From: an uncultured Bacteroidia bacterium
GTDB lineage: Bacteria; Bacteroidota; Bacteroidia; Bacteroidales; UBA932
Direction: 5' to 3'
Length of the DNA: 63,651 nt
Assembly: GCA_902784435.1 (NCBI GenBank)
Contig: CACZUR010000011.1
Coordinates: forward strand, 1-63,651
Below the pieces are notes generated by a model. The model worked only from the letters and a program-made list of their open reading frames with translations, did no database searches and was not told the origin of the DNA. Below, piece by piece: positions 1 through 63,651 of this stretch. Made by a program: the position numbers and the translations under genes. Numbering within the stretch: position 1 is the first letter of the stretch; the number at the start of each line of letters is the position of its first letter.

Positions 1-19
1 ACACCCGATAGGTTTTTTT

Positions 20-56
20 TCAGCCTGCAAAGATAGCGAAAATAGAGTTAACGCGC
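20..56 (-). promoter_or_regulatory. Leftward promoter firing out of the window
   Basis: On the minus strand there is a TATCTTTG (-7 type TAnnTTTG; CAAAGATA on the plus strand near 27-34) with TTG about 20 bases upstream. This matches the Bacteroidota housekeeping promoter and would drive a gene lying to the left of the window. Confidence 0.5.
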
Positions 57-85
57 AAGTTAATTGAAAGCATATCCACGGATTT

Positions 86-733
86 TTGCAGGTGACCCGG
101 AAATATTTGGATAAGCCGATTGAAATGGAAAAAGTCGGGGTTCTGAAGACCAGCATTGAGCGTATCAATGCCAAGGCAGGGCTGAATATCCAGCTGGTCC
201 TGAATGAACCCAAAGCCTTCTCTTCCGGCATGTGGAAGTATGGCCAATTCTCCGGAGTGAAGAATTACTTCGTGATGGCCGGTCCCAAGGGCAAGGAGGC
301 TGAGGAGAAAATCGGCTACTTCGGTGAAGAACTGGTCATTCTGGCTCAGACGCTGGGACTCAACACCTGCTGGGTGGGACTCACCTACAAGAAGATTCCC
401 GGGACGTTCACCCTTCGGGATGGAGACGTGGTTCATTGCGTCATTTCGCTGGGTTACGGAACCATCCCCGGCGTGCAGCACCCCCAGAAACCGATGGAAA
501 ACTTCTATGAATCCGACGGACTTCCTCCCCAATGGTTCAAGGATGGCCTGGAAGCAGCCCTGTTGGCTCCTACTGCCGTCAATCAGCAGAAATTCAAGTT
601 CATCCTGCATCCCGGAGGCGTGGTGGAAACCAGGACTTCGTTCTCCATGGCGGGCTATGTCAACATCGACCTGGGCATTGTGAAGTATCATTTTGAAATC
701 GGAGCCGGGAAGGATCATTTCACGTGGGAGTAA
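86..733 (+). CDS. Nitroreductase-family protein, N-terminus abnormal
   Basis: FMN-dependent nitroreductase fold protein; such enzymes reduce nitro compounds or quinones with NAD(P)H in the cytoplasm. The body of the family is clear: RKYLDKPIE near the start, GYFGEELVILAQTLGLNTCW in the middle, and a complete C-terminus ending EIGAGKDHFTWE. Homologues normally start about 15 residues earlier with an A-R-(R/H)-S-V-R segment that contacts FMN. Here the only in-frame start is TTG at 86, a stop lies at 65-67, and an outward promoter occupies the place where the missing codons should be. A weakly similar segment (LIES then an Arg) exists in another frame just upstream, so a frameshift or rearrangement is possible. 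Activity is doubtful. Confidence 0.7.
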   Translation: MQVTRKYLDKPIEMEKVGVLKTSIERINAKAGLNIQLVLNEPKAFSSGMWKYGQFSGVKNYFVMAGPKGKEAEEKIGYFGEELVILAQTLGLNTCWVGLTYKKIPGTFTLRDGDVVHCVISLGYGTIPGVQHPQKPMENFYESDGLPPQWFKDGLEAALLAPTAVNQQKFKFILHPGGVVETRTSFSMAGYVNIDLGIVKYHFEIGAGKDHFTWE

Positions 734-856
734 ACATCATCCCGGTAATACTCCATCTTGGGATCCTCAAACAGGGACATCTGCACGGTCACGGGAATGT
801 CGGCGGGTATTCCATCAAAAGAACTTGCGAAGCACACAGGCGGCGTAGCCGGTCCA

Positions 857-1414
857 TTATTTCACCTTTTTCACCACTTTGCAGGGATTGCCCACAGCCA
901 CGCAATCGGCAGGAATGTCCTTCGTCACGATGCTGCCGGCTCCGATGACGGCGTTGTCGCCGATGGTGACCCCGGGCAGGACATGGACGCCGGCGCCGAA
1001 CCAGACGTTGTTCCCCACGGTAATGGGTTTGGTGTATACCAGCCATTGTTTTCGCAGGTCCGGGTCAATCGGATGGCCGGCCGTGTGGAAATAGCATCCG
1101 GGGCCGATGAGGACGTTATCGCCGAAGCGTACTTTCGCTCCGTCCAGGACTGTCAGGCCATGATTGGCAAGGCACCCGTTGCCCATCTCGATGTTGTAGC
1201 CGTAGTCGCACCAGAAAGGCGGATAGATGACGCTATCCTCCCCTATCTTTCCCAGCAGTTTCTCGAGGAGTTCATGCTGTGCCTTGAAATCCGTCGGCCG
1301 AATCTGGTTGTACTCATAGCACAGGTTTTTGGCCTTGATTACTTCGTCAAGGAAATCGGAGTCTTTTCCGGCGTAGTAGAGCTCTCCGTTGTCGCGTTTT
1401 TGTTTCTCGGTCAT
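857..1414 (-). CDS. Maltose/galactoside O-acetyltransferase family
   Basis: Left-handed beta-helix acetyltransferase of the LacA/Maa type, which transfers acetyl from acetyl-CoA to a sugar hydroxyl in the cytoplasm. The 185-residue length is normal. An N-terminal helical region (to about residue 55) is followed by hexapeptide repeats such as VRFGDNVLIGPG and ITVGNNVWFGAGVHVLPGV. The catalytic histidine is in GHPIDP (about residue 114), and the C-terminal IVTKDIPADCVAVGNP is family-typical. The sugar acceptor cannot be told from sequence. It stands alone, with an AT-rich leader and an inverted repeat upstream. Confidence 0.9.
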   Translation of the reverse strand: MTEKQKRDNGELYYAGKDSDFLDEVIKAKNLCYEYNQIRPTDFKAQHELLEKLLGKIGEDSVIYPPFWCDYGYNIEMGNGCLANHGLTVLDGAKVRFGDNVLIGPGCYFHTAGHPIDPDLRKQWLVYTKPITVGNNVWFGAGVHVLPGVTIGDNAVIGAGSIVTKDIPADCVAVGNPCKVVKKVK

Positions 1415-1620
1415 GGTCTGTCAATTAGGTGAGATTTTGGCACACTGCGGGGAATTGCGGTGAAGCTGTTGTCCCTTTTATCGGTCTACAAATTTCATAT
1501 AAAATAATTATGCTCTGCAAACATAATGTTTTTAGAGCATAATTCTAAAATAACATTGAGTTTTCTTTTAAAAACGATATCCCAATGGCTTGTCGGCATA
1601 GACACGTATTTTAAGCAATT
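1415..1620. other. AT-rich intergenic stretch
   Basis: About 200 bases between the acetyltransferase start and the 3' end of the BlaR1-type unit. It holds the inverted repeat listed separately. I see no clear TAnnTTTG for the acetyltransferase and no ORF. Confidence 0.5.
1506..1544. repeat. 11-bp perfect inverted repeat
   Basis: AATTATGCTCT at 1506-1516 is repeated inverted at 1534-1544 with a 17-base spacer. It lies between the 3' end of the BlaR1-type unit and the acetyltransferase promoter region. It could be an operator or a weak AT-rich terminator for the leftward operon; the stem is too AT-rich for a strong terminator. Confidence 0.55.
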
Positions 1621-2427
1621 TCAACCTTTCGGACCCGCTTCAAAAATGCTCATCGGAATCATTTGATAGATATTCTGCAGTTCTTCTTCGGACAATTCCG
1701 AAAGGGCTTTTCCATAGGTCTCGTGGGCTTTCTCGGCCCGGACCTCTTCATAGATCTGCCACAGCAGGGACTGTATGTGCGTGTAAGCGCCATAACTGGT
1801 TCCTCTGTCCACCGTGAGGGCGAAGAGAGCCTTATTCCCCCGTTTTCTCAGAAACTCTTTTCCTGCCCGAAGCATCTCTTCATCATCCTGGCGGGGCTTG
1901 TCCCCGAAGAAGATTTTATCGTTCGAATTGATGCGCACCACGAAGATGTTCTCGCGCTTCACCCCGGGAAACAGTTCGTCGGGATAGTTCGCCTTTTTCG
2001 CTGTCGGGCTGGGAGGAAGCGGAGGCATATAGCGGGTGGTGCCTTCCTGGCCGGAGGCCGATGCATAGCGGACCTTCAGGGATTCTAATTTGCGCAGTTC
2101 CGTTTTCACGTCATCGATGACGCCCATGGGGACATCGTCCGCCGCCATAATCGTCACCGTCGTCTGCGGCTGACCGGCCTGGTGAGGCGCAATGAGGTCT
2201 TTCAGCTGTGCGGGCGTATAGACCTTGCCGCCGCTTTCGACGCTGCCATCCGCACGGACATTCAAAACCACGGCATCGGGGATTTCCTGAACTGGATTAT
2301 TTTCGCTACCTTTGTCCGTTGGGACATAGACAGTCCGTGCCTGCAGGCCGATGGCCAGGCACACGAGCGGGAGCATCCAGAGCACCCGTAGGCCTCGCGA
2401 AAGGGGCGATTTGGATTTTGACATCAT
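1621..2427 (-). pseudogene. C-terminal half of a split BlaR1-type M56 protein (ExbD-like domains)
   Basis: Read alone this is a 268-residue protein with a membrane segment (residues about 12-30, PLSRGLRVLWMLPLVCLAIG) and two ExbD/TolR-like periplasmic modules: about 50-125, containing VLNVRADGSV and a T-V-T-I-M-A-A-D strand, and about 150-268. It is probably not a separate gene. Reading its frame upstream of the ATG gives S-G-Y-S-V-A-N-S-F-N-H-S-I-L-K-N-R-I-T, which is the usual M56/BlaR1 continuation between the protease domain and the last transmembrane helix. The ATGA overlap at 2424-2427 is thus a by-product of a frameshift. Either fragment might still be translated. Confidence 0.75.
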
Positions 2428-3140
2428 AGTAATTCGGTTTTTAAGGATACTGTGATTAAAGCTGTTAGCAACTGAGTAGCCGCTCTTGCTGACACGTCAT
2501 CGGCCTCATACTCATGGAGTTCCTGGAGGTCCGCGCGGAGCATCCAGATGGCGGGATTGAACCACTGCAGGGCCGAAAGGACATCCACCAGAAGCACTTC
2601 CAGGGAATGCCCAAGGCCGATATGCGCCTTCTCATGAGCGAGGATGGACGCATGCGGTGCCTCCCAATCTTTTCCGGACAGGACAATATATTTCATCCAG
2701 CTGAACGGGTCGATATCCCGCTCCGTTACAATGATTTTACAGCCATCCTCTTCCCGGATCAGCCGTCCCCGGCGGATGATTCTCACGATGGACAGGATGG
2801 AGAGGGTCACCCTTGCCAGCACAAAAGCCACGCCCGCCCAGAACAGGAGGGTGAGGGCTGTCGGCCACCAGGCAACGGCGGGTTCCAGCAGCGGTACCAG
2901 CTCCTGAGCCGGCAATTCCGTTGCCACGATAGTCGGTTCCGGAAGCACGGGCGCCACCTCTATCGGCTTATGGATGGTAATGATGCACAGCGGCAGCAGA
3001 AACGAGAGCACGGCCGTTCCTACCAGCACCATCCGGTTGAACCGGTGGAACGTCTCCTTTTTCAAAAGGAAACGGTAGAATAGGTAGAAAACCAGCAGCG
3101 CAAGCGCTACCTTAGCATCATATATGAGGAATTCCATCAT
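2424..3140 (-). pseudogene. N-terminal half of BlaR1-type M56 metallopeptidase
   Basis: Membrane zinc protease of the BlaR1/MecR1 type, which normally senses a signal and cleaves a partner repressor. Visible are three hydrophobic segments (about 8-25, 36-56 and 93-118) and the zinc motif HEKAH at 169-173 with a following HEYEADD (209-215). Immediately after YEADD, about 20 family residues (the R-x-x-x-Y-x-x-L-L-I-x-K region) are missing and the frame shifts near 2478-2500, so the protein ends in an unrelated tail, L-T-A-L-I-T-V-S-L-K-T-E-L-L. The gene overlaps blaI by 4 bases (3137-3140). Zinc ligands are intact but the C-terminal half is uncoupled. Confidence 0.8.
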
Positions 3141-3502
3141 TTCTGTTCACCTTTCTCAACCAGATCGATGAGTTCCTTCAGCTCTTCGATGGAGATCTTC
3201 TCCTCCTTCACCAGGGCTGATACGGCACTCAGGTAGGAATTGTCGAAATACTTGTCTATGAGGCCGATGAGCGAGCGCTGCTTGTACTCCTCCCGCGTCA
3301 CCTTGGCGAAATACTGATAGGTGGGGCCGTAGGACTTATGGTCGATGAAACCTTCTTCCTGGAGCGTCCGTACCTGTGTACTCAGCGTGGAGAAATGCGG
3401 TCTGGGCTCCGGGTACAATTCCCGTAACTCCCTCACAAACAAGGGCCCTTTCTCCCAGAAATGCTCCATGATGATTTCCTCTTTCTTGGTCAGTCGTTTC
3501 AT
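3137..3502 (-). CDS. blaI: BlaI/MecI-family repressor
   Basis: Winged-helix repressor that binds its own promoter and is normally inactivated through the M56 partner encoded just downstream. Typical features are LTKKEEIIMEHFWEKGPLFVREL (wing-helix start), THFSTLSTQV-like recognition helix (PHFSTLSTQVRTL), and a C-terminal dimerisation helix ending DLVEKGEQK. I start it at the ATG at 3502 (MKRLTKKEE). The longer reading from TTG at 3523 overlaps the -7 promoter element and would lie upstream of the transcription start. With the M56 gene broken, repression may now be constitutive. Confidence 0.9.
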   Translation of the reverse strand: MKRLTKKEEIIMEHFWEKGPLFVRELRELYPEPRPHFSTLSTQVRTLQEEGFIDHKSYGPTYQYFAKVTREEYKQRSLIGLIDKYFDNSYLSAVSALVKEEKISIEELKELIDLVEKGEQK

Positions 3503-3520
3503 AAACGCATTGTTTTTCTG

Positions 3521-3554
3521 CAAATATAACTAATTTTTTTAACTATGCAACTAT
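3521..3554 (-). promoter_or_regulatory. blaI promoter with possible operator
   Basis: Minus strand TATATTTG (plus CAAATATA, 3521-3528) with TTG 19 bases upstream, a near-perfect Bacteroidota promoter. A direct repeat AACTAT-N2-AACTAT (3541-3554, plus strand) overlaps the -33 region and could be the BlaI binding site; the latter is inference. Confidence 0.7.
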
Positions 3555-3647
3555 TTATATTTAATTTGTCATTTATTTTTTGTAAATCATTCTATGCGAC
3601 GCCACTCGAGATCTCTATGCAGGACAAGAATCCTTATCTTTCCGAGT

Positions 3648-3733
3648 GCGGGTAGTGTCCCTTTTTTAAGGACACCACCCGCATTTTTGGCCGATTTTGC
3701 GGGTAGTGTCCCTCTTTTGAGGACACCACCCGC
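3648..3733. repeat. Paired hairpin array A (86-bp palindrome)
   Basis: GCGGGTAGTGTCC at 3648-3660 faces GGACACCACCCGC at 3670-3682 (one A/C mismatch), and the same pair recurs at 3699-3711 and 3721-3733. The whole block is a palindrome about a central 16-base loop (3683-3698) that contains GGCCGAT. It is non-coding and lies in the eroded zone between blaI and a gene remnant. The 16-base central loop matches palindromes elsewhere in the window. Confidence 0.85.
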
Positions 3734-3762
3734 ACTTCAGCGGTGAAGTATACCACTAACAG

Positions 3763-3957
3763 TTCGGGAATTACCCCGAATAGCCGGGAGTACGCGAAGG
3801 AAGAGATGGCCCGTTTTTAAGAAAGCTGCGTACCAGACGCTGAACATGCTTTTCGAGATGATGAACATGCCTGTGGTGACATCGCAATACTGGAACATCG
3901 CTTACGGCCGGGCTCCGGGGGAAGTGGCACAGGACACGGAGGGCATGCAAACCATTT
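3763..3957 (+). pseudogene. Flavodoxin-like NAD(P)H/FMN reductase remnant
   Basis: Three short in-frame pieces in successive frames read F-G-N-Y-P-E, then REYAKEEMARF, then KKAAYQTLNMLFEMMNMPVV followed by TSQYW and GEVAQDTEGMQT. The last is the characteristic C-terminal part of flavodoxin-fold FMN reductases (N-M-P-V-V-x-S-Q-Y-W ... D-x-E-G-x-Q-T). Stops and frameshifts separate the pieces and the N-terminus is absent, so this is a decayed gene. An ORF starting at 3846 runs on through unrelated sequence and should not be called. Confidence 0.75.
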
Positions 3958-4024
3958 TTCAAGGAAAACCTCAAGTAATGAGAGCTTTGCTGCAATTAGG
4001 ATGTCATTATGACGAAAGTAGCGG

Positions 4025-4684
4025 TCAGAAAGCATTCAACAACTCCGTAAACCGGGCGCGGATATCGGCAAGAATGGAGCGCCAGTCCTTCAGGTTTCCA
4101 TCCAAGTTGTCGGATACCGCCTTGAGGCAGTAGAACGGGATATCGTACATCTTGCAGAACTGGGCCACGGCGTAGGCCTCCATGTCAAAGAGGTCGTACT
4201 GCTGCGAAAGCGCCTTCACCTGCTCCGGGCTGAAGGTCTGGGTACTCATGAAATAATCCCCGGAAAAGACGCTGGCGCCATCGCCCGGAAATGTAATGCA
4301 ATCATGCACCAACTCGCAGCCGCCGTTGAAAATCCGGGTACAGTTGACGATGGTGCCGATGGGATAGTGGGCCGACCCGGCGCTGCCGATGTTGAGGACA
4401 ACGGGATTGCTTCCTTCGGGCAGGGTTTCGTGCCATTTCACCAGGCCGCTGAACATCCGCATCTTTCCCATCCCGGTGAACACCACGGGAAATGGTACTT
4501 CGGCAGGAGAAATCTCATCTTGGTCGGCCACAAACAGGACCACGTCACGGCCCTTGAGTTCTTCTAAAACCTGATTTACAGCTGTCATTGTATCATCATT
4601 ATTAACGGGTTCTTCATGGACATGATGGCTTTTGCAGGCAATCAAAAGGAGTGCGCCCAAAAGCAGGGCCAGTGTTTTCTTCAT
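4025..4684 (-). CDS. MTA/SAH nucleosidase-like lipoprotein
   Basis: Resembles 5'-methylthioadenosine/S-adenosylhomocysteine nucleosidases, which cleave adenine from nucleoside thioethers. Family marks are GMGK, N-I-G-S-A-G-S, and FDMEAYAVAQFCK followed by K-A-V-S-D-N-L-D-G; the E of D-M-E and the D of V-S-D correspond to the substrate and catalytic residues. Unusually, the protein opens with a lipoprotein signal (MKKTLALLLGALLLIAC), so it should be exported and lipid-anchored, whereas MTAN enzymes are cytosolic. I start at 4684; an ATG at 4702 is possible but adds six charged residues before the signal. It lies directly downstream of a promoter-bearing gene fragment. A nucleoside-salvage role in the periplasm is inference. 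Confidence 0.8.
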   Translation of the reverse strand: MKKTLALLLGALLLIACKSHHVHEEPVNNDDTMTAVNQVLEELKGRDVVLFVADQDEISPAEVPFPVVFTGMGKMRMFSGLVKWHETLPEGSNPVVLNIGSAGSAHYPIGTIVNCTRIFNGGCELVHDCITFPGDGASVFSGDYFMSTQTFSPEQVKALSQQYDLFDMEAYAVAQFCKMYDIPFYCLKAVSDNLDGNLKDWRSILADIRARFTELLNAF

Positions 4685-4691
4685 ATTTTTT

Positions 4692-4859
<168 letters not shown>

Positions 4860-4873
4860 TTACTTATTCTTAC

Positions 4874-4881
4874 AAATTTAA
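4874..4881 (-). promoter_or_regulatory. -7 element before the flavoprotein stub
   Basis: Minus-strand TAAATTTG (plus CAAATTTA) 18 bases before the stub ATG. No TTG at the expected -33 distance, so this is a partial promoter match; it would transcribe the stub and then the MTAN-like lipoprotein. Confidence 0.4.
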
Positions 4882-5022
4882 CATTTTTTGTGGAATTCCA
4901 TATAAGAAAGTGCAATGAAATGATTTCACACGCTTGAAGCGACGGACCGTTGTCAGAAACAAAAAGAAATCGTGTTTCGAAATAAGTTGAACACATCTTG
5001 CGGTTTTGTAAAATACATTTTA

Positions 5023-5030
5023 TACATTTG
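5023..5030 (+). promoter_or_regulatory. -7 element TACATTTG before the hydrolase
   Basis: TACATTTG with TTG 22 bases upstream (4998-5000). It places the transcription start near 5036, which excludes the upstream start at 4972 for the next gene. Confidence 0.5.
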
Positions 5031-5088
5031 TGAAACAGAATTTCGAAAAATAATGCCTCTCAGTTGCCGAGAATCCATAATAGGTGGC

Positions 5089-5748
5089 ATGACATGCCGG
5101 TTCTTTGAATCCGGCCTCCCTTCGGTCATCCTTCTTCAGCCATCGGCCCGCCACGAAACGGCGACGCTCCAGGCCGAGGCAGCACAGATTGTCGCCCTCG
5201 CCCCCGTTCCCTTCGTCCTGGTGGCCTTCGATGTGGATGACTGGATGGTGGACCTTCTGCCCTGGCCCGACAGGAATATCTCCCGGCATGAGGAGGCCGG
5301 AAAAAGGGGCCAGGCCACGCTTGAATACGTTCTTCTGACTCTCCTTCCGGAGGTCCGGACGCTGTACGGTCCCCTGCCCGTCATCTTTGGAGGATACTCC
5401 CTTGGGGGCCTCTTCGCACTTTGGGCATCCTCGCAGACGGACAGCTTCGCGGGCGTTGCCGCGGCCTCCCCTTCCGTCTGGATCGAAGGCTGGATTCCCT
5501 ATGCCGATACGCATCCGGTGCTGGCTTCATCGGTCTATCTCAGTCTTGGGAAGGAAGAGGAGCACGTGAAGAACAGGGCCATCAAGAAGGTGGGGGGCTG
5601 TCTGCGGAGCCAATATGAATTATTGAAGAGCCAACTGGGCGCTGAACACTGCACCCTTGTATGGGAAGACGGCAATCACTTCACGGACAATGACGGAAGG
5701 CTTGCCCGGGCTTTCGCATGGGTGTCGAAGCGCTTTTTCCGGCACTAA
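5089..5748 (+). CDS. Alpha/beta hydrolase (esterase-like)
   Basis: Cytosolic alpha/beta-hydrolase; no signal peptide. The nucleophile elbow is GGYSLGG (about residues 101-107), a late Asp candidate is in the L-S-L-G-K-E-E-E region, and the His is in EDGNHFTDND near the C-terminus. The family resembles putative esterases with a small lid. I choose ATG 5089 (MTCRFFESG) because AGGTGG lies just upstream and the promoter at 5023 rules out the longest reading; ATG 5053 is an alternative. Substrate unknown. Confidence 0.75.
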   Translation: MTCRFFESGLPSVILLQPSARHETATLQAEAAQIVALAPVPFVLVAFDVDDWMVDLLPWPDRNISRHEEAGKRGQATLEYVLLTLLPEVRTLYGPLPVIFGGYSLGGLFALWASSQTDSFAGVAAASPSVWIEGWIPYADTHPVLASSVYLSLGKEEEHVKNRAIKKVGGCLRSQYELLKSQLGAEHCTLVWEDGNHFTDNDGRLARAFAWVSKRFFRH

Positions 5749-5804
5749 TTACGACATTGATATAAAGATCATCCCGTTACTTGTACGGGGCCGGCGAAAA
5801 AAGT

Positions 5805-6848
5805 ATGAATCCCATTTCCCAACGCCTGCTGAACCAGCAGCTGATATGCCCGCAATTCACCCATCCGCACGATGTGGTGGCGTGGATGGGCGCCCTGCAG
5901 GCGCAGGAGTACAGGATGATGCGCTGGGCCGTTGAGATGCGCACCCATCGGCCCTCTGCAAAGGCCTTCGAGAAGGCATACAATGAAGGGCAGATCGTAA
6001 GAGCACACCTCTTCCGCACCACTTGGCAGCTGGTTGCCGGCGAAGACTTAAGCTGGATGCTGAATCTTTGTCGGGACAACGCCCTGAGGGGGATGGCCGG
6101 ATGGATGCATTCCAGTGGCGTGGACATCCCCCGGGCAGAACAGGAAACCGTCCAGCAAATCTTCCAGGATTTTTTATCCACAAGCCGAATAGCCCAAAAG
6201 GCCGATCTCGCCGCAGCGCTTGAAGCGAAGGGAATCACGATGCATGATCATCGGCTTTCCTACCACATCCGCCTGGCGGAGTACAGCGGTCTCCTTTGCA
6301 GCGGGGACCTGTTTCCCATGAAACCCAGCTACGCCCTCGCCGCTGACAAACTGCCAAGGGTGGTACCTATCTCAAAGGAAGAAGCCCTGGCCAAGCTGGC
6401 CAAAACCTATTTCCGCAGCCACGGCCCCGCCACCCTGGAAGACTTCGTGTGGTGGAGCGGCCTCAATATCGGCGATTGCAGGAAAGGATGGAACGCCATC
6501 AAAAGCGAACTCGTCGAAGATCGCTGGAAGGGGCTTGCTTTCTTCCGCCATCAGGATAGCCGCACCCGCGGATTCCGCAGCGGAACGGTAATCCTGCTGC
6601 CTCCCTACGACGAATATCTGATTGGCTACAAGAGCCGCCATGTGGCTGTCCATCAGGACCATATGCATCGCGCACACAGCGGTAACGGCATTTTCTGGCC
6701 GATTATCCTCCGCGACGGTATAGCCGTAGGCAACTGGACCGCCGCCGGAGGCAAAATGCAAACCGAACCCTTCCAACCGGAGGCCGACCTCGACGAGGAT
6801 GCACTGGAAAAGGAGCTGGCTCGATATGCACGGTTCCTCAACGAATGA
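5805..6848 (+). CDS. AlkZ/YcaQ-like winged-helix DNA glycosylase
   Basis: HTH_42 superfamily protein (348 residues, the usual size). These monofunctional glycosylases unhook or excise bulky alkylated bases or interstrand crosslinks. The family motif with catalytic glutamines is present as Q-A-Q in WMGALQAQEYRMMRWA (residues about 30-45), followed by HLFRTTWQLV, HGPATLEDFVWWSGL and the C-terminal LLPPYDEYLIGYKSR. The ATG at 5805 (MNPISQRLLNQQ) matches the family N-terminus; the longer TTG reading adds nothing recognisable. QxQ places it nearer AlkZ/AlkX than YcaQ (QxD). Confidence 0.85.
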   Translation: MNPISQRLLNQQLICPQFTHPHDVVAWMGALQAQEYRMMRWAVEMRTHRPSAKAFEKAYNEGQIVRAHLFRTTWQLVAGEDLSWMLNLCRDNALRGMAGWMHSSGVDIPRAEQETVQQIFQDFLSTSRIAQKADLAAALEAKGITMHDHRLSYHIRLAEYSGLLCSGDLFPMKPSYALAADKLPRVVPISKEEALAKLAKTYFRSHGPATLEDFVWWSGLNIGDCRKGWNAIKSELVEDRWKGLAFFRHQDSRTRGFRSGTVILLPPYDEYLIGYKSRHVAVHQDHMHRAHSGNGIFWPIILRDGIAVGNWTAAGGKMQTEPFQPEADLDEDALEKELARYARFLNE

Positions 6849-6854
6849 CCTTGC

Positions 6855-7223
6855 TCAACGTATGACTTTGCCAAACGGGAACACGGTGGCAATGGCCATC
6901 TTGAAATGCTGCATGCCCCAAGGAATTCCCACAAGGGTCAGGCAGAAGAGCAGGCCAAAAGCCAAGTGCAGAATGGCAATTTCCCACCAGCCCAGAAGAA
7001 CCCAGATGACATTCATCACTACCGACACGCATCCCGGCTCATTGGGGCCGTTCACGAGCTCGTGACCGAAAGGCCAGAGAGCGTATGTGCCCAGCTTGAA
7101 CAGCTGCACTCCGAAGGGAATGCCAATGATCGTTATGCACATCAGCAGTCCCACCAGGTAGTATATCATCGCGATGAAAATGCCGCCAAGGACAAGCCAG
7201 AGAATGTTGCCAAGGAATTTCAT
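6855..7223 (-). CDS. yccF: YccF-family inner membrane protein
   Basis: Small membrane protein with two copies of the YccF (DUF307) module: about residues 1-58 (ILWLVLGGIFIAMIYYLVG ... GIPFGVQLFKLG) and 70-122 (VIWVLLGWWEIAI ... GIPWGMQHFKMA), each with two hydrophobic stretches and a conserved (L/F)xLGTYALWPFG or TVFPFG end. Function unknown; widespread in bacteria. It lies 5 bases downstream of a small zinc-ribbon-like gene in the same direction. Confidence 0.9.
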   Translation of the reverse strand: MKFLGNILWLVLGGIFIAMIYYLVGLLMCITIIGIPFGVQLFKLGTYALWPFGHELVNGPNEPGCVSVVMNVIWVLLGWWEIAILHLAFGLLFCLTLVGIPWGMQHFKMAIATVFPFGKVIR

Positions 7224-7228
7224 ACCGA

Positions 7229-7423
7229 TTACTGATATTTGGTAAAGTTGTACTTCTCCCGCAGACCGGCCTTCGTTTCCTCATCCTGATGGGTGAAGAA
7301 ATTCTTCCAGCCCGGGCACCAGTTGATATGCCAGCGCCAGAATCGACCCATCGCCGATTTGGGGTTTTTGTCAAAAGATGCGCGGAACTTGCAGTTCTCG
7401 CACGGGTACTGTTGTTCTGCCAT
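7229..7423 (-). CDS. Small conserved Cys-rich protein
   Basis: A 64-residue protein starting MAEQQYPCENCKFRASFDKN and containing RFWRWHINWCPGWKNF. The CENC, H and C residues could bind zinc. I recognise it as a Bacteroidales-type conserved hypothetical but assign no function. A much longer ORF (to 7897) is an artefact of the repeat array upstream: the CxxC-containing start is right behind a TATCTTTG promoter element at 7454-7461. Confidence 0.75.
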   Translation of the reverse strand: MAEQQYPCENCKFRASFDKNPKSAMGRFWRWHINWCPGWKNFFTHQDEETKAGLREKYNFTKYQ

Positions 7424-7453
7424 TATACGCGATATTTTAAACCAACGGATTTG

Positions 7454-7461
7454 CAAAGATA
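7454..7461 (-). promoter_or_regulatory. -7 element for the small gene and yccF
   Basis: Minus-strand TATCTTTG (plus CAAAGATA), about 31 bases upstream of the 7423 start. No good TTG at -33. Confidence 0.5.
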
Positions 7462-7572
7462 CGAAAAATGAAGGACTTTTGTTCAGAAACATTCGCTTGT
7501 CGTCGTGGCTCCTGCAGAACGGTGCCCCGGAACCGCCTTCTGCCGCTTCCAGCAGCTTCCCGCCTGTCGCCA

Positions 7573-7945
7573 GCCGCTGTACATACCCCCCCCCGGAACC
7601 ACGTCCCAGCCGCTGCACATACCAGGTATGTACACGAAATCGGCCTCCCAGCGCGTTCTGGCTGTTCATACCTCCCCCGAAACCGCCTTCACCCCGCTGT
7701 ACATACCAGGTATGTACACGAAATCGGCCTTCCAGCGCGTTCTGGCTGTACATACCTCTGCCGGAACCCCGTCCTGGCCCGTCCCAGCCGCTGTACATAC
7801 CAGGTATGTACACGAAATCGGCCTTCCAGCGCGTTCTGGCTGTACATACCTCCCACGAAACCGCCGTCACCCCGCTGTACATACCAGGTATGTACACGAA
7901 ATCGGCCCTCCAGCGCGTTCCAGCTGTACATACCTCCCCCGAAAT
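7573..7945. repeat. Tandem palindrome array B (84-94 bp units)
   Basis: Four units each contain the perfect palindrome GTACATACCAGGTATGTAC (first copy with one change) at about 7615, 7699, 7793 and 7877, i.e. spacings of 84, 94 and 84. Between palindromes a conserved block reads CGAAATCGGCCTTCCAGCG then CGTTCTGGCTGTACATACC. Thus each block is also a hairpin with 10-bp arms GGTATGTACA/TGTACATACC enclosing a 28-base loop with ATCGGCC. Partial TGTACATACC copies flank the array. It creates long repetitive ORFs on both strands that I do not consider genes. Confidence 0.9.
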
Positions 7946-8178
7946 GCATGTAGTGTGTGCTATGGTGCAATTAAAACCGAATTAATTTTGCTATATTTAT
8001 GCGACAAAAACGTTAGAGCCAGGACAGGGCAAGACTACTCCTGTACTTCAAGGAGGCGAAGTGCTTGGAAAGGCATGGGGTGCAGGAATGGTGCACTCCC
8101 TGGACAACCTGAGCACACTTTACGACCGATAGAATTAAGCCATTATCTCTCCGGAGAGTACAACTAAACCACATCATT

Positions 8179-8715
8179 ATGATAGACGATATTCTGAAGT
8201 TTAACAAGCAGTTTGTTGCAGACAAGGCCTACGAGCCTTTCATCACCGACAAGTTCCCCGCAAAGAAACTGGCCATCCTCACCTGCATGGATACCAGGCT
8301 TACCGTCCTCCTTCAGGAGGCCCTGGGCCTGAAAAACGGCGATGCCAAGATTATCAAAAACGCCGGCGGGCTCATCCTGAGCGAGAAGGACTCTGCCATC
8401 AGGTCCTTGCTGGTGGGGATCTATGAGCTGGGTGTGAAAGAGATTATGGTTGTACACCACTCCACTTGCGGGGCCTGCCACATGAGCTATTCGGAGTTCA
8501 AGCCCCACATGCAGGAGCACGGTATCTCTGAAGAAGTGCTCGCTCAGTGGGAAGCAAAGGGCGTGGCCGACTGGCTGGAAGGGTTCCACGATACGGAAGC
8601 ATCGGTTCGCAAAACCATGGCCGCAATAGTCAATCACCCCCTCGTCCCCAAAGACATCATGGTCCGGGGCTTCATCATAGATTCCGTAACGGGAGCGCTT
8701 ACTGAAATCAAATAG
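8179..8715 (+). CDS. Beta-type carbonic anhydrase
   Basis: Interconverts CO2 and bicarbonate in the cytoplasm. The zinc site is complete: Cys36 in C-M-D-T-R (with the Asp38/Arg40 dyad), His94 and Cys97 in H-H-S-T-C-G-A-C. The 178-residue length and the missing extra C-terminal helices fit the small clade of beta-carbonic anhydrases of Gram-positives and anaerobes. Start ATG 8179 gives the family N-terminus (FNKQFVADKAYEPF). Single gene, with oppositely oriented neighbours downstream. Confidence 0.93.
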   Translation: MIDDILKFNKQFVADKAYEPFITDKFPAKKLAILTCMDTRLTVLLQEALGLKNGDAKIIKNAGGLILSEKDSAIRSLLVGIYELGVKEIMVVHHSTCGACHMSYSEFKPHMQEHGISEEVLAQWEAKGVADWLEGFHDTEASVRKTMAAIVNHPLVPKDIMVRGFIIDSVTGALTEIK

Positions 8716-8725
8716 GTTTCGCCGG

Positions 8726-9061
8726 TCATTGGGATTTTTCCAGAATTCCCTCAAAAGCGCCATATAGCTCGTTCAGGTCGGACAGAAGATCATAGAGGCC
8801 GTCTTCCGAAAGGACGGAACGATTCACTTCCAGAGGCACCTCTCCCCTTTCGTCGGCTTCAAAATCCTGTAGCCACCTGCCGGATTCCACATATTCCTGG
8901 AGTTTCTCCAACTCCGGAAGCATGGCATCCAGTTCTTCCGTCTTCTCTGCCAGCTCGGTTACCAGCCGGCGCAGCTTGTCGTAGGCGTCGCTCATGAAAG
9001 CAATCCGGTCTTCCCGCTGCTCTTTCACGCGTTTCGGGTTAAATTTCCGTTCCGTATCCAT
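8726..9061 (-). CDS. DUF4298 domain protein
   Basis: A 111-residue, charged, probably coiled-coil protein with the DUF4298 signature KLQEYVESGRWLQDFEADER then L-S-E-D-G-L-Y-D-L-L. Function unknown. Its ATG overlaps the stop of the upstream gene by one base (TAATG at 9061), so the two are translationally coupled. Confidence 0.85.
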   Translation of the reverse strand: MDTERKFNPKRVKEQREDRIAFMSDAYDKLRRLVTELAEKTEELDAMLPELEKLQEYVESGRWLQDFEADERGEVPLEVNRSVLSEDGLYDLLSDLNELYGAFEGILEKSQ

Positions 9062-9687
9062 TATGGATTCTGTCTTTGGACAGCTTCCTGATAGAAGGTC
9101 TGTCGCTGTTCCTGGGTTATTCGGTATCGGATAAGGCGGGAATCTTCCCGAAGCCCGTCGTCCAGATTGCAGACGAACAGGTCGTCTACGTCGGCAATAT
9201 AGAGCCGGTTGTAGCGGAACTCCTGATACTTCTGGAGGGAGATCGTGTAATTCATCGCCTTGACGGCCTCAATCGAGCCCAGGTTCTCGCGCGAGAACAC
9301 AAACAGGCCCATCTTCACAAAGTGCCCGTAAAAGCCATTGCCCAGTTTGGAAACCTTGCTTTCCAGAATCCGGCGCATGGGCAGGGCCATCGACCAGTAG
9401 GAGAACTCCTTCAGGCCGATGTATTTACCCTCCGTAAGGCCGTAGGTATAATCGTAGTGTTTCTCCCCTTTGGTGAGCCCGGCGACATCTTTCAGCAGCG
9501 CCAGTTCTGCCTGCTTGCTCTCTTCCATAGCCCGGGTTACCTCTATGCCGACAGACTTCCCATCCGGGGACTGCAAATCTGGCCGGTCCATGTTGACAAG
9601 GCAGTCAAACTCCCTCCCCAGCAATGCCGAAAGCGATATCTGAGCATATTGCTCGAAAAAACAGGTGCCGAAAGTGCGTGTAGCCAT
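9061..9687 (-). CDS. Unknown protein with nuclease-like motif
   Basis: A 208-residue soluble protein I do not recognise by name. The segment DRPDLQSPDGKSVGIEVTRA (about residues 34-53) has the spacing of a PD-(D/E)xK nuclease core (acidic residue, strand, then I-E-V-T), followed by E-E-S-K-Q-A-E-L-A-L-L helices. The lysine of the motif is not obvious, so nuclease activity is only a suggestion. It is coupled to the DUF4298 gene downstream and lies 10 bases after greA, all on the minus strand. Confidence 0.6.
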   Translation of the reverse strand: MATRTFGTCFFEQYAQISLSALLGREFDCLVNMDRPDLQSPDGKSVGIEVTRAMEESKQAELALLKDVAGLTKGEKHYDYTYGLTEGKYIGLKEFSYWSMALPMRRILESKVSKLGNGFYGHFVKMGLFVFSRENLGSIEAVKAMNYTISLQKYQEFRYNRLYIADVDDLFVCNLDDGLREDSRLIRYRITQEQRQTFYQEAVQRQNP

Positions 9688-9697
9688 ATAGCAATCT

Positions 9698-10165
9698 TCA
9701 GTCGAAGGTGATGCGCTCGATTCTCAGGTTCAGTACTCCGGAAGGGACCTGCGCCTGGACAATTTCGCCCACTTTCTTGCCCATCAGCGCTGCGCCGATG
9801 GGAGATTTCAGCGAAATCTTGCCCGCTTCGAGGTCCATCTCGTGCGGACTGACAATCTCGAATTTCATGCGGGTATTCGTGGAAAGGTTCGTAAATTCGA
9901 CCCGGCTCAAAAGGCAGACCCGGTCTTTGGGAAGGACATCGGGGTCGATGACGCGTGCATGTTCCAGGACCTTCTGCAGGAAACGGATGCGGCTGATGGT
10001 CTTTCCCTGCATCCGCCGGGCTTCACGGTATCCGGCATTGTCGCTCCGGTCTCCCTGGGCGCTGGCCTCCGCGAGGTCTTCCTTCACCTGGGGGTAAACC
10101 ACGCCGATAAGATGCTTCAGCTCGGCCGAAATTTCGTCGTATCGTTCTTTTGACAGGTATTCCAT
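9698..10165 (-). CDS. greA: GreA/GreB-family transcript cleavage factor
   Basis: Rescues backtracked RNA polymerase by stimulating transcript cleavage. The N-terminal coiled coil (residues 1-75) carries the acidic tip as EASAQGDRSDNAGYREARR, and the C-terminal FKBP-like domain ends with KISLKSPIGAALMGKKVGE. The 155 residues are the standard length. The MEYLSKERYDE start is family-typical, yet a -7 element ends only 5 bases before the ATG, so the mRNA should have almost no leader. Confidence 0.93.
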   Translation of the reverse strand: MEYLSKERYDEISAELKHLIGVVYPQVKEDLAEASAQGDRSDNAGYREARRMQGKTISRIRFLQKVLEHARVIDPDVLPKDRVCLLSRVEFTNLSTNTRMKFEIVSPHEMDLEAGKISLKSPIGAALMGKKVGEIVQAQVPSGVLNLRIERITFD

Positions 10166-10169
10166 GGCT

Positions 10170-10177
10170 CAAAGATA
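10170..10177 (-). promoter_or_regulatory. greA -7 element
   Basis: Minus-strand TATCTTTG (plus CAAAGATA at 10170-10177) immediately before the ATG at 10165. It predicts a leaderless or nearly leaderless transcript. Confidence 0.5.
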
Positions 10178-10233
10178 ATCATTTTCCGCCAAATATGTCA
10201 GCTCCGCGCGTATGGCATTGAGGAAATAATTGC

Positions 10234-10241
10234 TATTTTTG
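10234..10241 (+). promoter_or_regulatory. -7 element before the GH13 fusion
   Basis: TATTTTTG, about 24 bases before ATG 10265. The nearest TTG is too close (13 bases), so only the -7 half is convincing. Confidence 0.45.
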
Positions 10242-10264
10242 TAGAACCGCATAACAAGTTGTCT

Positions 10265-12979
10265 ATGAAAAGAATCCTTCTTGCCCTGACCCTGCTTTCG
10301 ACACTCACCCTGGGCGCCCAGCCTGCGCCCGGTTCGTTCAGGCAAACTTGGTCCAAAGGTCCCGCATGGCTTCAGAACGCTGTCATCTACCAGATTTATC
10401 CGTCTTCTTTCAAAGACTCGGACGGAAACGGTATCGGAGACATCCGCGGCGTCCTGTCCAAGATGGACTACATCGAGCGCCTGGGAATAACGGCCATCTG
10501 GTTCAATCCCCTCTTTGAATCCGGATGGATAGACGGCGGGTACGACGTAATCGATTACTACCGGGTAGACCCCCGCTTCGGCACCAACAACGACCTGGTG
10601 GAACTCATAGAAGAAGCCCATAAACGCGGCATCAAGGTGCTGCTGGACCTGGTTCCCGGACACACCTCCGACCGGCATCCTTGGTTCCTCCAGAGCGCCG
10701 AAGACACGAATCTCCGCTACTCGGACTACTATATCTGGAGCGACCGCCTGCCCGACCATCAGGCCGAACAGGACCTGGAGGAAATGCTCCGGGACCCCAA
10801 CTACATGCAGAATACGCGCGGGAAATGGATGAAGAGCAATTATCCGCGTAACAAATTCTACTACAAGAACTTCTATGCCTGCCAGCCGGCCCTCAACTTC
10901 GGCTTTGCCCATCCGGACCCATCCCGTCCCTGGGAGCAGGGCACCGATGCACCGGGGCCGCAGGCCGTCAAGCGCGAACTCCTGAACATCCTTGCTTTCT
11001 GGTACGATAAGGGAGTGGACGGATTCCGGGTGGACATGGCCGACAGCCTGGTCAAAGGAGACCCCGATAAAGCCGGAACCATCAGGCTCTGGCGGGAAAT
11101 CCGCGCCTGGTCAGACGCCCATTATCCGGGCCATGTCCTGATGGCCGAATGGAGCGACCCCAAGTACTGCCTTGCCTCGGGCATGCACGTGGACATGTAT
11201 ATCAACCGTACCACCAAGACCAACCGGCTCATGTACTTCGACCGGAAACACCAGGCTAACGGAGGCGCCTATTTCACCCTGAATGGCTGCGAGCCCTCGG
11301 TAAAGGACCTCTATGGCCAGCCCTGGCCGGAGGACCAGATAGACCGCAGCGTCACGGCGGCCGCGGCGCTCAAAACGTACTACGACCATTACACGGACGC
11401 CATCGCCTGGACAAAAGACTGGGGCTATTATGCTTCCATCACCGGAAACCATGACCATCTGCGCCTGAACACCGGAGACCGCAACAGTCCGGACCAGCTG
11501 CGCGTGATGCTTACCTGGATCCTGACCACGCACCTTCCCATCCTGTACTACGGAGACGAGATCGGCATGCGCTCGCTGGTGGACATGCCCAATGTGGAAG
11601 GCGCCAACCATAACGGGAAGGAGCGTGCAGGTGCCCGTACGCCCATGCAGTGGACGGGTGGCGAAAACGCCGGATTCAGCACCTGCGACCCTTCCGATCT
11701 GTACCTTCCGGTGTGTCCGGAATGGACATCGGCCACCTCCTATCCGGCCTATCTGGCCTGGAAGGCTGCCGGCGCTCCCAAGCCTACCGGTGCCGGGGCT
11801 CCAACGGTGGAAAGCCAGGAAAACGACCCGGCATCCCTCCTCAATTGGACCCGCAGGCTCATCGACCTTCGCAAAAGCACGCCGGCTTTCTGGGCCGACA
11901 GCGACTTCACACCCATCTACAATGCCCGGAATCCCTATCCCATGGTCTATACCCGGAGCGACGGCAAGCAGACCTGGCTGGTGGCCCTGAACCCCACCGG
12001 CAAGAAGCAGGTTGTCCAGCCTCCTGCGGGCATCGGCCCGGAAAAAGGGAGCGTGAACCCCGAGCTTTCGTACGGGAAGGTGTCGCTGAAAAACGGGATG
12101 CTTTCCATGGGCCCCACCTCGGTGCTGATCGCCCAACTGCCGGAAAGCGAAACGGCCATGACGGTCTGCAGTTTCAACATCCGTTACGCCAACAACAAAG
12201 GGGACAAATTTCCGGACGGAAGCAGTGCGGCCTGGGCGGACCGGCGGGATGCCGTGAAGCGCTTTGTAGACAGTGCCCGGCCGGATATCATCGGCCTGCA
12301 GGAAATCCGCAAGGCCCAGTCAGAGGATTTTGCCCGGTTTTTTGCCGATGAGTATGGATACTATGACGTGGGCCGGGACAGCGAAACCGGCGCATCCGTG
12401 GCCGATGCCAACTGTGAGGGCGTGGGCATCCTTTACCGGAAAGCGCGTTTCGAGTTGGTAGATAAAGGTTTCTTCTGGCTGGACGGAACCCCCGGGACCA
12501 AACCGGTGCAGAATACGGACCAAACCTACGGAGACTGGCATTCCGCCTGCCGGAGGGTCACCACCTGGATGCTGCTGAAGGACAAAAAGCACGGAGGCCC
12601 CCTGGTAGGCTTCTATTCAACCCACTTCGACCACCGCAGCCATGAGGCCATGAAACAATCCTCCGCGCTGCTGGCCCGGCAGATGAAGGCCCTTGACAAG
12701 GCCGATGTCCTCATCGCCGTCGGCGACCTGAACACCAAACTGGAAGACGGCCTTCTCCAGCCTCTGCAGGAGCTTTTTTCCTATGCAAGGACCGAGGCCC
12801 CGGGCAGTGACCTTTATATCGGCACGTTCAACGGTTTCGGCAATGCCAACAACATCATAGACCACATCTTCTATGACGGTCCCGTGATCCCGCTCCGCTA
12901 CTGGGTAGACAAGGCAGACTATGGCGTTCCCTTGCTGTCGGACCACTATCCCGTGCTGTTCAAGCTGGATTACCGATAA
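10265..12979 (+). CDS. Secreted GH13 alpha-glucosidase/amylase fused to an EEP-family hydrolase
   Basis: A 904-residue exported protein. Signal peptide about 1-20 (MKRILLALTLLSTLTLGAQ). GH13 catalytic barrel about 30-530: A-V-I-Y-Q-I-Y-P, DLVPGHTSDRHPWF, nucleophile Asp in G-F-R-V-D-M-A-D (about 256), acid/base Glu in V-L-M-A-E-W-S-D (about 292), third Asp in T-G-N-H-D-H (about 396), then a C-terminal beta-sandwich to about 630. From about 635 an endonuclease/exonuclease/phosphatase domain follows directly: T-V-C-S-F-N-I-R-Y-A-N, I-I-G-L-Q-E-I, V-G-D-L-N, and L-S-D-H-Y-P-V near the end. EEP proteins of this kind are normally separate secreted enzymes. I start at ATG 10265; the TTG two codons earlier is not needed. 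The fusion may combine glycan and phosphodiester hydrolysis at the cell surface, which is inference. Confidence 0.88.
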   Translation: MKRILLALTLLSTLTLGAQPAPGSFRQTWSKGPAWLQNAVIYQIYPSSFKDSDGNGIGDIRGVLSKMDYIERLGITAIWFNPLFESGWIDGGYDVIDYYRVDPRFGTNNDLVELIEEAHKRGIKVLLDLVPGHTSDRHPWFLQSAEDTNLRYSDYYIWSDRLPDHQAEQDLEEMLRDPNYMQNTRGKWMKSNYPRNKFYYKNFYACQPALNFGFAHPDPSRPWEQGTDAPGPQAVKRELLNILAFWYDKGVDGFRVDMADSLVKGDPDKAGTIRLWREIRAWSDAHYPGHVLMAEWSDPKYCLASGMHVDMYINRTTKTNRLMYFDRKHQANGGAYFTLNGCEPSVKDLYGQPWPEDQIDRSVTAAAALKTYYDHYTDAIAWTKDWGYYASITGNHDHLRLNTGDRNSPDQLRVMLTWILTTHLPILYYGDEIGMRSLVDMPNVEGANHNGKERAGARTPMQWTGGENAGFSTCDPSDLYLPVCPEWTSATSYPAYLAWKAAGAPKPTGAGAPTVESQENDPASLLNWTRRLIDLRKSTPAFWADSDFTPIYNARNPYPMVYTRSDGKQTWLVALNPTGKKQVVQPPAGIGPEKGSVNPELSYGKVSLKNGMLSMGPTSVLIAQLPESETAMTVCSFNIRYANNKGDKFPDGSSAAWADRRDAVKRFVDSARPDIIGLQEIRKAQSEDFARFFADEYGYYDVGRDSETGASVADANCEGVGILYRKARFELVDKGFFWLDGTPGTKPVQNTDQTYGDWHSACRRVTTWMLLKDKKHGGPLVGFYSTHFDHRSHEAMKQSSALLARQMKALDKADVLIAVGDLNTKLEDGLLQPLQELFSYARTEAPGSDLYIGTFNGFGNANNIIDHIFYDGPVIPLRYWVDKADYGVPLLSDHYPVLFKLDYR

Positions 12980-12984
12980 ACCGC

Positions 12985-13014
12985 TTGTTTTTCCGTCTTT
13001 CTTTCGTATCTTTG
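12985..13014 (+). promoter_or_regulatory. Promoter with long leader
   Basis: TTG (12985-12987), 19 bases, TATCTTTG (13007-13014): a full Bacteroidota promoter. Transcription should begin near 13020, about 150 bases before the next start codon. Confidence 0.75.
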
Positions 13015-13019
13015 CAGCC

Positions 13020-13171
13020 GAAAGCAGATTCTATGCACATTTGATTTTTTTCTAAGCCTTAACAGGCACGTATTTCAACCCGACACCGGACGATGGTCCA
13101 CTCCCAGGGGTTCATTGTACCCTGACGCGAGCGGCCGGGGGGCCGGGCGTTCTTTGAAATACGTTTTTGTT
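13020..13171 (+). ncRNA. Structured 5' leader (riboswitch-like candidate)
   Basis: An 11-bp perfect long-range pairing closes the leader: ACGTATTTCAA (13068-13078) with TTGAAATACGT (13154-13164). The enclosed 75 bases hold three local stems: GGAC/GTCC, CAGGG/CCCTG, and a GC-rich stem around GGCCGGGGGGCC. The closing stem is followed by TTTTT and then the ATG seven bases on. This multi-branched layout is what cis-regulatory RNAs look like. I match it to no known riboswitch. Confidence 0.5.
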
Positions 13172-13729
13172 ATGGCAAAATCTTATCAATTGGTTGCCTG
13201 GACCGAAAAAGGCCAGGTAAGAATGATTCCCTCCCAGTTCAACGACTACCTGAACGAAGAACTCCAGCACATCAACCAGCTCGGAGAAAAGGTCCGTTAC
13301 GGAACTTATTACGAGGTGCACGACCTTCTGGCGCTCAGCAGCGCCTTCGAGAAACTGGCGCTTTCCGTCCTGAACATGGGGAAGGTGGAACATGCCTTTC
13401 AGCTGCTGGCCCAGGCGGCGTTTTGCTGCACGGCTTCCGAAAATAACTGGACGGATACGGAGTGGGGAGAAATGCTGTGCAAGCCCCTGCGCGGGCGTTT
13501 CTTTGCCATGTTCTGCCAGTGCAAGGACCTCGTGCGCAGCTATCCGGGCCTGCGGTATGTATGGGAAAGCAGCAAGCTCCGGCAGACCTGCGATTTCGTC
13601 ACCTATCCGGACAGGGTCTTCGAGATAGAGTGGAACGGCATCTGTGGCGACTTCCAGGAAGCCAGCCGCTACAACAAAGCCCTGAACTTCGGCAAAAACG
13701 AAGTTTATCGCCGCCGGAATGAGCCATGA
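13172..13729 (+). CDS. Unknown conserved protein downstream of structured leader
   Basis: A 185-residue soluble protein starting MAKSYQLVAWTEKGQVRMIP. It is helical, with several Cys (A-F-C-C-T-A, M-F-C-Q-C-K-D), and has no signal peptide or membrane segment. I do not recognise the family. The ATG at 13172 is chosen because it follows the leader RNA; the in-frame extension to 13115 lies inside the folded leader and is GC-biased, non-protein-like sequence. The long leader suggests translational or attenuation control. Confidence 0.7.
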   Translation: MAKSYQLVAWTEKGQVRMIPSQFNDYLNEELQHINQLGEKVRYGTYYEVHDLLALSSAFEKLALSVLNMGKVEHAFQLLAQAAFCCTASENNWTDTEWGEMLCKPLRGRFFAMFCQCKDLVRSYPGLRYVWESSKLRQTCDFVTYPDRVFEIEWNGICGDFQEASRYNKALNFGKNEVYRRRNEP

Positions 13730-13774
13730 TTCTATGCAATTTCTCCAAATTTACGCTTTTTCCGGATTTCTTCG

Positions 13775-13782
13775 TAACTTTG
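13775..13782 (+). promoter_or_regulatory. -7 element before the SpoIIE-type phosphatase
   Basis: TAACTTTG, 21 bases before ATG 13804. The -33 match is weak. It probably drives the phosphatase and the MntP-GH3 fusion as one operon. Confidence 0.5.
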
Positions 13783-13803
13783 TAAATTAAAAAGATATCC
13801 CGC

Positions 13804-16005
13804 ATGAAAAAGAGCAAAGCCTCCCAGTTGTTCGATAAAACCCTGATGAAAGAGTCGGCCAAAGCTGGCCTGGCTCTGGTCATCGTCGCCGCCCTTACCC
13901 TGGAAGCCACCGGATTGGTCCAGTTTTACTTTGCGCAGAAAGGCATCAAGGCCGAAGCCACCCTCCGGGCAGAAACCCAGTTGGAAAGCACCCGGCACCA
14001 GATTATGGATGTGGTAAACCAGGCCGAAGCCGCCGTCCGCAACAACGTATGGCTGGCCAGTTACTGCCTGACGCAGCCGGACACGCTGGCCCGGGTAGCG
14101 CAGCTTCTGGTAGAAAACAACCCGGTTGTAATGGGGTCCAGCATCAGCATGGTTCCCGGCTATTACAAGAATCGGCCGCTGTATGCCCCCTATGTCTGCA
14201 AAGGACCGGACGGCGGGCTGGAAATCAAGTCCCTGGCCACCGAGGAATACGACTACCCGAGCCAGGAATGGTTCACCAAGCCCCTGGAACTGGGAAAAGG
14301 CTATTGGTCGGAACCTTATATCGATGAAGGCGGCGGAGAAATCCTCATGACCACCTTCTCCATGCCCGTCCGGGACCTGCAAGGCCGCGTGGCCGCCGTG
14401 CTCACGGCCGACCTCTCCCTGGACTGGCTCACGGAACTGGTAGGAGGCACCCATGTCTATCCCAATGCTTTCAACATGGTGGTAAGCCGCACCGGCCAGA
14501 TCATGGTATGCCCTGCAGAGACCCTGATCATGCGCACCACGGTGCAGCAGGCCGCTTCCGGCATGGAAGACACCACGGCGCTGGGCAACCTGAACCGGGC
14601 CATGCTGTCCGGGCAGTCCGGCAGCATGCGCATCCGGGAAAAAGGAGTCTACAGCCAGGTATTCTTTGCCCCGGTAGAGCGTACGGGCTGGTCCATGTCC
14701 ATCGTCATCCCGGAGAATGAGATTTACAGCGGAATCAAGAAAATCGGAACCCTTGTCACCCTGCTGCAACTGCTGGGTATCGGCCTTTTGATCCTGATCC
14801 TTTACAATCTGTTCAAAAATCAGTTCAAATACCAGAACCTGAGCAAGCAAAAAGAAAGGATGCAGGGAGAACTGCACATTGCCAGTGCCATCCAGATGGC
14901 CATGATTCCCAAGATTTTCCCGCCTTTCCCGGAGCGCAGCGAACTGGACATGTCCGCGGCCATCGTGCCCGCCAAGGAAGTGGGCGGAGACATGTACGAC
15001 TTCTACATCCGCGACGAAAAACTGTTCTTCTGCATCGGTGACGTATCCGGCAAGGGCGTTCCCGCCTCTCTGGTGATGGCCGTTACGCGCAGCCTGTTCC
15101 GCACGGTATCGGCCCACGAGAAAAGCGCCCGGCGCATCGTGACCACCCTGAACGACAGCATGTCGGAATCCAACGAGAGCAACATGTTCGTCACCTTCTT
15201 CTGCGGCATCCTGGACCTGGGCACCGGCCATCTGCGCTACTGCAACGCCGGCCATAACGCTCCCCTGCTGCTCACCAATAAGATCGAGGAACTGCCGGTG
15301 CATCCCAACCTGCCGCTGGGCATCCTGCGCGGGTTCGAATTCCAGGAGCAGGAGATGGACCTGAAATATGACGACGCCCTTTTCCTGTTCACGGACGGGC
15401 TCACGGAGGCCGAGAACATCCACCACGACCTGTTCGGAGACCAGCGTGTACACGAAGTGCTGCATACCCGCCGTTCCTCCCAGGGCCATCTGGAGGCCAT
15501 GCAGGCGGCTGTGAAGGAGTTCGTCGGGGAAGCGCCCCAGAGCGACGACCTCACCATGCTCTTCATCCACTACACCAACGACAAACCCAACGTGCACGCA
15601 GAGCGTCACCTGATCCTGCACAACGACATCCAGCAGATTCCCCAGCTGGCCGACTTCCTGGAATCCATCGCCGAGGAAAAGAAGCTTCCGCAGTCCCTCA
15701 CCATGAGCCTGAACCTGGCGCTGGAAGAGGCCGTCACCAACGTCATCCTGTACGCTTATCCGAAGGATGCCGACGGCCTGGTAGACATCGAAGCCATCAT
15801 CCGGCCGCACGAGGTGGAATTCATCCTCTCGGACAATGGCATACCCTTCGACCCTACCACCACCCCGCCCATCGACATCAGCCTGGGCGTGGAAGAGCGT
15901 CCGCTGGGCGGCCTGGGCATGCACCTGGTGCGGCAAATCATGGATTCCGTCCGGTACAGACGGGACGGCGACCGCAATATCCTCACCATGATCAAGAACA
16001 TCTAG
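13804..16005 (+). CDS. Membrane sensor PP2C/SpoIIE phosphatase with HATPase kinase domain
   Basis: A 733-residue signalling protein. A transmembrane helix (about 20-40) precedes an extracytoplasmic Cache-like sensor (about 45-310, with GYWSEPYIDEGGGEILMTTF), a second helix (about 318-338), a coiled linker (L-S-K-Q-K-E-R), then a PP2C/SpoIIE phosphatase (about 365-585; GGDMYDFY, GDVSGKGVPASLVMAV, N-A-G-H-N, FTDGLTEAEN, D-D-L-T). A C-terminal RsbW-like ATPase follows (about 600-733; LNLALEEAVTNVILYAYP, DNGIPFDP, GGLGMHLVRQ). It therefore resembles a one-protein Rsb-type partner switch, but no anti-anti-sigma (STAS) gene is visible here. The next gene starts 3 bases after its stop. Confidence 0.92.
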   Translation: MKKSKASQLFDKTLMKESAKAGLALVIVAALTLEATGLVQFYFAQKGIKAEATLRAETQLESTRHQIMDVVNQAEAAVRNNVWLASYCLTQPDTLARVAQLLVENNPVVMGSSISMVPGYYKNRPLYAPYVCKGPDGGLEIKSLATEEYDYPSQEWFTKPLELGKGYWSEPYIDEGGGEILMTTFSMPVRDLQGRVAAVLTADLSLDWLTELVGGTHVYPNAFNMVVSRTGQIMVCPAETLIMRTTVQQAASGMEDTTALGNLNRAMLSGQSGSMRIREKGVYSQVFFAPVERTGWSMSIVIPENEIYSGIKKIGTLVTLLQLLGIGLLILILYNLFKNQFKYQNLSKQKERMQGELHIASAIQMAMIPKIFPPFPERSELDMSAAIVPAKEVGGDMYDFYIRDEKLFFCIGDVSGKGVPASLVMAVTRSLFRTVSAHEKSARRIVTTLNDSMSESNESNMFVTFFCGILDLGTGHLRYCNAGHNAPLLLTNKIEELPVHPNLPLGILRGFEFQEQEMDLKYDDALFLFTDGLTEAENIHHDLFGDQRVHEVLHTRRSSQGHLEAMQAAVKEFVGEAPQSDDLTMLFIHYTNDKPNVHAERHLILHNDIQQIPQLADFLESIAEEKKLPQSLTMSLNLALEEAVTNVILYAYPKDADGLVDIEAIIRPHEVEFILSDNGIPFDPTTTPPIDISLGVEERPLGGLGMHLVRQIMDSVRYRRDGDRNILTMIKNI

Positions 16006-16008
16006 CCG

Positions 16009-17685
16009 ATGGAAACCTTACTCATTGCCCTGGCGCTGGCCATGGACTGCTTTGCCGTATCCGTCGTCTGCGCCGTCATCGCCCGGAAAAAAAACCTGCC
16101 CGGCGGCATCATGTGGCGCCTGGCCTTCTTCTTCGGCCTGTTTCAGGCGCTGATGCCGCTCATCGGCTGGCTGCTTACCAACCGTTTCAGTCACCTGGTG
16201 CAGGCCTGGGACCACTGGATTGCCTTCGGCCTGCTGGCCTTCATCGGCGGAAGGATGATCGTCAGTTCATTCAAGGAAGAGGAAGACCCTTCCCTGCAGC
16301 CCCAGGATGTGAAAACGGAACTTCTGCTCGCCATTGCCACCAGCATCGACGCGCTGGCGGTGGGCATCAGCTACGCCTGTACCGGATACAACACGCTGTC
16401 CCAACTGTCCGTTCCGCTGGTCATCATCGGGGTGGTTTCATTCCTGATGAGCCTGCTGGGCTATGGCCTGGGGCTTCGCTTCGGCGACATCGTAAACCGC
16501 AAAATACGCCCGGAACTCGTGGGAGGCCTCATCCTGGTAGGGATCGGCATCAAGATCCTGGTTACGCACCTGGGTCTGGCGGGCGGTGAACGGGAACCCG
16601 TCCCTGCCAAGCCGGATGTCATTGAGCAGCAGCTGCAGTCCATGACCCTCCGGGAAAAAGTGGGGCAGCTTTTCTGCGTGCGTCCGGAGGCCTTTGACGT
16701 TTCGCTGGAATGGGATAGCTATGCCCAGCTGGCCTCTTATCAGGTGCAGGACATTTCCGAGCGCATGCTCCAGGTGAACCGGGAGTATCCGGTGGGCGGC
16801 ATTATCCTGTTCGCCCACAACATCCAGGATCCGGAGCAGCTTAAGGAACTGGTTTCCAAGCTCAAAGCCTTCAACGGCGCCCCCCTGCTGTACATCGACG
16901 AGGAAGGCGGCCGGGTAGCGCGCATCGGAAACAACGACAGCTTCGGCGTGGAGAAGTTCCCGCCCATGGGTACGCTGGGCAAGAGCGGAGACCTCCGGGA
17001 GGCCCGGCGCTGCGGCAAGGTCATCGGCACCTACCTGAAACAATACGGCATAGACGTGGACCTGGCTCCCGTGGCCGATGTGAACACCAACCCCAATAAC
17101 CCGGTCATCGGCACGCGCGCTTTCTCTTCGGATCCCACGCTGGCCGCCAAACTGATGGTGCAGTATATGAAAGGCCTGGAAGAGGCCGGCGTCATCTCCT
17201 GCCTCAAGCATTTCCCGGGGCACGGAGACACGGGGACGGACAGCCATTACGGTTATGCACAGACGCGCAAATCCTGGGAAGAAATGCTTGACTGTGAAAT
17301 GATTACCTTCAAAGCCGGCATTGCAGCGGGAGCACCCATGATTATGACCGCCCACATTGCTGCGCCGGCCATTACCGGAGACAATACCCCCGCCACCGTC
17401 TCCCGGGAAATCCTGGAAGGAAAGCTGCGCGGAGAACTGGGCTTTGACAAAGTCATCATTACTGACGCCATGGCCATGGGCGCCATCACCCGGCAGTACA
17501 ACAGTGCCCAGGCAACGCTCCTGAGCCTGCAGGCCGGGGCCGATATCATCCTGGGCCCCAAGAATTTCATCGAAGCGTTCGACGCCGTCCTGGCCGCCGT
17601 GGAAAGCGGTGCCCTGTCGGAGGAGCGCATCGACCAAAGCGTGCGACGCATCCTTCGGATGAGGGCCTCCTATGCCGGCCGCTAA
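16009..17685 (+). CDS. MntP-like manganese exporter fused to GH3 N-acetylglucosaminidase
   Basis: A 558-residue protein joining two families in one uninterrupted frame. Residues 1-187 are an MntP-type efflux pump with six hydrophobic helices and the paired motifs LALAMDCFAVSV and IATSIDALAVGISYA. After a short linker (G-G-E-R-E-P-V-P-A-K-P), residues about 203-558 are a NagZ-like GH3: LLYIDEEGGRVARIG, S-C-L-K-H-F-P-G-H-G-D-T (about 398-410, with the catalytic H later in D-S-H) and nucleophile Asp in I-T-D-A-M-A-M-G (about 484). NagZ removes GlcNAc in cell-wall recycling. Its placement on the last membrane helix would anchor the hydrolase. I know of no standard MntP-GH3 fusion. Confidence 0.88.
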   Translation: METLLIALALAMDCFAVSVVCAVIARKKNLPGGIMWRLAFFFGLFQALMPLIGWLLTNRFSHLVQAWDHWIAFGLLAFIGGRMIVSSFKEEEDPSLQPQDVKTELLLAIATSIDALAVGISYACTGYNTLSQLSVPLVIIGVVSFLMSLLGYGLGLRFGDIVNRKIRPELVGGLILVGIGIKILVTHLGLAGGEREPVPAKPDVIEQQLQSMTLREKVGQLFCVRPEAFDVSLEWDSYAQLASYQVQDISERMLQVNREYPVGGIILFAHNIQDPEQLKELVSKLKAFNGAPLLYIDEEGGRVARIGNNDSFGVEKFPPMGTLGKSGDLREARRCGKVIGTYLKQYGIDVDLAPVADVNTNPNNPVIGTRAFSSDPTLAAKLMVQYMKGLEEAGVISCLKHFPGHGDTGTDSHYGYAQTRKSWEEMLDCEMITFKAGIAAGAPMIMTAHIAAPAITGDNTPATVSREILEGKLRGELGFDKVIITDAMAMGAITRQYNSAQATLLSLQAGADIILGPKNFIEAFDAVLAAVESGALSEERIDQSVRRILRMRASYAGR

Positions 17686-17748
17686 GCGTTCGCTCCGGAT
17701 GTGGAACCATTTGTGGAACATTTTTGAAAGGTTTCCGGAATTATTCCT

Positions 17749-17756
17749 TATATTTG
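17749..17756 (+). promoter_or_regulatory. parA promoter -7 element
   Basis: TATATTTG with TTTTTG ending 22 bases upstream; 22 bases before the parA ATG. Probably drives parA-parB-DUF5683-mltD. Confidence 0.55.
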
Positions 17757-17778
17757 TAAGTTTTATAAAGGAAAGTCT

Positions 17779-18561
17779 ATGGGCAAAATCATCGCCATCG
17801 CCAATCAGAAGGGCGGCGTAGGAAAAACCACCACGGCCATCAACCTGGCCGCGTCGCTGGCCGTATTGGAAAAGAAGGTCCTCATCATCGACGCAGACCC
17901 GCAGGCCAATACCACTTCCGGCCTGAACTTCGACCCGGAAAGCGGGAACGGACGCACGCTGTACGAGATTCTCATCGGCAAGCTCAGCGCCTCGGACGCC
18001 CTCATCCAGACAGAGCTTCCGAACCTGCACATGATTCCCTCCCACATCAATCTGGTGGGCGCAGAAATCGAGCTCCTGGACACCCCCAACCGCGAATCGG
18101 TGTTAAAGTCGGCCCTTGCGCCCCTGCAGGACCAGTACGACTATATCATCATCGACTGCTCCCCTTCCCTGGGCCTGATCACTGTCAACTGCCTTACGGC
18201 GGCGCAGTCCGTCATGATCCCCGTCCAGCCGGAATTCTTTGCCCTGGAAGGACTGGCCAAACTCATCCAGACCATCCGCCTGGTACAGAACGGCATCAAT
18301 CCCCAGCTCACCATCGAGGGTTTTGTGGTCACCATGTTCGACGGCCGCACCAAGGTGCACAACCAGGTGGTGGCCCAGCTCAGGGAGCATTTCAAGGACA
18401 TGGTGTTCAACACCGTCATCCAGCGCAGCATCCGCCTGAGCGAAGCTCCCAGCTACGGAAAGCCCATCATCCTGTACGACGTAATGAACAACGGTACTTC
18501 CAATTACCTAAACCTGGCCAAGGAAGTCCTGGACAAAAACAACGAAAAAGCAAATGGCTAA
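17779..18561 (+). CDS. parA: Chromosome-partitioning ATPase ParA/Soj
   Basis: Walker-type ATPase that moves the origin region with ParB. MGKIIAIANQKGGVGKTTTA carries the deviant Walker A K-G-G-V-G-K-T-T (11-18). Further marks are L-I-I-D-A-D-P-Q-A-N and Y-I-I-I-D-C-S-P-S-L-G. At 260 residues it lacks the N-terminal DNA-binding extension of plasmid ParA, as expected for the chromosomal form. parB overlaps it by 8 bases. I see no parS-like palindrome (TGTTTCACGTGAAACA type) in the window. Confidence 0.96.
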   Translation: MGKIIAIANQKGGVGKTTTAINLAASLAVLEKKVLIIDADPQANTTSGLNFDPESGNGRTLYEILIGKLSASDALIQTELPNLHMIPSHINLVGAEIELLDTPNRESVLKSALAPLQDQYDYIIIDCSPSLGLITVNCLTAAQSVMIPVQPEFFALEGLAKLIQTIRLVQNGINPQLTIEGFVVTMFDGRTKVHNQVVAQLREHFKDMVFNTVIQRSIRLSEAPSYGKPIILYDVMNNGTSNYLNLAKEVLDKNNEKANG

Positions 18562-19477
18562 GAACATGCACGGCGGTCTGGGCAAGGGCCTGGGCGCTCT
18601 CTTGGGAGGAGAAGACCTTTCGGAACTCCGCAAACCCGTCGGTTACATCAACAAGGAGGTGGTTTCGCCGGAGGGCAAACCGCAGGATACCTCGGATGTG
18701 CTCCGCATTCCCATAGACCTCATCGAACCCAATCCTTACCAGCCCCGCATGAACTTTGCCCCGGAAGCCATGCAGGAGCTGGCCGAATCCATCCGCACCT
18801 TCGGCCTTATCCAGCCCATCACGGTGCGCCGGAAAGGGAACAAATACCAGATTATCAGCGGAGAACGCCGCTACAGAGCCTCCATCATGGCCGGCATGGA
18901 CATGATTCCCGCCTATATCCGGGATGCCTCAGACCAGGGAATGCTGGAAATGGCCATCGTGGAAAATATCCAGCGGGAGAATCTGGACCCCATCGAAGTG
19001 GCCATGAGTTACCAGCGCCTGATGGACGAATGCCATCTTACCCAGGAACAGATGGCAGACCGCGTGGGCAAAAAACGCGCTTCCGTGGCCAATCAGCTGC
19101 GCCTCCTGAAGCTGCCCGCCAAGGTTCAGCACGACCTGAAAGTGGGGCTGGTCAGCGTAGGACACGCCAAGGTGCTGCTGGGCGTAGAAGACCCTTCCCT
19201 ACAGGAAAGCCTGTGCGACCTCATCGTGAAGCAGGGGCTTTCCGTGCGTCAGCTGGAAGACAAAATCAAGGCCCTGGGCCACGAGGGAAAGCATAGGGAG
19301 GAGAACGAGCCCGAAGAACTGCCGGACGTATACTACAGGCTGCTGGAAAGCGTGGGACGCTACTGCTCCGACAACATTTCCATCAAACGCGGCAAGGGCG
19401 GCAAGGGTACCCTGACCATTAAATTCGACTCCGACCAGCAGATGGAGCAGTTCCTGCAGGCACTGGATCAGCGGTAA
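18554..19477 (+). CDS. parB: Chromosome-partitioning protein ParB
   Basis: CTP-dependent parS-binding clamp. The start GGLGKGLGALLGG is the ParA-stimulating tail typical of chromosomal ParB. The ParB/Srx-type nuclease fold follows (V-L-R-I-P-I-D-L-I-E-P-N-P-Y-Q-P-R, then ISGERRYRAS in the CTP site), then the HTH domain (LTQEQMADRVGKKRASVANQ) and a C-terminal dimerisation domain. 307 residues. The stop overlaps the start of the next gene (TAATG). Confidence 0.96.
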   Translation: MAKNMHGGLGKGLGALLGGEDLSELRKPVGYINKEVVSPEGKPQDTSDVLRIPIDLIEPNPYQPRMNFAPEAMQELAESIRTFGLIQPITVRRKGNKYQIISGERRYRASIMAGMDMIPAYIRDASDQGMLEMAIVENIQRENLDPIEVAMSYQRLMDECHLTQEQMADRVGKKRASVANQLRLLKLPAKVQHDLKVGLVSVGHAKVLLGVEDPSLQESLCDLIVKQGLSVRQLEDKIKALGHEGKHREENEPEELPDVYYRLLESVGRYCSDNISIKRGKGGKGTLTIKFDSDQQMEQFLQALDQR

Positions 19478-20385
19478 TGCAATTCAGGAGAATCATATTC
19501 CTTGTCGTGGGCGGCCTGCTTCTGGCCGCGACGCCTTCGCATGCCCAGTACCGGGACGACCAATTCAAGCGGGACGCCTTCTCCCAGAACTACGCAGACT
19601 CCACCCAGCGGGAAAAAAGGGACTCGTCGGCCCTGTTCAGTTTCAGTGAGTTCTTCGGCGGCCTGGCGCACAAGCGCACGCCCTCGCTCAAGACCATGAC
19701 CATGGGGTCGGCCGTGTTTATCGGCGCCAACCAGATTTACAACCGGGATTACTGGAAGCTGCCCATCGTGTACGGCGGAATTGGCGCAGGCATTTACGGC
19801 GGCATCCGATTCAACCAGCTGTACCAGCAAAGCGGAGACGCTAAATATCAGACATACAGCACCTTATCTTATGTCGGCGCCGGCCTCGTATACTGGGGGT
19901 CGCTCATGGATGGGGTCATCAGCTACAAGAGTGAAAAGCGCCTGGACCCGTCCAAGTCCACCATCTATTCCATCCTGCTTCCGGGCCTGGGCCAGATTTA
20001 CAACGGAGAGTTCTGGAAGGTGCCCATCTATTGGGGCCTCATGGCCGGATGCGTGCACTTTTACATAGACAACAACGTCCAATACCACCGCTGGAAGTGG
20101 ATCCACAACATGGCCACCACCACCGAAGAAGGCGTGGAGCGGCCGCCCCAAAGCGGGGAAACCGCCAAATATTACCGCGACACCTACCGCCGGTACCGGG
20201 ACTATTCCGTGCTGGCCATCGCGGCTTCTTACCTGCTGCAAATCATTGATGCCAACGTATTTGCCTATATGCAGGAGTTCGAGGTAACGGACGACATCTC
20301 GCTGAAGGTAGAACCTGCCCTGGTGCCCAATGCCGCTTATGCATCGGCCCCGGCCGTGGGCATGTCCATCGGCCTAAGATTTTAG
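19477..20385 (+). CDS. DUF5683 membrane protein
   Basis: Conserved Bacteroidota protein of unknown function, typically encoded between ParB and a MltD-like transglycosylase, exactly as here. A signal peptide (to about residue 23, ending S-H-A-Q) is followed by DUF5683 features: LPGLGQIYNGEFWKVPIYW and several short hydrophobic segments (about 85-115 and 185-205). An envelope location is likely. Its start shares bases with the parB stop. Confidence 0.9.
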   Translation: MQFRRIIFLVVGGLLLAATPSHAQYRDDQFKRDAFSQNYADSTQREKRDSSALFSFSEFFGGLAHKRTPSLKTMTMGSAVFIGANQIYNRDYWKLPIVYGGIGAGIYGGIRFNQLYQQSGDAKYQTYSTLSYVGAGLVYWGSLMDGVISYKSEKRLDPSKSTIYSILLPGLGQIYNGEFWKVPIYWGLMAGCVHFYIDNNVQYHRWKWIHNMATTTEEGVERPPQSGETAKYYRDTYRRYRDYSVLAIAASYLLQIIDANVFAYMQEFEVTDDISLKVEPALVPNAAYASAPAVGMSIGLRF

Positions 20386-20387
20386 AT

Positions 20388-21800
20388 ATGAAACGCATAC
20401 TGCTATATACCGCCTGCTTCCTTCTGGCCGCCAACATCTGTGCCGCCGGACCGCAGGACAACGCCCGCAAGAGCAAGCGGCAACTCCAGAAAGAGAACGA
20501 AGAACTTCGGCAGCAGCTGGAGGCCCTGGAAGAGGAAATTGCCGCTTATCGGGCCGATGCTTCCGAGCGCGAAGCCATCGAGGAAGAACTCTCCGGCGAA
20601 AATGAAAACAAAGTTTCCGCCGGTCTGGAGGCCTATAACACCAATACGGACACGCTGCTGGCACAGTGGTTCATGCACCGGCAGTCCCGCCTGGCCGGCC
20701 GCGAGGTGTACAATATGGACAGCGTACGCTTCACCACCCAAGTGCCGGATTCGGTGCTCATCAGGCGCCTGGAGGACATGAATGCCTTTATCTCGCTCCC
20801 CTACAACGAGACCGTGAAGAATTACATGATCTTGTATTCGGAGAAAATGCCCCTCAAGATGGGCGAGATGATGGGCCTGGCGCAGTACTACATGCCACTG
20901 TTCGAGGAAACGTTCCGCCAGTACGGCCTGCCCATGGAGCTCAAGTGGGTGGCCATCATCGAAAGTGCGCTCAATCCCCGGGCCGAATCCCGCGTTGGTG
21001 CCAAGGGCATGTGGCAGTTCATGTACCGCACGGCCATCAATTACGGTCTCCGGATCGATTCCTACACGGACGAGCGCATGGATCCCATCCGCTCCGCAGA
21101 CGCTGCCGCCCGCTATTTCCGCGACGCCTACCGCATCTTCAACGACTGGCCGCTGGCCATATCGGCCTATAACTGCGGCTCCGGCAACGTGAACAAGGCC
21201 ATCAAGCGCGCCGGCGGAAAACGCGATTTCTGGTCGGTGTACGAATACCTGCCCAGCGAAACTCGCGGATACGTTCCCGCCATGGTCGGCGCCATGTACG
21301 CCTTCCGTTATGCGCAGGAATACGGTCTGCGTCCGGAACCCATCGCCCTGCCGGTATACGTAGACACCTTCCACATCCACAAGAATTTGCATTTCAGTCA
21401 GGTGAGCGAACTGCTGGGCATTCCGCTGGACGACGTACGGGACCTGAACCCGCAGTATTACAAAGACATCGTCCCCGGCGCCAGCGGCGCTCAGGTGTTC
21501 CGCCTGCCCTTCGACTATTCGTCGGCCTTTCTGGAGATGCAGGACAGCATCTACCGCTATAAGGCCGATATCCTGTTCTCCGACAAGGTCCCGGACGGCC
21601 GCGAGAAAGTGGCCGGACGCCCCGTACCCACCACATCGGCTTCCACCGGCCAGTGGGTCTATTACAAAGTGCGTTCCGGCGACAATCTGGGCAAGATTGC
21701 CCGCAAATACCACTGCACCGTCAAACAGCTCAAGACCTGGAACAACCTCAGGAGCGACCGCATTTCCGTCAATCAGCGCCTGAAGGTCGGAAAACGCTAG
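20388..21800 (+). CDS. mltD: MltD-like lytic transglycosylase with LysM
   Basis: Cleaves peptidoglycan glycan strands. A signal peptide (to about 20) and a coiled coil (about 25-60, K-R-Q-L-Q-K-E-N-E-E-L-R) precede the GH23 domain (about 165-290). There the catalytic Glu is in WVAIIESALNPRAESRVGAK, followed by G-M-W-Q-F-M and ISAYNCGSGNVNKAI. One clear C-terminal LysM (about 422-470; KVRSGDNLGKIARKYHCTV) binds the wall; family members often carry two. Its position behind parAB suggests coupling of wall growth to segregation only by operon membership. Confidence 0.93.
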   Translation: MKRILLYTACFLLAANICAAGPQDNARKSKRQLQKENEELRQQLEALEEEIAAYRADASEREAIEEELSGENENKVSAGLEAYNTNTDTLLAQWFMHRQSRLAGREVYNMDSVRFTTQVPDSVLIRRLEDMNAFISLPYNETVKNYMILYSEKMPLKMGEMMGLAQYYMPLFEETFRQYGLPMELKWVAIIESALNPRAESRVGAKGMWQFMYRTAINYGLRIDSYTDERMDPIRSADAAARYFRDAYRIFNDWPLAISAYNCGSGNVNKAIKRAGGKRDFWSVYEYLPSETRGYVPAMVGAMYAFRYAQEYGLRPEPIALPVYVDTFHIHKNLHFSQVSELLGIPLDDVRDLNPQYYKDIVPGASGAQVFRLPFDYSSAFLEMQDSIYRYKADILFSDKVPDGREKVAGRPVPTTSASTGQWVYYKVRSGDNLGKIARKYHCTVKQLKTWNNLRSDRISVNQRLKVGKR

Positions 21801-21852
21801 TTTTTTCGGCCCGTGCCCTCTCCTTCACAGGCACACCCACACATTTCCTGCC

Positions 21853-21888
21853 GCGCGGGCACACAGGGGGGCGTTTTCGTGCCCGTGC
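21853..21888. repeat. GC-rich hairpin C, left copy
   Basis: Arms GCGGGCAC and GTGCCCG(T) enclose the 16-base loop ACAGGGGGGCGTTTTC. It is the same element, in the same orientation, as the three tandem copies on the other side of the transposase-like gene (22964-23103). Confidence 0.85.
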
Positions 21889-21899
21889 GATGGTGGCCA

Positions 21900-21963
21900 G
21901 TGAAACGAAGTGTTTCCGGAGGTAGAGAATTGGGGCGATACATCTGGAAACACTTCGTTTCAC
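21900..21963. repeat. 64-bp palindrome D beside the RAYT-like gene
   Basis: An 18-bp perfect inverted repeat, GTGAAACGAAGTGTTTCC (21900-21917) and its complement (21946-21963), extended inward by six imperfectly paired bases (GGAGGT/ACATCT), leaving a 16-base loop (21924-21939, AGAGAATTGGGGCGAT). The total is 24+16+24. It lies 26 bases beyond the stop of the minus-strand RAYT-like gene. Two palindromes inside coding genes (46208-46271 and 61125-61176) align with its inner 44 bases. Confidence 0.88.
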
Positions 21964-21989
21964 CGTTCCAATCGGCATGGACGGAGCGA

Positions 21990-22925
21990 TCAGAACGATG
22001 GTGCGCCGTCGGCCGGTACCGGAAAAAGGCGCTCTACCTCTGCAGGAGTCAGGCGAAGAACTTGCGTTATCTGACGATTGGAGGAAGCGAGACGTTGTTT
22101 CATCATCTTGGCGGCCTGCAGGCGCTGCGCATAACTCAGATCTTTTAGCATCGTTCCCGGGAACCAGGATGCCAGAATCTGGAATATTTCTTCGCTGGGA
22201 ATCTGGATACTCTCTCCGAGAAGACGGGCCATTTCGATATCGGCCTCTCCCCTTCTGGTAAGCAGAGAAAAATACTGATTGGCGCTGTTGAAAAGGATTT
22301 CGGTGATGCCGAACTGAACGAAACTTCTTCTGAGAATCATGCCGTCTTCGACTCTGTAATGAGACGGAAGATTTACGTTGTGAGACCTGCAGATGCTCCT
22401 CTTTTCCCGAATACTGATCAATGGAAACGCAATCCCCTCCTTCTGTAACCAGAGGTTCCCGTTGAAAAACAGATTGGCCGATCCCCATGGGTATCCGGTC
22501 GGCATACTGTCCCGCCGCGCAACATACGCATTGCGATCAGTGTAGGCGACCTCGTTTCTGAATTGCTTCAAATCCTGAACACGATCTATCCGGATTTCCC
22601 ACTTTTTGAGGGACGGCTTTCCCAACGAAAGTTGGTACTTCCGCTCCAGGTCGTGCAATTGATCGGCAAATGCGATGGCTCTTTCATAAGTACCGCTGCC
22701 CATAATATGATGATGGCTGTTCATTTGTATGTCATCCACTATTAAAAAGTTGGAACGCGCTGCTGAAATTGCCAATAAATTGGTTCCGACGATAAATTCG
22801 TCCCTGCTTTCATACGGCATCCAGTCCAAATTCTCCGTAGTGATGAAATAGAATGGACCTTTTTCAATAAAAGACCGTTCACACTCCCGTTCCCGGTCCC
22901 AAAAATCGTTTCTTTCGTAAGACAT
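21990..22925 (-). CDS. RAYT-like Y1 (HUH) transposase-related protein
   Basis: Resembles REP-associated tyrosine transposases (IS200-like Y1 fold), which nick single-stranded REP hairpins. The N-terminal domain starts F-Y-F-I-T-T-E and reaches the metal-binding HUH-type motif as M-N-S-H-H-H-I-M (His71 and His73). The helix with the presumed nucleophile reads QFRNEVAYTDRNAYVARRDS (Tyr128 or Tyr134). It is followed by the family's Y-P-W-G-S-A-N-L-F-F (145-154). The remaining 155 residues, ending in an HTH-like KMMKQRLASSNRQITQVLRL, are an extra C-terminal domain seen in Bacteroidota versions. Flanking C hairpins on both sides and palindrome D at the 3' end fit a RAYT-REP unit. It has no other transposon features. 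Family call is from motifs only. Confidence 0.72.
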   Translation of the reverse strand: MSYERNDFWDRERECERSFIEKGPFYFITTENLDWMPYESRDEFIVGTNLLAISAARSNFLIVDDIQMNSHHHIMGSGTYERAIAFADQLHDLERKYQLSLGKPSLKKWEIRIDRVQDLKQFRNEVAYTDRNAYVARRDSMPTGYPWGSANLFFNGNLWLQKEGIAFPLISIREKRSICRSHNVNLPSHYRVEDGMILRRSFVQFGITEILFNSANQYFSLLTRRGEADIEMARLLGESIQIPSEEIFQILASWFPGTMLKDLSYAQRLQAAKMMKQRLASSNRQITQVLRLTPAEVERLFPVPADGAPSF

Positions 22926-22963
22926 TTCTTTTTATTCAGTACAACTATTATTTCTGTTCCGTC

Positions 22964-23103
22964 GTGCGGGCACCCAGGAGGGCGTTTCTGTGCCCGCGTG
23001 CGTGTTATTCGGCCGCGCGGGCACACAGGAGGGCGTTTTTGTGCCCGCGTGCATGTTTTTCGGCGGCGCGGGCACCCAGGAGGGCGTTTTTGTGCCCGCG
23101 TGC
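22964..23103. repeat. GC-rich hairpin C, three tandem 51-bp copies
   Basis: Copies start at 22964, 23015 and 23066. Each has arms GCGGGCAC/GTGCCCGC and a 16-base loop (C/A)CAGGAGGGCGTTT(C/T)T, with a T-rich 13-base joint between copies. A partial fourth piece (GCAGGAGGGCG, from 23104) runs up to the stop of the next gene. It resembles REP/BIME-type arrays next to a RAYT gene. Confidence 0.88.
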
Positions 23104-23125
23104 GCAGGAGGGCGAATGGCGGGCA

Positions 23126-24760
23126 TCAGAATTCGACCTGAAGCTGGAGGTTGAGCGCGGGGGCGGGGGTGTTGCCGCGGCGGATGGTGCAGGCGGCCCG
23201 GGCATAGACGCGGAGGGTGAGGCGGCGCAAGCGGAACTTTCCGGAGCCCACCAGGGATCCCATCAGGCCGGTGCCACTGAGGGCCGGGACGGAGAATGTG
23301 CCGGGGGCGTCGCGCTCATAGCAGTAAATACGGTCGTTCCAGGTGGCCGTGGAAAACGCGCTCAGACGCAGGTAGGACCAGAATCGGTCGGCCTTGTAAC
23401 CACCCTCAGCATATGTGAGAAACCCCCATTTCTCGCAGTGTACCAGTTCGGTGCGGAAAACACCCTGCCAAGGGCCGGAAGCGGCTTTGACGTCCAAGCG
23501 TGCATCGCTGCGCGGGAACTCGTAATTGCGGTAACGCTCCGTCAGTCGCAGATCCACGGACCAGACGGGAGAAATCTGCCACTGCCATACCGAGTAAGCG
23601 CGCAGTTGGAAACGACGAGGTTCCGCCCCGGAAGCCGTGCCAGGGATGGGCAGCAAAGCGGCGTCCAGGGTGAGGGAGGCCTTATGACAAGGCACGGAAC
23701 TGCCGAAGCCACTTCGTCCGCTGAGCGCCTGCCATCGGCCCGATGTAAAAGCCGTACCCATGGCCAGCGCATATTCACCGCTCTTCTTGCCCGTGAAGCG
23801 GCTGGGCAGCACCCTTCCCTGCAAGGCACCTTTCCAGGACTCCCCCATTTTCCAGCGGGCCGATACCTTCCCGCCGAAAGCCCCCTTCCGCAGCGCCAGT
23901 TCCCCGGAGAGATCCGCTCCGCTGATGTTGTACTTCCCGTCCAGCCCCAAGTTCCATCCACCGTCCCAGACGGCACTCATGCCCAGCTGCCCCTTCCTGG
24001 CCAGCCAGTCGCCGTGCAGGCCATAGCGCCCGCCCTGGGCAGCGTATGCAGACGCCCGGAAACGACGCCCCGCATACTCCCCCGCCGCTCCGCGGAGCGT
24101 ACTGGCCGATGTATAGGAATTCGCAGGCGAAAGGCCCGTAGAACGCCGCACAAAAGCATCCAGGGTAGATAGGTTTTCCATGGAAAATCCCGTCCAGGAC
24201 ACCAGCCCTTGTCCCCATTTGCAGTGAAAATCGCCCGCGATCACGCGCCACTGGCGGATGCGCGTTTCACCGTAGAAGCTACCGTCCCTTCCCCGCCAGG
24301 CAGCCCCGGCACGCCAGTTTTCCCCCATAACTTTTGCCTTGGCGCCCACCGAAGACAGGGTGGTCCGGACCAGGGCGGTTCCATGCACCCGCACCGTGTC
24401 CGCCACCCCGGGAAGACGCGACGAATACAGGGACAGAAAGGGTCGTAGCGCCGCTACGGCTTCCGGAGAAAAACCATCCAGCAGCGAAAGTTCTTCCCAC
24501 GAAAGGATATCGCCGGAAGCAGCCCGGTAATCCCGGATGCTGGCCACTTGATAGTCCGACAGGAGCAATCCCGGCATCAGGTGATCGGCATTGATCCGGA
24601 CAACGGAGACACCCTCCAGGCGCTCCACCCAATCGGCAGGGATTTCCTCCTCCGAAGAGGCCCCGGAAAGATACATGGCCGCCCGCAAAACAGCGTCTTC
24701 CTGCGCAGTCAGGGACCAGGCGGCGAGTCCCGTCAGCAGACTCACAATAAAACGTTTCAT
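23126..24760 (-). CDS. Exported helix-hairpin-helix protein with barrel-like C-terminus
   Basis: A 544-residue protein with a signal peptide (MKRFIVSLLTGLAAWSLTAQ). A helix-hairpin-helix-type module lies at about 70-110 (RDYRAASGDILSWEELSLLD then G-F-S-P-E-A-V), as in ComEA-like proteins. From about 130 to the end it is rich in alternating aromatic/hydrophobic beta strands (for example LRAYSVWQWQISPVWSVDLR) and ends in Phe, which suggests an outer-membrane beta-barrel. This architecture is common in Bacteroidales; the function is unknown. The start at 24760 is set by the signal peptide; the ORF extends artificially to 25165 over hpt. Divergent from hpt. Confidence 0.82.
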   Translation of the reverse strand: MKRFIVSLLTGLAAWSLTAQEDAVLRAAMYLSGASSEEEIPADWVERLEGVSVVRINADHLMPGLLLSDYQVASIRDYRAASGDILSWEELSLLDGFSPEAVAALRPFLSLYSSRLPGVADTVRVHGTALVRTTLSSVGAKAKVMGENWRAGAAWRGRDGSFYGETRIRQWRVIAGDFHCKWGQGLVSWTGFSMENLSTLDAFVRRSTGLSPANSYTSASTLRGAAGEYAGRRFRASAYAAQGGRYGLHGDWLARKGQLGMSAVWDGGWNLGLDGKYNISGADLSGELALRKGAFGGKVSARWKMGESWKGALQGRVLPSRFTGKKSGEYALAMGTAFTSGRWQALSGRSGFGSSVPCHKASLTLDAALLPIPGTASGAEPRRFQLRAYSVWQWQISPVWSVDLRLTERYRNYEFPRSDARLDVKAASGPWQGVFRTELVHCEKWGFLTYAEGGYKADRFWSYLRLSAFSTATWNDRIYCYERDAPGTFSVPALSGTGLMGSLVGSGKFRLRRLTLRVYARAACTIRRGNTPAPALNLQLQVEF

Positions 24761-24846
24761 GTTCCAAGTTAAGGGGAAGATTCCACAAAAAACACCCCCT
24801 GTTGATAACTTGTGTTGTTTTACAGTTTTTTTTGCGTGTTTTTTAT

Positions 24847-24854
24847 TATTTTTG
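24847..24854 (+). promoter_or_regulatory. hpt -7 element
   Basis: TATTTTTG, 21 bases before the hpt ATG, in a T-rich divergent region. The -33 element is unclear. Confidence 0.5.
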
Positions 24855-24874
24855 TGTTTTAGAAACCGATTTCC

Positions 24875-25426
24875 ATGGAAAACAAGATTCATCTCCACGA
24901 CAAAACCTTCAAACTTTTCATCCCCAACGAAGATATAGAGAAGGCCATCGACGCTGTGGCAGAGCGTCTGAACCGGGATTACGCAGACGCCACGGACGAC
25001 AATCCCGTAGTCATGATCTGCACCCTGAACGGGGCTGTCATCTTTGCCGCAGAACTGCTCAAGCGCGTTCAGTTTCCCATGGTTTTGAAGGCCTGCAAGC
25101 TCTCCTCGTACGAAGGCATCTGCTCTACCGGCGTCATCAAGACGGAAGTTCCCCTTCCGGAACACTTGGAAGGCAAAAGGGTGCTCATCGTGGAAGACAT
25201 CGTAGACACCGGCGGCACCATCGTGGCCATGGCGGAGCAGCTCAAGGCCCGCAAGGTCCAGGACGCCCGCATCTGCACCCTTCTCCTCAAGAAGGACGTC
25301 TACAAGAAGGACGTGAAACTGGACTATGTGGCCATGGAAATTCCCAACCGCTTCATCGTGGGCTTCGGCCTGGATTACGATGAACTGGGCCGCAACACCA
25401 AGGACATCTACGTACTGGACGACTAA
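24875..25426 (+). CDS. hpt: Hypoxanthine phosphoribosyltransferase
   Basis: Purine salvage: hypoxanthine or guanine plus PRPP gives IMP or GMP. The PRPP-binding loop VLIVEDIVDTGGTI is at about 103-116, and the purine-specificity region K-L-D-Y-V-A-M-E-I-P-N-R-F-I-V-G-F-G-L-D-Y is near the end. 183 residues, a normal length. adk follows after 21 bases, the usual Bacteroidota pairing. Confidence 0.95.
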   Translation: MENKIHLHDKTFKLFIPNEDIEKAIDAVAERLNRDYADATDDNPVVMICTLNGAVIFAAELLKRVQFPMVLKACKLSSYEGICSTGVIKTEVPLPEHLEGKRVLIVEDIVDTGGTIVAMAEQLKARKVQDARICTLLLKKDVYKKDVKLDYVAMEIPNRFIVGFGLDYDELGRNTKDIYVLDD

Positions 25427-25447
25427 TCACACCAAAACTTAATAACC

Positions 25448-26020
25448 ATGAAGTATTACGTTCTGTTCGGACCTCCCGGTGCAGGCAAAGGCACCCAGGC
25501 CGGTGCCATGGTAGCCCGCTACCATCTGTGCCACCTGTCCACCGGAGAACTGCTCCGCAGCGAAATCGCTGCAGGAACTCCGCTGGGCATCCAGGCCAAG
25601 GCGCTTATAGAAAACGGTTCCCTGGTCCCGGACCAGGTGGTAGAAGGCATGATCGAATCGCGGATCAGCCATGCCCAAGGCGTGGAAGGCTTCCTGCTGG
25701 ACGGCTTTCCCCGCACCATCGCCCAGGCGCAGGTACTGGACCAGATGCTGGAGAAACGCGGAGAATCTGTCACCGCCTGCGTTTCCATCATGATTCCGGA
25801 CGCCACCATCCACGAGCGCATCGCCCATCGGGCCCACATTGAAGGCCGGGCCGATGATGCCCGGGAGGAAGTGGTGGAAAACCGTATCCAGACCTACCAC
25901 GCTAAAACGGAACCCCTGATCCAGTATTACCGGCAAAACGGAAAGTACGAGGAAATTGACGGCATCGGCACCATCGAGGAGGTCCAGGCCCGCATCTTTG
26001 CCCTCATGGACAAACATTAG
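25448..26020 (+). CDS. adk: Adenylate kinase (short form)
   Basis: Balances ATP + AMP and 2 ADP. P-loop FGPPGAGKGTQAGAM (residues 6-20), AMP site H-L-S-T-G-E-L-L-R, and LLDGFPRT. At 190 residues with a short lid (no zinc-binding Cys) it is the short-lid type typical of Bacteroidota. The start ATG 25448 directly precedes the P-loop strand. A strong terminator follows. Confidence 0.95.
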   Translation: MKYYVLFGPPGAGKGTQAGAMVARYHLCHLSTGELLRSEIAAGTPLGIQAKALIENGSLVPDQVVEGMIESRISHAQGVEGFLLDGFPRTIAQAQVLDQMLEKRGESVTACVSIMIPDATIHERIAHRAHIEGRADDAREEVVENRIQTYHAKTEPLIQYYRQNGKYEEIDGIGTIEEVQARIFALMDKH

Positions 26021-26049
26021 TTTCGCCTTTCTTCCTCCATAAAATGACG

Positions 26050-26080
26050 CAGGCCCCCTAAGGGGCCTGTTTTTATTTTC
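26050..26080 (+). terminator. Rho-independent terminator of hpt-adk
   Basis: Perfect 8-bp GC stem CAGGCCCC (26050-26057) and GGGGCCTG (26062-26069), loop of four, followed by TTTTTATTTT. Confidence 0.92.
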
Positions 26081-26092
26081 TGATATTCTTTG

Positions 26093-26100
26093 TATATTTG
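26093..26100 (+). promoter_or_regulatory. -7 element of the fatty-acid operon
   Basis: TATATTTG, 26 bases before ATG 26127, just behind the adk terminator. It is the only promoter I see before the six-gene run 26127-33477. Confidence 0.55.
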
Positions 26101-26126
26101 TGAAATTGAATCAGTAACAACCGGAT

Positions 26127-28619
26127 ATGCACAGGATTTTTCTGCCGCTATATAAGTTCTTCCAGGGCCACAAGTCCCTGCTATATATCCTTCTCATTGC
26201 CTCTACGGCCATTTTTGCATGGTTTGCCTCCCGGCTCCGCTATGAGGAAGACATCATCAAACTGCTTCCGCGCAGCGCCACTTCCAGCGAACTGGCCTTC
26301 TCGGATATAGACCTGGTAGACAAAGTATTTGTGCAGGTTACTTCCCGGGACAGCCTGAATCCGGTAGACCCGCTGGTACTGGGAGACGCCGTGGAAGAAT
26401 TCTGCGACATGCTGGAGCGGAAGGACAGTGCCACCCACTTTATTGGCGGCGTGCTCTCTACCCTGGACATAGACACGGCCTTCGGCGCCATGGACTATGC
26501 CATGAACCACCTTCCTTCTTTCGTAGACACCAGCTGGTATGCCATTCTGGAACAGGCCCTGAGCCGGGAAAGCATTGAGCGGCAGATGCAGCAGAACGCC
26601 GCCCTGGTCATGGAAGACGAAACCGGCGACGACACCCAGATGGTGGCCATAGACCCGCTGGGCCTGCGGGACCTCCTGCTCGGGCAATTCCTGGGCGGGG
26701 ACGGCAGCGCCATCGGCGGCTTCAACATGGACGACGGCCACTTCTTCTGCATGGACAAAACGGTGGCCCTGGCGTTCATCGCCCCCAATTTCAACTCGCT
26801 CAATTCCGGAGAATCCACCCGCTTCGTCAACATGGTGAACAAGGCCCGCAAGGAATATGAGACGGCCCATCCGGAACTTCGCATCCTGGTGCACGGCAAC
26901 CCGCAGGGCAGCGTCTCCAACGCCGGCACCATCAAGCGGGATCTGGTATGGACCATCGGCCTGTCCCTGCTCCTGATCCTCCTGATCATGTTCCTGAGCT
27001 TCCACAACTTCACCTTTATCTGGCAGCAGATTGTACCGGTCATCTACGGTGCGGTGTTCTCACTCTCCTGCATGTACTGGGTGAAGGGTGTGATGAGCCT
27101 CATGGCCCTGGGTATCAGTGCCATCGTGCTGGGCGTAGCCATCAGCTACTGCCTGCACGTGCTCATCCATTTCTACTATGTGGGAGACGTGGAAAAGATG
27201 CTCCGCGACGAAAGCACGCCTGTCGTGCTGGGCTGCATCACCACCGTGGGCGCCTTTATGGGCCTGCTGTTCACGGAAAGCGACCTGCTCCGGGACTTCG
27301 GCCTGTTCAGTACCTTTGCACTCATCGGCAACACCCTGTTCGCCCTCATCTTCCTGCCGCATTTCATGAGTCCCAAGCAAATCCAGTTCAAGCGAAGCCA
27401 CGGCTTCCCGCTGGTAGAAAGGCTCAACAGCCTGCCCTGGGACCGCAACAAATGGGTCATTGGATCGCTCCTGGTCATCATCCTGGTGGGCGTATTGTTC
27501 AGCCCCAGAGTCAAGTTCGACTCAGACCTCCGGAACCTGGACTACGACGACCCTTACCTCACGGAATGCACCCAGCTGTATAACAGCAAGAATTCCGACG
27601 GCTATGTGCACATGTATTTCGCCGCCTGGGACGACAATCTGGACCAGGCGCTGGAATACAACAAAGTACTGTACCCCGCCCTGGATTCCCTGCAGAAGCA
27701 GGGCCTGGTCAAAGCCTACAGTCCGGTAGCCCGCCTGCTGTTCCAGTCGCAGGCAGACCAGAAAAAACGGATAGATACCTGGAACCGTTTCTGGTCCAGG
27801 AACCGCGTAGCCCAGCTGCGCCGGGACCTTTCCGAAACAGCCCGTGAGAACGACCTGCCCACAGACCTGTTCCAGCCGTTCCTGAGCCTGATTACTGCCC
27901 AGTACGAACCCGGCAACCTGTACGAGGCAGACGTCATTCCCGCCGGCCTCATGTCCAACTACCTGGAATGCCAGGAAAGCGGCCGCTATATGGTATTTAC
28001 GGACGTAGCCTATGCCCAGGAGGACCAGGACCGGGTCTGGGATCCGCTGGCCGCCCTGCCGCACATCATTGTCCTGGAGCCTTTCTACTACTGCCGGGAC
28101 ATGGTGGAAATCGTCCACGACGACTTCTCCACCACCCTGTGGATCTCCAGTATCTTCGTGTTCATCGTCCTGCTCCTGAGCTTCCGCAACATCCTCATCG
28201 CGCTGGTGGCCTTCTTCCCCATGTTTATCAGCTGGTACGTGATGCAGGGCTATATGGCCATCTTCGGACTGGAATTCAACCTCATCAACATTGTCATCTC
28301 CACCTTTATCTACGGTATTGGCGTAGACTACAGCATCTTTGTCATGGAAGGATTGCTGGCCGATGCCAGGCGCGGGGAATCCAAAATGCTGGTATACCAC
28401 AAGGTAGCTATCTTCTACAGCGCCCTCATCCTGTTCATCGTCACGTTCTCCCTGATCTTTGCCACCCACCCGGCCATCCACTCCATCGGCATCATCACCA
28501 TGATAGGCATGGCATCCACCATCCTCATTACCTATTCCATCCAGCCCTGGGTGTTCCGCCTGCTGTGCAAAGTACCCTTCTTCCGCCGTAGTTTCGGCAT
28601 CCCCGACCAAAAGCAATGA
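26127..28619 (+). CDS. MMPL/RND-superfamily exporter
   Basis: An 830-residue inner-membrane transporter with the two-fold layout of RND/MMPL proteins: one N-terminal helix (about 15-33), a large periplasmic loop, five helices (about 270-425), then a second set (helix near 448, loop, five helices 670-815). Such proteins move lipids or hydrophobic molecules, using the proton gradient. Conserved acidic/Gly motifs appear in the helices (S-A-I-V-L-G-V-A-I-S-Y and I-Y-G-I-G-V-D-Y-S). The 4-base overlap with the FakA-like gene and the downstream fatty-acid genes suggest a fatty-acid or lipid substrate, which is inference. Confidence 0.88.
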   Translation: MHRIFLPLYKFFQGHKSLLYILLIASTAIFAWFASRLRYEEDIIKLLPRSATSSELAFSDIDLVDKVFVQVTSRDSLNPVDPLVLGDAVEEFCDMLERKDSATHFIGGVLSTLDIDTAFGAMDYAMNHLPSFVDTSWYAILEQALSRESIERQMQQNAALVMEDETGDDTQMVAIDPLGLRDLLLGQFLGGDGSAIGGFNMDDGHFFCMDKTVALAFIAPNFNSLNSGESTRFVNMVNKARKEYETAHPELRILVHGNPQGSVSNAGTIKRDLVWTIGLSLLLILLIMFLSFHNFTFIWQQIVPVIYGAVFSLSCMYWVKGVMSLMALGISAIVLGVAISYCLHVLIHFYYVGDVEKMLRDESTPVVLGCITTVGAFMGLLFTESDLLRDFGLFSTFALIGNTLFALIFLPHFMSPKQIQFKRSHGFPLVERLNSLPWDRNKWVIGSLLVIILVGVLFSPRVKFDSDLRNLDYDDPYLTECTQLYNSKNSDGYVHMYFAAWDDNLDQALEYNKVLYPALDSLQKQGLVKAYSPVARLLFQSQADQKKRIDTWNRFWSRNRVAQLRRDLSETARENDLPTDLFQPFLSLITAQYEPGNLYEADVIPAGLMSNYLECQESGRYMVFTDVAYAQEDQDRVWDPLAALPHIIVLEPFYYCRDMVEIVHDDFSTTLWISSIFVFIVLLLSFRNILIALVAFFPMFISWYVMQGYMAIFGLEFNLINIVISTFIYGIGVDYSIFVMEGLLADARRGESKMLVYHKVAIFYSALILFIVTFSLIFATHPAIHSIGIITMIGMASTILITYSIQPWVFRLLCKVPFFRRSFGIPDQKQ

Positions 28620-30238
28620 ACCTGAACGCAGAACTATACCTGAACCTGATCAGGGGCGGAGCCGCCCGCCTGGCACAGAAACGCCAGGAAATCAACGACC
28701 TCAATGTCTTCCCCATTCCGGACGGAGATACGGGGGACAATATGTACATGACCATCCAGGCAGGAGCCCGCAGCCAGGTCTGCGCCACGCTGGGCGCCAC
28801 GGCCGAAACCATTTCCCGGGAAATGCTCCTGGGTGCCAGGGGCAATTCCGGGGTAATCCTCTCGCGCATCTTCGCCGGGATGGGGAAAGCCTTCCAGGGC
28901 CTGCAGGAGGCCGATATCAACGCCTTCACCGTCGCCATGCGCTCCGGCGTGAAAGAAGCCTACCATGCCGTTTCCCAGCCGGTAGAGGGAACCATCCTCA
29001 CGGTGCTCCGCGAAGGTGTGGAGGCCGCGGAAGGTGCCGCCGGCCTGGAAGACTACCTGGACCGCTGGATACCGGCCATGGAAAAAAGCCTGGAACACAC
29101 GCCACAGCTGCTGGATGTCCTGAAAAAGGCCGGCGTAGTAGACAGCGGCGGCGCAGGTCTGCTGTGCATCGCCGAAGGCATGCGGGAGGCCCTGCATGGA
29201 AGATCCCCGGTCATGGCCGGGGATGACGCCAAGGCCGGGGCAGATGTCATGGCCGGCCCCGACCGGCCATCCATCGACTTCAACGCCTTCACGGAGGACA
29301 GCGAGCTGGAATTCGGCTACTGCACGGAGTTCCTGCTCAGGCTCCAGCGATGCAAAGTGGACCTGGACAGCTTTGATGAAAGCGTCATCCGGCGCTACCT
29401 GGAAACCCGGGGAGACTCCCTGGTATTCTTCCGCGACGGCAGCATCGTCAAGGTGCACGTGCACACCCAGGACCCGGGGGCCGTCCTTTCCCATTGCAGA
29501 CAGTGGGGCGAATTTCTCACGGTAAAAGTGGAGAACATGACCCTGCAGCACCACGAAAACCACATGGACCGGCGTTTCAAGCGCGCCCGCAAGTCCCTGG
29601 GCATTGTTACGGTGGCCACCGGCGACGGCCTGGTAAATGCGTTCCGGGAAATGGGGGCCGATGCAGTCATCGCAGGCGGCCAGACCATGAATCCGCCCGT
29701 AGAGCGCTTCCTGGAGGCCTTCGACCAGGCAAATGCAGACACCATCCTGGTGTTCCCCAACAACAGCAACATCATCCTTACCGCCCGGCAGGCCGCAGAA
29801 ATCTACAAAGCCAGCCGGATAGAAGTCATTCCCACCAAAACCCTGGGAGAAGGCTATTACGCCCTGGCCAACCTGGACGCGGAGCAGCCGCTGGAAACCC
29901 TCCGCGAAACCCTGGCCGCAGCTGCCCGGAGTGTCACCACCGGCCAGATTTCCCGCGCCATCCGGGACACCGCCGAGGCCCGCGAAGGCGACTATATTGG
30001 ATTCAGCGGCAAGGAAATCCTGTGTTCCTGTCCCGACAGGCCCGGCGCCGTCCTCTCCCTCGCAGAAAAACTGCTGGCAGGAGAAAAAGATGTCCTTATC
30101 CTGTTCAGCGGTGCAGATGCGCCTGAACAGGAGGCCCGCAGCCTCCAATCCCAGTTGGAAAAACAGTATCCCCTCACGGAGGTCATCCTCCATGATGGCG
30201 GGCAACCCGTATACGATTATCTATTAGTAATGTGTTAA
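28616..30238 (+). CDS. fakA: DAK2/DegV-type kinase, FakA-like
   Basis: FakA-type proteins phosphorylate a fatty acid held by FakB. The N-terminal DhaL domain (about 1-190) has VFPIPDGDTGDNMYMT, with the ATP/Mg-binding D-G-D-T-G-x-N, and GARGNSGVILSRIFAGM. The middle and C-terminal FakA domains follow (L-E-F-G-Y-C-T-E-F, and P-N-N-S-N-I). 540 residues, a normal length. Between DhaL and the middle domain (about residues 195-218) sits a linker encoded by two ATSSCCGG-type palindromes (29202-29270). A DegV (FakB-like) gene follows 4 bases later, supporting FakA over a dihydroxyacetone kinase. Confidence 0.88.
   Translation: MNLNAELYLNLIRGGAARLAQKRQEINDLNVFPIPDGDTGDNMYMTIQAGARSQVCATLGATAETISREMLLGARGNSGVILSRIFAGMGKAFQGLQEADINAFTVAMRSGVKEAYHAVSQPVEGTILTVLREGVEAAEGAAGLEDYLDRWIPAMEKSLEHTPQLLDVLKKAGVVDSGGAGLLCIAEGMREALHGRSPVMAGDDAKAGADVMAGPDRPSIDFNAFTEDSELEFGYCTEFLLRLQRCKVDLDSFDESVIRRYLETRGDSLVFFRDGSIVKVHVHTQDPGAVLSHCRQWGEFLTVKVENMTLQHHENHMDRRFKRARKSLGIVTVATGDGLVNAFREMGADAVIAGGQTMNPPVERFLEAFDQANADTILVFPNNSNIILTARQAAEIYKASRIEVIPTKTLGEGYYALANLDAEQPLETLRETLAAAARSVTTGQISRAIRDTAEAREGDYIGFSGKEILCSCPDRPGAVLSLAEKLLAGEKDVLILFSGADAPEQEARSLQSQLEKQYPLTEVILHDGGQPVYDYLLVMC
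29202..29270. repeat. Two in-frame palindromes inside the FakA-like gene
   Basis: ATCCCCGG-N6-CCGGGGAT (29203-29224, followed by GACG) and ATGGCCGG-N6-CCGGCCAT (29249-29270). Both are variants of the element ATGCCCGG-N5-CCGGGCAT-GACG found in three other genes here. Together they encode a Gly/Ala/Pro/Asp-rich insert at a domain boundary. Confidence 0.75.
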
Positions 30239-30242
30239 TACC

Positions 30243-31109
30243 ATGCTCAAGATTTACACAGACACTGACACCGATTTTACCCCGGAACTGGCCAGGGAAT
30301 ATGGCTATCAGCTCATTTCCATGCCCTACAGCATCGATGCCCAAACCACCTACCCCTATGTAGACTTTGAGAAGTTCGATGCCCACGCCTTCTACGACAC
30401 CCTGCGGGAAGGCGTCCTTCCCACGACCAGCGCCATTTCCAAGGAACAGTACATCAACTACTTTATCCGGGATTTTGCCGCCGGCAACGAAATCCTCTAC
30501 GTGCACTTCTCCCGTGCCATGACCAACACCTTCGACGCCATGGACCAGGCTGTAAATACCCTGAAAAAGCAGTACCCGGCCGCCCGCTTCGAAGAGATTG
30601 ACACCAAGGGAATCACCACCATCAGCTACGCCATCGTCCGCGAGGTGGGAGACCTGGTGAAGGCCGGTAAAAGCCTGGATGAAATCCTGGAATGGGCCCG
30701 CACGGAAGTGGACAAGTTCGCCATGTACTTCTTTGCCGACGACCTCAAGTTCTTCCGCCGCAGCGGTCGTGTCAGCGGCCTGGCCGCCACCATGGGCACC
30801 CTCATCGGCATCCGCCCCCTCATCCACATGAGCCAGGCGGGCAAGATGGAGTCCATCGGCACGGTAAAAGGCCGTTTGAACGCCCTGGAGGCCCTGCTGG
30901 GCAAAGTGGAAGAGCTGGGCGAAGACATCGACAAACACCGTATCTGTATCGGCCATACCGACGCCCCGGAAATCGCCCATACGCTGGGACAGATGATCCA
31001 GCACAAATTCGGCAAACAGGATATCGTTTACGTAGACGTGAATCCCACCGCAGGCAGCCACTGCGGTCCCAACGGCGTAGGCGTATGTTTCCACGCAAAA
31101 CACCGCTAG
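30243..31109 (+). CDS. DegV-family fatty-acid-binding protein, FakB-like
   Basis: FakB proteins carry a fatty acid for phosphorylation by FakA. MLKIYTDTDTDFTPELAREY is the DegV start. D-T-K-G-I-T replaces the usual D-S-x-x-x-S motif, and the C-terminal GPNGVGVCF is typical. Fatty-acid head-group contacts (Ser/Thr and His) cannot be verified by eye. The gene lies 4 bases after fakA and one base before an acyltransferase-like gene. Confidence 0.88.
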   Translation: MLKIYTDTDTDFTPELAREYGYQLISMPYSIDAQTTYPYVDFEKFDAHAFYDTLREGVLPTTSAISKEQYINYFIRDFAAGNEILYVHFSRAMTNTFDAMDQAVNTLKKQYPAARFEEIDTKGITTISYAIVREVGDLVKAGKSLDEILEWARTEVDKFAMYFFADDLKFFRRSGRVSGLAATMGTLIGIRPLIHMSQAGKMESIGTVKGRLNALEALLGKVEELGEDIDKHRICIGHTDAPEIAHTLGQMIQHKFGKQDIVYVDVNPTAGSHCGPNGVGVCFHAKHR

Positions 31110-31110
31110 C

Positions 31111-32238
31111 ATGATTACCGTCAAAGAAGTCAAGACACGCCGGGAGCAGAAAGAATTCCTGGATTTTCCGCTGGACCTGTACAAGGGATGTCCCCACTAC
31201 ATCCCCCCTATGTACATGGACGAAAAGAAGATTTTCCGGAAAGACTACGTATACAATTCCAGCTGCGACGCGGTCTTCTTCAACGCCTACCTGGACGGAA
31301 AGATGGCCGGACGCATCCAGGGCATCATCCAGAAAGACGCCAATGCCAAGAACGCCCAGAAACGCGCCCGTTTCACGCGTATCGAGGCCATCGACAATGC
31401 CGATGTCTTCCAGGCGCTCCTGGAGGCGGCCGAAGCCTGGGCCCGCAGCAAAGGGATGGACACCATCCAGGGCCCCATCGGCTACTCGGACCTGGAGAAA
31501 GAGGGCCTGCTCATCGAAGGCTTCGACGTACCCGGCACCTTCGTCACCACCTACAATCACCCTTATTACCAGAAGCACATCGAAGCCCTGGGATACCGCA
31601 AGGAAGTGGATTACACCGGTTCTTTCCTGTACGGACCCGAGTCGGAAGAAACGCTGCAGGAAATGGAAGAGCTGGTCCAATTCATTTTCCGGCGCTACAA
31701 ACTGCACTTCGGGGAATCCCGGAACGGGGCCGATTTTCTGCGCAAATATGCAAACGGCATCTTCAACCTGATGGACAAGTCCTACGAAGGACTGTACGGC
31801 ACCGTGCCCTTCACCGAAGGCATGCGCAAGCTCATGGTAGACAATTTCAGCCTGGTCATCAATCCCAAGTATTCGGCCATCATCCTGGACCAGGACAACA
31901 AACCCGTCTGCTTCGGCCTGGCCATTCCTTCCCTGAACAGGGCTTTCCAGGGCACCCGGGGGCATATCACGCCCGGCGTCGCCCTCCGCTTCCTCCAATG
32001 CATCCGCCATCCGGACAGCCTGAACCTGTGCATCATCGGCGTAGACCCGGAATACCTGAACCGGGGTGTGTCGGCCGCCCTCTCCCTGGCCATCATGAAG
32101 ATGCTCAAGGAAACGCCCTCGCTCCAGTATGCCGATACCTGCATCAACCTGGAAGACAATTACGCCATCCAGAATCAGTGGAAACGTTTCCGTCGCAGCA
32201 CGCCCAAGCGATACCGCGCTTACGTCAAAAGCCTATGA
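31111..32238 (+). CDS. GNAT-like acyltransferase-family protein
   Basis: A 375-residue soluble protein of a conserved family that looks like two GNAT folds: about 1-190 (A-R-F-T-R-I-E-A-I-D, GPIGYSDLEKEGLLIEGF) and 200-375 (C-I-I-G-V-D-P-E-Y-L-N-R-G-V-S-A-A, a plausible acyl-CoA loop). Homologues are annotated only as N-acetyltransferases. Its stop overlaps the plsX start (ATGA), so it belongs with the fatty-acid genes. A role in acyl transfer is inference. Confidence 0.7.
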   Translation: MITVKEVKTRREQKEFLDFPLDLYKGCPHYIPPMYMDEKKIFRKDYVYNSSCDAVFFNAYLDGKMAGRIQGIIQKDANAKNAQKRARFTRIEAIDNADVFQALLEAAEAWARSKGMDTIQGPIGYSDLEKEGLLIEGFDVPGTFVTTYNHPYYQKHIEALGYRKEVDYTGSFLYGPESEETLQEMEELVQFIFRRYKLHFGESRNGADFLRKYANGIFNLMDKSYEGLYGTVPFTEGMRKLMVDNFSLVINPKYSAIILDQDNKPVCFGLAIPSLNRAFQGTRGHITPGVALRFLQCIRHPDSLNLCIIGVDPEYLNRGVSAALSLAIMKMLKETPSLQYADTCINLEDNYAIQNQWKRFRRSTPKRYRAYVKSL

Positions 32239-33251
32239 CCAAGATTATCGTAGACTGCTTCGGCGGAGACCACAGCCCGCAGGCACCTGTACAGGGCGCC
32301 CTGGATGCGCTGGCCCAAAACCCCGATCTGTATATCCTCCTGAGCGGAGACCGGGCCCTGCTGGAAAAAGAACTGGAAGGCAAAAACTACGATGCCTCGC
32401 GGCTGGAGATTCTCCATGCCCCGGAAGTGATTGGCTGTGAAGAAAAACCCACGGACGTAGTGCGCCTCAAGCGCAATTCCTCCATGATGAAGGCCATGAT
32501 CCTCCTGCGGGACAGCGACGATGTGGCCGCCATGGTCTCTACCGGTTCGACCGGCGCCCTGGTCACCGGCGCCCTGGTGCGCCTGGGCCGCATTCCAGGG
32601 GTCATCCGTCCGGCCTTCTGCCCCATCCTTCCCACCATGGACGGTGGGCTGGTGGGCATCTGCGACAGCGGAGCCAACGTAGAGGTAACACCCGCCCACC
32701 TGCGGCAGTTCGCCATCATGGCATCGCTCTACCTGGAGAATGTCTATGGCGTAAAGCAGCCGCGGGTTGCACTTCTGAATGTGGGCAAAGAGCCCGAAAA
32801 AGGCGACGAAATCCGCCAGGAAACCTATCAGCTGCTGTGCCAGACGCCCTGCGTGCACTTCGTGGGCAATATGGAAAGCCGGGACCTGCTCAGCGGCCGC
32901 TACGACGTAGTGGTGGCCGATGGTTTCAGCGGAAACGTCCTGGTTAAAACCACCGAAGGCACCGCCCTGGAACTGCTGAAGAAACTCAAGAAAGAGATCT
33001 ACGGCAGCCCGCTGTACAAACTGGGAGCGCTGTTGCAAAAACCCATGTTCAAGCAGCTGAAAGAATTCATGAACTACCAGAACTACGGCGGCAGCGTGCT
33101 GCTGGGCACCTCCAAGGTAATAGTCAAAGGGCATGGTTCCTCCAAGGCCGTCGCCGTACAAAAATGCATCGAACAAGCCTACCGGATGCACATCAGCCAC
33201 CTCTCGTCCCAAATTGAAACCGAAATAGCAAAGTATGAACACTATGTTTGA
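32235..33251 (+). CDS. plsX: Phosphate acyltransferase PlsX
   Basis: Converts acyl-ACP and acyl-phosphate, the first step of PlsX/PlsY phospholipid synthesis. The start ATG 32235 overlaps the previous stop. MTKIIVDCFGGDHSP carries the D-x-x-G-G-D nucleotide-like site. Family motifs include MVSTGSTGALVTGAL, LPTMDGG and VADGFSGNVLVKTTEG. 338 residues, a normal length. An upstream start would run through the whole preceding gene in another frame and is spurious. It overlaps the ACP gene by 17 bases. Confidence 0.95.
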   Translation: MTKIIVDCFGGDHSPQAPVQGALDALAQNPDLYILLSGDRALLEKELEGKNYDASRLEILHAPEVIGCEEKPTDVVRLKRNSSMMKAMILLRDSDDVAAMVSTGSTGALVTGALVRLGRIPGVIRPAFCPILPTMDGGLVGICDSGANVEVTPAHLRQFAIMASLYLENVYGVKQPRVALLNVGKEPEKGDEIRQETYQLLCQTPCVHFVGNMESRDLLSGRYDVVVADGFSGNVLVKTTEGTALELLKKLKKEIYGSPLYKLGALLQKPMFKQLKEFMNYQNYGGSVLLGTSKVIVKGHGSSKAVAVQKCIEQAYRMHISHLSSQIETEIAKYEHYV

Positions 33252-33477
33252 CAAAGTGCAGGCCATCCTGGCCAAACAACTCAGGCTGGATCCTGCCAAA
33301 ATAACCCTCCAATCTCTCATCAAGAAAGACCTGGGAGCAGACTCCCTGGATATCCTGCAGCTGCTGATGCGCATCGAAGACCAGTACGGCATCGTCATCC
33401 CGGACCAGGCACTGGCCAAATTCGAAACGGTAGCCGACGTAGTGGACTACCTGGAAAAACAAGAAGTGGTCCTTTAA
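33235..33477 (+). CDS. acpP: Acyl carrier protein
   Basis: An 80-residue acidic carrier. The phosphopantetheine serine is Ser37 in G-A-D-S-L-D, with helix II following (L-D-I-L-Q-L-L-M-R-I-E-D). Start ATG 33235 lies inside plsX; ATG 33244 (MFDKVQ) is the alternative. Its place at the end of fakA-fakB-plsX suggests it serves exogenous acyl groups. It overlaps the convergent kinase gene by 4 bases. Confidence 0.93.
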   Translation: MNTMFDKVQAILAKQLRLDPAKITLQSLIKKDLGADSLDILQLLMRIEDQYGIVIPDQALAKFETVADVVDYLEKQEVVL

Positions 33478-35129
33478 CCTCCGATAAACTCCCGCAGCAG
33501 CGATGTTGCGGGAATTTCTTTGTCCGGAACGGGGACGAAGTAGTGGATGAACTTGAGCAGGCGGTGGGACTCGGCATATTCCGGGCAGTTCTGCGGAACG
33601 CTCCTCAGAATGGGCTCGGCGTGGTTTTTCATCACCGCAAACTCAATCAGATAGGCACTGTTGAACATGGCATCGGCCGTTTCCTGGTAAGGATAGATCC
33701 ACTTCTGCTCGGCGTCCAGTACATTCTGCCAGTTGGAAATGGATTCCCGGGCCGTGAAGGCGCCCTTGTTGTAGTCGCGGACAATGCGCCGCAGCAGGCG
33801 GTTGTCGCTGGTGGGAATCATGTTGTGGTCGTCCAGCAGCGTGCCGGTAAGGGTGTTGATGAAAATCTTGAACTTGGCCGATTCGGGGATGTTGGCCGTG
33901 AGGGCCGGGTTCAAGGCATGGATCCCTTCTATGAGAAGGATCCTCCCCTCTCCCAGCTGCAGTTTGCGGCCATTGTATTCCCTCAGTCCGGTCACAAAGT
34001 TGTATTCCGGCACGGATACTTCTTCTCCGGCAATCAGTTTCATGATGTCGCTCTCCATGAGCGCATGGTCCACCGTATCGAAATTATCGAAGTCGTAGCT
34101 GCCGTCCGGGAACTTGGGCGTGTCGGCCCGGTTCACGAAATAATCGTCCGTACTCACGGATACGGGTTTGAGGCCGCAGGCCTTGAGCTGGATGGACAGA
34201 CGCTTGCAGAAGGTGGTTTTTCCGGAAGAGGAGGGGCCGGTAATGAGCACGACGCTCAGGGGATGTTCGCTGCGGTAGCGACGGTCCACTTCCTCTGCGA
34301 TTTGGACGATTTTTTTCTCCTGAAGGGCCTCGGCAATCTGGATGAGTTCACTGGCGCGGCCGTGCAGGAAGGCTTCGTTCACGTCGCCCACGGTAGAAAG
34401 GCCCATGATGATGTTCCAGCGGAGCGCCTCCTTGAACATCTCGAAGGTACGGGGCTGGTCCTCAAAACCGGCCACGCGGGAAGGATCCTCGCGGGAAGGC
34501 ACCTGCAGCAGCAGGCCGTCGTGATAAAGCCGCAAGCCCCAGACTTTCAGATATCCGGTAGACGGGACCAGTTTTCCGTAGTAATAATCGGCCGTTTCTC
34601 CCAGCGTATAATAATCCGTATAGGCTTCGCCGCTGGTTTCCAGCAGACGCACCTTGTCTTCGAAACCGGCCTTGCGGAATTCCTTGATGGCACGTTCCGT
34701 CTGCACGTCGTAGCGGTGGAAAGGCATATCCTTCCGGACCAGGTCCTGCATCCGTTCCTCCAGGGCAGTAAGGTCCTCCGGGGTAAGAGCACTGCCGTCG
34801 GCCTTTCTCAGGTGGCAGAAATAGCCATGCGAAATGGGATGTTCTATGTACAGGCGGCTGCCTGGGAAAACATCGGCCGATGCCTTGTACAGCAAGAAAT
34901 AAAGCGAGCGGCAATACACACGCATGCCGCTCGAATCACGGACATCCATAAATTCGATGTCCTTATTCTGATAGACTTTGAACTTGAGTCCCTGGGACAC
35001 ATTGTTCACCTTGGCCGACACGATGGGATAGGGTGCCTGGCAGGCGAACTCGGACAACATCTGGACGAGAGAGGTGCCCTCCGGGAAGCGCTTCGTCTCT
35101 TGGGTGTTCTTGCAATAGACCTGGACCAT
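33474..35129 (-). CDS. TGS-domain nucleoside (uridine-type) kinase
   Basis: Bacteroidota-type fusion: a TGS domain (residues 1-60; VQVYCKNTQETKRFPEGTSL), a threonyl-tRNA-synthetase-like second additional domain (about 65-210, including H-P-I-S-H-G-Y-F and H-R-Y-D-V), then a uridine kinase/phosphoribulokinase P-loop domain (about 275-480; VLITGPSSSGKTTFCKRL, V-S-T-D-D-Y-F, IEGIHALNP). 551 residues. Start ATG 35129 is fixed by the promoter at 35150; the ORF's longer start lies upstream of the transcription start. Substrate probably a pyrimidine nucleoside. Confidence 0.9.
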   Translation of the reverse strand: MVQVYCKNTQETKRFPEGTSLVQMLSEFACQAPYPIVSAKVNNVSQGLKFKVYQNKDIEFMDVRDSSGMRVYCRSLYFLLYKASADVFPGSRLYIEHPISHGYFCHLRKADGSALTPEDLTALEERMQDLVRKDMPFHRYDVQTERAIKEFRKAGFEDKVRLLETSGEAYTDYYTLGETADYYYGKLVPSTGYLKVWGLRLYHDGLLLQVPSREDPSRVAGFEDQPRTFEMFKEALRWNIIMGLSTVGDVNEAFLHGRASELIQIAEALQEKKIVQIAEEVDRRYRSEHPLSVVLITGPSSSGKTTFCKRLSIQLKACGLKPVSVSTDDYFVNRADTPKFPDGSYDFDNFDTVDHALMESDIMKLIAGEEVSVPEYNFVTGLREYNGRKLQLGEGRILLIEGIHALNPALTANIPESAKFKIFINTLTGTLLDDHNMIPTSDNRLLRRIVRDYNKGAFTARESISNWQNVLDAEQKWIYPYQETADAMFNSAYLIEFAVMKNHAEPILRSVPQNCPEYAESHRLLKFIHYFVPVPDKEIPATSLLREFIGG

Positions 35130-35149
35130 TTTGCTGGGAATTTGATTCG

Positions 35150-35180
35150 CAAAGGTAGCAAAAGACCGGGGAAATTGCAA
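35150..35180 (-). promoter_or_regulatory. Kinase promoter
   Basis: Minus strand TACCTTTG (plus 35150-35157) with TTG 20 bases upstream. Good consensus, 21 bases from ATG 35129. Confidence 0.72.
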
Positions 35181-35197
35181 TATGGCCCGCGTAGTTT

Positions 35198-36070
35198 TTA
35201 GAAAGACAGGGCGTGCAGCCAGTCTGTGAAGGATTGCTGCCAGGTAGCCACTTCCGGGGTCATTTTGGTGCTGTCCGCGCCAAAGCCGTGACCGCCGGTT
35301 TCAAACTCCAGGTAGCGGTGCGGGACGCGGTTGGCCCTCAGGGCCGAATCCAGCATCTGGGAATTGTGCGCATCGATGACCGGATCGTCGGCACAGTTGA
35401 CGAGGAACACAGGGGGCATATCCGGGCGCATGTGGTTTTCCATGGAAAGGGAATCCCTAAGGAGGATGCGCTTGACGGTACGTTCTCCCATGAGCCCCAG
35501 GCGGGAGCGCTTGTGTACATAACGCTCGTCCGTCAGGGTGACCACCGGATAGATGGATGCCAGGAAATCCGGCCGGAGGGAAACTTCCGGCTTGATATTA
35601 TACCGCTCCAGGAAATTGGTGTCGAAGAAGGCGCCGGACATGGCAGCCAGATGGCCGCCGGCGGCAAAGCCCAATACGCCCACCGGGCCGTTATAACGCT
35701 GACGCACCAGCTGGATGGCCCGCTGCAGGTCGCAGATCTGGTCCGGGTGGCGGTTGCCCCGGATAACGGTACGGTACTTGGACACGTACTCCATTTTGCC
35801 GGCCACACGGTAGCGCAGCACATAGGCGGCATAGCCTTCCGAGACCAGCCACTGGGCCACCTTGGTGCCTTCTGCATCTTTTTCCAGCCAGTGATAGTTC
35901 CCGCCGGGGCATATGATGACAGCGGCACGGGGCGTACCTTCCGGCATATAGGCGGTCAGGGTGGCCTGCTTGGCTTTACAGCTGGTTCCCTGCCAAATAT
36001 TTTCCTGTGCCTGGACCGCCAGAGAGCCGCCCAGACACAAGAGAAGTACAATTGTCAAGTAACGTTTCAT
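35198..36070 (-). CDS. Exported alpha/beta hydrolase lacking its nucleophile Ser
   Basis: Secreted esterase-family protein (signal peptide to about 21, ending V-Q-A-Q) related to acetyl/feruloyl-type esterases. The oxyanion region VIICPGGNYHWLEKDAEG is typical. The elbow, expected as G-F-S-A-G-G-H, reads G-F-A-A-G-G-H (134-140; codon GCC at the Ser position), while the other triad members appear intact (Asp in C-A-D-D-P-V-I, His in G-G-H-G-F-G). One base change TCC to GCC would explain it. It is either inactivated or repurposed for binding. It stands upstream of the kinase with a beta-barrel gene behind it. Confidence 0.85.
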   Translation of the reverse strand: MKRYLTIVLLLCLGGSLAVQAQENIWQGTSCKAKQATLTAYMPEGTPRAAVIICPGGNYHWLEKDAEGTKVAQWLVSEGYAAYVLRYRVAGKMEYVSKYRTVIRGNRHPDQICDLQRAIQLVRQRYNGPVGVLGFAAGGHLAAMSGAFFDTNFLERYNIKPEVSLRPDFLASIYPVVTLTDERYVHKRSRLGLMGERTVKRILLRDSLSMENHMRPDMPPVFLVNCADDPVIDAHNSQMLDSALRANRVPHRYLEFETGGHGFGADSTKMTPEVATWQQSFTDWLHALSF

Positions 36071-36097
36071 ATCCTTTTTATCCGTTGCGGACCGCTA

Positions 36098-36532
36098 TTA
36101 AAACAGATAGCGGATGCCCAGCGCGATGGATGTCCAACCAAAAGCTGTGCCAGGGATAAAGACGAAGGTGGGTTTCCAATCCAGGGAAAGCTGGAGCGGA
36201 AAATCAAAGCAGTACTCCAAGCCCAGATGGGCACCGGCACCCATGCTGAAGGTGGTCTGGTCGTTCACATTGACCAGGGAGATGCCAACCTGAGGACCGG
36301 CAAAGAAATTGAGCGGGCCCAGGGGTGCTACCTGAAAATCGTAGGCGGCACCGGCGCTGATGGCACCTGCACTCCAACCCAGATCCAGCTGGCCAAAGTT
36401 TTCTCCACCCAGCGTGTGCTGATAAGAGAGTTCTGCACCATAACCGATGCGGACACCAATGGCGCGGGGCTGAGCAGCGGCAACAACGGCCATGCCCAGG
36501 ACAGCGGCTGCAACGAGTAAAAATTTCTTCAT
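36098..36532 (-). CDS. Small outer-membrane beta-barrel protein
   Basis: A 144-residue protein with signal peptide MKKFLLVAAAVLGMAVVAAA and an eight-strand-like barrel (A-I-G-V-R-I-G-Y-G-A-E-L-S-Y, F-F-A-G-P-Q-V-G-I-S-L), ending in the outer-membrane-type L-G-I-R-Y-L-F. Porin-like family, no specific function. 27 bases upstream of the esterase gene, so probably co-transcribed. Confidence 0.8.
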   Translation of the reverse strand: MKKFLLVAAAVLGMAVVAAAQPRAIGVRIGYGAELSYQHTLGGENFGQLDLGWSAGAISAGAAYDFQVAPLGPLNFFAGPQVGISLVNVNDQTTFSMGAGAHLGLEYCFDFPLQLSLDWKPTFVFIPGTAFGWTSIALGIRYLF

Positions 36533-36590
36533 AATAATATAGGTTTAAATTAATACGGTCTATTACCATGCGAAATTACAGTTTTTTTTC

Positions 36591-36598
36591 TAAATTTG
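36591..36598 (+). promoter_or_regulatory. -7 element before the DHS-like gene
   Basis: TAAATTTG, with the initiation codon at 36666; gives a leader of about 60 bases. -33 unclear. Confidence 0.45.
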
Positions 36599-36665
36599 CA
36601 AAGTTTAAGCCGCCGGGTTGGAGACCACGGACTGGTTTCGCCCGCCGGCAGCAATTATCAGTAAA

Positions 36666-37634
36666 ATGGAAAAGGGACCTATCTCTCAATTCATCCTTCA
36701 CAACTACCGTCATTTCAACGCCGCAGCCCTGGTAGACGCTGCAAAAGCCTATGAAGACCTTCTGAACAAGGGTGGCAAGATGTTTCTGGCCATGGCCGGC
36801 GCCATGAGCACCGCCGAACTGGGCCTTTCCCTGGCCGAAATGATCCGCCAGGACAAGATTGCCTTTGTCTGCTGCAGCGCCAACAACCTGGAAGAAGACA
36901 TCATGAACCTGGTGGCCCACAGCCACTATTACAGGGTTCCCGGCTACCGTGACCTCACCCCTAAGCAGGAACAGGAACTGCTGGACAACCACTACAACCG
37001 TGTAACGGACACCTGCATCCCGGAAGAGGAAGCATTCCGCCGTCTGGAAAAACACCTGGTAGAGGTTTGGGACAAAGCCAAGGCAGAAGGCAAGAGATAT
37101 CTCCCCTACGAATTCATTTATCAGATGATCCGCAGCGGTGTCCTGAAGCAGTACTATGAGATTGACCCCAAGGACAGCTGGGTAGTGGCCGCCTGCGAAA
37201 AGAACATCCCCATCATCTGCCCCGCGTGGGAAGACTGCACCACCGGTAATATCTTTACCGCACATGTCATCCGCGGAGAGTACGACCCGCACATGGTCAT
37301 CCAGGGTGTAGAGGTCATGATGTTCCTGGTGGACTGGTACAAGAAGAACGCCCCCGGCGTGGGCTTCTTCCAGATTGGCGGCGGCACCGCCGGCGACTTC
37401 CCCATCTGCTGCGTTCCCATGATGGAACAGGACCTGGGCTGGGAAGGCACTCCCCTGTGGGCCTATTTCTGCCAAATCTCCGACTCCACCACTTCCTACG
37501 GTTCTTACTCCGGTGCCGTGCCCAACGAGAAAATCACCTGGGGCAAGCTGGCACCCGACACGCCCAAATTCATCGTGGAATCCGATGCCACCATCGTGGC
37601 GCCGCTCATCTTCGCTTATGTCCTGGGCTGGTAA
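36666..37634 (+). CDS. Deoxyhypusine-synthase-like (homospermidine synthase-type) protein
   Basis: NAD-dependent transferase of the deoxyhypusine synthase family. Bacteria lack eIF5A, so these act on polyamines (homospermidine synthase-like) or unknown amines. Seen are FNAAALVDAAKAYEDLL, an NAD-binding F-L-A-M-A-G-A-M-S-T, G-F-F-Q-I-G-G-G-T-A-G-D-F-P, and the lysine that carries the butylamine in EKITWGKLAP. 322 residues from ATG 36666 (MEKGPISQFILHNYRHF), the family N-terminus; the longer start adds odd residues. An AraC-like gene overlaps its last 17 bases. Confidence 0.85.
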   Translation: MEKGPISQFILHNYRHFNAAALVDAAKAYEDLLNKGGKMFLAMAGAMSTAELGLSLAEMIRQDKIAFVCCSANNLEEDIMNLVAHSHYYRVPGYRDLTPKQEQELLDNHYNRVTDTCIPEEEAFRRLEKHLVEVWDKAKAEGKRYLPYEFIYQMIRSGVLKQYYEIDPKDSWVVAACEKNIPIICPAWEDCTTGNIFTAHVIRGEYDPHMVIQGVEVMMFLVDWYKKNAPGVGFFQIGGGTAGDFPICCVPMMEQDLGWEGTPLWAYFCQISDSTTSYGSYSGAVPNEKITWGKLAPDTPKFIVESDATIVAPLIFAYVLGW

Positions 37635-38067
37635 AACACCTTTCAAACGAATCTTCAGGAGCCTGTTCCGCCAAGAGCAGGCTCCTTCTTCTCTGTCACT
37701 GGACGCAGAAGGTCCCGTGATTCCCCTTTCTGAGGAACAGATGCAGGAGCTGGACCGGCTGGTAAAAGCCTGGGTAGACGAAAAAGGATACCGAATGCCG
37801 GACAAGAGCATCCACGAGGCTGCGCAGCGTATCGGCACCACTTCCCCGCTCCTGTACCGCTATTGCCTGACCCAGGGCACAGATTTCCGCAGCTGGCGCA
37901 CCTGGCTCCGTATCCAGGATGCCCAGGAGCAGCTGGTGGCCGAACCCGATACGCCCGCCTCTACCATCGCCCGCCGAGTAGGCATCAACGACCGCAGCAA
38001 TTTCACCCGCCAATTCAGGGCCATCACCGGTTTTACGCCGGACCAGTGGAGAAAAATGCAAAAATAA
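37618..38067 (+). CDS. AraC-type HTH regulator (DNA-binding domain only)
   Basis: A 149-residue protein with the AraC C-terminal double HTH (about 60-149): SIHEAAQRIGTTSPLLYRYC for the first helix pair and STIARRVGINDRSNFTRQFR then F-R-A-I-T-G-F-T-P for the second. There is no sensor domain. ATG 37618 lies inside the DHS-like gene. A GC hairpin at 37658-37685, which looks like the DHS gene's terminator, falls inside this ORF, so the true start may be later. Confidence 0.7.
   Translation: MSWAGKTPFKRIFRSLFRQEQAPSSLSLDAEGPVIPLSEEQMQELDRLVKAWVDEKGYRMPDKSIHEAAQRIGTTSPLLYRYCLTQGTDFRSWRTWLRIQDAQEQLVAEPDTPASTIARRVGINDRSNFTRQFRAITGFTPDQWRKMQK
37658..37692 (+). terminator. Terminator-like hairpin inside the AraC-like ORF
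   Basis: GGAGCCTG (37658-37665) and CAGGCTCC (37678-37685) with a 12-base loop, then TTCTTCT. It sits 24 bases after the DHS-like stop. Weak T tract; may attenuate rather than terminate. Confidence 0.45.
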
Positions 38068-38068
38068 T

Positions 38069-38098
38069 TTGCAAATCCAATTTTTCTTTCTACCTTTG
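38069..38098 (+). promoter_or_regulatory. Promoter of the ABC operon
   Basis: TTG (38069-38071), 19 bases, TACCTTTG (38091-38098): near-perfect consensus. Confidence 0.8.
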
Positions 38099-38100
38099 CG

Positions 38101-38122
38101 GTGTACTAATAAACTAATACAC
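38101..38122. promoter_or_regulatory. YtrA-type operator
   Basis: Dyad GTGTACTA-N6-TAATACAC immediately downstream of the -7 element. This matches the palindrome type bound by YtrA-subfamily GntR repressors, and the operon's third gene encodes such a protein, so autorepression by promoter blocking is likely. Confidence 0.72.
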
Positions 38123-38132
38123 TCGCAAAGAT

Positions 38133-38957
38133 ATGATTACCGTAAAAGATTTATCCTTCAGTTACGGCACCAAAGGGGTACTGAAAAACATCAGTCTAAC
38201 CCTGGAAGGCGGTAACATCTATGGTCTGCTGGGAGAAAACGGTGTGGGCAAAACCACCCTCCTCACCCTGCTGTGCGGCCTTAAGGCGCCCCAGACCGGC
38301 ACCATCGACACCGACGGGCGCAATCCCTTCGACCGTGAGCCTTCCCTGCTGGCAGAGCAATTCTATCTGCCGGACGAGGTAGCTCCCGTTCACAACCGCG
38401 CCAGCCAGTTTGGTCTGGAGACCGGCAAACTCTGGCCCAAGTATGACCACACCAAGTTCCTCTGCGTACTCCGCGATTTTGAGGTAGACGAGAACCAGCG
38501 GATGGACACCATGAGCGCCGGCCAGCTCAAAAAGACCTGGATTTCCTTCGCGCTCGCGTGCAACGCGCGCCATTATTTCATGGACGAGCCCACCAACGGT
38601 CTGGACATCCCTTCCAAGGCCCAGTTCCGCAAGGCCATCACCAAGTACACGGCCGAAGACAGCGCCGTGGTCATCTCTACACACCAGGTCCGGGACCTGG
38701 AGAACATCATCGACCCCATCATCATCCTGGACAAGGAAGACGTACTCCTGAACGCATCGCTGGAAACTATCAGCCAGAAACTCTTCTTCGATTACGGTAC
38801 GGAAATCCATCCGGAAGCCCTTTATCTGGAACGCACGCCCGGCGGCGCCATCCAGGTGTATCCCAACACCATCGGCGAGGACTCCAAGGTAAATCTGGAA
38901 GCCCTTTTCAATGCGGTCCACACGCACAAAGATGTAGTTAAAGCCTTATTTGCCTAG
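38133..38957 (+). CDS. ABC transporter ATPase
   Basis: A 274-residue YtrB-like ATPase. Walker A GLLGENGVGKTTLL (31-44), signature as M-S-A-G-Q-L-K-K, and Walker B with catalytic Glu in F-M-D-E-P-T-N-G-L-D. The C-terminal extension (about 205-274) is typical of this subfamily. It pairs with the permease 4 bases downstream and the GntR regulator. Bacterial relatives respond to cell-envelope stress or export peptides; here this is inference. Confidence 0.92.
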   Translation: MITVKDLSFSYGTKGVLKNISLTLEGGNIYGLLGENGVGKTTLLTLLCGLKAPQTGTIDTDGRNPFDREPSLLAEQFYLPDEVAPVHNRASQFGLETGKLWPKYDHTKFLCVLRDFEVDENQRMDTMSAGQLKKTWISFALACNARHYFMDEPTNGLDIPSKAQFRKAITKYTAEDSAVVISTHQVRDLENIIDPIIILDKEDVLLNASLETISQKLFFDYGTEIHPEALYLERTPGGAIQVYPNTIGEDSKVNLEALFNAVHTHKDVVKALFA

Positions 38958-38961
38958 CCTT

Positions 38962-39771
38962 ATGAACAATCAGTTTTTCTCTCCCCAGCGCTTCTGGTCC
39001 TACTTCAAATACGATCTTATCCAACTGTGGCGCAACCACATGAAGGCGGCCGTGGGTATCGGCCTGGCCGGGCTCATCGCCTACATTGTCACCGTCACCT
39101 TCAACCTGATTTTCGACGGCACGTGGACCGGCCCCGGCGTCACAGCCCGCTTCAGCATCTTCTTCATCGCTTTCACCGTGCTGGAACTCTATCAGACCCG
39201 CACCTATGGTTATCTCACGGATAAGAAGCAAGGCAGCGCCTGGCTCATGATGCCGGCTTCCACCTTCGAGAAGTGGCTGTCCATGATCCTGATTACCATC
39301 ATTATCCTCCCTGCCATCTTCCTGGTGGTTTCCCTGCTGGTAGACGGTTTCCTGTCGCTGGTAGACCCTACCGTGGGTTCTTCCATGCTGGCATCGCTGG
39401 ACCACGGCCTGCAGGAGCTGGGCGGCGGCCTGGTGGAAATCAACAATGAGTATTCCACCACCTGGTCCATGGGCGCCTTCATTCCCCTGCTGTACGTGAG
39501 TCTGTGCGTGAATTTCCTGTTCTTCCTGCTCTGCGGCCTCATTTTCAAGAAAAATAAGATTGTCTGGGCGTTCGTCATCATCTTCGTCATTTCCACCGTC
39601 CTGTCCATCCTGAGCATTTCCTTCGACCTGAACGTGGACGTAGCCGACGATTTTGCCACGGCCGAACAGCAGATCCGCCACTTCCTCTGCAGTTCCACCG
39701 CCATCCTGGCCCTGGTTGCAGCAGGCCTTGCCGGTGGTATCTTCTACAGGCTTAAAACCTTAAAGCATTAA
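38962..39771 (+). CDS. ABC transporter permease
   Basis: A 269-residue membrane protein with six hydrophobic segments (about 30-52, 62-80, 105-130, 175-195, 205-225 and 237-258), starting MNNQFFSPQRFWSYFKYDL. No sequence motif identifies the cargo. ATG 38962 follows the ATPase stop directly; four extra upstream codons are not needed. Confidence 0.85.
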   Translation: MNNQFFSPQRFWSYFKYDLIQLWRNHMKAAVGIGLAGLIAYIVTVTFNLIFDGTWTGPGVTARFSIFFIAFTVLELYQTRTYGYLTDKKQGSAWLMMPASTFEKWLSMILITIIILPAIFLVVSLLVDGFLSLVDPTVGSSMLASLDHGLQELGGGLVEINNEYSTTWSMGAFIPLLYVSLCVNFLFFLLCGLIFKKNKIVWAFVIIFVISTVLSILSISFDLNVDVADDFATAEQQIRHFLCSSTAILALVAAGLAGGIFYRLKTLKH

Positions 39772-39775
39772 TACT

Positions 39776-40117
39776 ATGGACTTTCACGGAGACAAACCCA
39801 TCTATCTTCAGATTGCCGACGTGTTTTGCGACAGCATCCTGAGCGGCTCTCTGAAAGCGGACGAGAGAATCCCATCTGTCCGTGAATACGGCGCCGACAT
39901 CGGCGTGAATCCCAACACCGTGATGCGCGTGTACGAAAAACTCACCGCAGACGGCATCATCTACAACAAACGCGGCATCGGATACTTCGTATCCCAGGAA
40001 GCCCGCGAAAAGATTCTGGACACCCAGCGGGCCGAATTCCTGGCCAAAGAAGTGCCGGCCATCCGCCGCCGCCTGGAACTGCTGGGCCTTGATGCAAATA
40101 TATTTAACCAAAAATAG
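39776..40117 (+). CDS. GntR-family regulator, YtrA subfamily
   Basis: A 113-residue repressor with an N-terminal winged helix (residues 1-75; P-I-Y-L-Q-I-A-D-V, RIPSVREYGADIGVNPNTVM, G-I-G-Y-F-V) and only a short dimerisation tail. It is encoded in the operon it presumably controls through the operator at 38101-38122. Confidence 0.92.
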   Translation: MDFHGDKPIYLQIADVFCDSILSGSLKADERIPSVREYGADIGVNPNTVMRVYEKLTADGIIYNKRGIGYFVSQEAREKILDTQRAEFLAKEVPAIRRRLELLGLDANIFNQK

Positions 40118-40121
40118 ACCC

Positions 40122-40820
40122 ATGAAAAAAGCATTGTTTACCTTATGCGCCCTCGCAGCCCTTTCGCTGAGCGCCGTCAGTTGTCTGAACATTCACATCT
40201 CGGGACTCGGGAAGAACAGCATCCGCTGCAAAGGACCGGTAGTAGAGAAAAGCATGGACTTCTCCAACTTCAGCGGCATCGTGGTCAATGGCTCATCTGA
40301 TCTGTTCCTGTCCCAGGGTGACACCTACTCCGTCCGGGTCAAAGCCAACGAAGAAGTGTTCAATTACCTGGATTACCACGTGGAAGAAGGCCTCCTATAT
40401 CTGGAAACCAAAGACAAAGTGAACCTGAAGGCAGAAACCTTCGATGTGTTCATCACCCTCCCCTGTGCAGAAAGCCTGAGCGTTAACGGGGCGGCCGATA
40501 TCAAGATGGAAACGGCGTATGCCGCCGAAAAGGACCTGACCATCACGGTAAACGGCGCCGGCGACTTCAATTTCAAGGGTGTGTGTGTTCCCAACCTGAA
40601 AATCGGCATCAATGGCGCGGGTGACATCAAGGTTGCCGACATGGATGTGATGACGCTTTCCCTGAGCATCAACGGTGCAGGCGATGCCGTCCTGTCCGGC
40701 AAAGCCGATTCGGCCAACTTCTCCGTATCCGGAGCCGGCGACATCGACGCCCGCGAACTGGAATGCGAGAAAATCAATACACACAAGGCAGGCGTCGCGT
40801 CCATACGCCTGCATCAATAA
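40122..40820 (+). CDS. DUF2807 (GIN-domain) lipoprotein
   Basis: A 232-residue protein with signal peptide MKKALFTLCALAALSLSAVS and a candidate lipidated Cys21. A right-handed beta-helix follows, made of repeats such as VNGAADIKMETA, V-N-G-A-G-D-F-N-F, I-N-G-A-G-D-I-K-V and V-S-G-A-G-D-I-D. GIN-domain proteins are surface proteins of unknown role, frequently next to YtrA-type operons. ATG 40122 is chosen for the signal peptide; the longer start overlaps the regulator. Confidence 0.88.
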   Translation: MKKALFTLCALAALSLSAVSCLNIHISGLGKNSIRCKGPVVEKSMDFSNFSGIVVNGSSDLFLSQGDTYSVRVKANEEVFNYLDYHVEEGLLYLETKDKVNLKAETFDVFITLPCAESLSVNGAADIKMETAYAAEKDLTITVNGAGDFNFKGVCVPNLKIGINGAGDIKVADMDVMTLSLSINGAGDAVLSGKADSANFSVSGAGDIDARELECEKINTHKAGVASIRLHQ

Positions 40821-40837
40821 CGCTGATTACCGTGTTG

Positions 40838-41788
40838 TTAGTTGTTCTCGGTGCCTTTGGGTGCCGAGAATTTTTTGATATTCTGGGCCATCTCGTGCGC
40901 CAGACGGGCGCGGGCTTCGCGGGAATACCAGGCGATGTGCGGGCTGAACAGCAGGCGCTCCGGGTGCTGCAGCTGCATCAGGGGGCTATCCAGCGGTAGC
41001 GGTTCCTTCACATACACGTCCAGGGCGGCACCCGCAATGAGGCCGTCGTCCAGGGCGCGGGCCAGATCCGCCTCGGTAGCAATGCCCCCGCGGCCGGTGT
41101 TGACCAGGAAAGCCGTGCGTTTCATCTGCTGCAGCTGGGCATAGCCGATGAGCCCCGCCGTTCGCGCATTGTACGGCGCATGGATGGAAATGACGTCGGA
41201 GCGGGACAGCAGTTCTTCCAGGGATACGCAGGGATACTCCTTGCAATGAGCAGTGCCGGAAGTGGAATAATAGATGACCTCCATCCCGAAGGCCTTGCCG
41301 ATGGAAGCCACTTTCTGGCCGATGGCGCCCATGCCCACAATACCCAGCGTCTTGCCGGCAATTTCCGTGAACGGATGGGCATAGTCTACGTGAACGGGAT
41401 TCTGGCTATAAGCGCCGCTGCGCACAAACTCCTGGTAATGGAAAGCGCGGCCGCACAGGTTCAGGATGTGCATCCAGGCCGTCTGCGCCACGGAATCCGT
41501 GGAATAGGCCGCCACATTCCGGACGGCCACTCCCCGCTCCTCGCAGAGCTTCACATCGATATTGTTGATGCCCGTACCCGCCTCGCAGATGAGCTTCAGC
41601 TGGGGTGCGGCATCCAGAAACGCCTGGTCTACAATCACTTTGTTCAAGCATGCCACGTCTGCGTCGCGCACCCGTTCACGGGCTTCTTCTGCCGTGGAAC
41701 TGGGATAGCACACCAGTTCTCCCAGGGCAGCCATTTCGTCCAGGGAAACATCGCCCATGGAGATGGCGTCTAAAAATACGATCTTCAT
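40838..41788 (-). CDS. D-2-hydroxyacid dehydrogenase
   Basis: NAD-dependent reductase of 2-keto acids. Rossmann motif G-I-V-G-M-G-A-I-G-Q-K (about 145-155), catalytic Arg in NTGRGGIATEADLARAL, Glu in the V-K-E-P-L segment, and His in F-S-P-H-I-A-W. 316 residues, a normal length. The N-terminal substrate domain has E-A-G-T-G-I-N-N-I-D. Substrate (glycerate, lactate or similar) is not resolved. It overlaps the preceding gene by 4 bases. Confidence 0.9.
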   Translation of the reverse strand: MKIVFLDAISMGDVSLDEMAALGELVCYPSSTAEEARERVRDADVACLNKVIVDQAFLDAAPQLKLICEAGTGINNIDVKLCEERGVAVRNVAAYSTDSVAQTAWMHILNLCGRAFHYQEFVRSGAYSQNPVHVDYAHPFTEIAGKTLGIVGMGAIGQKVASIGKAFGMEVIYYSTSGTAHCKEYPCVSLEELLSRSDVISIHAPYNARTAGLIGYAQLQQMKRTAFLVNTGRGGIATEADLARALDDGLIAGAALDVYVKEPLPLDSPLMQLQHPERLLFSPHIAWYSREARARLAHEMAQNIKKFSAPKGTENN

Positions 41789-42315
41789 CCTAGCGGGTAG
41801 AAAAGGGGGGTATAACGGCTGTGCCAGCTTCTGTCGTAATGCTTTCGCACCGTACGGGCACTGGCAAACTGGTTGAAGTTGGCCCAGGCTTCCAGGAACA
41901 GGACGGCAAAGTCTGTCCGTTCATGCAGCATCAGGGCAAAAAGGGTATATACTGCGACCACATACACACAGGCTCTTTCCCGGTCGTCTGCCTGCGGAGA
42001 AGAGGGCGTTACCAGGGTAAGGCGTTCTGCCTGGGCAAAGGCTATGTCGGCAATGGCATCGGCGAGCAAAGCCTCTTCCGAGGGAGCATAAAGCTGCTGG
42101 CAGTAGCGCTGGGATGCATATTTCCGGCCGGCAGCCTCGGTATCGAGCGCAGCTGCAGGATCCTTCAGGGCCGACTCGAAATAGCGTTGAAAGTCTGCCT
42201 CCCCTTTCAGGAACTGGAGCGCCAGCACGCAATAATCCCGCACGCTGGCCTCGATTACCATCGAATAGGGCGCCTGCGGATCGATTTTCCCCAATATTTG
42301 CGTTACTCTCTGCAT
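41785..42315 (-). CDS. Unknown helical protein
   Basis: A 176-residue, helix-rich, soluble protein beginning MQRVTQILGKIDPQAPYSMV. I do not recognise a family. The gene is coupled to the dehydrogenase. Start 42315 follows a -7 element (42325-42332), so the mRNA leader is only a few bases; the reading from 42357 begins upstream of the promoter. Confidence 0.65.
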   Translation of the reverse strand: MQRVTQILGKIDPQAPYSMVIEASVRDYCVLALQFLKGEADFQRYFESALKDPAAALDTEAAGRKYASQRYCQQLYAPSEEALLADAIADIAFAQAERLTLVTPSSPQADDRERACVYVVAVYTLFALMLHERTDFAVLFLEAWANFNQFASARTVRKHYDRSWHSRYTPLFYPLG

Positions 42316-42324
42316 CTTGGACGT

Positions 42325-42332
42325 CAAATATA
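42325..42332 (-). promoter_or_regulatory. -7 element, near-leaderless gene
   Basis: Minus-strand TATATTTG (plus CAAATATA) ending 9 bases before ATG 42315. No TTG at the usual -33 distance. Confidence 0.5.
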
Positions 42333-42346
42333 CAAAAAATCTATAT

Positions 42347-42390
42347 TTAAAGCACACTTTCGCCCGCGAAAAGGCAAAAGTGTGCTTTAA
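42347..42390 (-). terminator. icd terminator, 14-bp palindrome with 16-base loop
   Basis: TTAAAGCACACTTT (42347-42360) and its complement (42377-42390) enclose a 16-base loop CGCCCGCGAAAAGGCA. It follows the icd stop by 16 bases in the minus direction; AT-rich sequence ending in TTTTTT follows. The loop length equals that of the other palindromes of the window. Confidence 0.72.
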
Positions 42391-42406
42391 GACAATGAGC
42401 TTGGTA

Positions 42407-43621
42407 CTAGGCGCCCAGGCGGGCGGCCAGCCGCTTGCGGATTTCCTGAAGGAACTGCAGGGAGGTAAGGCCCTTCGGGGTGATGCCTTCGGACAGGTTC
42501 ACCAGGTCCTTGGTCTCCAGACCTTCGTTCAGGGTGTCGAAACAGGCCTGCTCCAGCTGGTTGGCGTAATTCACCAGTTCCGGGAGGTTATCCATTTCGC
42601 CGCGTTTGCGGAAGGCGCCGCTCCAGGCAAAGATGGTAGCCATGGGGTTGGTGGAAGTTTCCTCCCCCTTCAGATACTTGTAATAGTGACGGGTCACGGT
42701 GCCATGGGCAGCCTCGTACTCGTACTTGCCGTCCGGGCTCACCAGGACCGATGTCATCATGGCCAGGGAACCGAAGGCGGTGGAGACCATGTCGCTCATC
42801 ACGTCGCCGTCGTAGTTCTTGCAGGCCCAGATGAAACCGCCCTCACTGCGCATGACACGGGCCACGGCATCGTCAATCAGGGTGTAGAAGTACTCGATGC
42901 CGGCGGCCTCGAACTGCTCCTTGTAGTCTTTCTCGTAGATTTCCTCGAAGATAGCTTTGAACCGGCCGTCGTACTTTTTGGAAATGGTGTCCTTGGTGGC
43001 GAACCACAGGTTCTCTTTCACGTCCAGGGCATACTTAAAGCAGCTGTGGGCAAAGCTGGCGATGGACTTGTCCGTGTTGTGCATACCTTCGATGACACCG
43101 GGGCCGGCGAACTCGTGGATCACTTCCTCGATGCGCTGTCCGGATGCGCCTTCGAACACCAGTTTGGCCACACCGGGCTCGGTGGTCTGGATTTCCACGT
43201 CGCGGTACACGTCACCATAGGCATGACGGGCGATGGTGATGGGCTTTTTCCAGAACTTCACGGCCGGATGGATGGAAGGAATGGTAATGGGCGTACGGAA
43301 CACGGTACCGTCCAGCATGGCGCGGATGGTGCCATTGGGGCTCTTCCACATCTGATGCAGATTGTACTCGCTCATGCGCTGCACGTTGGGGGTGATGGTG
43401 GCGCACTTGACGGCCACACCCAGGCGCTTGGTGGCATTGGCCGAGTCGATGGTCACCTGGTCGGAGGTCTTGTCGCGGTACGGCAGGCCCAGGTCATAAT
43501 ATTCGGTTTTCAAGTCTACGAAAGGAAGGATGAGTTCGTCCTTGATCATCTTCCAGAGGATTCTGGTCATTTCGTCGCCGTCCATCTCAACGAGCGGCGT
43601 AGTCATTTTGATTTTTTCCAT
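42407..43621 (-). CDS. icd: NADP-dependent isocitrate dehydrogenase (eukaryotic-like type)
   Basis: Oxidises isocitrate to 2-oxoglutarate with NADP. It is the homodimeric type: [27 protein letters not shown] (isocitrate loop), [15 protein letters not shown] and [10 protein letters not shown]. 404 residues, full length. It starts at ATG 43621, 5 bases after the aconitase stop, so citCG-acn-icd form one leftward operon ending at the palindrome terminator. Confidence 0.95.
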
Positions 43622-43626
43622 GGTTG

Positions 43627-45864
43627 TTATTTGCGGTTTTTGTAGTAATTCATCAGGCAGCCGTCGGCGAGGATTTCGCGTTCGGCCGGAGTCAGGTTCT
43701 GGAAATACAGGTGGATGGCCTTGGCATTGCCGCTACGGGTAATCACCTGTGCATCAATCTCTTCCGCCCCTTCCAGGATGGCTTTCCGGATACCGGGCAC
43801 AAACACGTAATCGCCGGGTTCATAATCAAAGGGCGTCTCTTTGTCGATGGTAAACGGAACAATGCCCCAGTTGATGCAGTTGCTGCGGTAGCGCTTGGTG
43901 GCATACTCGTAGCAGATGTTGGCGTCACCGCCCAGCACCTTCTGACAGGATGCGGCCTGCTCACGCGCGCTGCCGTCTCCGGGCTTGTTGGCAAATACGC
44001 AGGAGCCGAAGGAGGTGGATTCCGGCGTTACACCCGCCACGGCAAAGACCTTGCGCAGTTCCTCGGACAGTACGCCGGCCCTGCGGTTGCGGTCGTCCTC
44101 CTGGATGCGCTTGCTGCGGCCCACGTACTCGGGCACGCGGCGGCTCAGGGCAAACTCACTGAGCTTAAGCGGGTTGGAGCGATAACTGGACGTTTCTCCG
44201 GAAGGGATGAGCTCGTCGGTGGTGGTGACAGGGTCATGGATGACGGCGGCCAGCTCCAGCAGCATATTCTCCTGCATGGCAGGCATCACCGGCCAGTCCT
44301 TGATGTTGGGGCCATAACGCAGTTCGACAGACAGGTCGGCCTTGCCGAAGCCGTTGTACACGCGTTTTTCGTAAATGCGGCCGTCAAAGCTGTAAGGCTT
44401 GTGGGTATCTTCGTATTCGATGTCCGTCGCGGCGGTGATGACACCTCCGTTGGCGGCGGTGGCGGCAATGGAGCGGGCGTCCATCAGGGCCACCATCGAG
44501 ATTTGTCCCTGACCGGGCTTGGAGCCTTCGCGGTTGGGGAAGTTGCGGGTGGTGTGGCGGATGGAAAGGCCGTTATTGGACGGTACGTCGCCGGCGCCGA
44601 AACAAGGGCCGCAGAAGGCAGGCTTAATCACCACGCCTGCTTCCAGCAGTTCCTCGGCAATGTGGTTGCGGGTGGTGGCCAGGTAGACGGGCGTGCTCTG
44701 CGGATAGGCGCTCATGGTAAAGTAATCGTTGCCGATGGATTTGCCTTTGAGGATAGTAGCGGCCTCGCTCAGGTTGTCATATGTGCCGCCGGAGCAACCG
44801 GCGATGATACCTTGGTCGGCATACACTTTTCCGTCACGGATCTTGGAGAGCAGGTCCGGATGCACTTTTTCGCCAAAGCGTTTCCGGGTGTCTTCTTCGA
44901 TAGCCTGCAGCACCTTTTCCGGGTTGGCCTGCAGTTCATGGATGCTCACGGCGTTGGACGGATGGTACGGGAGGGCAATCATGCTCTCCTGGGTACTCAG
45001 GTCGATACGCACCATGGCGTCGTACCAGGCCACGTCGCCGGGCTTCAGCTCTTTGTACGCCTGGGGCCGGCCATGCATCTCAAAGTAATTCTTCACCTCT
45101 TCGTCCGTAATCCAGATGGAAGACAGGCAGGTGGTTTCGGTGGTCATGACATCGATGCCGTTGCGGAAGTCGATGGGAAGTTCCTTCACGCCGGGGCCGG
45201 CAAACTCCAGCACCTTGTTCTTCACGAAACCGCTCTCGAACACGGCTTTTACCAGGGAGATGGCCACATCGTGCGGGCCGATTCCCCTGCGGGGCTTGCC
45301 CTCCAGCCATACCAGCACCACCTCGGGGGCATTGATGTCCCAGGTGTTCCTCAGGAGCTGCTTCACCAGTTCTCCACCGCCTTCGCCCACGCCCATGTTA
45401 CCCAGGGAACCGTAGCGGGTGTGGGAGTCCGATCCCAGAATCATGTTGCCGCAAGCCGTCAGGGCTTCACGGGCATACTGGTGGATAACCGCCTGGTTGG
45501 CAGGCACATAGATACCGCCATACTTCTTGGCGGCAGACAGGCCGAACACGTGGTCGTCCTCATTGATGGTACCGCCCACCGCACAGAGGGAATTGTGGCA
45601 GTTTGTCATGGCATACGGCAGCGGGAACTTTTCCAGTCCGCTGGCACGGGCCGTCTGGATAATGCCTACATAGGTGATGTCGTGCGACACCATGGCATCG
45701 AAACGGATGCGGAGTTTGTCGCCTTTGGAACCGTCCACGTCGTGGGCACGAAGAATCTGATAAGCAATGGTGTTTTCGCGGGCTTCATCCGGGCCCAGCG
45801 CCGCTTCGCTGGCAAGGGTCTTGCCGCCGAGCAGATATACACCGTGAGGAATCAATTCTACCAT
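43627..45864 (-). CDS. acn: Aconitate hydratase
   Basis: Interconverts citrate and isocitrate using a [4Fe-4S] cluster. Cluster ligands are visible in A-G-C-S-G-G-T and A-F-C-G-P-C-F-G. N-terminal [20 protein letters not shown] and C-terminal swivel G-S-C-V-F-A-N-K fit the single-chain Bacteroidota type. 745 residues. 10 bases after the CitC-CitG gene. Confidence 0.93.
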
Positions 45865-45874
45865 AAGTGTGTTA

Positions 45875-47731
45875 TTAGTTTAAGATTGAATTTACAAATA
45901 TCGTCAAGGCCAGCATATCGGCCGCTCCCCCGGGGGAAATCCCCTCGGCAGCGTACCTGCGGCACATTTCTTCCAGCGGGCCGATGCTGCTTCCGTCATG
46001 CTCAGCACTTCCGTCATGCCCAGCACTGTCGTCATGCCCGGCCTTTCCGTCATGCCCGGCCCGACCGGGCATCTGTTCCAGTAGTCTCCGGGCTTCCTCC
46101 TTCACCTGCTGCGCCCGCACAGGACCCGCGCGGTGCAGCACGCAAGTATCGTCCAGCATGGACATAATCCGGAGCAGCGTCTTCTGCCGGGCGAAGGCAT
46201 CCTGCCATGCGGCAGAGGTGTTTTCAGAGGCTGAAAAGAGGGCCGATGCCTCTGAAAACACCTCTGCCGCACGGCCATTCTCCTCGAGGCAATGGCGGTA
46301 ATACGGCAACCAGTCCCGGAAAAGGGGCTCGTAGCCGGAAGCCGCCAAGGCACGGGCACCCACCAGCGTTTTATCTAAGTTACTGTTTTTCAACTGATTA
46401 CGCAATATGCTCCCGGTCAAATCGACCAGAGAAGATTGCATAACATCCTCATTTTTAACCACATAGCAAAAACGGGCAAAAACGTTCAGGAACAGTCCCA
46501 GGCAAAAAATGGCACCCCGGTGGGTATTAACCCCGCCGGTAGAGGCCAGCATCGCCTCTTCGGCATCCCGTCCCAGCTGCTGCAACGCCTCCGGAGAAGC
46601 GGCCAGGGCCATCCTGGGCCAGAAGGGGCGCAGGGCGCGGATTCCTGCAAGCATGGTTCCGTAATCCATGTCCGTATGGGCGCCGTTTCCGTCCGGCCCC
46701 ACCAAACCGGGCTTACAAGGGGTATCCAGTTCCATCCGGAGGGCTCTGTCGGCCAGCGCGGCCACCAAATAGGGACGCGAGGACGCAGGACATAGAGCCG
46801 ATGCCGCCGAGAACCTGCCTTGCGCCAAAGACGCCCGCACAGCGGAAGCCGAAACGGCGTTCAGACGCGGAATCTCCACCACATCCAGGGGCAGGACTTC
46901 CAGCATCAGCCGGTTATAGCGGTTGGTGAGCGGATCGGAGGGTTCCGAGCCGACAAAGCGGACGGTGGCGTTCAGGGCCGGGGCGATCCATCGGCCAAAG
47001 AGGTCCAGATCCAGGCGCATCTGCGTTTCCGAGGCCTCGGACAGGTCCTTGAGGAAATAGGTAGGGAAAGTGGCGGCGGAAATGGCATAGGCCGATCCTT
47101 CCAGAACCACAACGGGGTGCTGCGAGCGGGAAACCACCGATGGCGCAGCGGCACGAATCATTTCCAGACGTTCCGCATAGGGAAAGTCGGAGCGGTCTTC
47201 GGCCACGGGAATCACAAACAGGCGGTCTACCCGGGCAGCGGCCTGTTCCAGCAGGTATAAATGGCCTCGCGTAAAGGGATTGGCATTCATCACCACCACA
47301 CCGCAGCGTCCGGCTCCGGCGAAAGAGCGAAGATAAGTACAGTACTGCTCCAGTCCCCTGCCCCTTTCCATGAGAATGGCCAGCGGGGCAGCGGCCAGCA
47401 GCCGGAAGCCCAGGCTTTCGAAAATGGCCTGGTTTTCAGGTTTGGTGAATACCTTCAGAGGACCTGCGCCATGCTCACTGATGATGCGGGAGACGAGCGG
47501 GGCCACCAGCCCTTCCGAACGGGCTTCCGGCGCTACGGCCACGGCCTTGATGATGTCTCCCGACAGACCTGCCCCGGCGATGATGTCCCCATCGGCATTC
47601 CGGAAGGCATAATAGGAATCCAGCGGTTCCATTCGAAGCCCGTTGGCCCCGAGGAACCGCTGTACCTGATTGCGGAAGAAAGGAGACCGCAAAGGGACCT
47701 CCTGTATGTCTTGTTCGCCGTATAATTTCAT
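45875..47731 (-). CDS. CitC-CitG fusion: citrate lyase ligase plus triphosphoribosyl-dephospho-CoA synthase
   Basis: A 618-residue bifunctional maturation enzyme. Residues about 1-345 are CitC: a GNAT-like start (A-G-A-G-L-S-G-D-I-I-K) and the nucleotidyltransferase M-N-A-N-P-F-T-R-G-H. This part acetylates the lyase prosthetic group. Residues about 345-618 are CitG: ALRMELDTPCKPGLVGPDGN, G-G-V-N-T-H-R-G-A-I-F, G-I-S-P-G-G-A-A-D. This makes the prosthetic-group precursor from ATP and dephospho-CoA. CitG is expanded by two palindrome-derived inserts, around residues 487-508 and 553-580. Start ATG 47731 (MKLYGEQ). No lyase subunits (citD, citE, citF) occur in the window. Confidence 0.9.
   Translation of the reverse strand: MKLYGEQDIQEVPLRSPFFRNQVQRFLGANGLRMEPLDSYYAFRNADGDIIAGAGLSGDIIKAVAVAPEARSEGLVAPLVSRIISEHGAGPLKVFTKPENQAIFESLGFRLLAAAPLAILMERGRGLEQYCTYLRSFAGAGRCGVVVMNANPFTRGHLYLLEQAAARVDRLFVIPVAEDRSDFPYAERLEMIRAAAPSVVSRSQHPVVVLEGSAYAISAATFPTYFLKDLSEASETQMRLDLDLFGRWIAPALNATVRFVGSEPSDPLTNRYNRLMLEVLPLDVVEIPRLNAVSASAVRASLAQGRFSAASALCPASSRPYLVAALADRALRMELDTPCKPGLVGPDGNGAHTDMDYGTMLAGIRALRPFWPRMALAASPEALQQLGRDAEEAMLASTGGVNTHRGAIFCLGLFLNVFARFCYVVKNEDVMQSSLVDLTGSILRNQLKNSNLDKTLVGARALAASGYEPLFRDWLPYYRHCLEENGRAAEVFSEASALFSASENTSAAWQDAFARQKTLLRIMSMLDDTCVLHRAGPVRAQQVKEEARRLLEQMPGRAGHDGKAGHDDSAGHDGSAEHDGSSIGPLEEMCRRYAAEGISPGGAADMLALTIFVNSILN
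45993..46072. repeat. 18-bp tandem repeats plus palindrome inside CitC-CitG
   Basis: Four 18-base units of type CCGTCATGCYCRGC end in the hairpin ATGCCCGG-CCCGA-CCGGGCAT (46052-46072). On the coding strand this gives repeats of G-H-D-G-(K/S)-A. The palindrome is the same element as at 59224 and 60756. Confidence 0.88.
46208..46271. repeat. 64-bp palindrome inside CitC-CitG
   Basis: A perfect 24-bp inverted repeat (46208-46231 and 46248-46271; inner end GTGTTTTCAGAGGC) with a 16-base loop TGAAAAGAGGGCCGAT. It encodes A-A-E-V-F-S-E-A-S-A-L-F-S-A-S-E in frame. Its inner 44 bases align gap-free with palindromes D (21900-21963) and 61125-61176. Confidence 0.92.
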
Positions 47732-47784
47732 CGCCAGCAAGCTTTCCAATACTCCCGGTTCCGCCTGCTATGGAATCACGGTGC

Positions 47785-47815
47785 GAAGATAACATTTTAA
47801 AAGGGATTTACCAAG
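47785..47815 (-). promoter_or_regulatory. Promoter of citCG-acn-icd
   Basis: Minus strand TATCTTCG (one base off TAnnTTTG, plus 47785-47792) with TTG 20 bases upstream. Confidence 0.5.
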
Positions 47816-47824
47816 AATCCCTTT
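47800..47824 (-). terminator. Terminator of citX-DUF4954
   Basis: AAAGGGATT (47800-47808) and AATCCCTTT (47816-47824), 7-base loop; in the minus direction the stem runs into CCCTTTTAAAA. Overlaps the -33 region of the citCG promoter. Confidence 0.6.
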
Positions 47825-47841
47825 CAAATTATCATCCGATT

Positions 47842-49818
47842 TTAGGAAAGCCGTTCAATCAGTTCATTGCCCAGGGCTTCCTTGTCCTGAATATGCTTCA
47901 GGACGGCCGTCACGAAGGAATTGGATTCGAACTCTCCGCGTACCTGCGCGAAGTCCTGTTCCTTGATTTCCTTGGTGCCGTCCGGGCCGAAACCAGTCAT
48001 GGAAGCCATGTTGAACTCCTTCCGGGCGTCCTCATACAGTTCCTTGTCCAGACCAATCACTGCGTCTTTCCAGCGGCTCACGATGTCTATCACCTGCGCC
48101 TTGGTGATGGTTTCCAGCGGGTAACCGAAGAAGTCGGCGTATTTGTCATAGGCCCAGGTCCATTCTGCATCGTAATAATGGGCGTGCAGGTCGTGGAAAC
48201 CGTCCGAAAGCTCCTTGAGGGTCATCTCCCCTGCCTCGGCCTTGTCCAGCATGCGCTTGAGTTCGTCCTTGGGGCAGATGAGACCGCTCAGGTCTGCCCA
48301 GCGGCCCTCACCATAGGGGCAGGTAGGGCGCAGCATGGCGCGCAATTCCTCGTCCGAGGCACCTGCGGGCAGGTTTTCCAGCCGCTTGATAATGGAGTTG
48401 CCCAGGAACTTGGTAATGGCCGTCTGGTAGTAACGGATACCGTTCCGGAGAGAACTGTTGCGGATTTTGGTGCTGTGGTAGGAGTACAGGTCCGACAGCT
48501 CACCGGAAGAATACTGGAGGTTCTGAAGCAGCAGGATGCCCTTGAGCATCTTCTGGATGGTATAGGGGCTTAACAGGTTGTAATTGATGCAGTCCAGGCG
48601 GTCCGGATCTTTGCGGCCGTCACGCTTGGGCCACTTCTGGGCGTCGCGCACGGTTCCCACGCTGCGGAGGTTCACGCCGGGTACCAGATAAGTTGTGTTC
48701 TGCTGCTCAATGAGGTAGGAGAACGGCAGGTTGGAGGTGTCGGAATGCGTGACGTGGCGGCCCATCACCAGCGAGAAAGCGCCTACGCGGGAAGGCCACA
48801 GGATATAGGAATCCGAGGTGGTCTTGGCCCCTCTTTCCAGGATACCCTGGTGGATGGGGCCCAGTTTGTACATGTGGTTGCTCTGGTTGGAGCCCGAGCC
48901 GGCATTCATGAAGGAGAACAGGCCCGCGATAAGCAGGGTGCTCTTGTGGTGCGTCACCGTGAAAGGTCCGGCGAAGATGGCGCAGGCCTCACCGTTTTCT
49001 TCCTGGCAATTGGAGAAGAACAGCGAGTCCGAGGCGCTGTACCCGTGACCCAGCCGGCAGCACTGTCCCACAAAGCAGCGCTCCAGGGAGGTATTGTCGC
49101 TGACGTGGGAGCCGCTGCACACGATGAAATCGTCGGCAATAACCCCGTGGGCGATGGTAACCGGCGCAATCTGGTTGCTGATGAGCGTCCCGTTGCGCAG
49201 ACGGCTGGTACCGCTGACCACGGCATAGTCTCCGATGCGTACACCGTTGATATGGCGTGTGTTGCGGATGGACACATAGTTGCCGATGCTGCCGCGGTCC
49301 GAGCTCTGCCGCCGGGCATAATCCTCTATCTGGGCATTCAGGACGGCGATGAGCTGCGGCCGGTGCCGGTAAAGGGCCAGCACATAGGCGATCTGGGCGC
49401 TTAGCCGGTCGAAAATCTTGACTTCGCGGCCGCCGGTCTCGTTCAGGACAGAAACGTCCACGCCATTGCCGAAGCTGCAAGGGCCTTCCGTGACAATGAG
49501 ATCTACGTTCTCGATGTACGCATGGTGGCCGATGTCGTAATTGGCGATGTAATTACTCACATTCTCGATGAGAGAATCGTCCCCCACCGTAACATTGTGC
49601 AGCGTAGCGTTCCGGAGACCGGAATGCTTCCTGATGCCGCCAGGCAGGGTGAACACTTCGTTGAAACTGCCCCAGCGAACGTTTCCGGAGAAACGCACAT
49701 TGCGGATATAGTTGAGCGACTGGGGGTCTGAAATCTCTATTCCGGACCAGTCGTCGGCGCGACAGTCCCTGGACTCCAGAAAGGAAATTTCATCGGTGGT
49801 TAATTTCCTGTAATTCAT
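47842..49818 (-). CDS. DUF4954 left-handed beta-helix protein
   Basis: A 658-residue Bacteroidota protein of unknown function. Residues about 55-330 form a long left-handed beta-helix (for example I-G-N-Y-V-S-I-R-N, V-R-I-G-D-Y-A-V-V-S-G, GVIADDFIVCSGSHVSDNTS), as in acyl- or nucleotidyl-sugar enzymes. A helical C-terminal part follows (about 450-658). It shares the operon with citX (4-base overlap, 49815-49818). Confidence 0.85.
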   Translation of the reverse strand: MNYRKLTTDEISFLESRDCRADDWSGIEISDPQSLNYIRNVRFSGNVRWGSFNEVFTLPGGIRKHSGLRNATLHNVTVGDDSLIENVSNYIANYDIGHHAYIENVDLIVTEGPCSFGNGVDVSVLNETGGREVKIFDRLSAQIAYVLALYRHRPQLIAVLNAQIEDYARRQSSDRGSIGNYVSIRNTRHINGVRIGDYAVVSGTSRLRNGTLISNQIAPVTIAHGVIADDFIVCSGSHVSDNTSLERCFVGQCCRLGHGYSASDSLFFSNCQEENGEACAIFAGPFTVTHHKSTLLIAGLFSFMNAGSGSNQSNHMYKLGPIHQGILERGAKTTSDSYILWPSRVGAFSLVMGRHVTHSDTSNLPFSYLIEQQNTTYLVPGVNLRSVGTVRDAQKWPKRDGRKDPDRLDCINYNLLSPYTIQKMLKGILLLQNLQYSSGELSDLYSYHSTKIRNSSLRNGIRYYQTAITKFLGNSIIKRLENLPAGASDEELRAMLRPTCPYGEGRWADLSGLICPKDELKRMLDKAEAGEMTLKELSDGFHDLHAHYYDAEWTWAYDKYADFFGYPLETITKAQVIDIVSRWKDAVIGLDKELYEDARKEFNMASMTGFGPDGTKEIKEQDFAQVRGEFESNSFVTAVLKHIQDKEALGNELIERLS

Positions 49819-50312
49819 GGTATAAAATTGTTTATCAGTTGGTTAATCTTTTTCAACAATTCCTCCGTAGTGTGCGTGCGTGCCCGGATACAATAACGGG
49901 CTTCCTGCCTGCACAGGAGGCATTTCCTCGGGGGCAGTCCCAGCGCTTCCCTGGACACGGGACCCTCTTTGCCGATGACGTCCATGTCCATCAGACGTCC
50001 CAAAGGGTGCTCCTCTTCCAGTTCACAGCAGACATGCTTCACAAGTTCGGGGCTCAGCGGAACCATCAGGTAGGCTTCATAGCCCGTTTCCAGGTCTTTC
50101 ACTTCCGTATTGGAAAGAAAGCCATCGAACTTGTTCAGCAGTGCAGCCAGTCCGGCCCCGCCTATGAGAAGGGACCTGCTGTCCCGCTTGACGGAACCGG
50201 GCAGCTGGACGGTGAGGCAAACCAGCGTACAGTCCGGATACTTTTCCATCAACGCACGCTGATGAGCGGCCCTTTTGTCCCGGCTCTCCAACAACTGCTC
50301 CAAAGAAATCAT
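49815..50312 (-). CDS. citX: Citrate lyase holo-ACP synthase CitX
   Basis: Transfers the phosphoribosyl-dephospho-CoA group to the citrate lyase acyl carrier subunit. Typical motifs are P-L-G-R-L-M-D-M-D-V-I, R-K-C-L-L-C-R-Q-E-A-R-Y-C, and a final R-A-R-T-H-T-T. 165 residues from ATG 50312 (MISLEQLLESRDKRA); the -7 element sits directly in front, so the longer start is excluded and the transcript is essentially leaderless. Confidence 0.88.
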   Translation of the reverse strand: MISLEQLLESRDKRAAHQRALMEKYPDCTLVCLTVQLPGSVKRDSRSLLIGGAGLAALLNKFDGFLSNTEVKDLETGYEAYLMVPLSPELVKHVCCELEEEHPLGRLMDMDVIGKEGPVSREALGLPPRKCLLCRQEARYCIRARTHTTEELLKKINQLINNFIP

Positions 50313-50317
50313 TGGTG

Positions 50318-50348
50318 CAAATTTAGCATTTTTCCGCGTTTGAACCAA
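50318..50348 (-). promoter_or_regulatory. citX promoter
   Basis: Minus strand TAAATTTG (plus 50318-50325) with TTG 20 bases upstream. It ends 6 bases before the ATG. Confidence 0.72.
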
Positions 50349-50358
50349 TAAATTATCC

Positions 50359-50366
50359 TATCTTTG
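50359..50366 (+). promoter_or_regulatory. kdsC promoter -7 element
   Basis: TATCTTTG, TTG 16 bases upstream; 27 bases before ATG 50393. Divergent from citX. Confidence 0.6.
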
Positions 50367-50392
50367 CACATCCGAAAAAGAGAATTCCATCT

Positions 50393-50914
50393 ATGAACCT
50401 AAACCAGATAAAAGCATTCGCCTTCGACATAGACGGTGTCGCCACCGACGGCGGCGTTTTCTGTAACGGCGACGGAGACCTCCTCCGGACCTACGACGCC
50501 AAGGACGGTTTCGCCATCCGGATGGCCGTCATGCACGGATATCCGGTGGCCGTGATTACGGGCGGCAGCTCCGAAAGCATCCGCAAACGCATGATTACCA
50601 GCGGTGTAAAGGCCGAGGACGTCTTCCTGCACTGTCGGGACAAGCGGGAGCAGTTTGCCATTTTCTGCGAGCGCTACAAGCTGCAGCCGGAGGAAGTGAT
50701 GTACTTCGGCGACGATGTCCCGGACATCGACCTCATGGTGGCCTGCGGATGCGGCGTATGCCCCTCGGACGCCGTAGAGGAAGTGAAGGCCATCGCCGAC
50801 TGGGTGTCGGGCTATCCCGGCGGAAAAGGCTGCCTGCGCAATGCCATTGAGACCACCCTCCGGGTACAGGGGAAATGGGAATTCAATCCCGTTCAGTACA
50901 AAGCCAAATTCTAG
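50393..50914 (+). CDS. kdsC: KdsC-type HAD phosphatase
   Basis: Hydrolyses KDO-8-phosphate to KDO for lipopolysaccharide. The HAD motif I is F-D-I-D-G-V-A-T-D-G-G; motif II is in A-V-I-T-G-G-S-S-E; motif IV is F-G-D-D-V-P-D. 173 residues without a cap domain, as in KdsC tetramers. The gene is followed 4 bases later by maf. HAD specificity is inferred from length and motifs. Confidence 0.88.
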   Translation: MNLNQIKAFAFDIDGVATDGGVFCNGDGDLLRTYDAKDGFAIRMAVMHGYPVAVITGGSSESIRKRMITSGVKAEDVFLHCRDKREQFAIFCERYKLQPEEVMYFGDDVPDIDLMVACGCGVCPSDAVEEVKAIADWVSGYPGGKGCLRNAIETTLRVQGKWEFNPVQYKAKF

Positions 50915-50918
50915 GGAT

Positions 50919-51515
50919 ATGGATCTCAAGGGAAAGCACATCATCCTGGGCAGCAATTCCCCCAGACGGCGGGAGCTTTTGAAAGGACTTGATATTGATT
51001 TCGAGGTAGATACGCGCAACAACTTCAAGGAACACTTCGACGCTTCTACGCCGTATGACAAGGTGCCCCGCCTGATGGCGGAAGGCAAATCCGCCGGTTT
51101 CCATCGGCCCCTGGAAGACAATGAAATCCTGATAACGGCCGACACGATGGTCATCCTCCCCGCCACGGCCCAGCGGCCCGGCGAAATCCTGGGAAAACCC
51201 AAAGACCGCGAAGACGCCTGCCGGATGCTGCGGGACCTCTCCGGAAGGGAGCACCACGTCACCACCGCCGTCACCATCCGGAGCAACGCCGCCAGCAGGA
51301 CCTTCGACGTCACCACCCAGGTGTCGTTCAAAGCGCTTACGGAAGAGGAAATCAGCTATTACGTAGACACTTACAAGCCTTTCGATAAAGCGGGTGCCTA
51401 TGCCATCCAGGAATGGATCGGACACATCGGCATCACCCGGATAGAGGGTTCCTATTTCAATGTGGTGGGATTCCCCGTCCAGCGCGTGTACGAGGCCCTG
51501 CAGGCCTTTCTCTAA
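50919..51515 (+). CDS. maf: Maf-like nucleotide pyrophosphatase
   Basis: House-cleaning nucleoside-triphosphate pyrophosphatase of the YhdE type (dTTP/UTP). I-L-G-S-N-S-P-R-R-R-E-L-L opens the protein, then ADTMVILPATAQRPGEILGK and D-K-A-G-A-Y-A-I-Q-E-W-I-G. Start ATG 50919 gives the correct N-terminus; 198 residues. Its stop overlaps the convergent epimerase gene by 4 bases. Confidence 0.92.
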   Translation: MDLKGKHIILGSNSPRRRELLKGLDIDFEVDTRNNFKEHFDASTPYDKVPRLMAEGKSAGFHRPLEDNEILITADTMVILPATAQRPGEILGKPKDREDACRMLRDLSGREHHVTTAVTIRSNAASRTFDVTTQVSFKALTEEEISYYVDTYKPFDKAGAYAIQEWIGHIGITRIEGSYFNVVGFPVQRVYEALQAFL

Positions 51516-52471
51516 CGGGCAGCCTCATTGCTCCGCCATCGGAAGAAATCGGCGATAGCTTCCGATACCGGCGACGCCGGATAATCCAGTTCCTCCCGGG
51601 CCTTGGAGCAGTCGTAGCACTCTTCCCAGGTCATCTGGACGATGTTGTGCAGATAGAATGTATTCCGGATGCCCAGTTTCAGGAGCAGGTCTCCCAGATG
51701 GCCGATCAGCCGCACCACCCAGTCCGACAGCACCACGCAGCGCTGCCGGTAGCCCAGAACCTGCGCCTGCAGCTGATAGAAGTCTTTCAGGGACAGATAC
51801 TCCCCGGTGAGCAGGTATCGGCCCCTCCCCTTTTCCAGGGCATTGACCATCGCTGCGGCGGCATCCTTTACGGGCAGGAAACTCTTTCCGCCCCGCATCA
51901 CCGGCATCAGGGGCCTGCGCCAGGCGGCCAGCATCAGCTGACCGGACGAAGGCTTGGTGTCCAGGGCGCCCAACATAAAACCGGGATTCACCACCACGAT
52001 GCGCTTTTCCGGATGGGCGGCGGCATATTCCGCCAGCACTTTCTCCCCCGCCAGTTTGCTCAGGGCATAGGGAGAGCGGTCGAAGGGCGGGCCGAAGGGA
52101 GCGCTTTCATCGGCCGGATGCCCGGGTGTGCCGGAAGCGATGGTATTGGCCGTACTCGCGTGCACCAGCACGGAAACGGGCGTTCGGTCCATCACCTGGC
52201 ACAATAAGCGCGGAAGTCCCTCATTGACAGGCAGATAATCCTCCATACGGGAAAGGCGCATATCCGTGGTGCCGGCACAGTTGATGATGGCGTCGCAGCC
52301 CTGGGCCGCATTCAGGAGGTCTTCCAGTTTAAGGATGCTTCCCCGGATGCAGTCTGCCGTTTCGGGGAAATCTCTCCGGACCAGCGTACGGCAAGGAATG
52401 CCGCGCTGCTGCAACTGCAACAGCACGTTCCGGCCCAACAGACCGGTGGCACCCAGAAGAAGCACTTTCAT
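51512..52471 (-). CDS. NAD-dependent epimerase/dehydratase-like protein
   Basis: Extended short-chain dehydrogenase. MKVLLLGATGLLGRNVLLQL is the G-x-x-G-x-x-G nucleotide site. The catalytic Y-A-L-S-K-L-A-G-E-K (Tyr/Lys) follows an STANTIASG serine segment. 319 residues. Substrate not evident. Start 52471, divergent from mutY with 37 bases between. Confidence 0.85.
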   Translation of the reverse strand: MKVLLLGATGLLGRNVLLQLQQRGIPCRTLVRRDFPETADCIRGSILKLEDLLNAAQGCDAIINCAGTTDMRLSRMEDYLPVNEGLPRLLCQVMDRTPVSVLVHASTANTIASGTPGHPADESAPFGPPFDRSPYALSKLAGEKVLAEYAAAHPEKRIVVVNPGFMLGALDTKPSSGQLMLAAWRRPLMPVMRGGKSFLPVKDAAAAMVNALEKGRGRYLLTGEYLSLKDFYQLQAQVLGYRQRCVVLSDWVVRLIGHLGDLLLKLGIRNTFYLHNIVQMTWEECYDCSKAREELDYPASPVSEAIADFFRWRSNEAAR

Positions 52472-52496
52472 AGTGCAAAAGTACGTAAAAAAATCG

Positions 52497-52504
52497 TATT
52501 TTTG
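52497..52504 (+). promoter_or_regulatory. mutY -7 element, near-leaderless
   Basis: TATTTTTG ending only 5 bases before the GTG start at 52509. Confidence 0.5.
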
Positions 52505-52508
52505 CAGC

Positions 52509-53489
52509 GTGAACGCATTCAGCCAAGCCATCCTGCAGTGGTACCGGGAAAACGGCCGGGATTTACCCTGGCGCCGTACCCGGGACCCGTATGCCGTGTG
52601 GCTGAGCGAAATCATCCTGCAGCAGACGCGCATTGCGCAGGGAACCGCCTACTGGCACCGTTTTCTGGAGCGCTTCCCTTCCGTACAGGCACTTGCCGAT
52701 GCTTCGGAAGACCAGGTCCTGCGCCTCTGGGAAGGCCTTGGCTACTATTCCCGCGCCCGGAACCTGCACGCCGCCGCCCGGCAGATTGTAGCGCAGGGCG
52801 CCTTCCCGGATACGCTGGAAGGCATCCGGGCGCTCAAGGGTGTCGGGGACTATACCGCCGCGGCCATCGGCTCCATCTGTTTCGGCATTCCCGCCGCCGT
52901 AGTAGACGGCAATGTGTACAGGGTGCTGGCCCGGCATTTCGGCCTGGCCACTCCCGTGGGCACGACGGAGGCCAAAAAGGAATTTACCGCCCTGGCGCAG
53001 AAACTGCTTCCACCCGGGGAAGCCGCCGCCTTCAACCAGGGAATGATGGACTTCGGCGCCATCCAGTGCACTCCTGTCAACCCCCTTTGTCTCAGCTGCC
53101 CGCTGCAGCCCTCCTGCAACGCCTTCCGTACCGGACGCGTAGAAATGCTGCCGGTCAAAAAGGCCCCCGCAGCGGTACAGGAGCGGCATTTCAACTACAT
53201 TTACCTGCGCTGCCAGGGCTACACCGCCATCCGCCGCCGCGGCCCCGGCGACATCTGGCAGGGGCTGTACGAACCCCTGGTATCGGACACCCGGCCCACG
53301 GCCGCCATTCCGCTCCGGACCGGCGTCCGGCATCAGCTCACCCACCGGCTGCTGGTGGCAGACTTTTATCTCTGGGAAGCATCGGAGCGTCCGCAGCTGC
53401 CGGAAGGCTATTGCTGGATCAAAGAAACGGAGCTTGACAACTATGCCAAGCCCCGTCTGTTCGAACTGCTGCTGGAAGCTATTCCTTAG
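52509..53489 (+). CDS. mutY: A/G-specific adenine DNA glycosylase MutY
   Basis: Removes adenine opposite 8-oxoguanine. HhH motif ALKGVGDYTAAAIGS then V-V-D-G-N-V with the catalytic Asp, Glu in S-E-I-I-L-Q-Q-T, and a complete Fe-S cluster site C-x6-C-x2-C-x5-C (CTPVNPLCLSCPLQPSC). A NUDIX-like C-terminal domain ends the protein. 326 residues, starting at GTG 52509 (V-N-A-F-S-Q), right behind a -7 element. It overlaps the convergent channel gene by 11 bases. Confidence 0.95.
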   Translation: MNAFSQAILQWYRENGRDLPWRRTRDPYAVWLSEIILQQTRIAQGTAYWHRFLERFPSVQALADASEDQVLRLWEGLGYYSRARNLHAAARQIVAQGAFPDTLEGIRALKGVGDYTAAAIGSICFGIPAAVVDGNVYRVLARHFGLATPVGTTEAKKEFTALAQKLLPPGEAAAFNQGMMDFGAIQCTPVNPLCLSCPLQPSCNAFRTGRVEMLPVKKAPAAVQERHFNYIYLRCQGYTAIRRRGPGDIWQGLYEPLVSDTRPTAAIPLRTGVRHQLTHRLLVADFYLWEASERPQLPEGYCWIKETELDNYAKPRLFELLLEAIP

Positions 53490-56040
53490 GCATTTCCTTG
53501 ATATAGACATCCTGCTGCGGGAAGGGAATCTCGATCCCATGGACCGCGAACGCATTGTAGATGGCTTCCTTGGCCTGGGCGGCAAAGGAATAATGGGCCT
53601 CCACCGTGGCAAACAGCAGCACCTGGATATCGATGGCGCTGTCGCCGAAATTGCGCAGACGCACGGAGATGCCCTTTTTCATGTCGATGAGGTCGTGACC
53701 ATATTTATCCTTGCCCAGCAGCGGCTGCAGGGCTTCCAGGATTACTTGCCGGGCTTTTTCCACGTCTGTTCCATACTTCACGCCCACCGTGAAATTGATC
53801 ATCTCGTACTGATGGTTGCGCGTGAGGTTCTTGAAATTCTTGGCAAACAGGGCCGTATTGGAGAAGGCCACCACGGCGCCGTCTTCCGAGGCCACCTGCG
53901 TGCTCTGGTAGCTCAGGCTCTGGACCATGCCCCGGATGCCTTCGCATTCGATGGTGTCCCCCACCCTGAGCCGGCCGCTCATGAGCTGCACGCCATAGAA
54001 GAAGTTGTTCAGGACGTCCTTCATGGCAAAGCCGATACCCGTTGCCAGGCCCGTGGTAATGATGGTCAGGGCCGATGTGGGAATCTTCAGCAGCAGGAAA
54101 ACCGTAATCACATAAATGCCCCAGGTAACCAGCGTGACGATGTTGTTGGCCAGGTTGAAGTTGATGTCGCTTTCCTTGAAGGCCACGCCTTCGCCCATCT
54201 TCTTCACAACGGCCCGCGTGCGCATGACGCGGTAGAAGGACTTGGCCAGATAGGCCAGGTAACGGAACACGAAGAACAGGCTGACCACCAGCACCAGCTT
54301 GAACAGCGACAGATGCAGGATGCCTTCCACGTTGACGATGGGCTTGAAGAAGAATTCCGTCACCACGACGCTCAGGTTGAACACCTTGCCGGCCAGCACG
54401 ATGGCGATGGGCAGCGACCACACGGATACCACGGGGATGACCACCATCTTGATGAGGTCGTGCAGCCAGGTCACCTCGATAAAAGCCCCGTCATTTCCCC
54501 CCAGGGGAATTTCCGGATTCAGTTTCCGGTAGTTCATCTTCCGGCGCGTGATGGTTTTGGCATAATGGCGCTCCAGGATGATGGACAGGGCGGTGATGCC
54601 CTGCAGCAGCGTGAGCTGGAAAAACCACCAGATGAGTACCAGCACGGCCATCATCACCAGGCCGGTCCAGGAGAGGACGGTGGTCGCCAGCATAATCAGG
54701 AATGACAGCCGCATGAGCACGCGGTCACTCTTGGGGACCAGGGCCAGCTTTTTCCAGTTCACTACCAGCTGCCACAGGGTGAACAGCAGCACCAACGGCG
54801 GGAAAAACAGGTTCAGGGCGCCGTTCGGGATGAAAATGATGCGGAAGAAAATGACCAGGAAGGCCAGCAGGAGCGTGGGCAGGTACAAGCGCGCGGCGGC
54901 ATGCGTCTGCGCCTTGTCCAGGCGGATGAGCATGGACAGGATGATGGCGGCCAGAAGCACGGTGAATTCGGCCATCATGCGCGAAGCCACGGGATAGAAA
55001 CCCTCTCCGAGGAAAGCGCTCCCGATGACGAAGAAGGAGAAAATCACAATGCCGATGAGCGTGATAATCATACCTTTATGCTCCAGGAAATAGTCGCTGT
55101 GGAAATAATTGACCCAGCGCATGGTCAGACGCACCAGGATGTTGGCCAGCAGGATGGAGAAGATGAGCAGGAACAGCATGGCCACCGAATACACGGCGAT
55201 GGCAGGGCCCTTCCAGGCGCTGGCCAGCCCGCTGTCATTGCGGCCGAATTTGGCTTTCAGGTCCTTGACGGCACGGTTCCAGTAGCGGTTGAAGGAGCGC
55301 AGGACGGTGAAATAATTCCGCTGCCCCTCCAGGAAAACCTTGCGCTGTACGCCATTGTACCGGCTTTGGGCATAGTCGTAGGCCTCCTTGAGCACTTTGT
55401 CGGTGTCGGCATAATACTCGCTGTCTTCCTCGATAAGCCGGATGGCGTTCATGTAATGGTCTGCCATGGATTCCGCCAGGGCCAGGCAGCTGTCCCGGAG
55501 GACGGCCGTCTCTTCGTCCAGGCTGAAGCCTTCCCGGAGGGCAAACACCGGAATGCCCATTAGGGTGTCTATGTTCACGTCGATGGAATCCAGCACGGTG
55601 ACGTGCTTGGGCAGGGTCTTCGCATCTTCCCGCACCGGCGGCATGTTCCTGAGAGTCTGGGCCAGCTTGCTGTAGCGGTCCAGTTCCGTGGACATGTTCT
55701 CGATAATCTGGTCGAAGGGCAGCCGGTTGGCGTCGAATTCCTCATACTGGCGGGTTACCTGATGCAGGGCATAGGTAAGGTCGAAGGTATAGTCCTGCGG
55801 CTGGGAATACAGCATCAGGGACAGTTCGTTGCTCTGCTCCACCAGCTTTACCAGATTCTGGTGCTGGCTGGCCACCATCCGGGCCGACGCCGTATTGCGC
55901 GCGGTCACCGCGGCATATTCTGTCCGCAGTTCCCCCAGGAGGACCTCCAGGGTGAGTTTGATGTCCTTCTCCTTAAAGACAGCCAGTGCCGGCAATGCCA
56001 GAACCAGTGTCAGCAGCAGCAAGATGCCTTTTTTCCTCAT
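53479..56040 (-). CDS. Large MscS-family mechanosensitive channel
   Basis: An 853-residue inner-membrane channel opened by membrane tension. Signal peptide (residues 1-20), a periplasmic helical domain (about 20-250), about eight to ten hydrophobic segments (270-600) and the MscS core (about 600-730; TSALTIITTGLATGIGFAMK as the pore-lining helix, N-F-F-Y-G-V-Q-L-M, G-D-T-I-E). Then comes the cytoplasmic vestibule with I-N-F-T-V-G-V-K-Y-G-T-D. It shares 4 bases with serB, so the two are coupled. Confidence 0.9.
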   Translation of the reverse strand: MRKKGILLLLTLVLALPALAVFKEKDIKLTLEVLLGELRTEYAAVTARNTASARMVASQHQNLVKLVEQSNELSLMLYSQPQDYTFDLTYALHQVTRQYEEFDANRLPFDQIIENMSTELDRYSKLAQTLRNMPPVREDAKTLPKHVTVLDSIDVNIDTLMGIPVFALREGFSLDEETAVLRDSCLALAESMADHYMNAIRLIEEDSEYYADTDKVLKEAYDYAQSRYNGVQRKVFLEGQRNYFTVLRSFNRYWNRAVKDLKAKFGRNDSGLASAWKGPAIAVYSVAMLFLLIFSILLANILVRLTMRWVNYFHSDYFLEHKGMIITLIGIVIFSFFVIGSAFLGEGFYPVASRMMAEFTVLLAAIILSMLIRLDKAQTHAAARLYLPTLLLAFLVIFFRIIFIPNGALNLFFPPLVLLFTLWQLVVNWKKLALVPKSDRVLMRLSFLIMLATTVLSWTGLVMMAVLVLIWWFFQLTLLQGITALSIILERHYAKTITRRKMNYRKLNPEIPLGGNDGAFIEVTWLHDLIKMVVIPVVSVWSLPIAIVLAGKVFNLSVVVTEFFFKPIVNVEGILHLSLFKLVLVVSLFFVFRYLAYLAKSFYRVMRTRAVVKKMGEGVAFKESDINFNLANNIVTLVTWGIYVITVFLLLKIPTSALTIITTGLATGIGFAMKDVLNNFFYGVQLMSGRLRVGDTIECEGIRGMVQSLSYQSTQVASEDGAVVAFSNTALFAKNFKNLTRNHQYEMINFTVGVKYGTDVEKARQVILEALQPLLGKDKYGHDLIDMKKGISVRLRNFGDSAIDIQVLLFATVEAHYSFAAQAKEAIYNAFAVHGIEIPFPQQDVYIKEMPKE

Positions 56041-57275
56041 AACTTGCCCTGTTCTCCCAGTTGACTGTCCTTGAAGCCGATGAAGTACAGCACACCGTCC
56101 AGGCCGATGGTGCTGATGCTCTGGCGGGCGCTTTCCCGCACGCGCGGCTTGGCGTGGAAGGCGATGCCCAGGCCGGCTTCGTTGAGCATGGGAAGGTCGT
56201 TGGCGCCGTCGCCCACCGCGATGGTCTGCGCCAGGTTCACCTTTTCCGTCTGGGCGATGAGTTTCAGGAGGTCTGCCTTGCGGCGGCCGTCCACAACCTC
56301 TCCCACATAACGGCCGGTTAGCTTGCCGTCTTCGTCCACTTCCAGTTCGTTGGCATAGACATAGTCGATGCCATAGCGACGCTGCAGGTGCTCTCCGAAG
56401 AAGGTGAATCCGCCGCTCAGGATGGCAATCTTATAGCCGCAAGTCTTGAGGACGGACATCAGGCGGTCCGTGCCTTCGGTGATGGGCAGATGCTCCGCGA
56501 TGTCCTGCATCACGGAGATGTCCAGGCCCTTGAGCAGGGCCACCCGCTGGGTGAAACTTTCCTTGAAGTCGATTTCCCCGCGCATGGCGCTTTCCGTGAT
56601 GGCGGCCACCTGCCCGTATACGCCGTGCCGGCGGGCCAGCTCGTCGATGCATTCCGCCTGGATGAGCGTGGAATCCATATCGAAGCAGATGAGGCGGCGC
56701 ATGCGGCGGTACATGTCGTCCTTCTGGAAAGAGAAGTCAATGCCGGTTTCCGCGCCCATGGCCATCAGCTCTTTCTGCATATTATTCTTGTCCTCGGCCG
56801 ACAGGAAGCCGCGCAGCGAAAACTCCACGCAGGCGCGCACGTTCTTTTCGGGGTGCATGATGCTCATACGGCCGGTCAGGCGCTTGATGGCGTCGATATT
56901 GAGGCCGAAACGGCTCACGACGGCGGCGGCGGCCTGGATCTGGGAAGCGCTCAGGCTGCGGCCGATGATGGTGAGGATGTAGCGGTTCCTCCCCTGCCGG
57001 CCGGCCCAGGCTTCATAATCTTCGTCCGTCACCGGAGCAAAGCCGATGCTGATGCTGCCCAGTTCCGTAATCTTGAAAAGCAGTTCCTTCATTACCTGGC
57101 CGGAATGCGCCTCGTCTATGCGGATGAGGATGCCCAGCGTAAGGGTGCTGTGGATATCGGCCTGGCCGATGTCCAGGATTTGGGCGTCGTATTTGGCCAG
57201 AATGGCCATGATGTCTGCGGTAAGGCCTACCCGGTCCTGACCGGAGATCCTGATTAATATCTGTTCTTTTTTCAT
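56037..57275 (-). CDS. serB: Phosphoserine phosphatase with ACT domains
   Basis: Last step of serine synthesis. An N-terminal regulatory part (residues 1-180) contains two ACT-like modules (I-R-I-S-G-Q-D-R-V-G-L-T and YILTIIGRSLSASQIQAAAA). The HAD catalytic domain (about 190-412) has F-D-M-D-S-T-L-I-Q-A-E, L-S-G-G-F-T, and VGDGANDLPMLNEAGLGIAF. 412 residues, the usual Bacteroidota long form. Confidence 0.94.
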   Translation of the reverse strand: MKKEQILIRISGQDRVGLTADIMAILAKYDAQILDIGQADIHSTLTLGILIRIDEAHSGQVMKELLFKITELGSISIGFAPVTDEDYEAWAGRQGRNRYILTIIGRSLSASQIQAAAAVVSRFGLNIDAIKRLTGRMSIMHPEKNVRACVEFSLRGFLSAEDKNNMQKELMAMGAETGIDFSFQKDDMYRRMRRLICFDMDSTLIQAECIDELARRHGVYGQVAAITESAMRGEIDFKESFTQRVALLKGLDISVMQDIAEHLPITEGTDRLMSVLKTCGYKIAILSGGFTFFGEHLQRRYGIDYVYANELEVDEDGKLTGRYVGEVVDGRRKADLLKLIAQTEKVNLAQTIAVGDGANDLPMLNEAGLGIAFHAKPRVRESARQSISTIGLDGVLYFIGFKDSQLGEQGKL

Positions 57276-57282
57276 ATATGTG

Positions 57283-57290
57283 CAAATGTA
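57283..57290 (-). promoter_or_regulatory. serB -7 element
   Basis: Minus-strand TACATTTG (plus CAAATGTA), 8 bases before the ATG at 57275; no clear -33. Confidence 0.45.
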
Positions 57291-57302
57291 TGAATTTTTC
57301 CG

Positions 57303-57310
57303 TAAATTTG
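57303..57310 (+). promoter_or_regulatory. -7 element before the CNNM gene
   Basis: TAAATTTG, 18 bases before ATG 57329, divergent with the serB element 12 bases away. Confidence 0.5.
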
Positions 57311-57328
57311 TAGCTTGAAAAACAGAAT

Positions 57329-58390
57329 ATGACCTTATTAATCATATACCTCCTCCTCACAATGGGCATTTCCTTCCTGTGCTCGTTGCTGGAGTCGGTC
57401 CTGATGTCCACCCCCATCTCCTATATTACCATGCGGGAGGACGAAGGCGACAGGAACGCCGCCCTTTTCATGAAGTTCAAGCAGGATCCGGACCGCCCCC
57501 TGAGCGCCATCCTGTCCCTGAATACCATCGCCAATACCCTGGGCGCCGCCGCCGTGGGCCATCAGGCCACCCTCCTGACCGGAGACCACTGGTTCGGCAT
57601 CATCAGCGCCATCATGACCATCCTCATCCTGGTCTTCTCGGAAATCGTGCCCAAGAGCATCGGCACATCCCACTGGAAAGACCTGCTGTGGCTGGCCAAG
57701 GTCATGCGATTCCTGGTCATCATCCTCTACCCCATCGTCTGGATCATCGACAAGCTTCACAACAGCATCTCGGACGAGGACCCGGACGTCGGCATTTCGC
57801 GTGAGGAAGTATCGGCCATGGCCAATATCGGCGAGGAAGAAGGCGTGCTGGACAACAGCGAAAACAAGGTTATCCAGAACATCATCAAGCTGGACGACAT
57901 CAAGGCTTACGACGTCATGACCCCGCGCGTGGTGGCCGCCATCGCCCCGGAAAGCATGACCCTCCGGCAGTTCTACAAGCAGGAGGAACTTTCACACAAC
58001 TCCCGCATTCCGGTGTACGCAGACTCCCCGGAGTTCATCACCGGCTATATCCTGCGCTACGACGCCCTGGAAAACCTGGCGGAAGACAAGTTTGACATGC
58101 GCCTGCGCAGCATCAAGCGCAAGATTGCCGCCTTCCACGAAGAAACTTCCGTTGCGGACATCTGGGAAAGCCTCCTCAAGACCAAAGACCAGATTGCCTG
58201 CATCATAGACGACTACGGCTGCTTCCAGGGCATCATCACGCTGGAAGACATCATGGAAACCATCCTGGGGATGGAAATCATCGACGAGAACGACACCATC
58301 ACGGACATGCAGCAGTATGCCCGCGAGCGCTGGCTCAAACGCAAGAACCAGTACAAGCAGATTGTGCTGCCGGAGGAGGACGACGAGTAA
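57329..58390 (+). CDS. CNNM/TlyC-family membrane protein with CBS pair
   Basis: A 353-residue protein of the CorB/CNNM type linked to Mg2+ or Na+ handling. The DUF21/CNNM domain (about 1-175) has three to four hydrophobic segments and a characteristic S-L-L-E-S-V-L. A CBS pair follows (about 195-320; AYDVMTPRVVAAI and ACIIDDYGCFQGIITLEDIM). It ends after the CBS pair, lacking the CorC_HlyC tail. Confidence 0.9.
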   Translation: MTLLIIYLLLTMGISFLCSLLESVLMSTPISYITMREDEGDRNAALFMKFKQDPDRPLSAILSLNTIANTLGAAAVGHQATLLTGDHWFGIISAIMTILILVFSEIVPKSIGTSHWKDLLWLAKVMRFLVIILYPIVWIIDKLHNSISDEDPDVGISREEVSAMANIGEEEGVLDNSENKVIQNIIKLDDIKAYDVMTPRVVAAIAPESMTLRQFYKQEELSHNSRIPVYADSPEFITGYILRYDALENLAEDKFDMRLRSIKRKIAAFHEETSVADIWESLLKTKDQIACIIDDYGCFQGIITLEDIMETILGMEIIDENDTITDMQQYARERWLKRKNQYKQIVLPEEDDE

Positions 58391-58403
58391 GTTCTCCGCT
58401 GCT

Positions 58404-58817
58404 ATGGCCAGGCTCTTTTTCAACCCGATCACAGGCAGGTTCTTTACCCTGGTTGCCCGCCGCAGGAAACCCCGCAAAGCCCCGGTCAACGCGCAGGTGG
58501 AGCTTCTTCGCGCCCAGGCCAAGTCGGAGCTGCCGCCCCGTCTGGCCCAATTGGCCGCCCTGCACGGCTTTGTATACAAGAAAGTCTTTATCAAGAACAA
58601 CATCAGCAACTGGGGCAGCTGCTCCTCCCTGGGCAATATCAACCTGAACCTGCGCCTGGTCACCCTTCCGCAGAATCTGCAGGACTATGTGATGCTGCAC
58701 GAACTCTGCCACCTGAAATACCTGAATCACGGACCGCAGTTCCATGCGCTGCTGGAGAGCGTCTGCCCCGGACACCGCGTCCTGGAAAAAGAGCTGAAAG
58801 GGGTGCATTTATGCTAA
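58404..58817 (+). CDS. YgjP-like zinc metallopeptidase
   Basis: DUF45/M48-like metal-dependent hydrolase, 137 residues. Zinc site YVMLHELCHLKYLNHGPQFH contains H-E-x-x-H and a downstream third ligand His. It is preceded by N-N-I-S-N-W-G-S-C-S-S, the family signature. It is shorter than the usual 230 residues at the N-terminus. ATG 58404 is the first in-frame start past the upstream gene. It overlaps the next gene by 7 bases. Confidence 0.82.
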   Translation: MARLFFNPITGRFFTLVARRRKPRKAPVNAQVELLRAQAKSELPPRLAQLAALHGFVYKKVFIKNNISNWGSCSSLGNINLNLRLVTLPQNLQDYVMLHELCHLKYLNHGPQFHALLESVCPGHRVLEKELKGVHLC

Positions 58818-60043
58818 CGGTCGCCGTCATAGGGGCCGGAGCCGCCGGTTGTTTCTGTGCCGCCCAGTTAAGGAGACTGGCGCCGGAGCTGGCTGTGACG
58901 GTGTTCGAGGCCGGGTCCCGGCCCCTGGCCAAGGTGGCCATCACGGGCGGGGGCCGATGCAACCTGACCAATGACTTCCAGGGCATCCGCTCGCTGGGGG
59001 AAGCCTATCCCCGGGGCGAAAGGGTGATGCAGCGCGCCCTGAAAGCGTTTTCGGAGCAGGACACCGTAGCGTGGTTCACGGAGCGGGGCGTTCCCTGCGT
59101 CCTGCAGCCGGACCACTGCTGGTTCCCCCGCTCACAGGATGCCATGGACGTTGTCCGCTGCCTGGAACGCGGCATGAAGGGGGTGGAACTGCGCCTGGGA
59201 ACCCGGGTGCAAAGTATAGAAAGATGCCCGGTCAAGCCGGGCATGACGGGGATGACGTGCATGACGGACATGACGGGGATGACGGTGGACGGAGAACCCT
59301 TCGACTATGTGGTGGTGACTACCGGCGGAGCGCCGCAGTTTCCCTTTTTGAGGGCCCTGGAACTGGAAATCGTTCCGCCTGTCCCCTCCCTCTTCACTTT
59401 CAACATTCCGGACAAAAGCCTGACCGCCCTCATGGGACTGGTCGTCGATGCCCAGTTGAGTCTTCAAGGTACCGCATACAAAGCCGCAGGGCCGCTCCTC
59501 ATCACGGACTGGGGCCTGAGCGGGCCCGCCACCCTGAAGCTCTCTTCCTATGCCGCCCGGCATCTGGCGCAGCAGGGTTACAAGGGAACGCTCCTGGTCA
59601 ACTGGCTGGGGAAGGCGGAAAACCTGGCGCGGGAGTGGCTGCAAAAAACGGCCGCAGAAAACCCTCAAAAGCAGATTTCCTCCGTGCATCCGGTGCAGCA
59701 GCGCCTGTGGATGCACCTGCTCGCCAAAGCCGGACTGAGGCCGCAGATGCGCTGGGCCGAACTGGGCAGCAAAGGGATGAACCGGCTCACGGCCATCCTA
59801 ACGGCCGATTCTTATCCCATCAGCGGGAAGAGCCGCTTCCGGGAAGAATTCGTGACGGCGGGGGGCGTGGCCCTGTCCAACGTGAACCTGAGCACTCTGG
59901 AAAGCAAACAACACCCCGGGCTGTATTTTGCCGGCGAAGTGCTGGATATCGATGCCATCACGGGCGGATTCAACCTGCAGGCTGCCTGGAGTACAGGCTA
60001 CGTCTGCGCCCAAAGCCTTGCCAGGAAGGCTACAGCCGGATAA
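58811..60043 (+). CDS. BaiN/HI0933-like FAD-dependent oxidoreductase
   Basis: A 410-residue flavoprotein. Dinucleotide-binding start A-V-I-G-A-G-A-A-G-C, ISG-type G-G-G-R-C-N-L-T-N, and the C-terminal SRFREEFVTAGGVALSNVNL followed by L-D-I-D-A-I-T-G-G-F-N-L-Q. Function of most members is unknown; BaiN is implicated in bile-acid dehydroxylation. A palindrome and 9-base tandem repeats (59222-59285) add a run of M-T-x triplets near residues 137-158. It overlaps the convergent GmhB part by 14 bases. Confidence 0.9.
   Translation: MLTVAVIGAGAAGCFCAAQLRRLAPELAVTVFEAGSRPLAKVAITGGGRCNLTNDFQGIRSLGEAYPRGERVMQRALKAFSEQDTVAWFTERGVPCVLQPDHCWFPRSQDAMDVVRCLERGMKGVELRLGTRVQSIERCPVKPGMTGMTCMTDMTGMTVDGEPFDYVVVTTGGAPQFPFLRALELEIVPPVPSLFTFNIPDKSLTALMGLVVDAQLSLQGTAYKAAGPLLITDWGLSGPATLKLSSYAARHLAQQGYKGTLLVNWLGKAENLAREWLQKTAAENPQKQISSVHPVQQRLWMHLLAKAGLRPQMRWAELGSKGMNRLTAILTADSYPISGKSRFREEFVTAGGVALSNVNLSTLESKQHPGLYFAGEVLDIDAITGGFNLQAAWSTGYVCAQSLARKATAG
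59222..59285. repeat. Palindrome plus 9-bp tandem repeats inside the flavoprotein gene
   Basis: ATGCCCGG-TCAAG-CCGGGCAT-GACG (59224-59248) runs into five 9-base units of type ATGACGGGG, encoding M-T-G, M-T-C, M-T-D, M-T-G, M-T-V. The palindrome is identical in stem to those at 46052 and 60756. Length kept in frame. Confidence 0.9.
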
Positions 60044-61271
60044 AACCGATCCCGCAATTCTTCGCGAAGGCAGCGTCGCTGTCCGCATCGCCCAGCATCA
60101 CGGACTGTTCAGGGACGATATCCGGGAACAGGCCGCAGGCCTCGTAGAACATGCCCGGATGGGGTTTCCGTCGGGGATCCTGGTCCGAAACGGCCGTGCA
60201 GCACAGGATCAGGTCTATGCGGCCGCCCGCCTCCAGTACATCCGCCATCATCTGTGCGTGAATAGCGGAAAGATCTTCATCCGTCATCAGGCCCTTCCCC
60301 ACCCCACGCTGATTGGTAACCAGGATGATATGCCGATACTTGGCCGCCCAGCGCGGGAGCTCCTGCAGCACGCCGGGCATCCACTGCCACTGCGCCCGGC
60401 TTTTCACATAGTCGCCGGGCAGATGACGGTTGAGCACACCGTCCCGGTCCAGGAAAAGGGTGCTGGCTTGCGCCTGTAAAACGGCCTCAGAAGCCTTTTG
60501 GACAGCGAAATACGCTGGCAAGGCCCACTGCGCCAGCGCATAATCTTCGGGGATGCCGATGTCAATGAAATAGGCATCGCTCACCCATCCGCCTATCTCT
60601 CCGATAGCCGCCCCCGGTTCCAATACCTCCTTTTCGAAGGAGAACTTCTCGGGCAGGCAACTCAAATCCAGCCGGCTGCGGTCGATGGCATAGACCCCGC
60701 CGTTGATCAGCCCTTCGGCGCAGGGCCGTTTTTCGTGGAAGGCGGTGACGGTAAGATGCCCGGTCGGGCCGGGCATGACGCTAACGGCCCCGTAGCGGCT
60801 GAAGTCCTTCATGGGCTTCAGGGCCAGGGTAACGGGCATCCGGAAAGGCATCCGGTCCAGGTCTACGGGGAAAAAAGTATCTCCGTTCACCACGAACACC
60901 TGCTGCTCCCGGCACAGGGAAAGCGCCAGGCGGATGCCGCCCCCGGTTCCGAGGGGCGTCTCTTCCACGGCAAAATCATAAGAAAAAGGCCATTCCTTAG
61001 CCCGGACGAAAGCCATCACCTGCTCCCGCAGATACCCTACGGAAAACACCACATGCGTCACCCCATACCGCCCCAGCCATGCCAGCAAATACTGCAAAAA
61101 AGGCACTTCCCCCTCTCCGGAAGCGTCTGTCCTCCCGGAGGCATCGGCCTTCTTACTTGCCTCCGGGAGGACAGACCCTCCGGAGGCAATCGGCGCCAAC
61201 GTTTTGGGGATTTCATGGATGACGGAACGGAGGCGGGTACCCAGGCCGCCGCAGAGGACTATAACTTCCAC
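60030..61271 (-). CDS. HddC-GmhB fusion: heptose-1-P guanylyltransferase plus heptose bisphosphatase
   Basis: A 413-residue protein for GDP-D-glycero-alpha-D-manno-heptose synthesis. Residues about 1-255 are a nucleotidyltransferase (VIVLCGGLGTRLRSVIHEIP, V-V-N-G-D-T-F-F). Residues about 265-413 are a GmhB-type HAD phosphatase (T-L-F-L-D-R-D-G-V-L-N, V-T-N-Q-R-G-V, K-P-H-P-G-M, L-G-D-A-D-S-D). Compared with the family, about 26 residues are inserted between A-P-I and P-F-L-Q-Y-L-L, encoded by the palindrome at 61125-61176, and a short insert near residue 168 comes from 60756-60780. It overlaps hddA by 13 bases. Confidence 0.87.
   Translation of the reverse strand: MEVIVLCGGLGTRLRSVIHEIPKTLAPIASGGSVLPEASKKADASGRTDASGEGEVPFLQYLLAWLGRYGVTHVVFSVGYLREQVMAFVRAKEWPFSYDFAVEETPLGTGGGIRLALSLCREQQVFVVNGDTFFPVDLDRMPFRMPVTLALKPMKDFSRYGAVSVMPGPTGHLTVTAFHEKRPCAEGLINGGVYAIDRSRLDLSCLPEKFSFEKEVLEPGAAIGEIGGWVSDAYFIDIGIPEDYALAQWALPAYFAVQKASEAVLQAQASTLFLDRDGVLNRHLPGDYVKSRAQWQWMPGVLQELPRWAAKYRHIILVTNQRGVGKGLMTDEDLSAIHAQMMADVLEAGGRIDLILCCTAVSDQDPRRKPHPGMFYEACGLFPDIVPEQSVMLGDADSDAAFAKNCGIGFIRL
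60754..60780. repeat. Palindrome inside the HddC part
   Basis: AGATGCCCGG-TCGGG-CCGGGCAT-GACG (stem 60756-60763 and 60769-60776), the same sequence as the element in CitC-CitG read on the other strand. It encodes V-M-P-G-P-T-G-H-L-T on the coding strand. Confidence 0.88.
61125..61176. repeat. 18-bp palindrome with 16-base loop inside the HddC part
   Basis: GTCTGTCCTCCCGGAGGC (61125-61142) and its exact complement (61159-61176), loop ATCGGCCTTCTTACTT. Further imperfect pairing extends each arm by about six bases to the 24+16+24 layout. The gene's coding strand reads the complement, with the loop ending GGCCGAT. A third GGAGG copy follows at 61180. Confidence 0.92.
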
Positions 61272-62281
61272 GCGATGGCGCCTTTTTCGGTGAACTGAAA
61301 CGGAACCACACGGCCGGGCAGTTTGGCCAGGGCCTGGGCAATCTGGTATTTGCGCTCCGGCGGTACCATGAGCATCATGAATCCGCCGCCACCGGCCCCG
61401 GACACCTTCCCGGAAATGGCCCCGGCGGCCATGGCCACGTCAAAGGCCTCCTGGATCATGGGGTTGGTGATGGTATCGGCCATCTTTTTCTTGTCTTCCC
61501 AGGCTTCCCCGATGATGCGGGCAAAAGCCTGCATGTCCCCGTGGAGCAGCGCCAGCTTCATGTCGATGGCACTCTGGCGGATGCGGTGCATGGCTTCCAC
61601 GGCCACTTTGTCGCCGCTGCGGGTGGCCTGCTGCTGCTTTTCGATGATGGCAGCCCCTTCCCGGCTTCGGCCCGTAAAATACAGAAGCATGGTAGCTTCC
61701 AGCTCTTCGATAATCCAGTCCTTCACCCGGAGCGGGTTCACGATAACCAGGTCTGAAGGCAGGAATTCCATGAAATTGAAGCCGCCGAAGGCCGCTGCAT
61801 ACTGGTCCTGCTTGCCGCCGGCCAGGAGCAGCTCCTTGCGCTCGATTTCGTAGGCCATGCGCGCCAGTTCATAGTCTCCCAGGGGAATGTTCATCCATTC
61901 GGCAAAGCATTTGAGGATGCAGACCACCATGGTGGACGAAGTCCCCAGACCGGAACCCGCGGGTGCGTCGTTGTAGGTAGTGATGGAGAAACCGGGCGCC
62001 GGCACGGGGCCGTAATCCTGCAGGATACGGCGGTACACGCCGTCGATGAGGATGGCGCCGGAACTGAACGGACCGGTACCCAGCGGAACTTCCGTGCATA
62101 CGCCGGATTCCAGGGCATTCACCTGCACAACCGGCAGGTGCAGGGGCTCGATGGTGCAATAGGCCGCCAGATTGATGGTGGCGTTGAGGACATATCCCCC
62201 ATAGAGATCGCTGTAGGGAGAAACGTCGCTGCCGCCGCCGGCAAACCCCAGACGAAGGGGCGCTTTGCTTCTGATTTTCAT
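61259..62281 (-). CDS. hddA: GHMP-family heptose-7-phosphate kinase HddA
   Basis: Phosphorylates D-glycero-alpha-D-manno-heptose 7-phosphate at C1. KAPLRLGFAGGGSDVSPYSD is the family start. The GHMP ATP motif is A-P-A-G-S-G-L-G-T-S-S-T. Motif 3 is K-V-S-G-A-G-G-G-G-F-M-M. 340 residues from ATG 62281; the ten extra residues of the longer ORF are not family-like. 4 bases after the FprA-type gene stop. Confidence 0.9.
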   Translation of the reverse strand: MKIRSKAPLRLGFAGGGSDVSPYSDLYGGYVLNATINLAAYCTIEPLHLPVVQVNALESGVCTEVPLGTGPFSSGAILIDGVYRRILQDYGPVPAPGFSITTYNDAPAGSGLGTSSTMVVCILKCFAEWMNIPLGDYELARMAYEIERKELLLAGGKQDQYAAAFGGFNFMEFLPSDLVIVNPLRVKDWIIEELEATMLLYFTGRSREGAAIIEKQQQATRSGDKVAVEAMHRIRQSAIDMKLALLHGDMQAFARIIGEAWEDKKKMADTITNPMIQEAFDVAMAAGAISGKVSGAGGGGFMMLMVPPERKYQIAQALAKLPGRVVPFQFTEKGAIAWKL

Positions 62282-62285
62282 ATAT

Positions 62286-63476
62286 TTATGCCGATAAAAT
62301 AGCGTCTGCAAGGGCTTCCAGGGCAGCGGCGTCGCTTTCCTGGTAGCGGCTCTTGATGGTAACCGTATCGCCCACCAGATGGATGTTTTTCATGGCCGTG
62401 AACAATTCCTTCATCACCCGGCCGGCCGTGGGTGCCCAGGTGCCGTTTTCGATCAGGGCCACCTGACGGTTCTGGTAGGCCTTCATCTGCAGGGTGTGCA
62501 GGAAGTTGTAGGCCGGCGTAAAGAGGCCGGCGTCGTAGGAGCAGGCGGCCACGACCATCTTGCCATAGCGGAAAGCGTCTTCTACGGCCTCTGCCATATC
62601 GTCCCGGGTAAGGTCACTCACGGCCACCTTGGGACACCCCTTGGCCCGGAGTATATCGGCCAGTTTCAGGGCTACGGCTTCCGTACCCCCGTGGATGGAA
62701 GCATAAGCCACGAAAACACCCTCTGTTTCAGGCGTATAGCTACTCCACAGGGAGTAAAGCTTCAGGTAGTCTCCGGAGAGGAAATCCGTGAGGACGGGGC
62801 CGTGCAGCGGAGCCACGGTGTGTACTTTTTCGCTGCCGATTTTCTGGAGGAGGCTGCTCACCTGAGGGCCGTATTTGCCGCAGATATTGAAGTAGTAACG
62901 GCGGGCTTCACAGGCCCAGTCGTTATCCTCGGAACCCAGGAAACCACAGCGGGACAGTGCACCGAATTTGCCGAAGGCATCGGCCGAAAACAGGGTTTCC
63001 GTGTGCGTTTCCAGGCTTACGAGCACCTCCGGCCAATGGACCATGGGCGCCGTGAGGAACTTGAGCGCATGCGCACTGCCCAGCGGCAGGGTGTCGCCGT
63101 CCTTGACGGCAAAAGTGCTGGGGAAACTGCGGCCCGGGATAAACTGGCCCAGGAATTTCAGACCCATGGCCGTGGCCACCAGCGTTACGCCGGGGTACTT
63201 TTCCAGGAAGGACTCCACGCAGCCGGAATGATCCGGCTCCACGTGGCTGAGCACCAGATAATCCGGTGTGCGGCCGTCCAGGGCCTCCTCCAGGCGGGCC
63301 ATCCACTCTTCCTTCTTGCGGGCATCGACGGTATCCATCACGCATACCTTCGTGTCCAGGATCAGATAGGAGTTATAAGAGATTCCTTCCGGGATAATAT
63401 ACTGACTTTCAAAGAGGTCCAGGTCCTCATCATCAACACCGATATAGCGGATTCCGTTTGCGATTTCTTTGATCAT
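62286..63476 (-). CDS. FprA-type A flavoprotein (O2/NO reductase)
   Basis: Diiron-flavodoxin protein that detoxifies oxygen or nitric oxide in anaerobes. The beta-lactamase-like part has S-H-V-E-P-D-H-S-G (three iron ligands), then H in P-M-V-H-W-P-E, Asp in F-S-A-D-A-F-G, and His in A-P-L-H-G-P-V. The flavodoxin domain starts at about 260 (V-A-Y-A-S-I-H-G-G-T-E). 396 residues, from ATG 63476 (MIKEIANGIRYIGVDD), consistent with the promoter at 63497. No rubredoxin domain. First gene of the operon with hddA. Confidence 0.92.
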   Translation of the reverse strand: MIKEIANGIRYIGVDDEDLDLFESQYIIPEGISYNSYLILDTKVCVMDTVDARKKEEWMARLEEALDGRTPDYLVLSHVEPDHSGCVESFLEKYPGVTLVATAMGLKFLGQFIPGRSFPSTFAVKDGDTLPLGSAHALKFLTAPMVHWPEVLVSLETHTETLFSADAFGKFGALSRCGFLGSEDNDWACEARRYYFNICGKYGPQVSSLLQKIGSEKVHTVAPLHGPVLTDFLSGDYLKLYSLWSSYTPETEGVFVAYASIHGGTEAVALKLADILRAKGCPKVAVSDLTRDDMAEAVEDAFRYGKMVVAACSYDAGLFTPAYNFLHTLQMKAYQNRQVALIENGTWAPTAGRVMKELFTAMKNIHLVGDTVTIKSRYQESDAAALEALADAILSA

Positions 63477-63496
63477 GGTTATTACGCTTAAGTATA

Positions 63497-63504
63497 CAAA
63501 TTTA
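63497..63504 (-). promoter_or_regulatory. fprA -7 element
   Basis: Minus-strand TAAATTTG (plus CAAATTTA), 21 bases before ATG 63476; TTTTTG about 23 bases upstream. Confidence 0.55.
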
Positions 63505-63541
63505 CGAATTATTTTCCGACTTTCCGTCAAAAATCCGTATC

Positions 63542-63570
63542 TTGCGGCTTCAAACGAGTTCCTATGTTTG
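63542..63570 (+). promoter_or_regulatory. Rightward promoter of a non-coding transcript
   Basis: TTG (63542-63544), 18 bases, TATGTTTG (63563-63570). No usable ORF follows before the window ends (the first ATG at 63585 reads M-E-stop). Confidence 0.65.
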
Positions 63571-63576
63571 TAACCC

Positions 63577-63651
63577 AAATAAAAATGGAGTGAGCTTTTG
63601 AGAAGCTCATGAGGAACGCTCTCAGGGGTTCCGACCCCTGCCGCTAAGGCA
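63577..63651 (+). ncRNA. 5' part of a probable structured RNA, cut by the window end
   Basis: Starting about 7 bases after the -7 element, the RNA would contain GAGC-TTTTGA-GAAGCTC (a small hairpin) and CAGGGGT-TCCG-ACCCCTG, a 7-bp GC hairpin with a UUCG-like tetraloop, then CCGCTAAGGCA. No protein is encoded. I cannot match it to a known RNA from this fragment. Confidence 0.4.

Follow-up and report, generated by a model that had tools for sequence, protein, structure and literature searches.

The palindrome TGAAAAGAGGGCCGAT, located at positions 46208-46271 on the forward strand of the window (the whole stretch of DNA analysed, 63,651 nt), is quite probably a copy of a non-autonomous mobile 64-bp hairpin element that sits in frame in tolerant protein loops. 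It has 24-nt arms and a 16-nt loop. All 24 pairs are formed, and according to the inverted-repeat analysis the pairing extends to 28-nt arms at 96%. Its host gene (45875-47749, reverse strand, 624 aa) encodes a fusion of citrate lyase ligase (CitC) with the triphosphoribosyl-dephospho-CoA synthase CitG. The opposite-strand reading of the palindrome is AAEVFSEASALFSASENTSAA, residues 494-514 of CitC-CitG. The claim of the preliminary description that the element lies inside a protein gene thus holds as far as the in-frame position in this ORF is concerned, while its claim of translation can be presumed from the open frame.

The window contains 2 further members of the family. The second one, palindrome D (GGGGCGAT, 21900-21963, forward strand), has an aberrant core and is located between an SLT/LysM gene and a RAYT/Y1-transposase-like gene (21990-22925, reverse strand, 311 aa). 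The preliminary description had reported both palindromes as 64 bp long with a 24-16-24 layout, which is borne out by the inverted-repeat analysis. It had also reported that about three quarters of their inner 44 bases are identical and that differences in the stem are often compensated; by hand count 33 of the 44 bases agree (75%), and several stem differences are indeed compensated on the opposite arm. Palindrome D has 2 mismatches in 25-nt arms and deviates from the other 37 exact copies of the genome at the near-invariant positions 24, 36, and 41. The third member lies in frame within a nucleotidyltransferase/HAD-phosphatase gene (60030-61271, reverse strand), which combines an NTP transferase and a HAD-type phosphatase domain. 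Earlier placed at 61125-61176, it does belong to the family, but the covariance-model match puts it better at 61119-61182 (reverse strand), which gives the full 64 bp; the inverted-repeat listing gives 61122-61179. The palindromes at 46208-46271, 21900-21963, and 61122-61179 stand first among the 15 inverted repeats listed in the window.

Copy number and structure of the family

DNA searches of the own genome (G000; 2,232,861 bases, or 2.23 Mb, in 42 contigs) return hairpins with differing stems and the common loop GGCCGAT. A covariance model was seeded with 9 members having at least 14 of 26 positions paired, in an ungapped alignment over 64 columns. The seed includes the 3 members of the window, and the scores of the 9 seed members themselves prove little because the model was built from them. 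With 150 of 928 candidates scored, the model finds at least 42 places in the own genome, 33 of them in addition to the seed; these are the distinct places among 47 matches after opposite-strand duplicates and 2 partial hits were dropped. As for specificity, 36 of 40 other genomes have no match at E ≤ 0.001 (at most 129 candidates scored per genome). The palindrome family is real and goes beyond chance, and the genome scan that had been proposed as a check yields further members.

Exactly 64 bp (24-16-24) are found in 38 of the 42 places, the others being 61, 63, 65, and 76 bp long. Loop bases 34, 35, 37, 39, and 40 do not vary among the 38 exact copies, and GGCCGAT is nearly invariant; at arm positions 1-16, Watson-Crick pairing is seen in 79-100% of the copies. 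G predominates at arm bases 2, 5, and 8, which results in GNN codons on one side and NCN on the opposite side. Bases outside the 64 bp are near random, with a mild preference for C/G at the borders. Pairing past the 64 bp is raised at the next 2 bases alone in the own genome (0.68; expected 0.32-0.37) and up to about 9 bases out in relatives. GC flanks the element on both sides in 7 of the 42 places; GC is, moreover, self-complementary. No target site duplication, which is a trait of MITEs, is evident, with direct repeats at the 64-bp border reaching 2 nt at 7 of the 42 places and 3 nt at a single one, and none longer. An Rfam scan of 4 loci returned 19 matches at E ≤ 1, all of them to microRNA families below gathering thresholds.

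A sister type was also observed (L279, L221, and L255); it measures 76 bp, and its 28-nt loop, for example GTCGCTTCGCGACCCTGTCCGGGCAAAT, carries a small hairpin of its own. It is present in relatives as well as in the own genome, where the 76-bp copy L056 has a different 28-nt loop. In addition, partial tandem copies of the element or of the neighbouring peptide stand beside full elements at L052 (MetG), L029 (Fmt), L022, and L051 (PolA), as if the hairpins caused local duplication.

Reading frame and host proteins

Genes with a Pfam match contain 37 of the 42 places. The hosts include IleS, MetG, CysS, MiaA, Fmt, PolA, DnaX, UvrD/PcrA, UvrA, and AtpG, as well as FolP, a Mur ligase, AroE, KdtA, an Fe-S protein, and CitG. 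Among the remaining places, 2 are intergenic by their called neighbours (palindrome D and L045), 2 are undecided (L046 and L050), and 1 (L041) precedes the likely start of a gyrA/parC-like gene.

All 34 exact 64-bp copies in Pfam-supported genes are read in a single phase, with element base 2 as the first codon position, although 24 are in forward and 10 in reverse orientation; in either orientation they encode a small, polar 21-residue peptide. Avoidance of stop codons alone cannot explain the single phase, because the 4 frames of the other phases are often open (in 23, 20, 12, and 7 copies, counted on 33 of the 34). Pooled over 92 exact copies, the 2 used readings consist of Ala, Gly, Ser, Thr, and Pro to 58% and 63%, respectively. 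Of the 3 copies of other lengths in Pfam-supported genes, the 76-bp one, in a WbqC-like gene, obeys the phase rule. The RsmF copy, of 63 bp, uses a different phase, and within the 61-bp SpoU copy the frame shifts.

The AlphaFold2 model of CitC-CitG, based on 26 genus sequences, has a mean pLDDT of 83.9. Insert residues 494-509 are predicted with pLDDT below 50, between 2 helices that are confident away from the insert. According to this model, the insert in CitG most likely forms a neutral, disordered surface loop.

Empty sites and distribution among relatives

The copies are regarded as insertions because relatives show empty sites. At the CitG site, 14 of 19 close relatives have no insert, 4 of 19 (G156, G233, G286, and G330) have the loop filled by a hairpin of the 64-bp or sister type, and 1 (G067) has a different insert; the stretch L234 (54 bases) was dropped as too short. 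Of 6 more distant relatives, 4 are empty at this site and 2 have other repeats. The preliminary description had named the comparison of CitG orthologues as one test of its reading; the residues are absent from the orthologues, and this test did not refute the reading.

The other hosts give a similar picture. In MiaA, 12 of 12 more distant relatives have no element on alignment, some having long loops of their own, and 3 of 9 close relatives carry an element. The site in the DHH gene is empty in 6 and filled in 3 of the 9 examined relatives (the empty L278 holds a different small palindrome), and 4 of 16 close relatives have the IleS site filled. As for FolP, none of the 14 more distant relatives with sequence at the site has the element on alignment (15 aligned, one partial). 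The host loci fetched from relatives are part of the matches listed. Empty sites together with the single phase support the earlier suggestion of a mobile palindromic element able to sit in coding sequence in frame.

The loops at the insertion sites vary in length between relatives, and the nearest relatives, at about 84-85% DNA identity over one gene, are too distant for exact borders or net length; because 64 cannot be divided evenly by 3, an insertion must add 63, 66, or another number of bases on balance. Quite different extra sequences are seen in the CitG loop of L067 and L068 (G017 and G005) and in the IleS loop of L075 (G019), L240, and L241; some of the alternative loop sequences read SERSEESL or SERSEASVS. 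Several element families may use common hot-spot loops.

Within the genus, a second model matches 37 of 399 other sampled genomes at E ≤ 1e-4 (38 of 400 with the own genome), and 12 other genomes reach 8-13 of the maximum of 13 candidates scored per genome. Within the order, none of 392 other sampled genomes matches at E ≤ 1e-5, again with 13 candidates scored per genome. One exact core pattern occurs in 39 stretches of genome_contigs from 8 assemblies, all of them titled Bacteroidales, and 5 of the 8 titles name a ruminant. In viral_contigs, a single exact core pattern returned 0 stretches, and a phage origin was rejected on that pattern.

To count as a same-site pair, elements from 11 genomes had to lie within 5 residues of each other and share at least 50% identity. 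The pairs are mutually non-independent, and many of the loci were fetched as host genes of the own genome. Of the 86 cross-genome pairs, 59 have matching orientations and 27 opposite ones. For 36 testable same-orientation exact pairs, the arm similarity of 0.540 exceeds that of pairs re-drawn from matching genomes (p = 0.0005), as does the similarity of loops (p = 0.0065), and for this reason some same-orientation copies are considered inherited. The arms of 20 opposite-orientation pairs (0.444) are no more alike than those of re-drawn pairs (p = 0.66). This suggests that opposite-orientation copies at the same site arose by separate insertions; spacer inversion alone is disfavoured because the arms would then have stayed alike. 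Among 45 elements of relatives that were fetched by score alone, 15 sit at a site filled in the own genome. The inherited IleS pair of G286 and G233 shows 2 two-sided arm differences and 1 one-sided, with 6 of 16 core bases differing by hand count; the core thus differs more than the arms, which does not fit a constrained loop in resident copies.

Pairing of the arms

Of 760 cells in the 38 exact copies, 93.9% are paired, versus 46-54% after sliding the partners, although the paired share is inflated because the search models reward pairing; a corresponding count on 9 copies used members chosen for their pairing. Compared with the commonest pair, both partners differ in 216 cells and a single partner in 11, and 46 cells are unpaired. 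Within genomes the arms differ by 0.41-0.58 and the cores by 0.06-0.26; these values and the wobble counts refer to the 92 exact 64-mers among 114 elements, the other 22 having different lengths. All within-genome comparisons together give 6898 two-sided and 1612 one-sided arm differences. Similarity of arms correlates with that of cores (Mantel r of 0.23 and 0.40 in the own genome, weaker or mixed in 4 others), and therefore the arms are partly inherited along with the core.

Template switching in hairpins, as described in the accessible text of PMC8604942 and PMC8794818, makes arms identical and inverts spacers. It would account for two-sided arm changes without selection. When one arm changes, the other would be rewritten from it within the hairpin; alternatively, selection for mobility might restore the match. 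Template switching is considered the best candidate for the cause of the covariation.

Proposed mode of spread

The element is envisaged to move as a single-stranded hairpin that would be recognised mainly via its loop and inner stem by a putative enzyme; no mobilising enzyme was found. The arms would then need only to pair and to encode small polar residues. In-frame landing would be filtered by selection on the host protein, with the used phase giving linkers rich in Ala, Gly, Ser, Thr, Pro, Asp, and Glu, and the element would be translated within that protein. A more far-reaching and only tentative generalisation is a class of mobile hairpins that invade proteins: faithful copying would be confined to loop and inner stem, and the outer arms would be replaced in matched pairs. 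Each insertion would thereby give a core enzyme a new linker peptide of equivalent structure, and strand-biased wobbles would mark the moving strand.

Neighbouring RAYT gene and other explanations

The gene at 21990-22925, which has no Pfam or NCBIfam match, is presumably RAYT-like, judging by its motif NSHHHIMG. Its vicinity to palindrome D, which ends 26 nt from it, raises the alternative of a REP-type element mobilised by this RAYT or a relative (an HUH/Y1 transposase) via a single-stranded intermediate. All 11 element carriers among 101 genus genomes have a RAYT homologue, but so do 74 of the 90 non-carriers. Overall, homologues are present in 85 of these 101 genomes, with 4 matches in the own genome, versus 38 of 400 for the element. 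The adjoining copy, in addition, is intergenic, stands on one side only, and is the one with the aberrant core; the link implied by the preliminary description is at most a candidate one. In the RAYT loci of 19 relatives, other short hairpins flank the gene on both sides in 8 cases, on one side in 6, and on neither in 5, including the closest homologue. The borders of the element, whose positions are near random apart from the mild C/G preference, have no GTAG-type tag. Taken together, RAYT as the mobiliser is weakened by its prevalence in non-carriers and by the survey of flanking hairpins. Next to the RAYT gene, at 21856-21885, a short hairpin CGGGCAC..GTGCCCG resembles those near a relative's RAYT (L157) and is a candidate cognate REP.

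The strand bias of wobbles is also what mobilisation by RAYT predicts, with one strand folding. At arm positions 1-16, 161 of 1472 cells are non-Watson-Crick, with 72 A.C versus 18 G.T on the GGCCGAT strand; the excess of A.C holds in each of the 5 genomes with at least 6 copies and in both gene orientations. It is suggestive only, but looks as if the complementary strand, on which G.T wobbles prevail, folds alone. These counts are non-independent, as copies share ancestry, and position 17, which was left out, has 11 G.T versus 1 A.C in the own genome. On balance, mobilisation by RAYT is judged unlikely.

Functional cis elements, with the hairpins kept in place by selection for protein binding or for control of the host mRNA, are a still slimmer prospect. 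Conservation of the loop even at third codon positions, covariation of the stems, and the apparently inherited same-site copies would all suit such a role. However, the elements occur in both orientations in genes, 362 of the 400 sampled genus genomes have no match, and the hosts have no evident common function. The wobble bias, furthermore, follows the loop rather than the mRNA strand. Pairing at the RNA level was considered unlikely on the same grounds, since the bias tracks loop orientation and not gene strand.

It is improbable, too, that insertion generates the arms from target sequence, with a mobile loop and a stem that duplicates the surrounding sequence in inverted form. The wide variation of arms relative to cores within genomes agrees with this mechanism, and the outer right arm in IleS matches the native sequence of an empty relative (rank 0 of 40). 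In 17 genome-site cases, however, the true arms fit empty sites no better than those of other copies do (mean rank of 16.5 of 40), which rules against target-derived arms as a general rule; PcrA was left out of this comparison, as no empty sequences matched its pattern. Finally, ancestral protein sequence or a linker made by slippage, for which the length-variable loops and the hosts with tandem partial copies might speak, is an extremely improbable source of one nucleotide core in 37 Pfam-supported gene copies from unrelated families, in both orientations and with empty orthologues.

Comparison with known systems

Protein-coding palindromes are best known from Rickettsia and, going by the title of one original paper on Rickettsia palindromic elements (RPE), are reportedly unique to it. 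The mobile hairpin element proposed here has much in common with RPE, which according to the available text of PMC10969869 are about 150 bp long, with nearly half of them inserted in ORFs. As with the present element, RPE are palindromic, occur in multiple copies, lie in frame within metabolic genes that are unrelated to one another, and can be translated. In contrast, the present element is 64 bp long, belongs to Bacteroidales, lies in Pfam-supported genes in 37 of 42 places, and has a near-invariant loop and covarying arms; this comparison is one of descriptions. Of the RPE traits, palindromic structure and repetition (42 places) and an open in-frame peptide (34 of 34) are found, and the size of about 150 bp is not. 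By analogy, the Bacteroidales element would work like RPE, while differing in size, host, and covarying arms, and it is not classed as one of them.

Regarding GTAG- and CGTC-tagged REPs, PMC3733652 in its accessible portion reports CGTC repeats in Bacteroidetes among 5 phyla, as well as different REPs at about one recB site in 2 Xanthomonas species. Like the present element, these REPs are short hairpins able to lie inside genes; unlike them, the element has no tag tetranucleotide and has 24-nt arms, the CGTC stems being seemingly 8-9 bp (PMC3733652). With a stem of 24 bp and no CGTC at its ends, it does not have the features of a CGTC REP. Perfect inverted repeats translated in core genes also occur in Nematomorpha mitochondria, for which template switching has been proposed. 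Their arms both encode conserved protein and no mobile core is described in the available text (PMC6649704), whereas in the present family the arms add to the protein. Joint arm changes and spacer inversion are shared with inverted repeats homogenised by template switching, judging from the available part of PMC8604942; those, however, represent a mutation mechanism and not a mobile family.

No account of such elements in Bacteroidales was found in the open-licence literature, as searched by titles and abstract openings. The family provides a clear case of protein-coding palindromes in gut Bacteroidales, with hosts such as tRNA synthetases, DNA polymerase I, the clamp loader, and ATP synthase, and hundreds of related genomes allow empty, inherited, and independently refilled sites to be compared. 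Both the movement of the element and the way in which hairpin arms stay matched while their sequence drifts become testable in this system.

Other repeats in the window

A second set of repeats is located in the CitG gene at 45990-46075. It consists of CGTCATGCCCGGC units and a GCCCGGCCCGACCGGGC hairpin, is read as GRAGHDGKAGHDDSAGHDGS near the CitG C-terminus, and resembles intragenic CGTC-tagged REPs. These repeats are absent from the 6 more distant relatives compared at CitG, 2 of which carry other extra sequence there. Elsewhere in the window, 4 near-identical 21-bp palindromes TGTACATACCAGGTATGTACA lie at 7614-7896 with a spacing of 63-73 nt.
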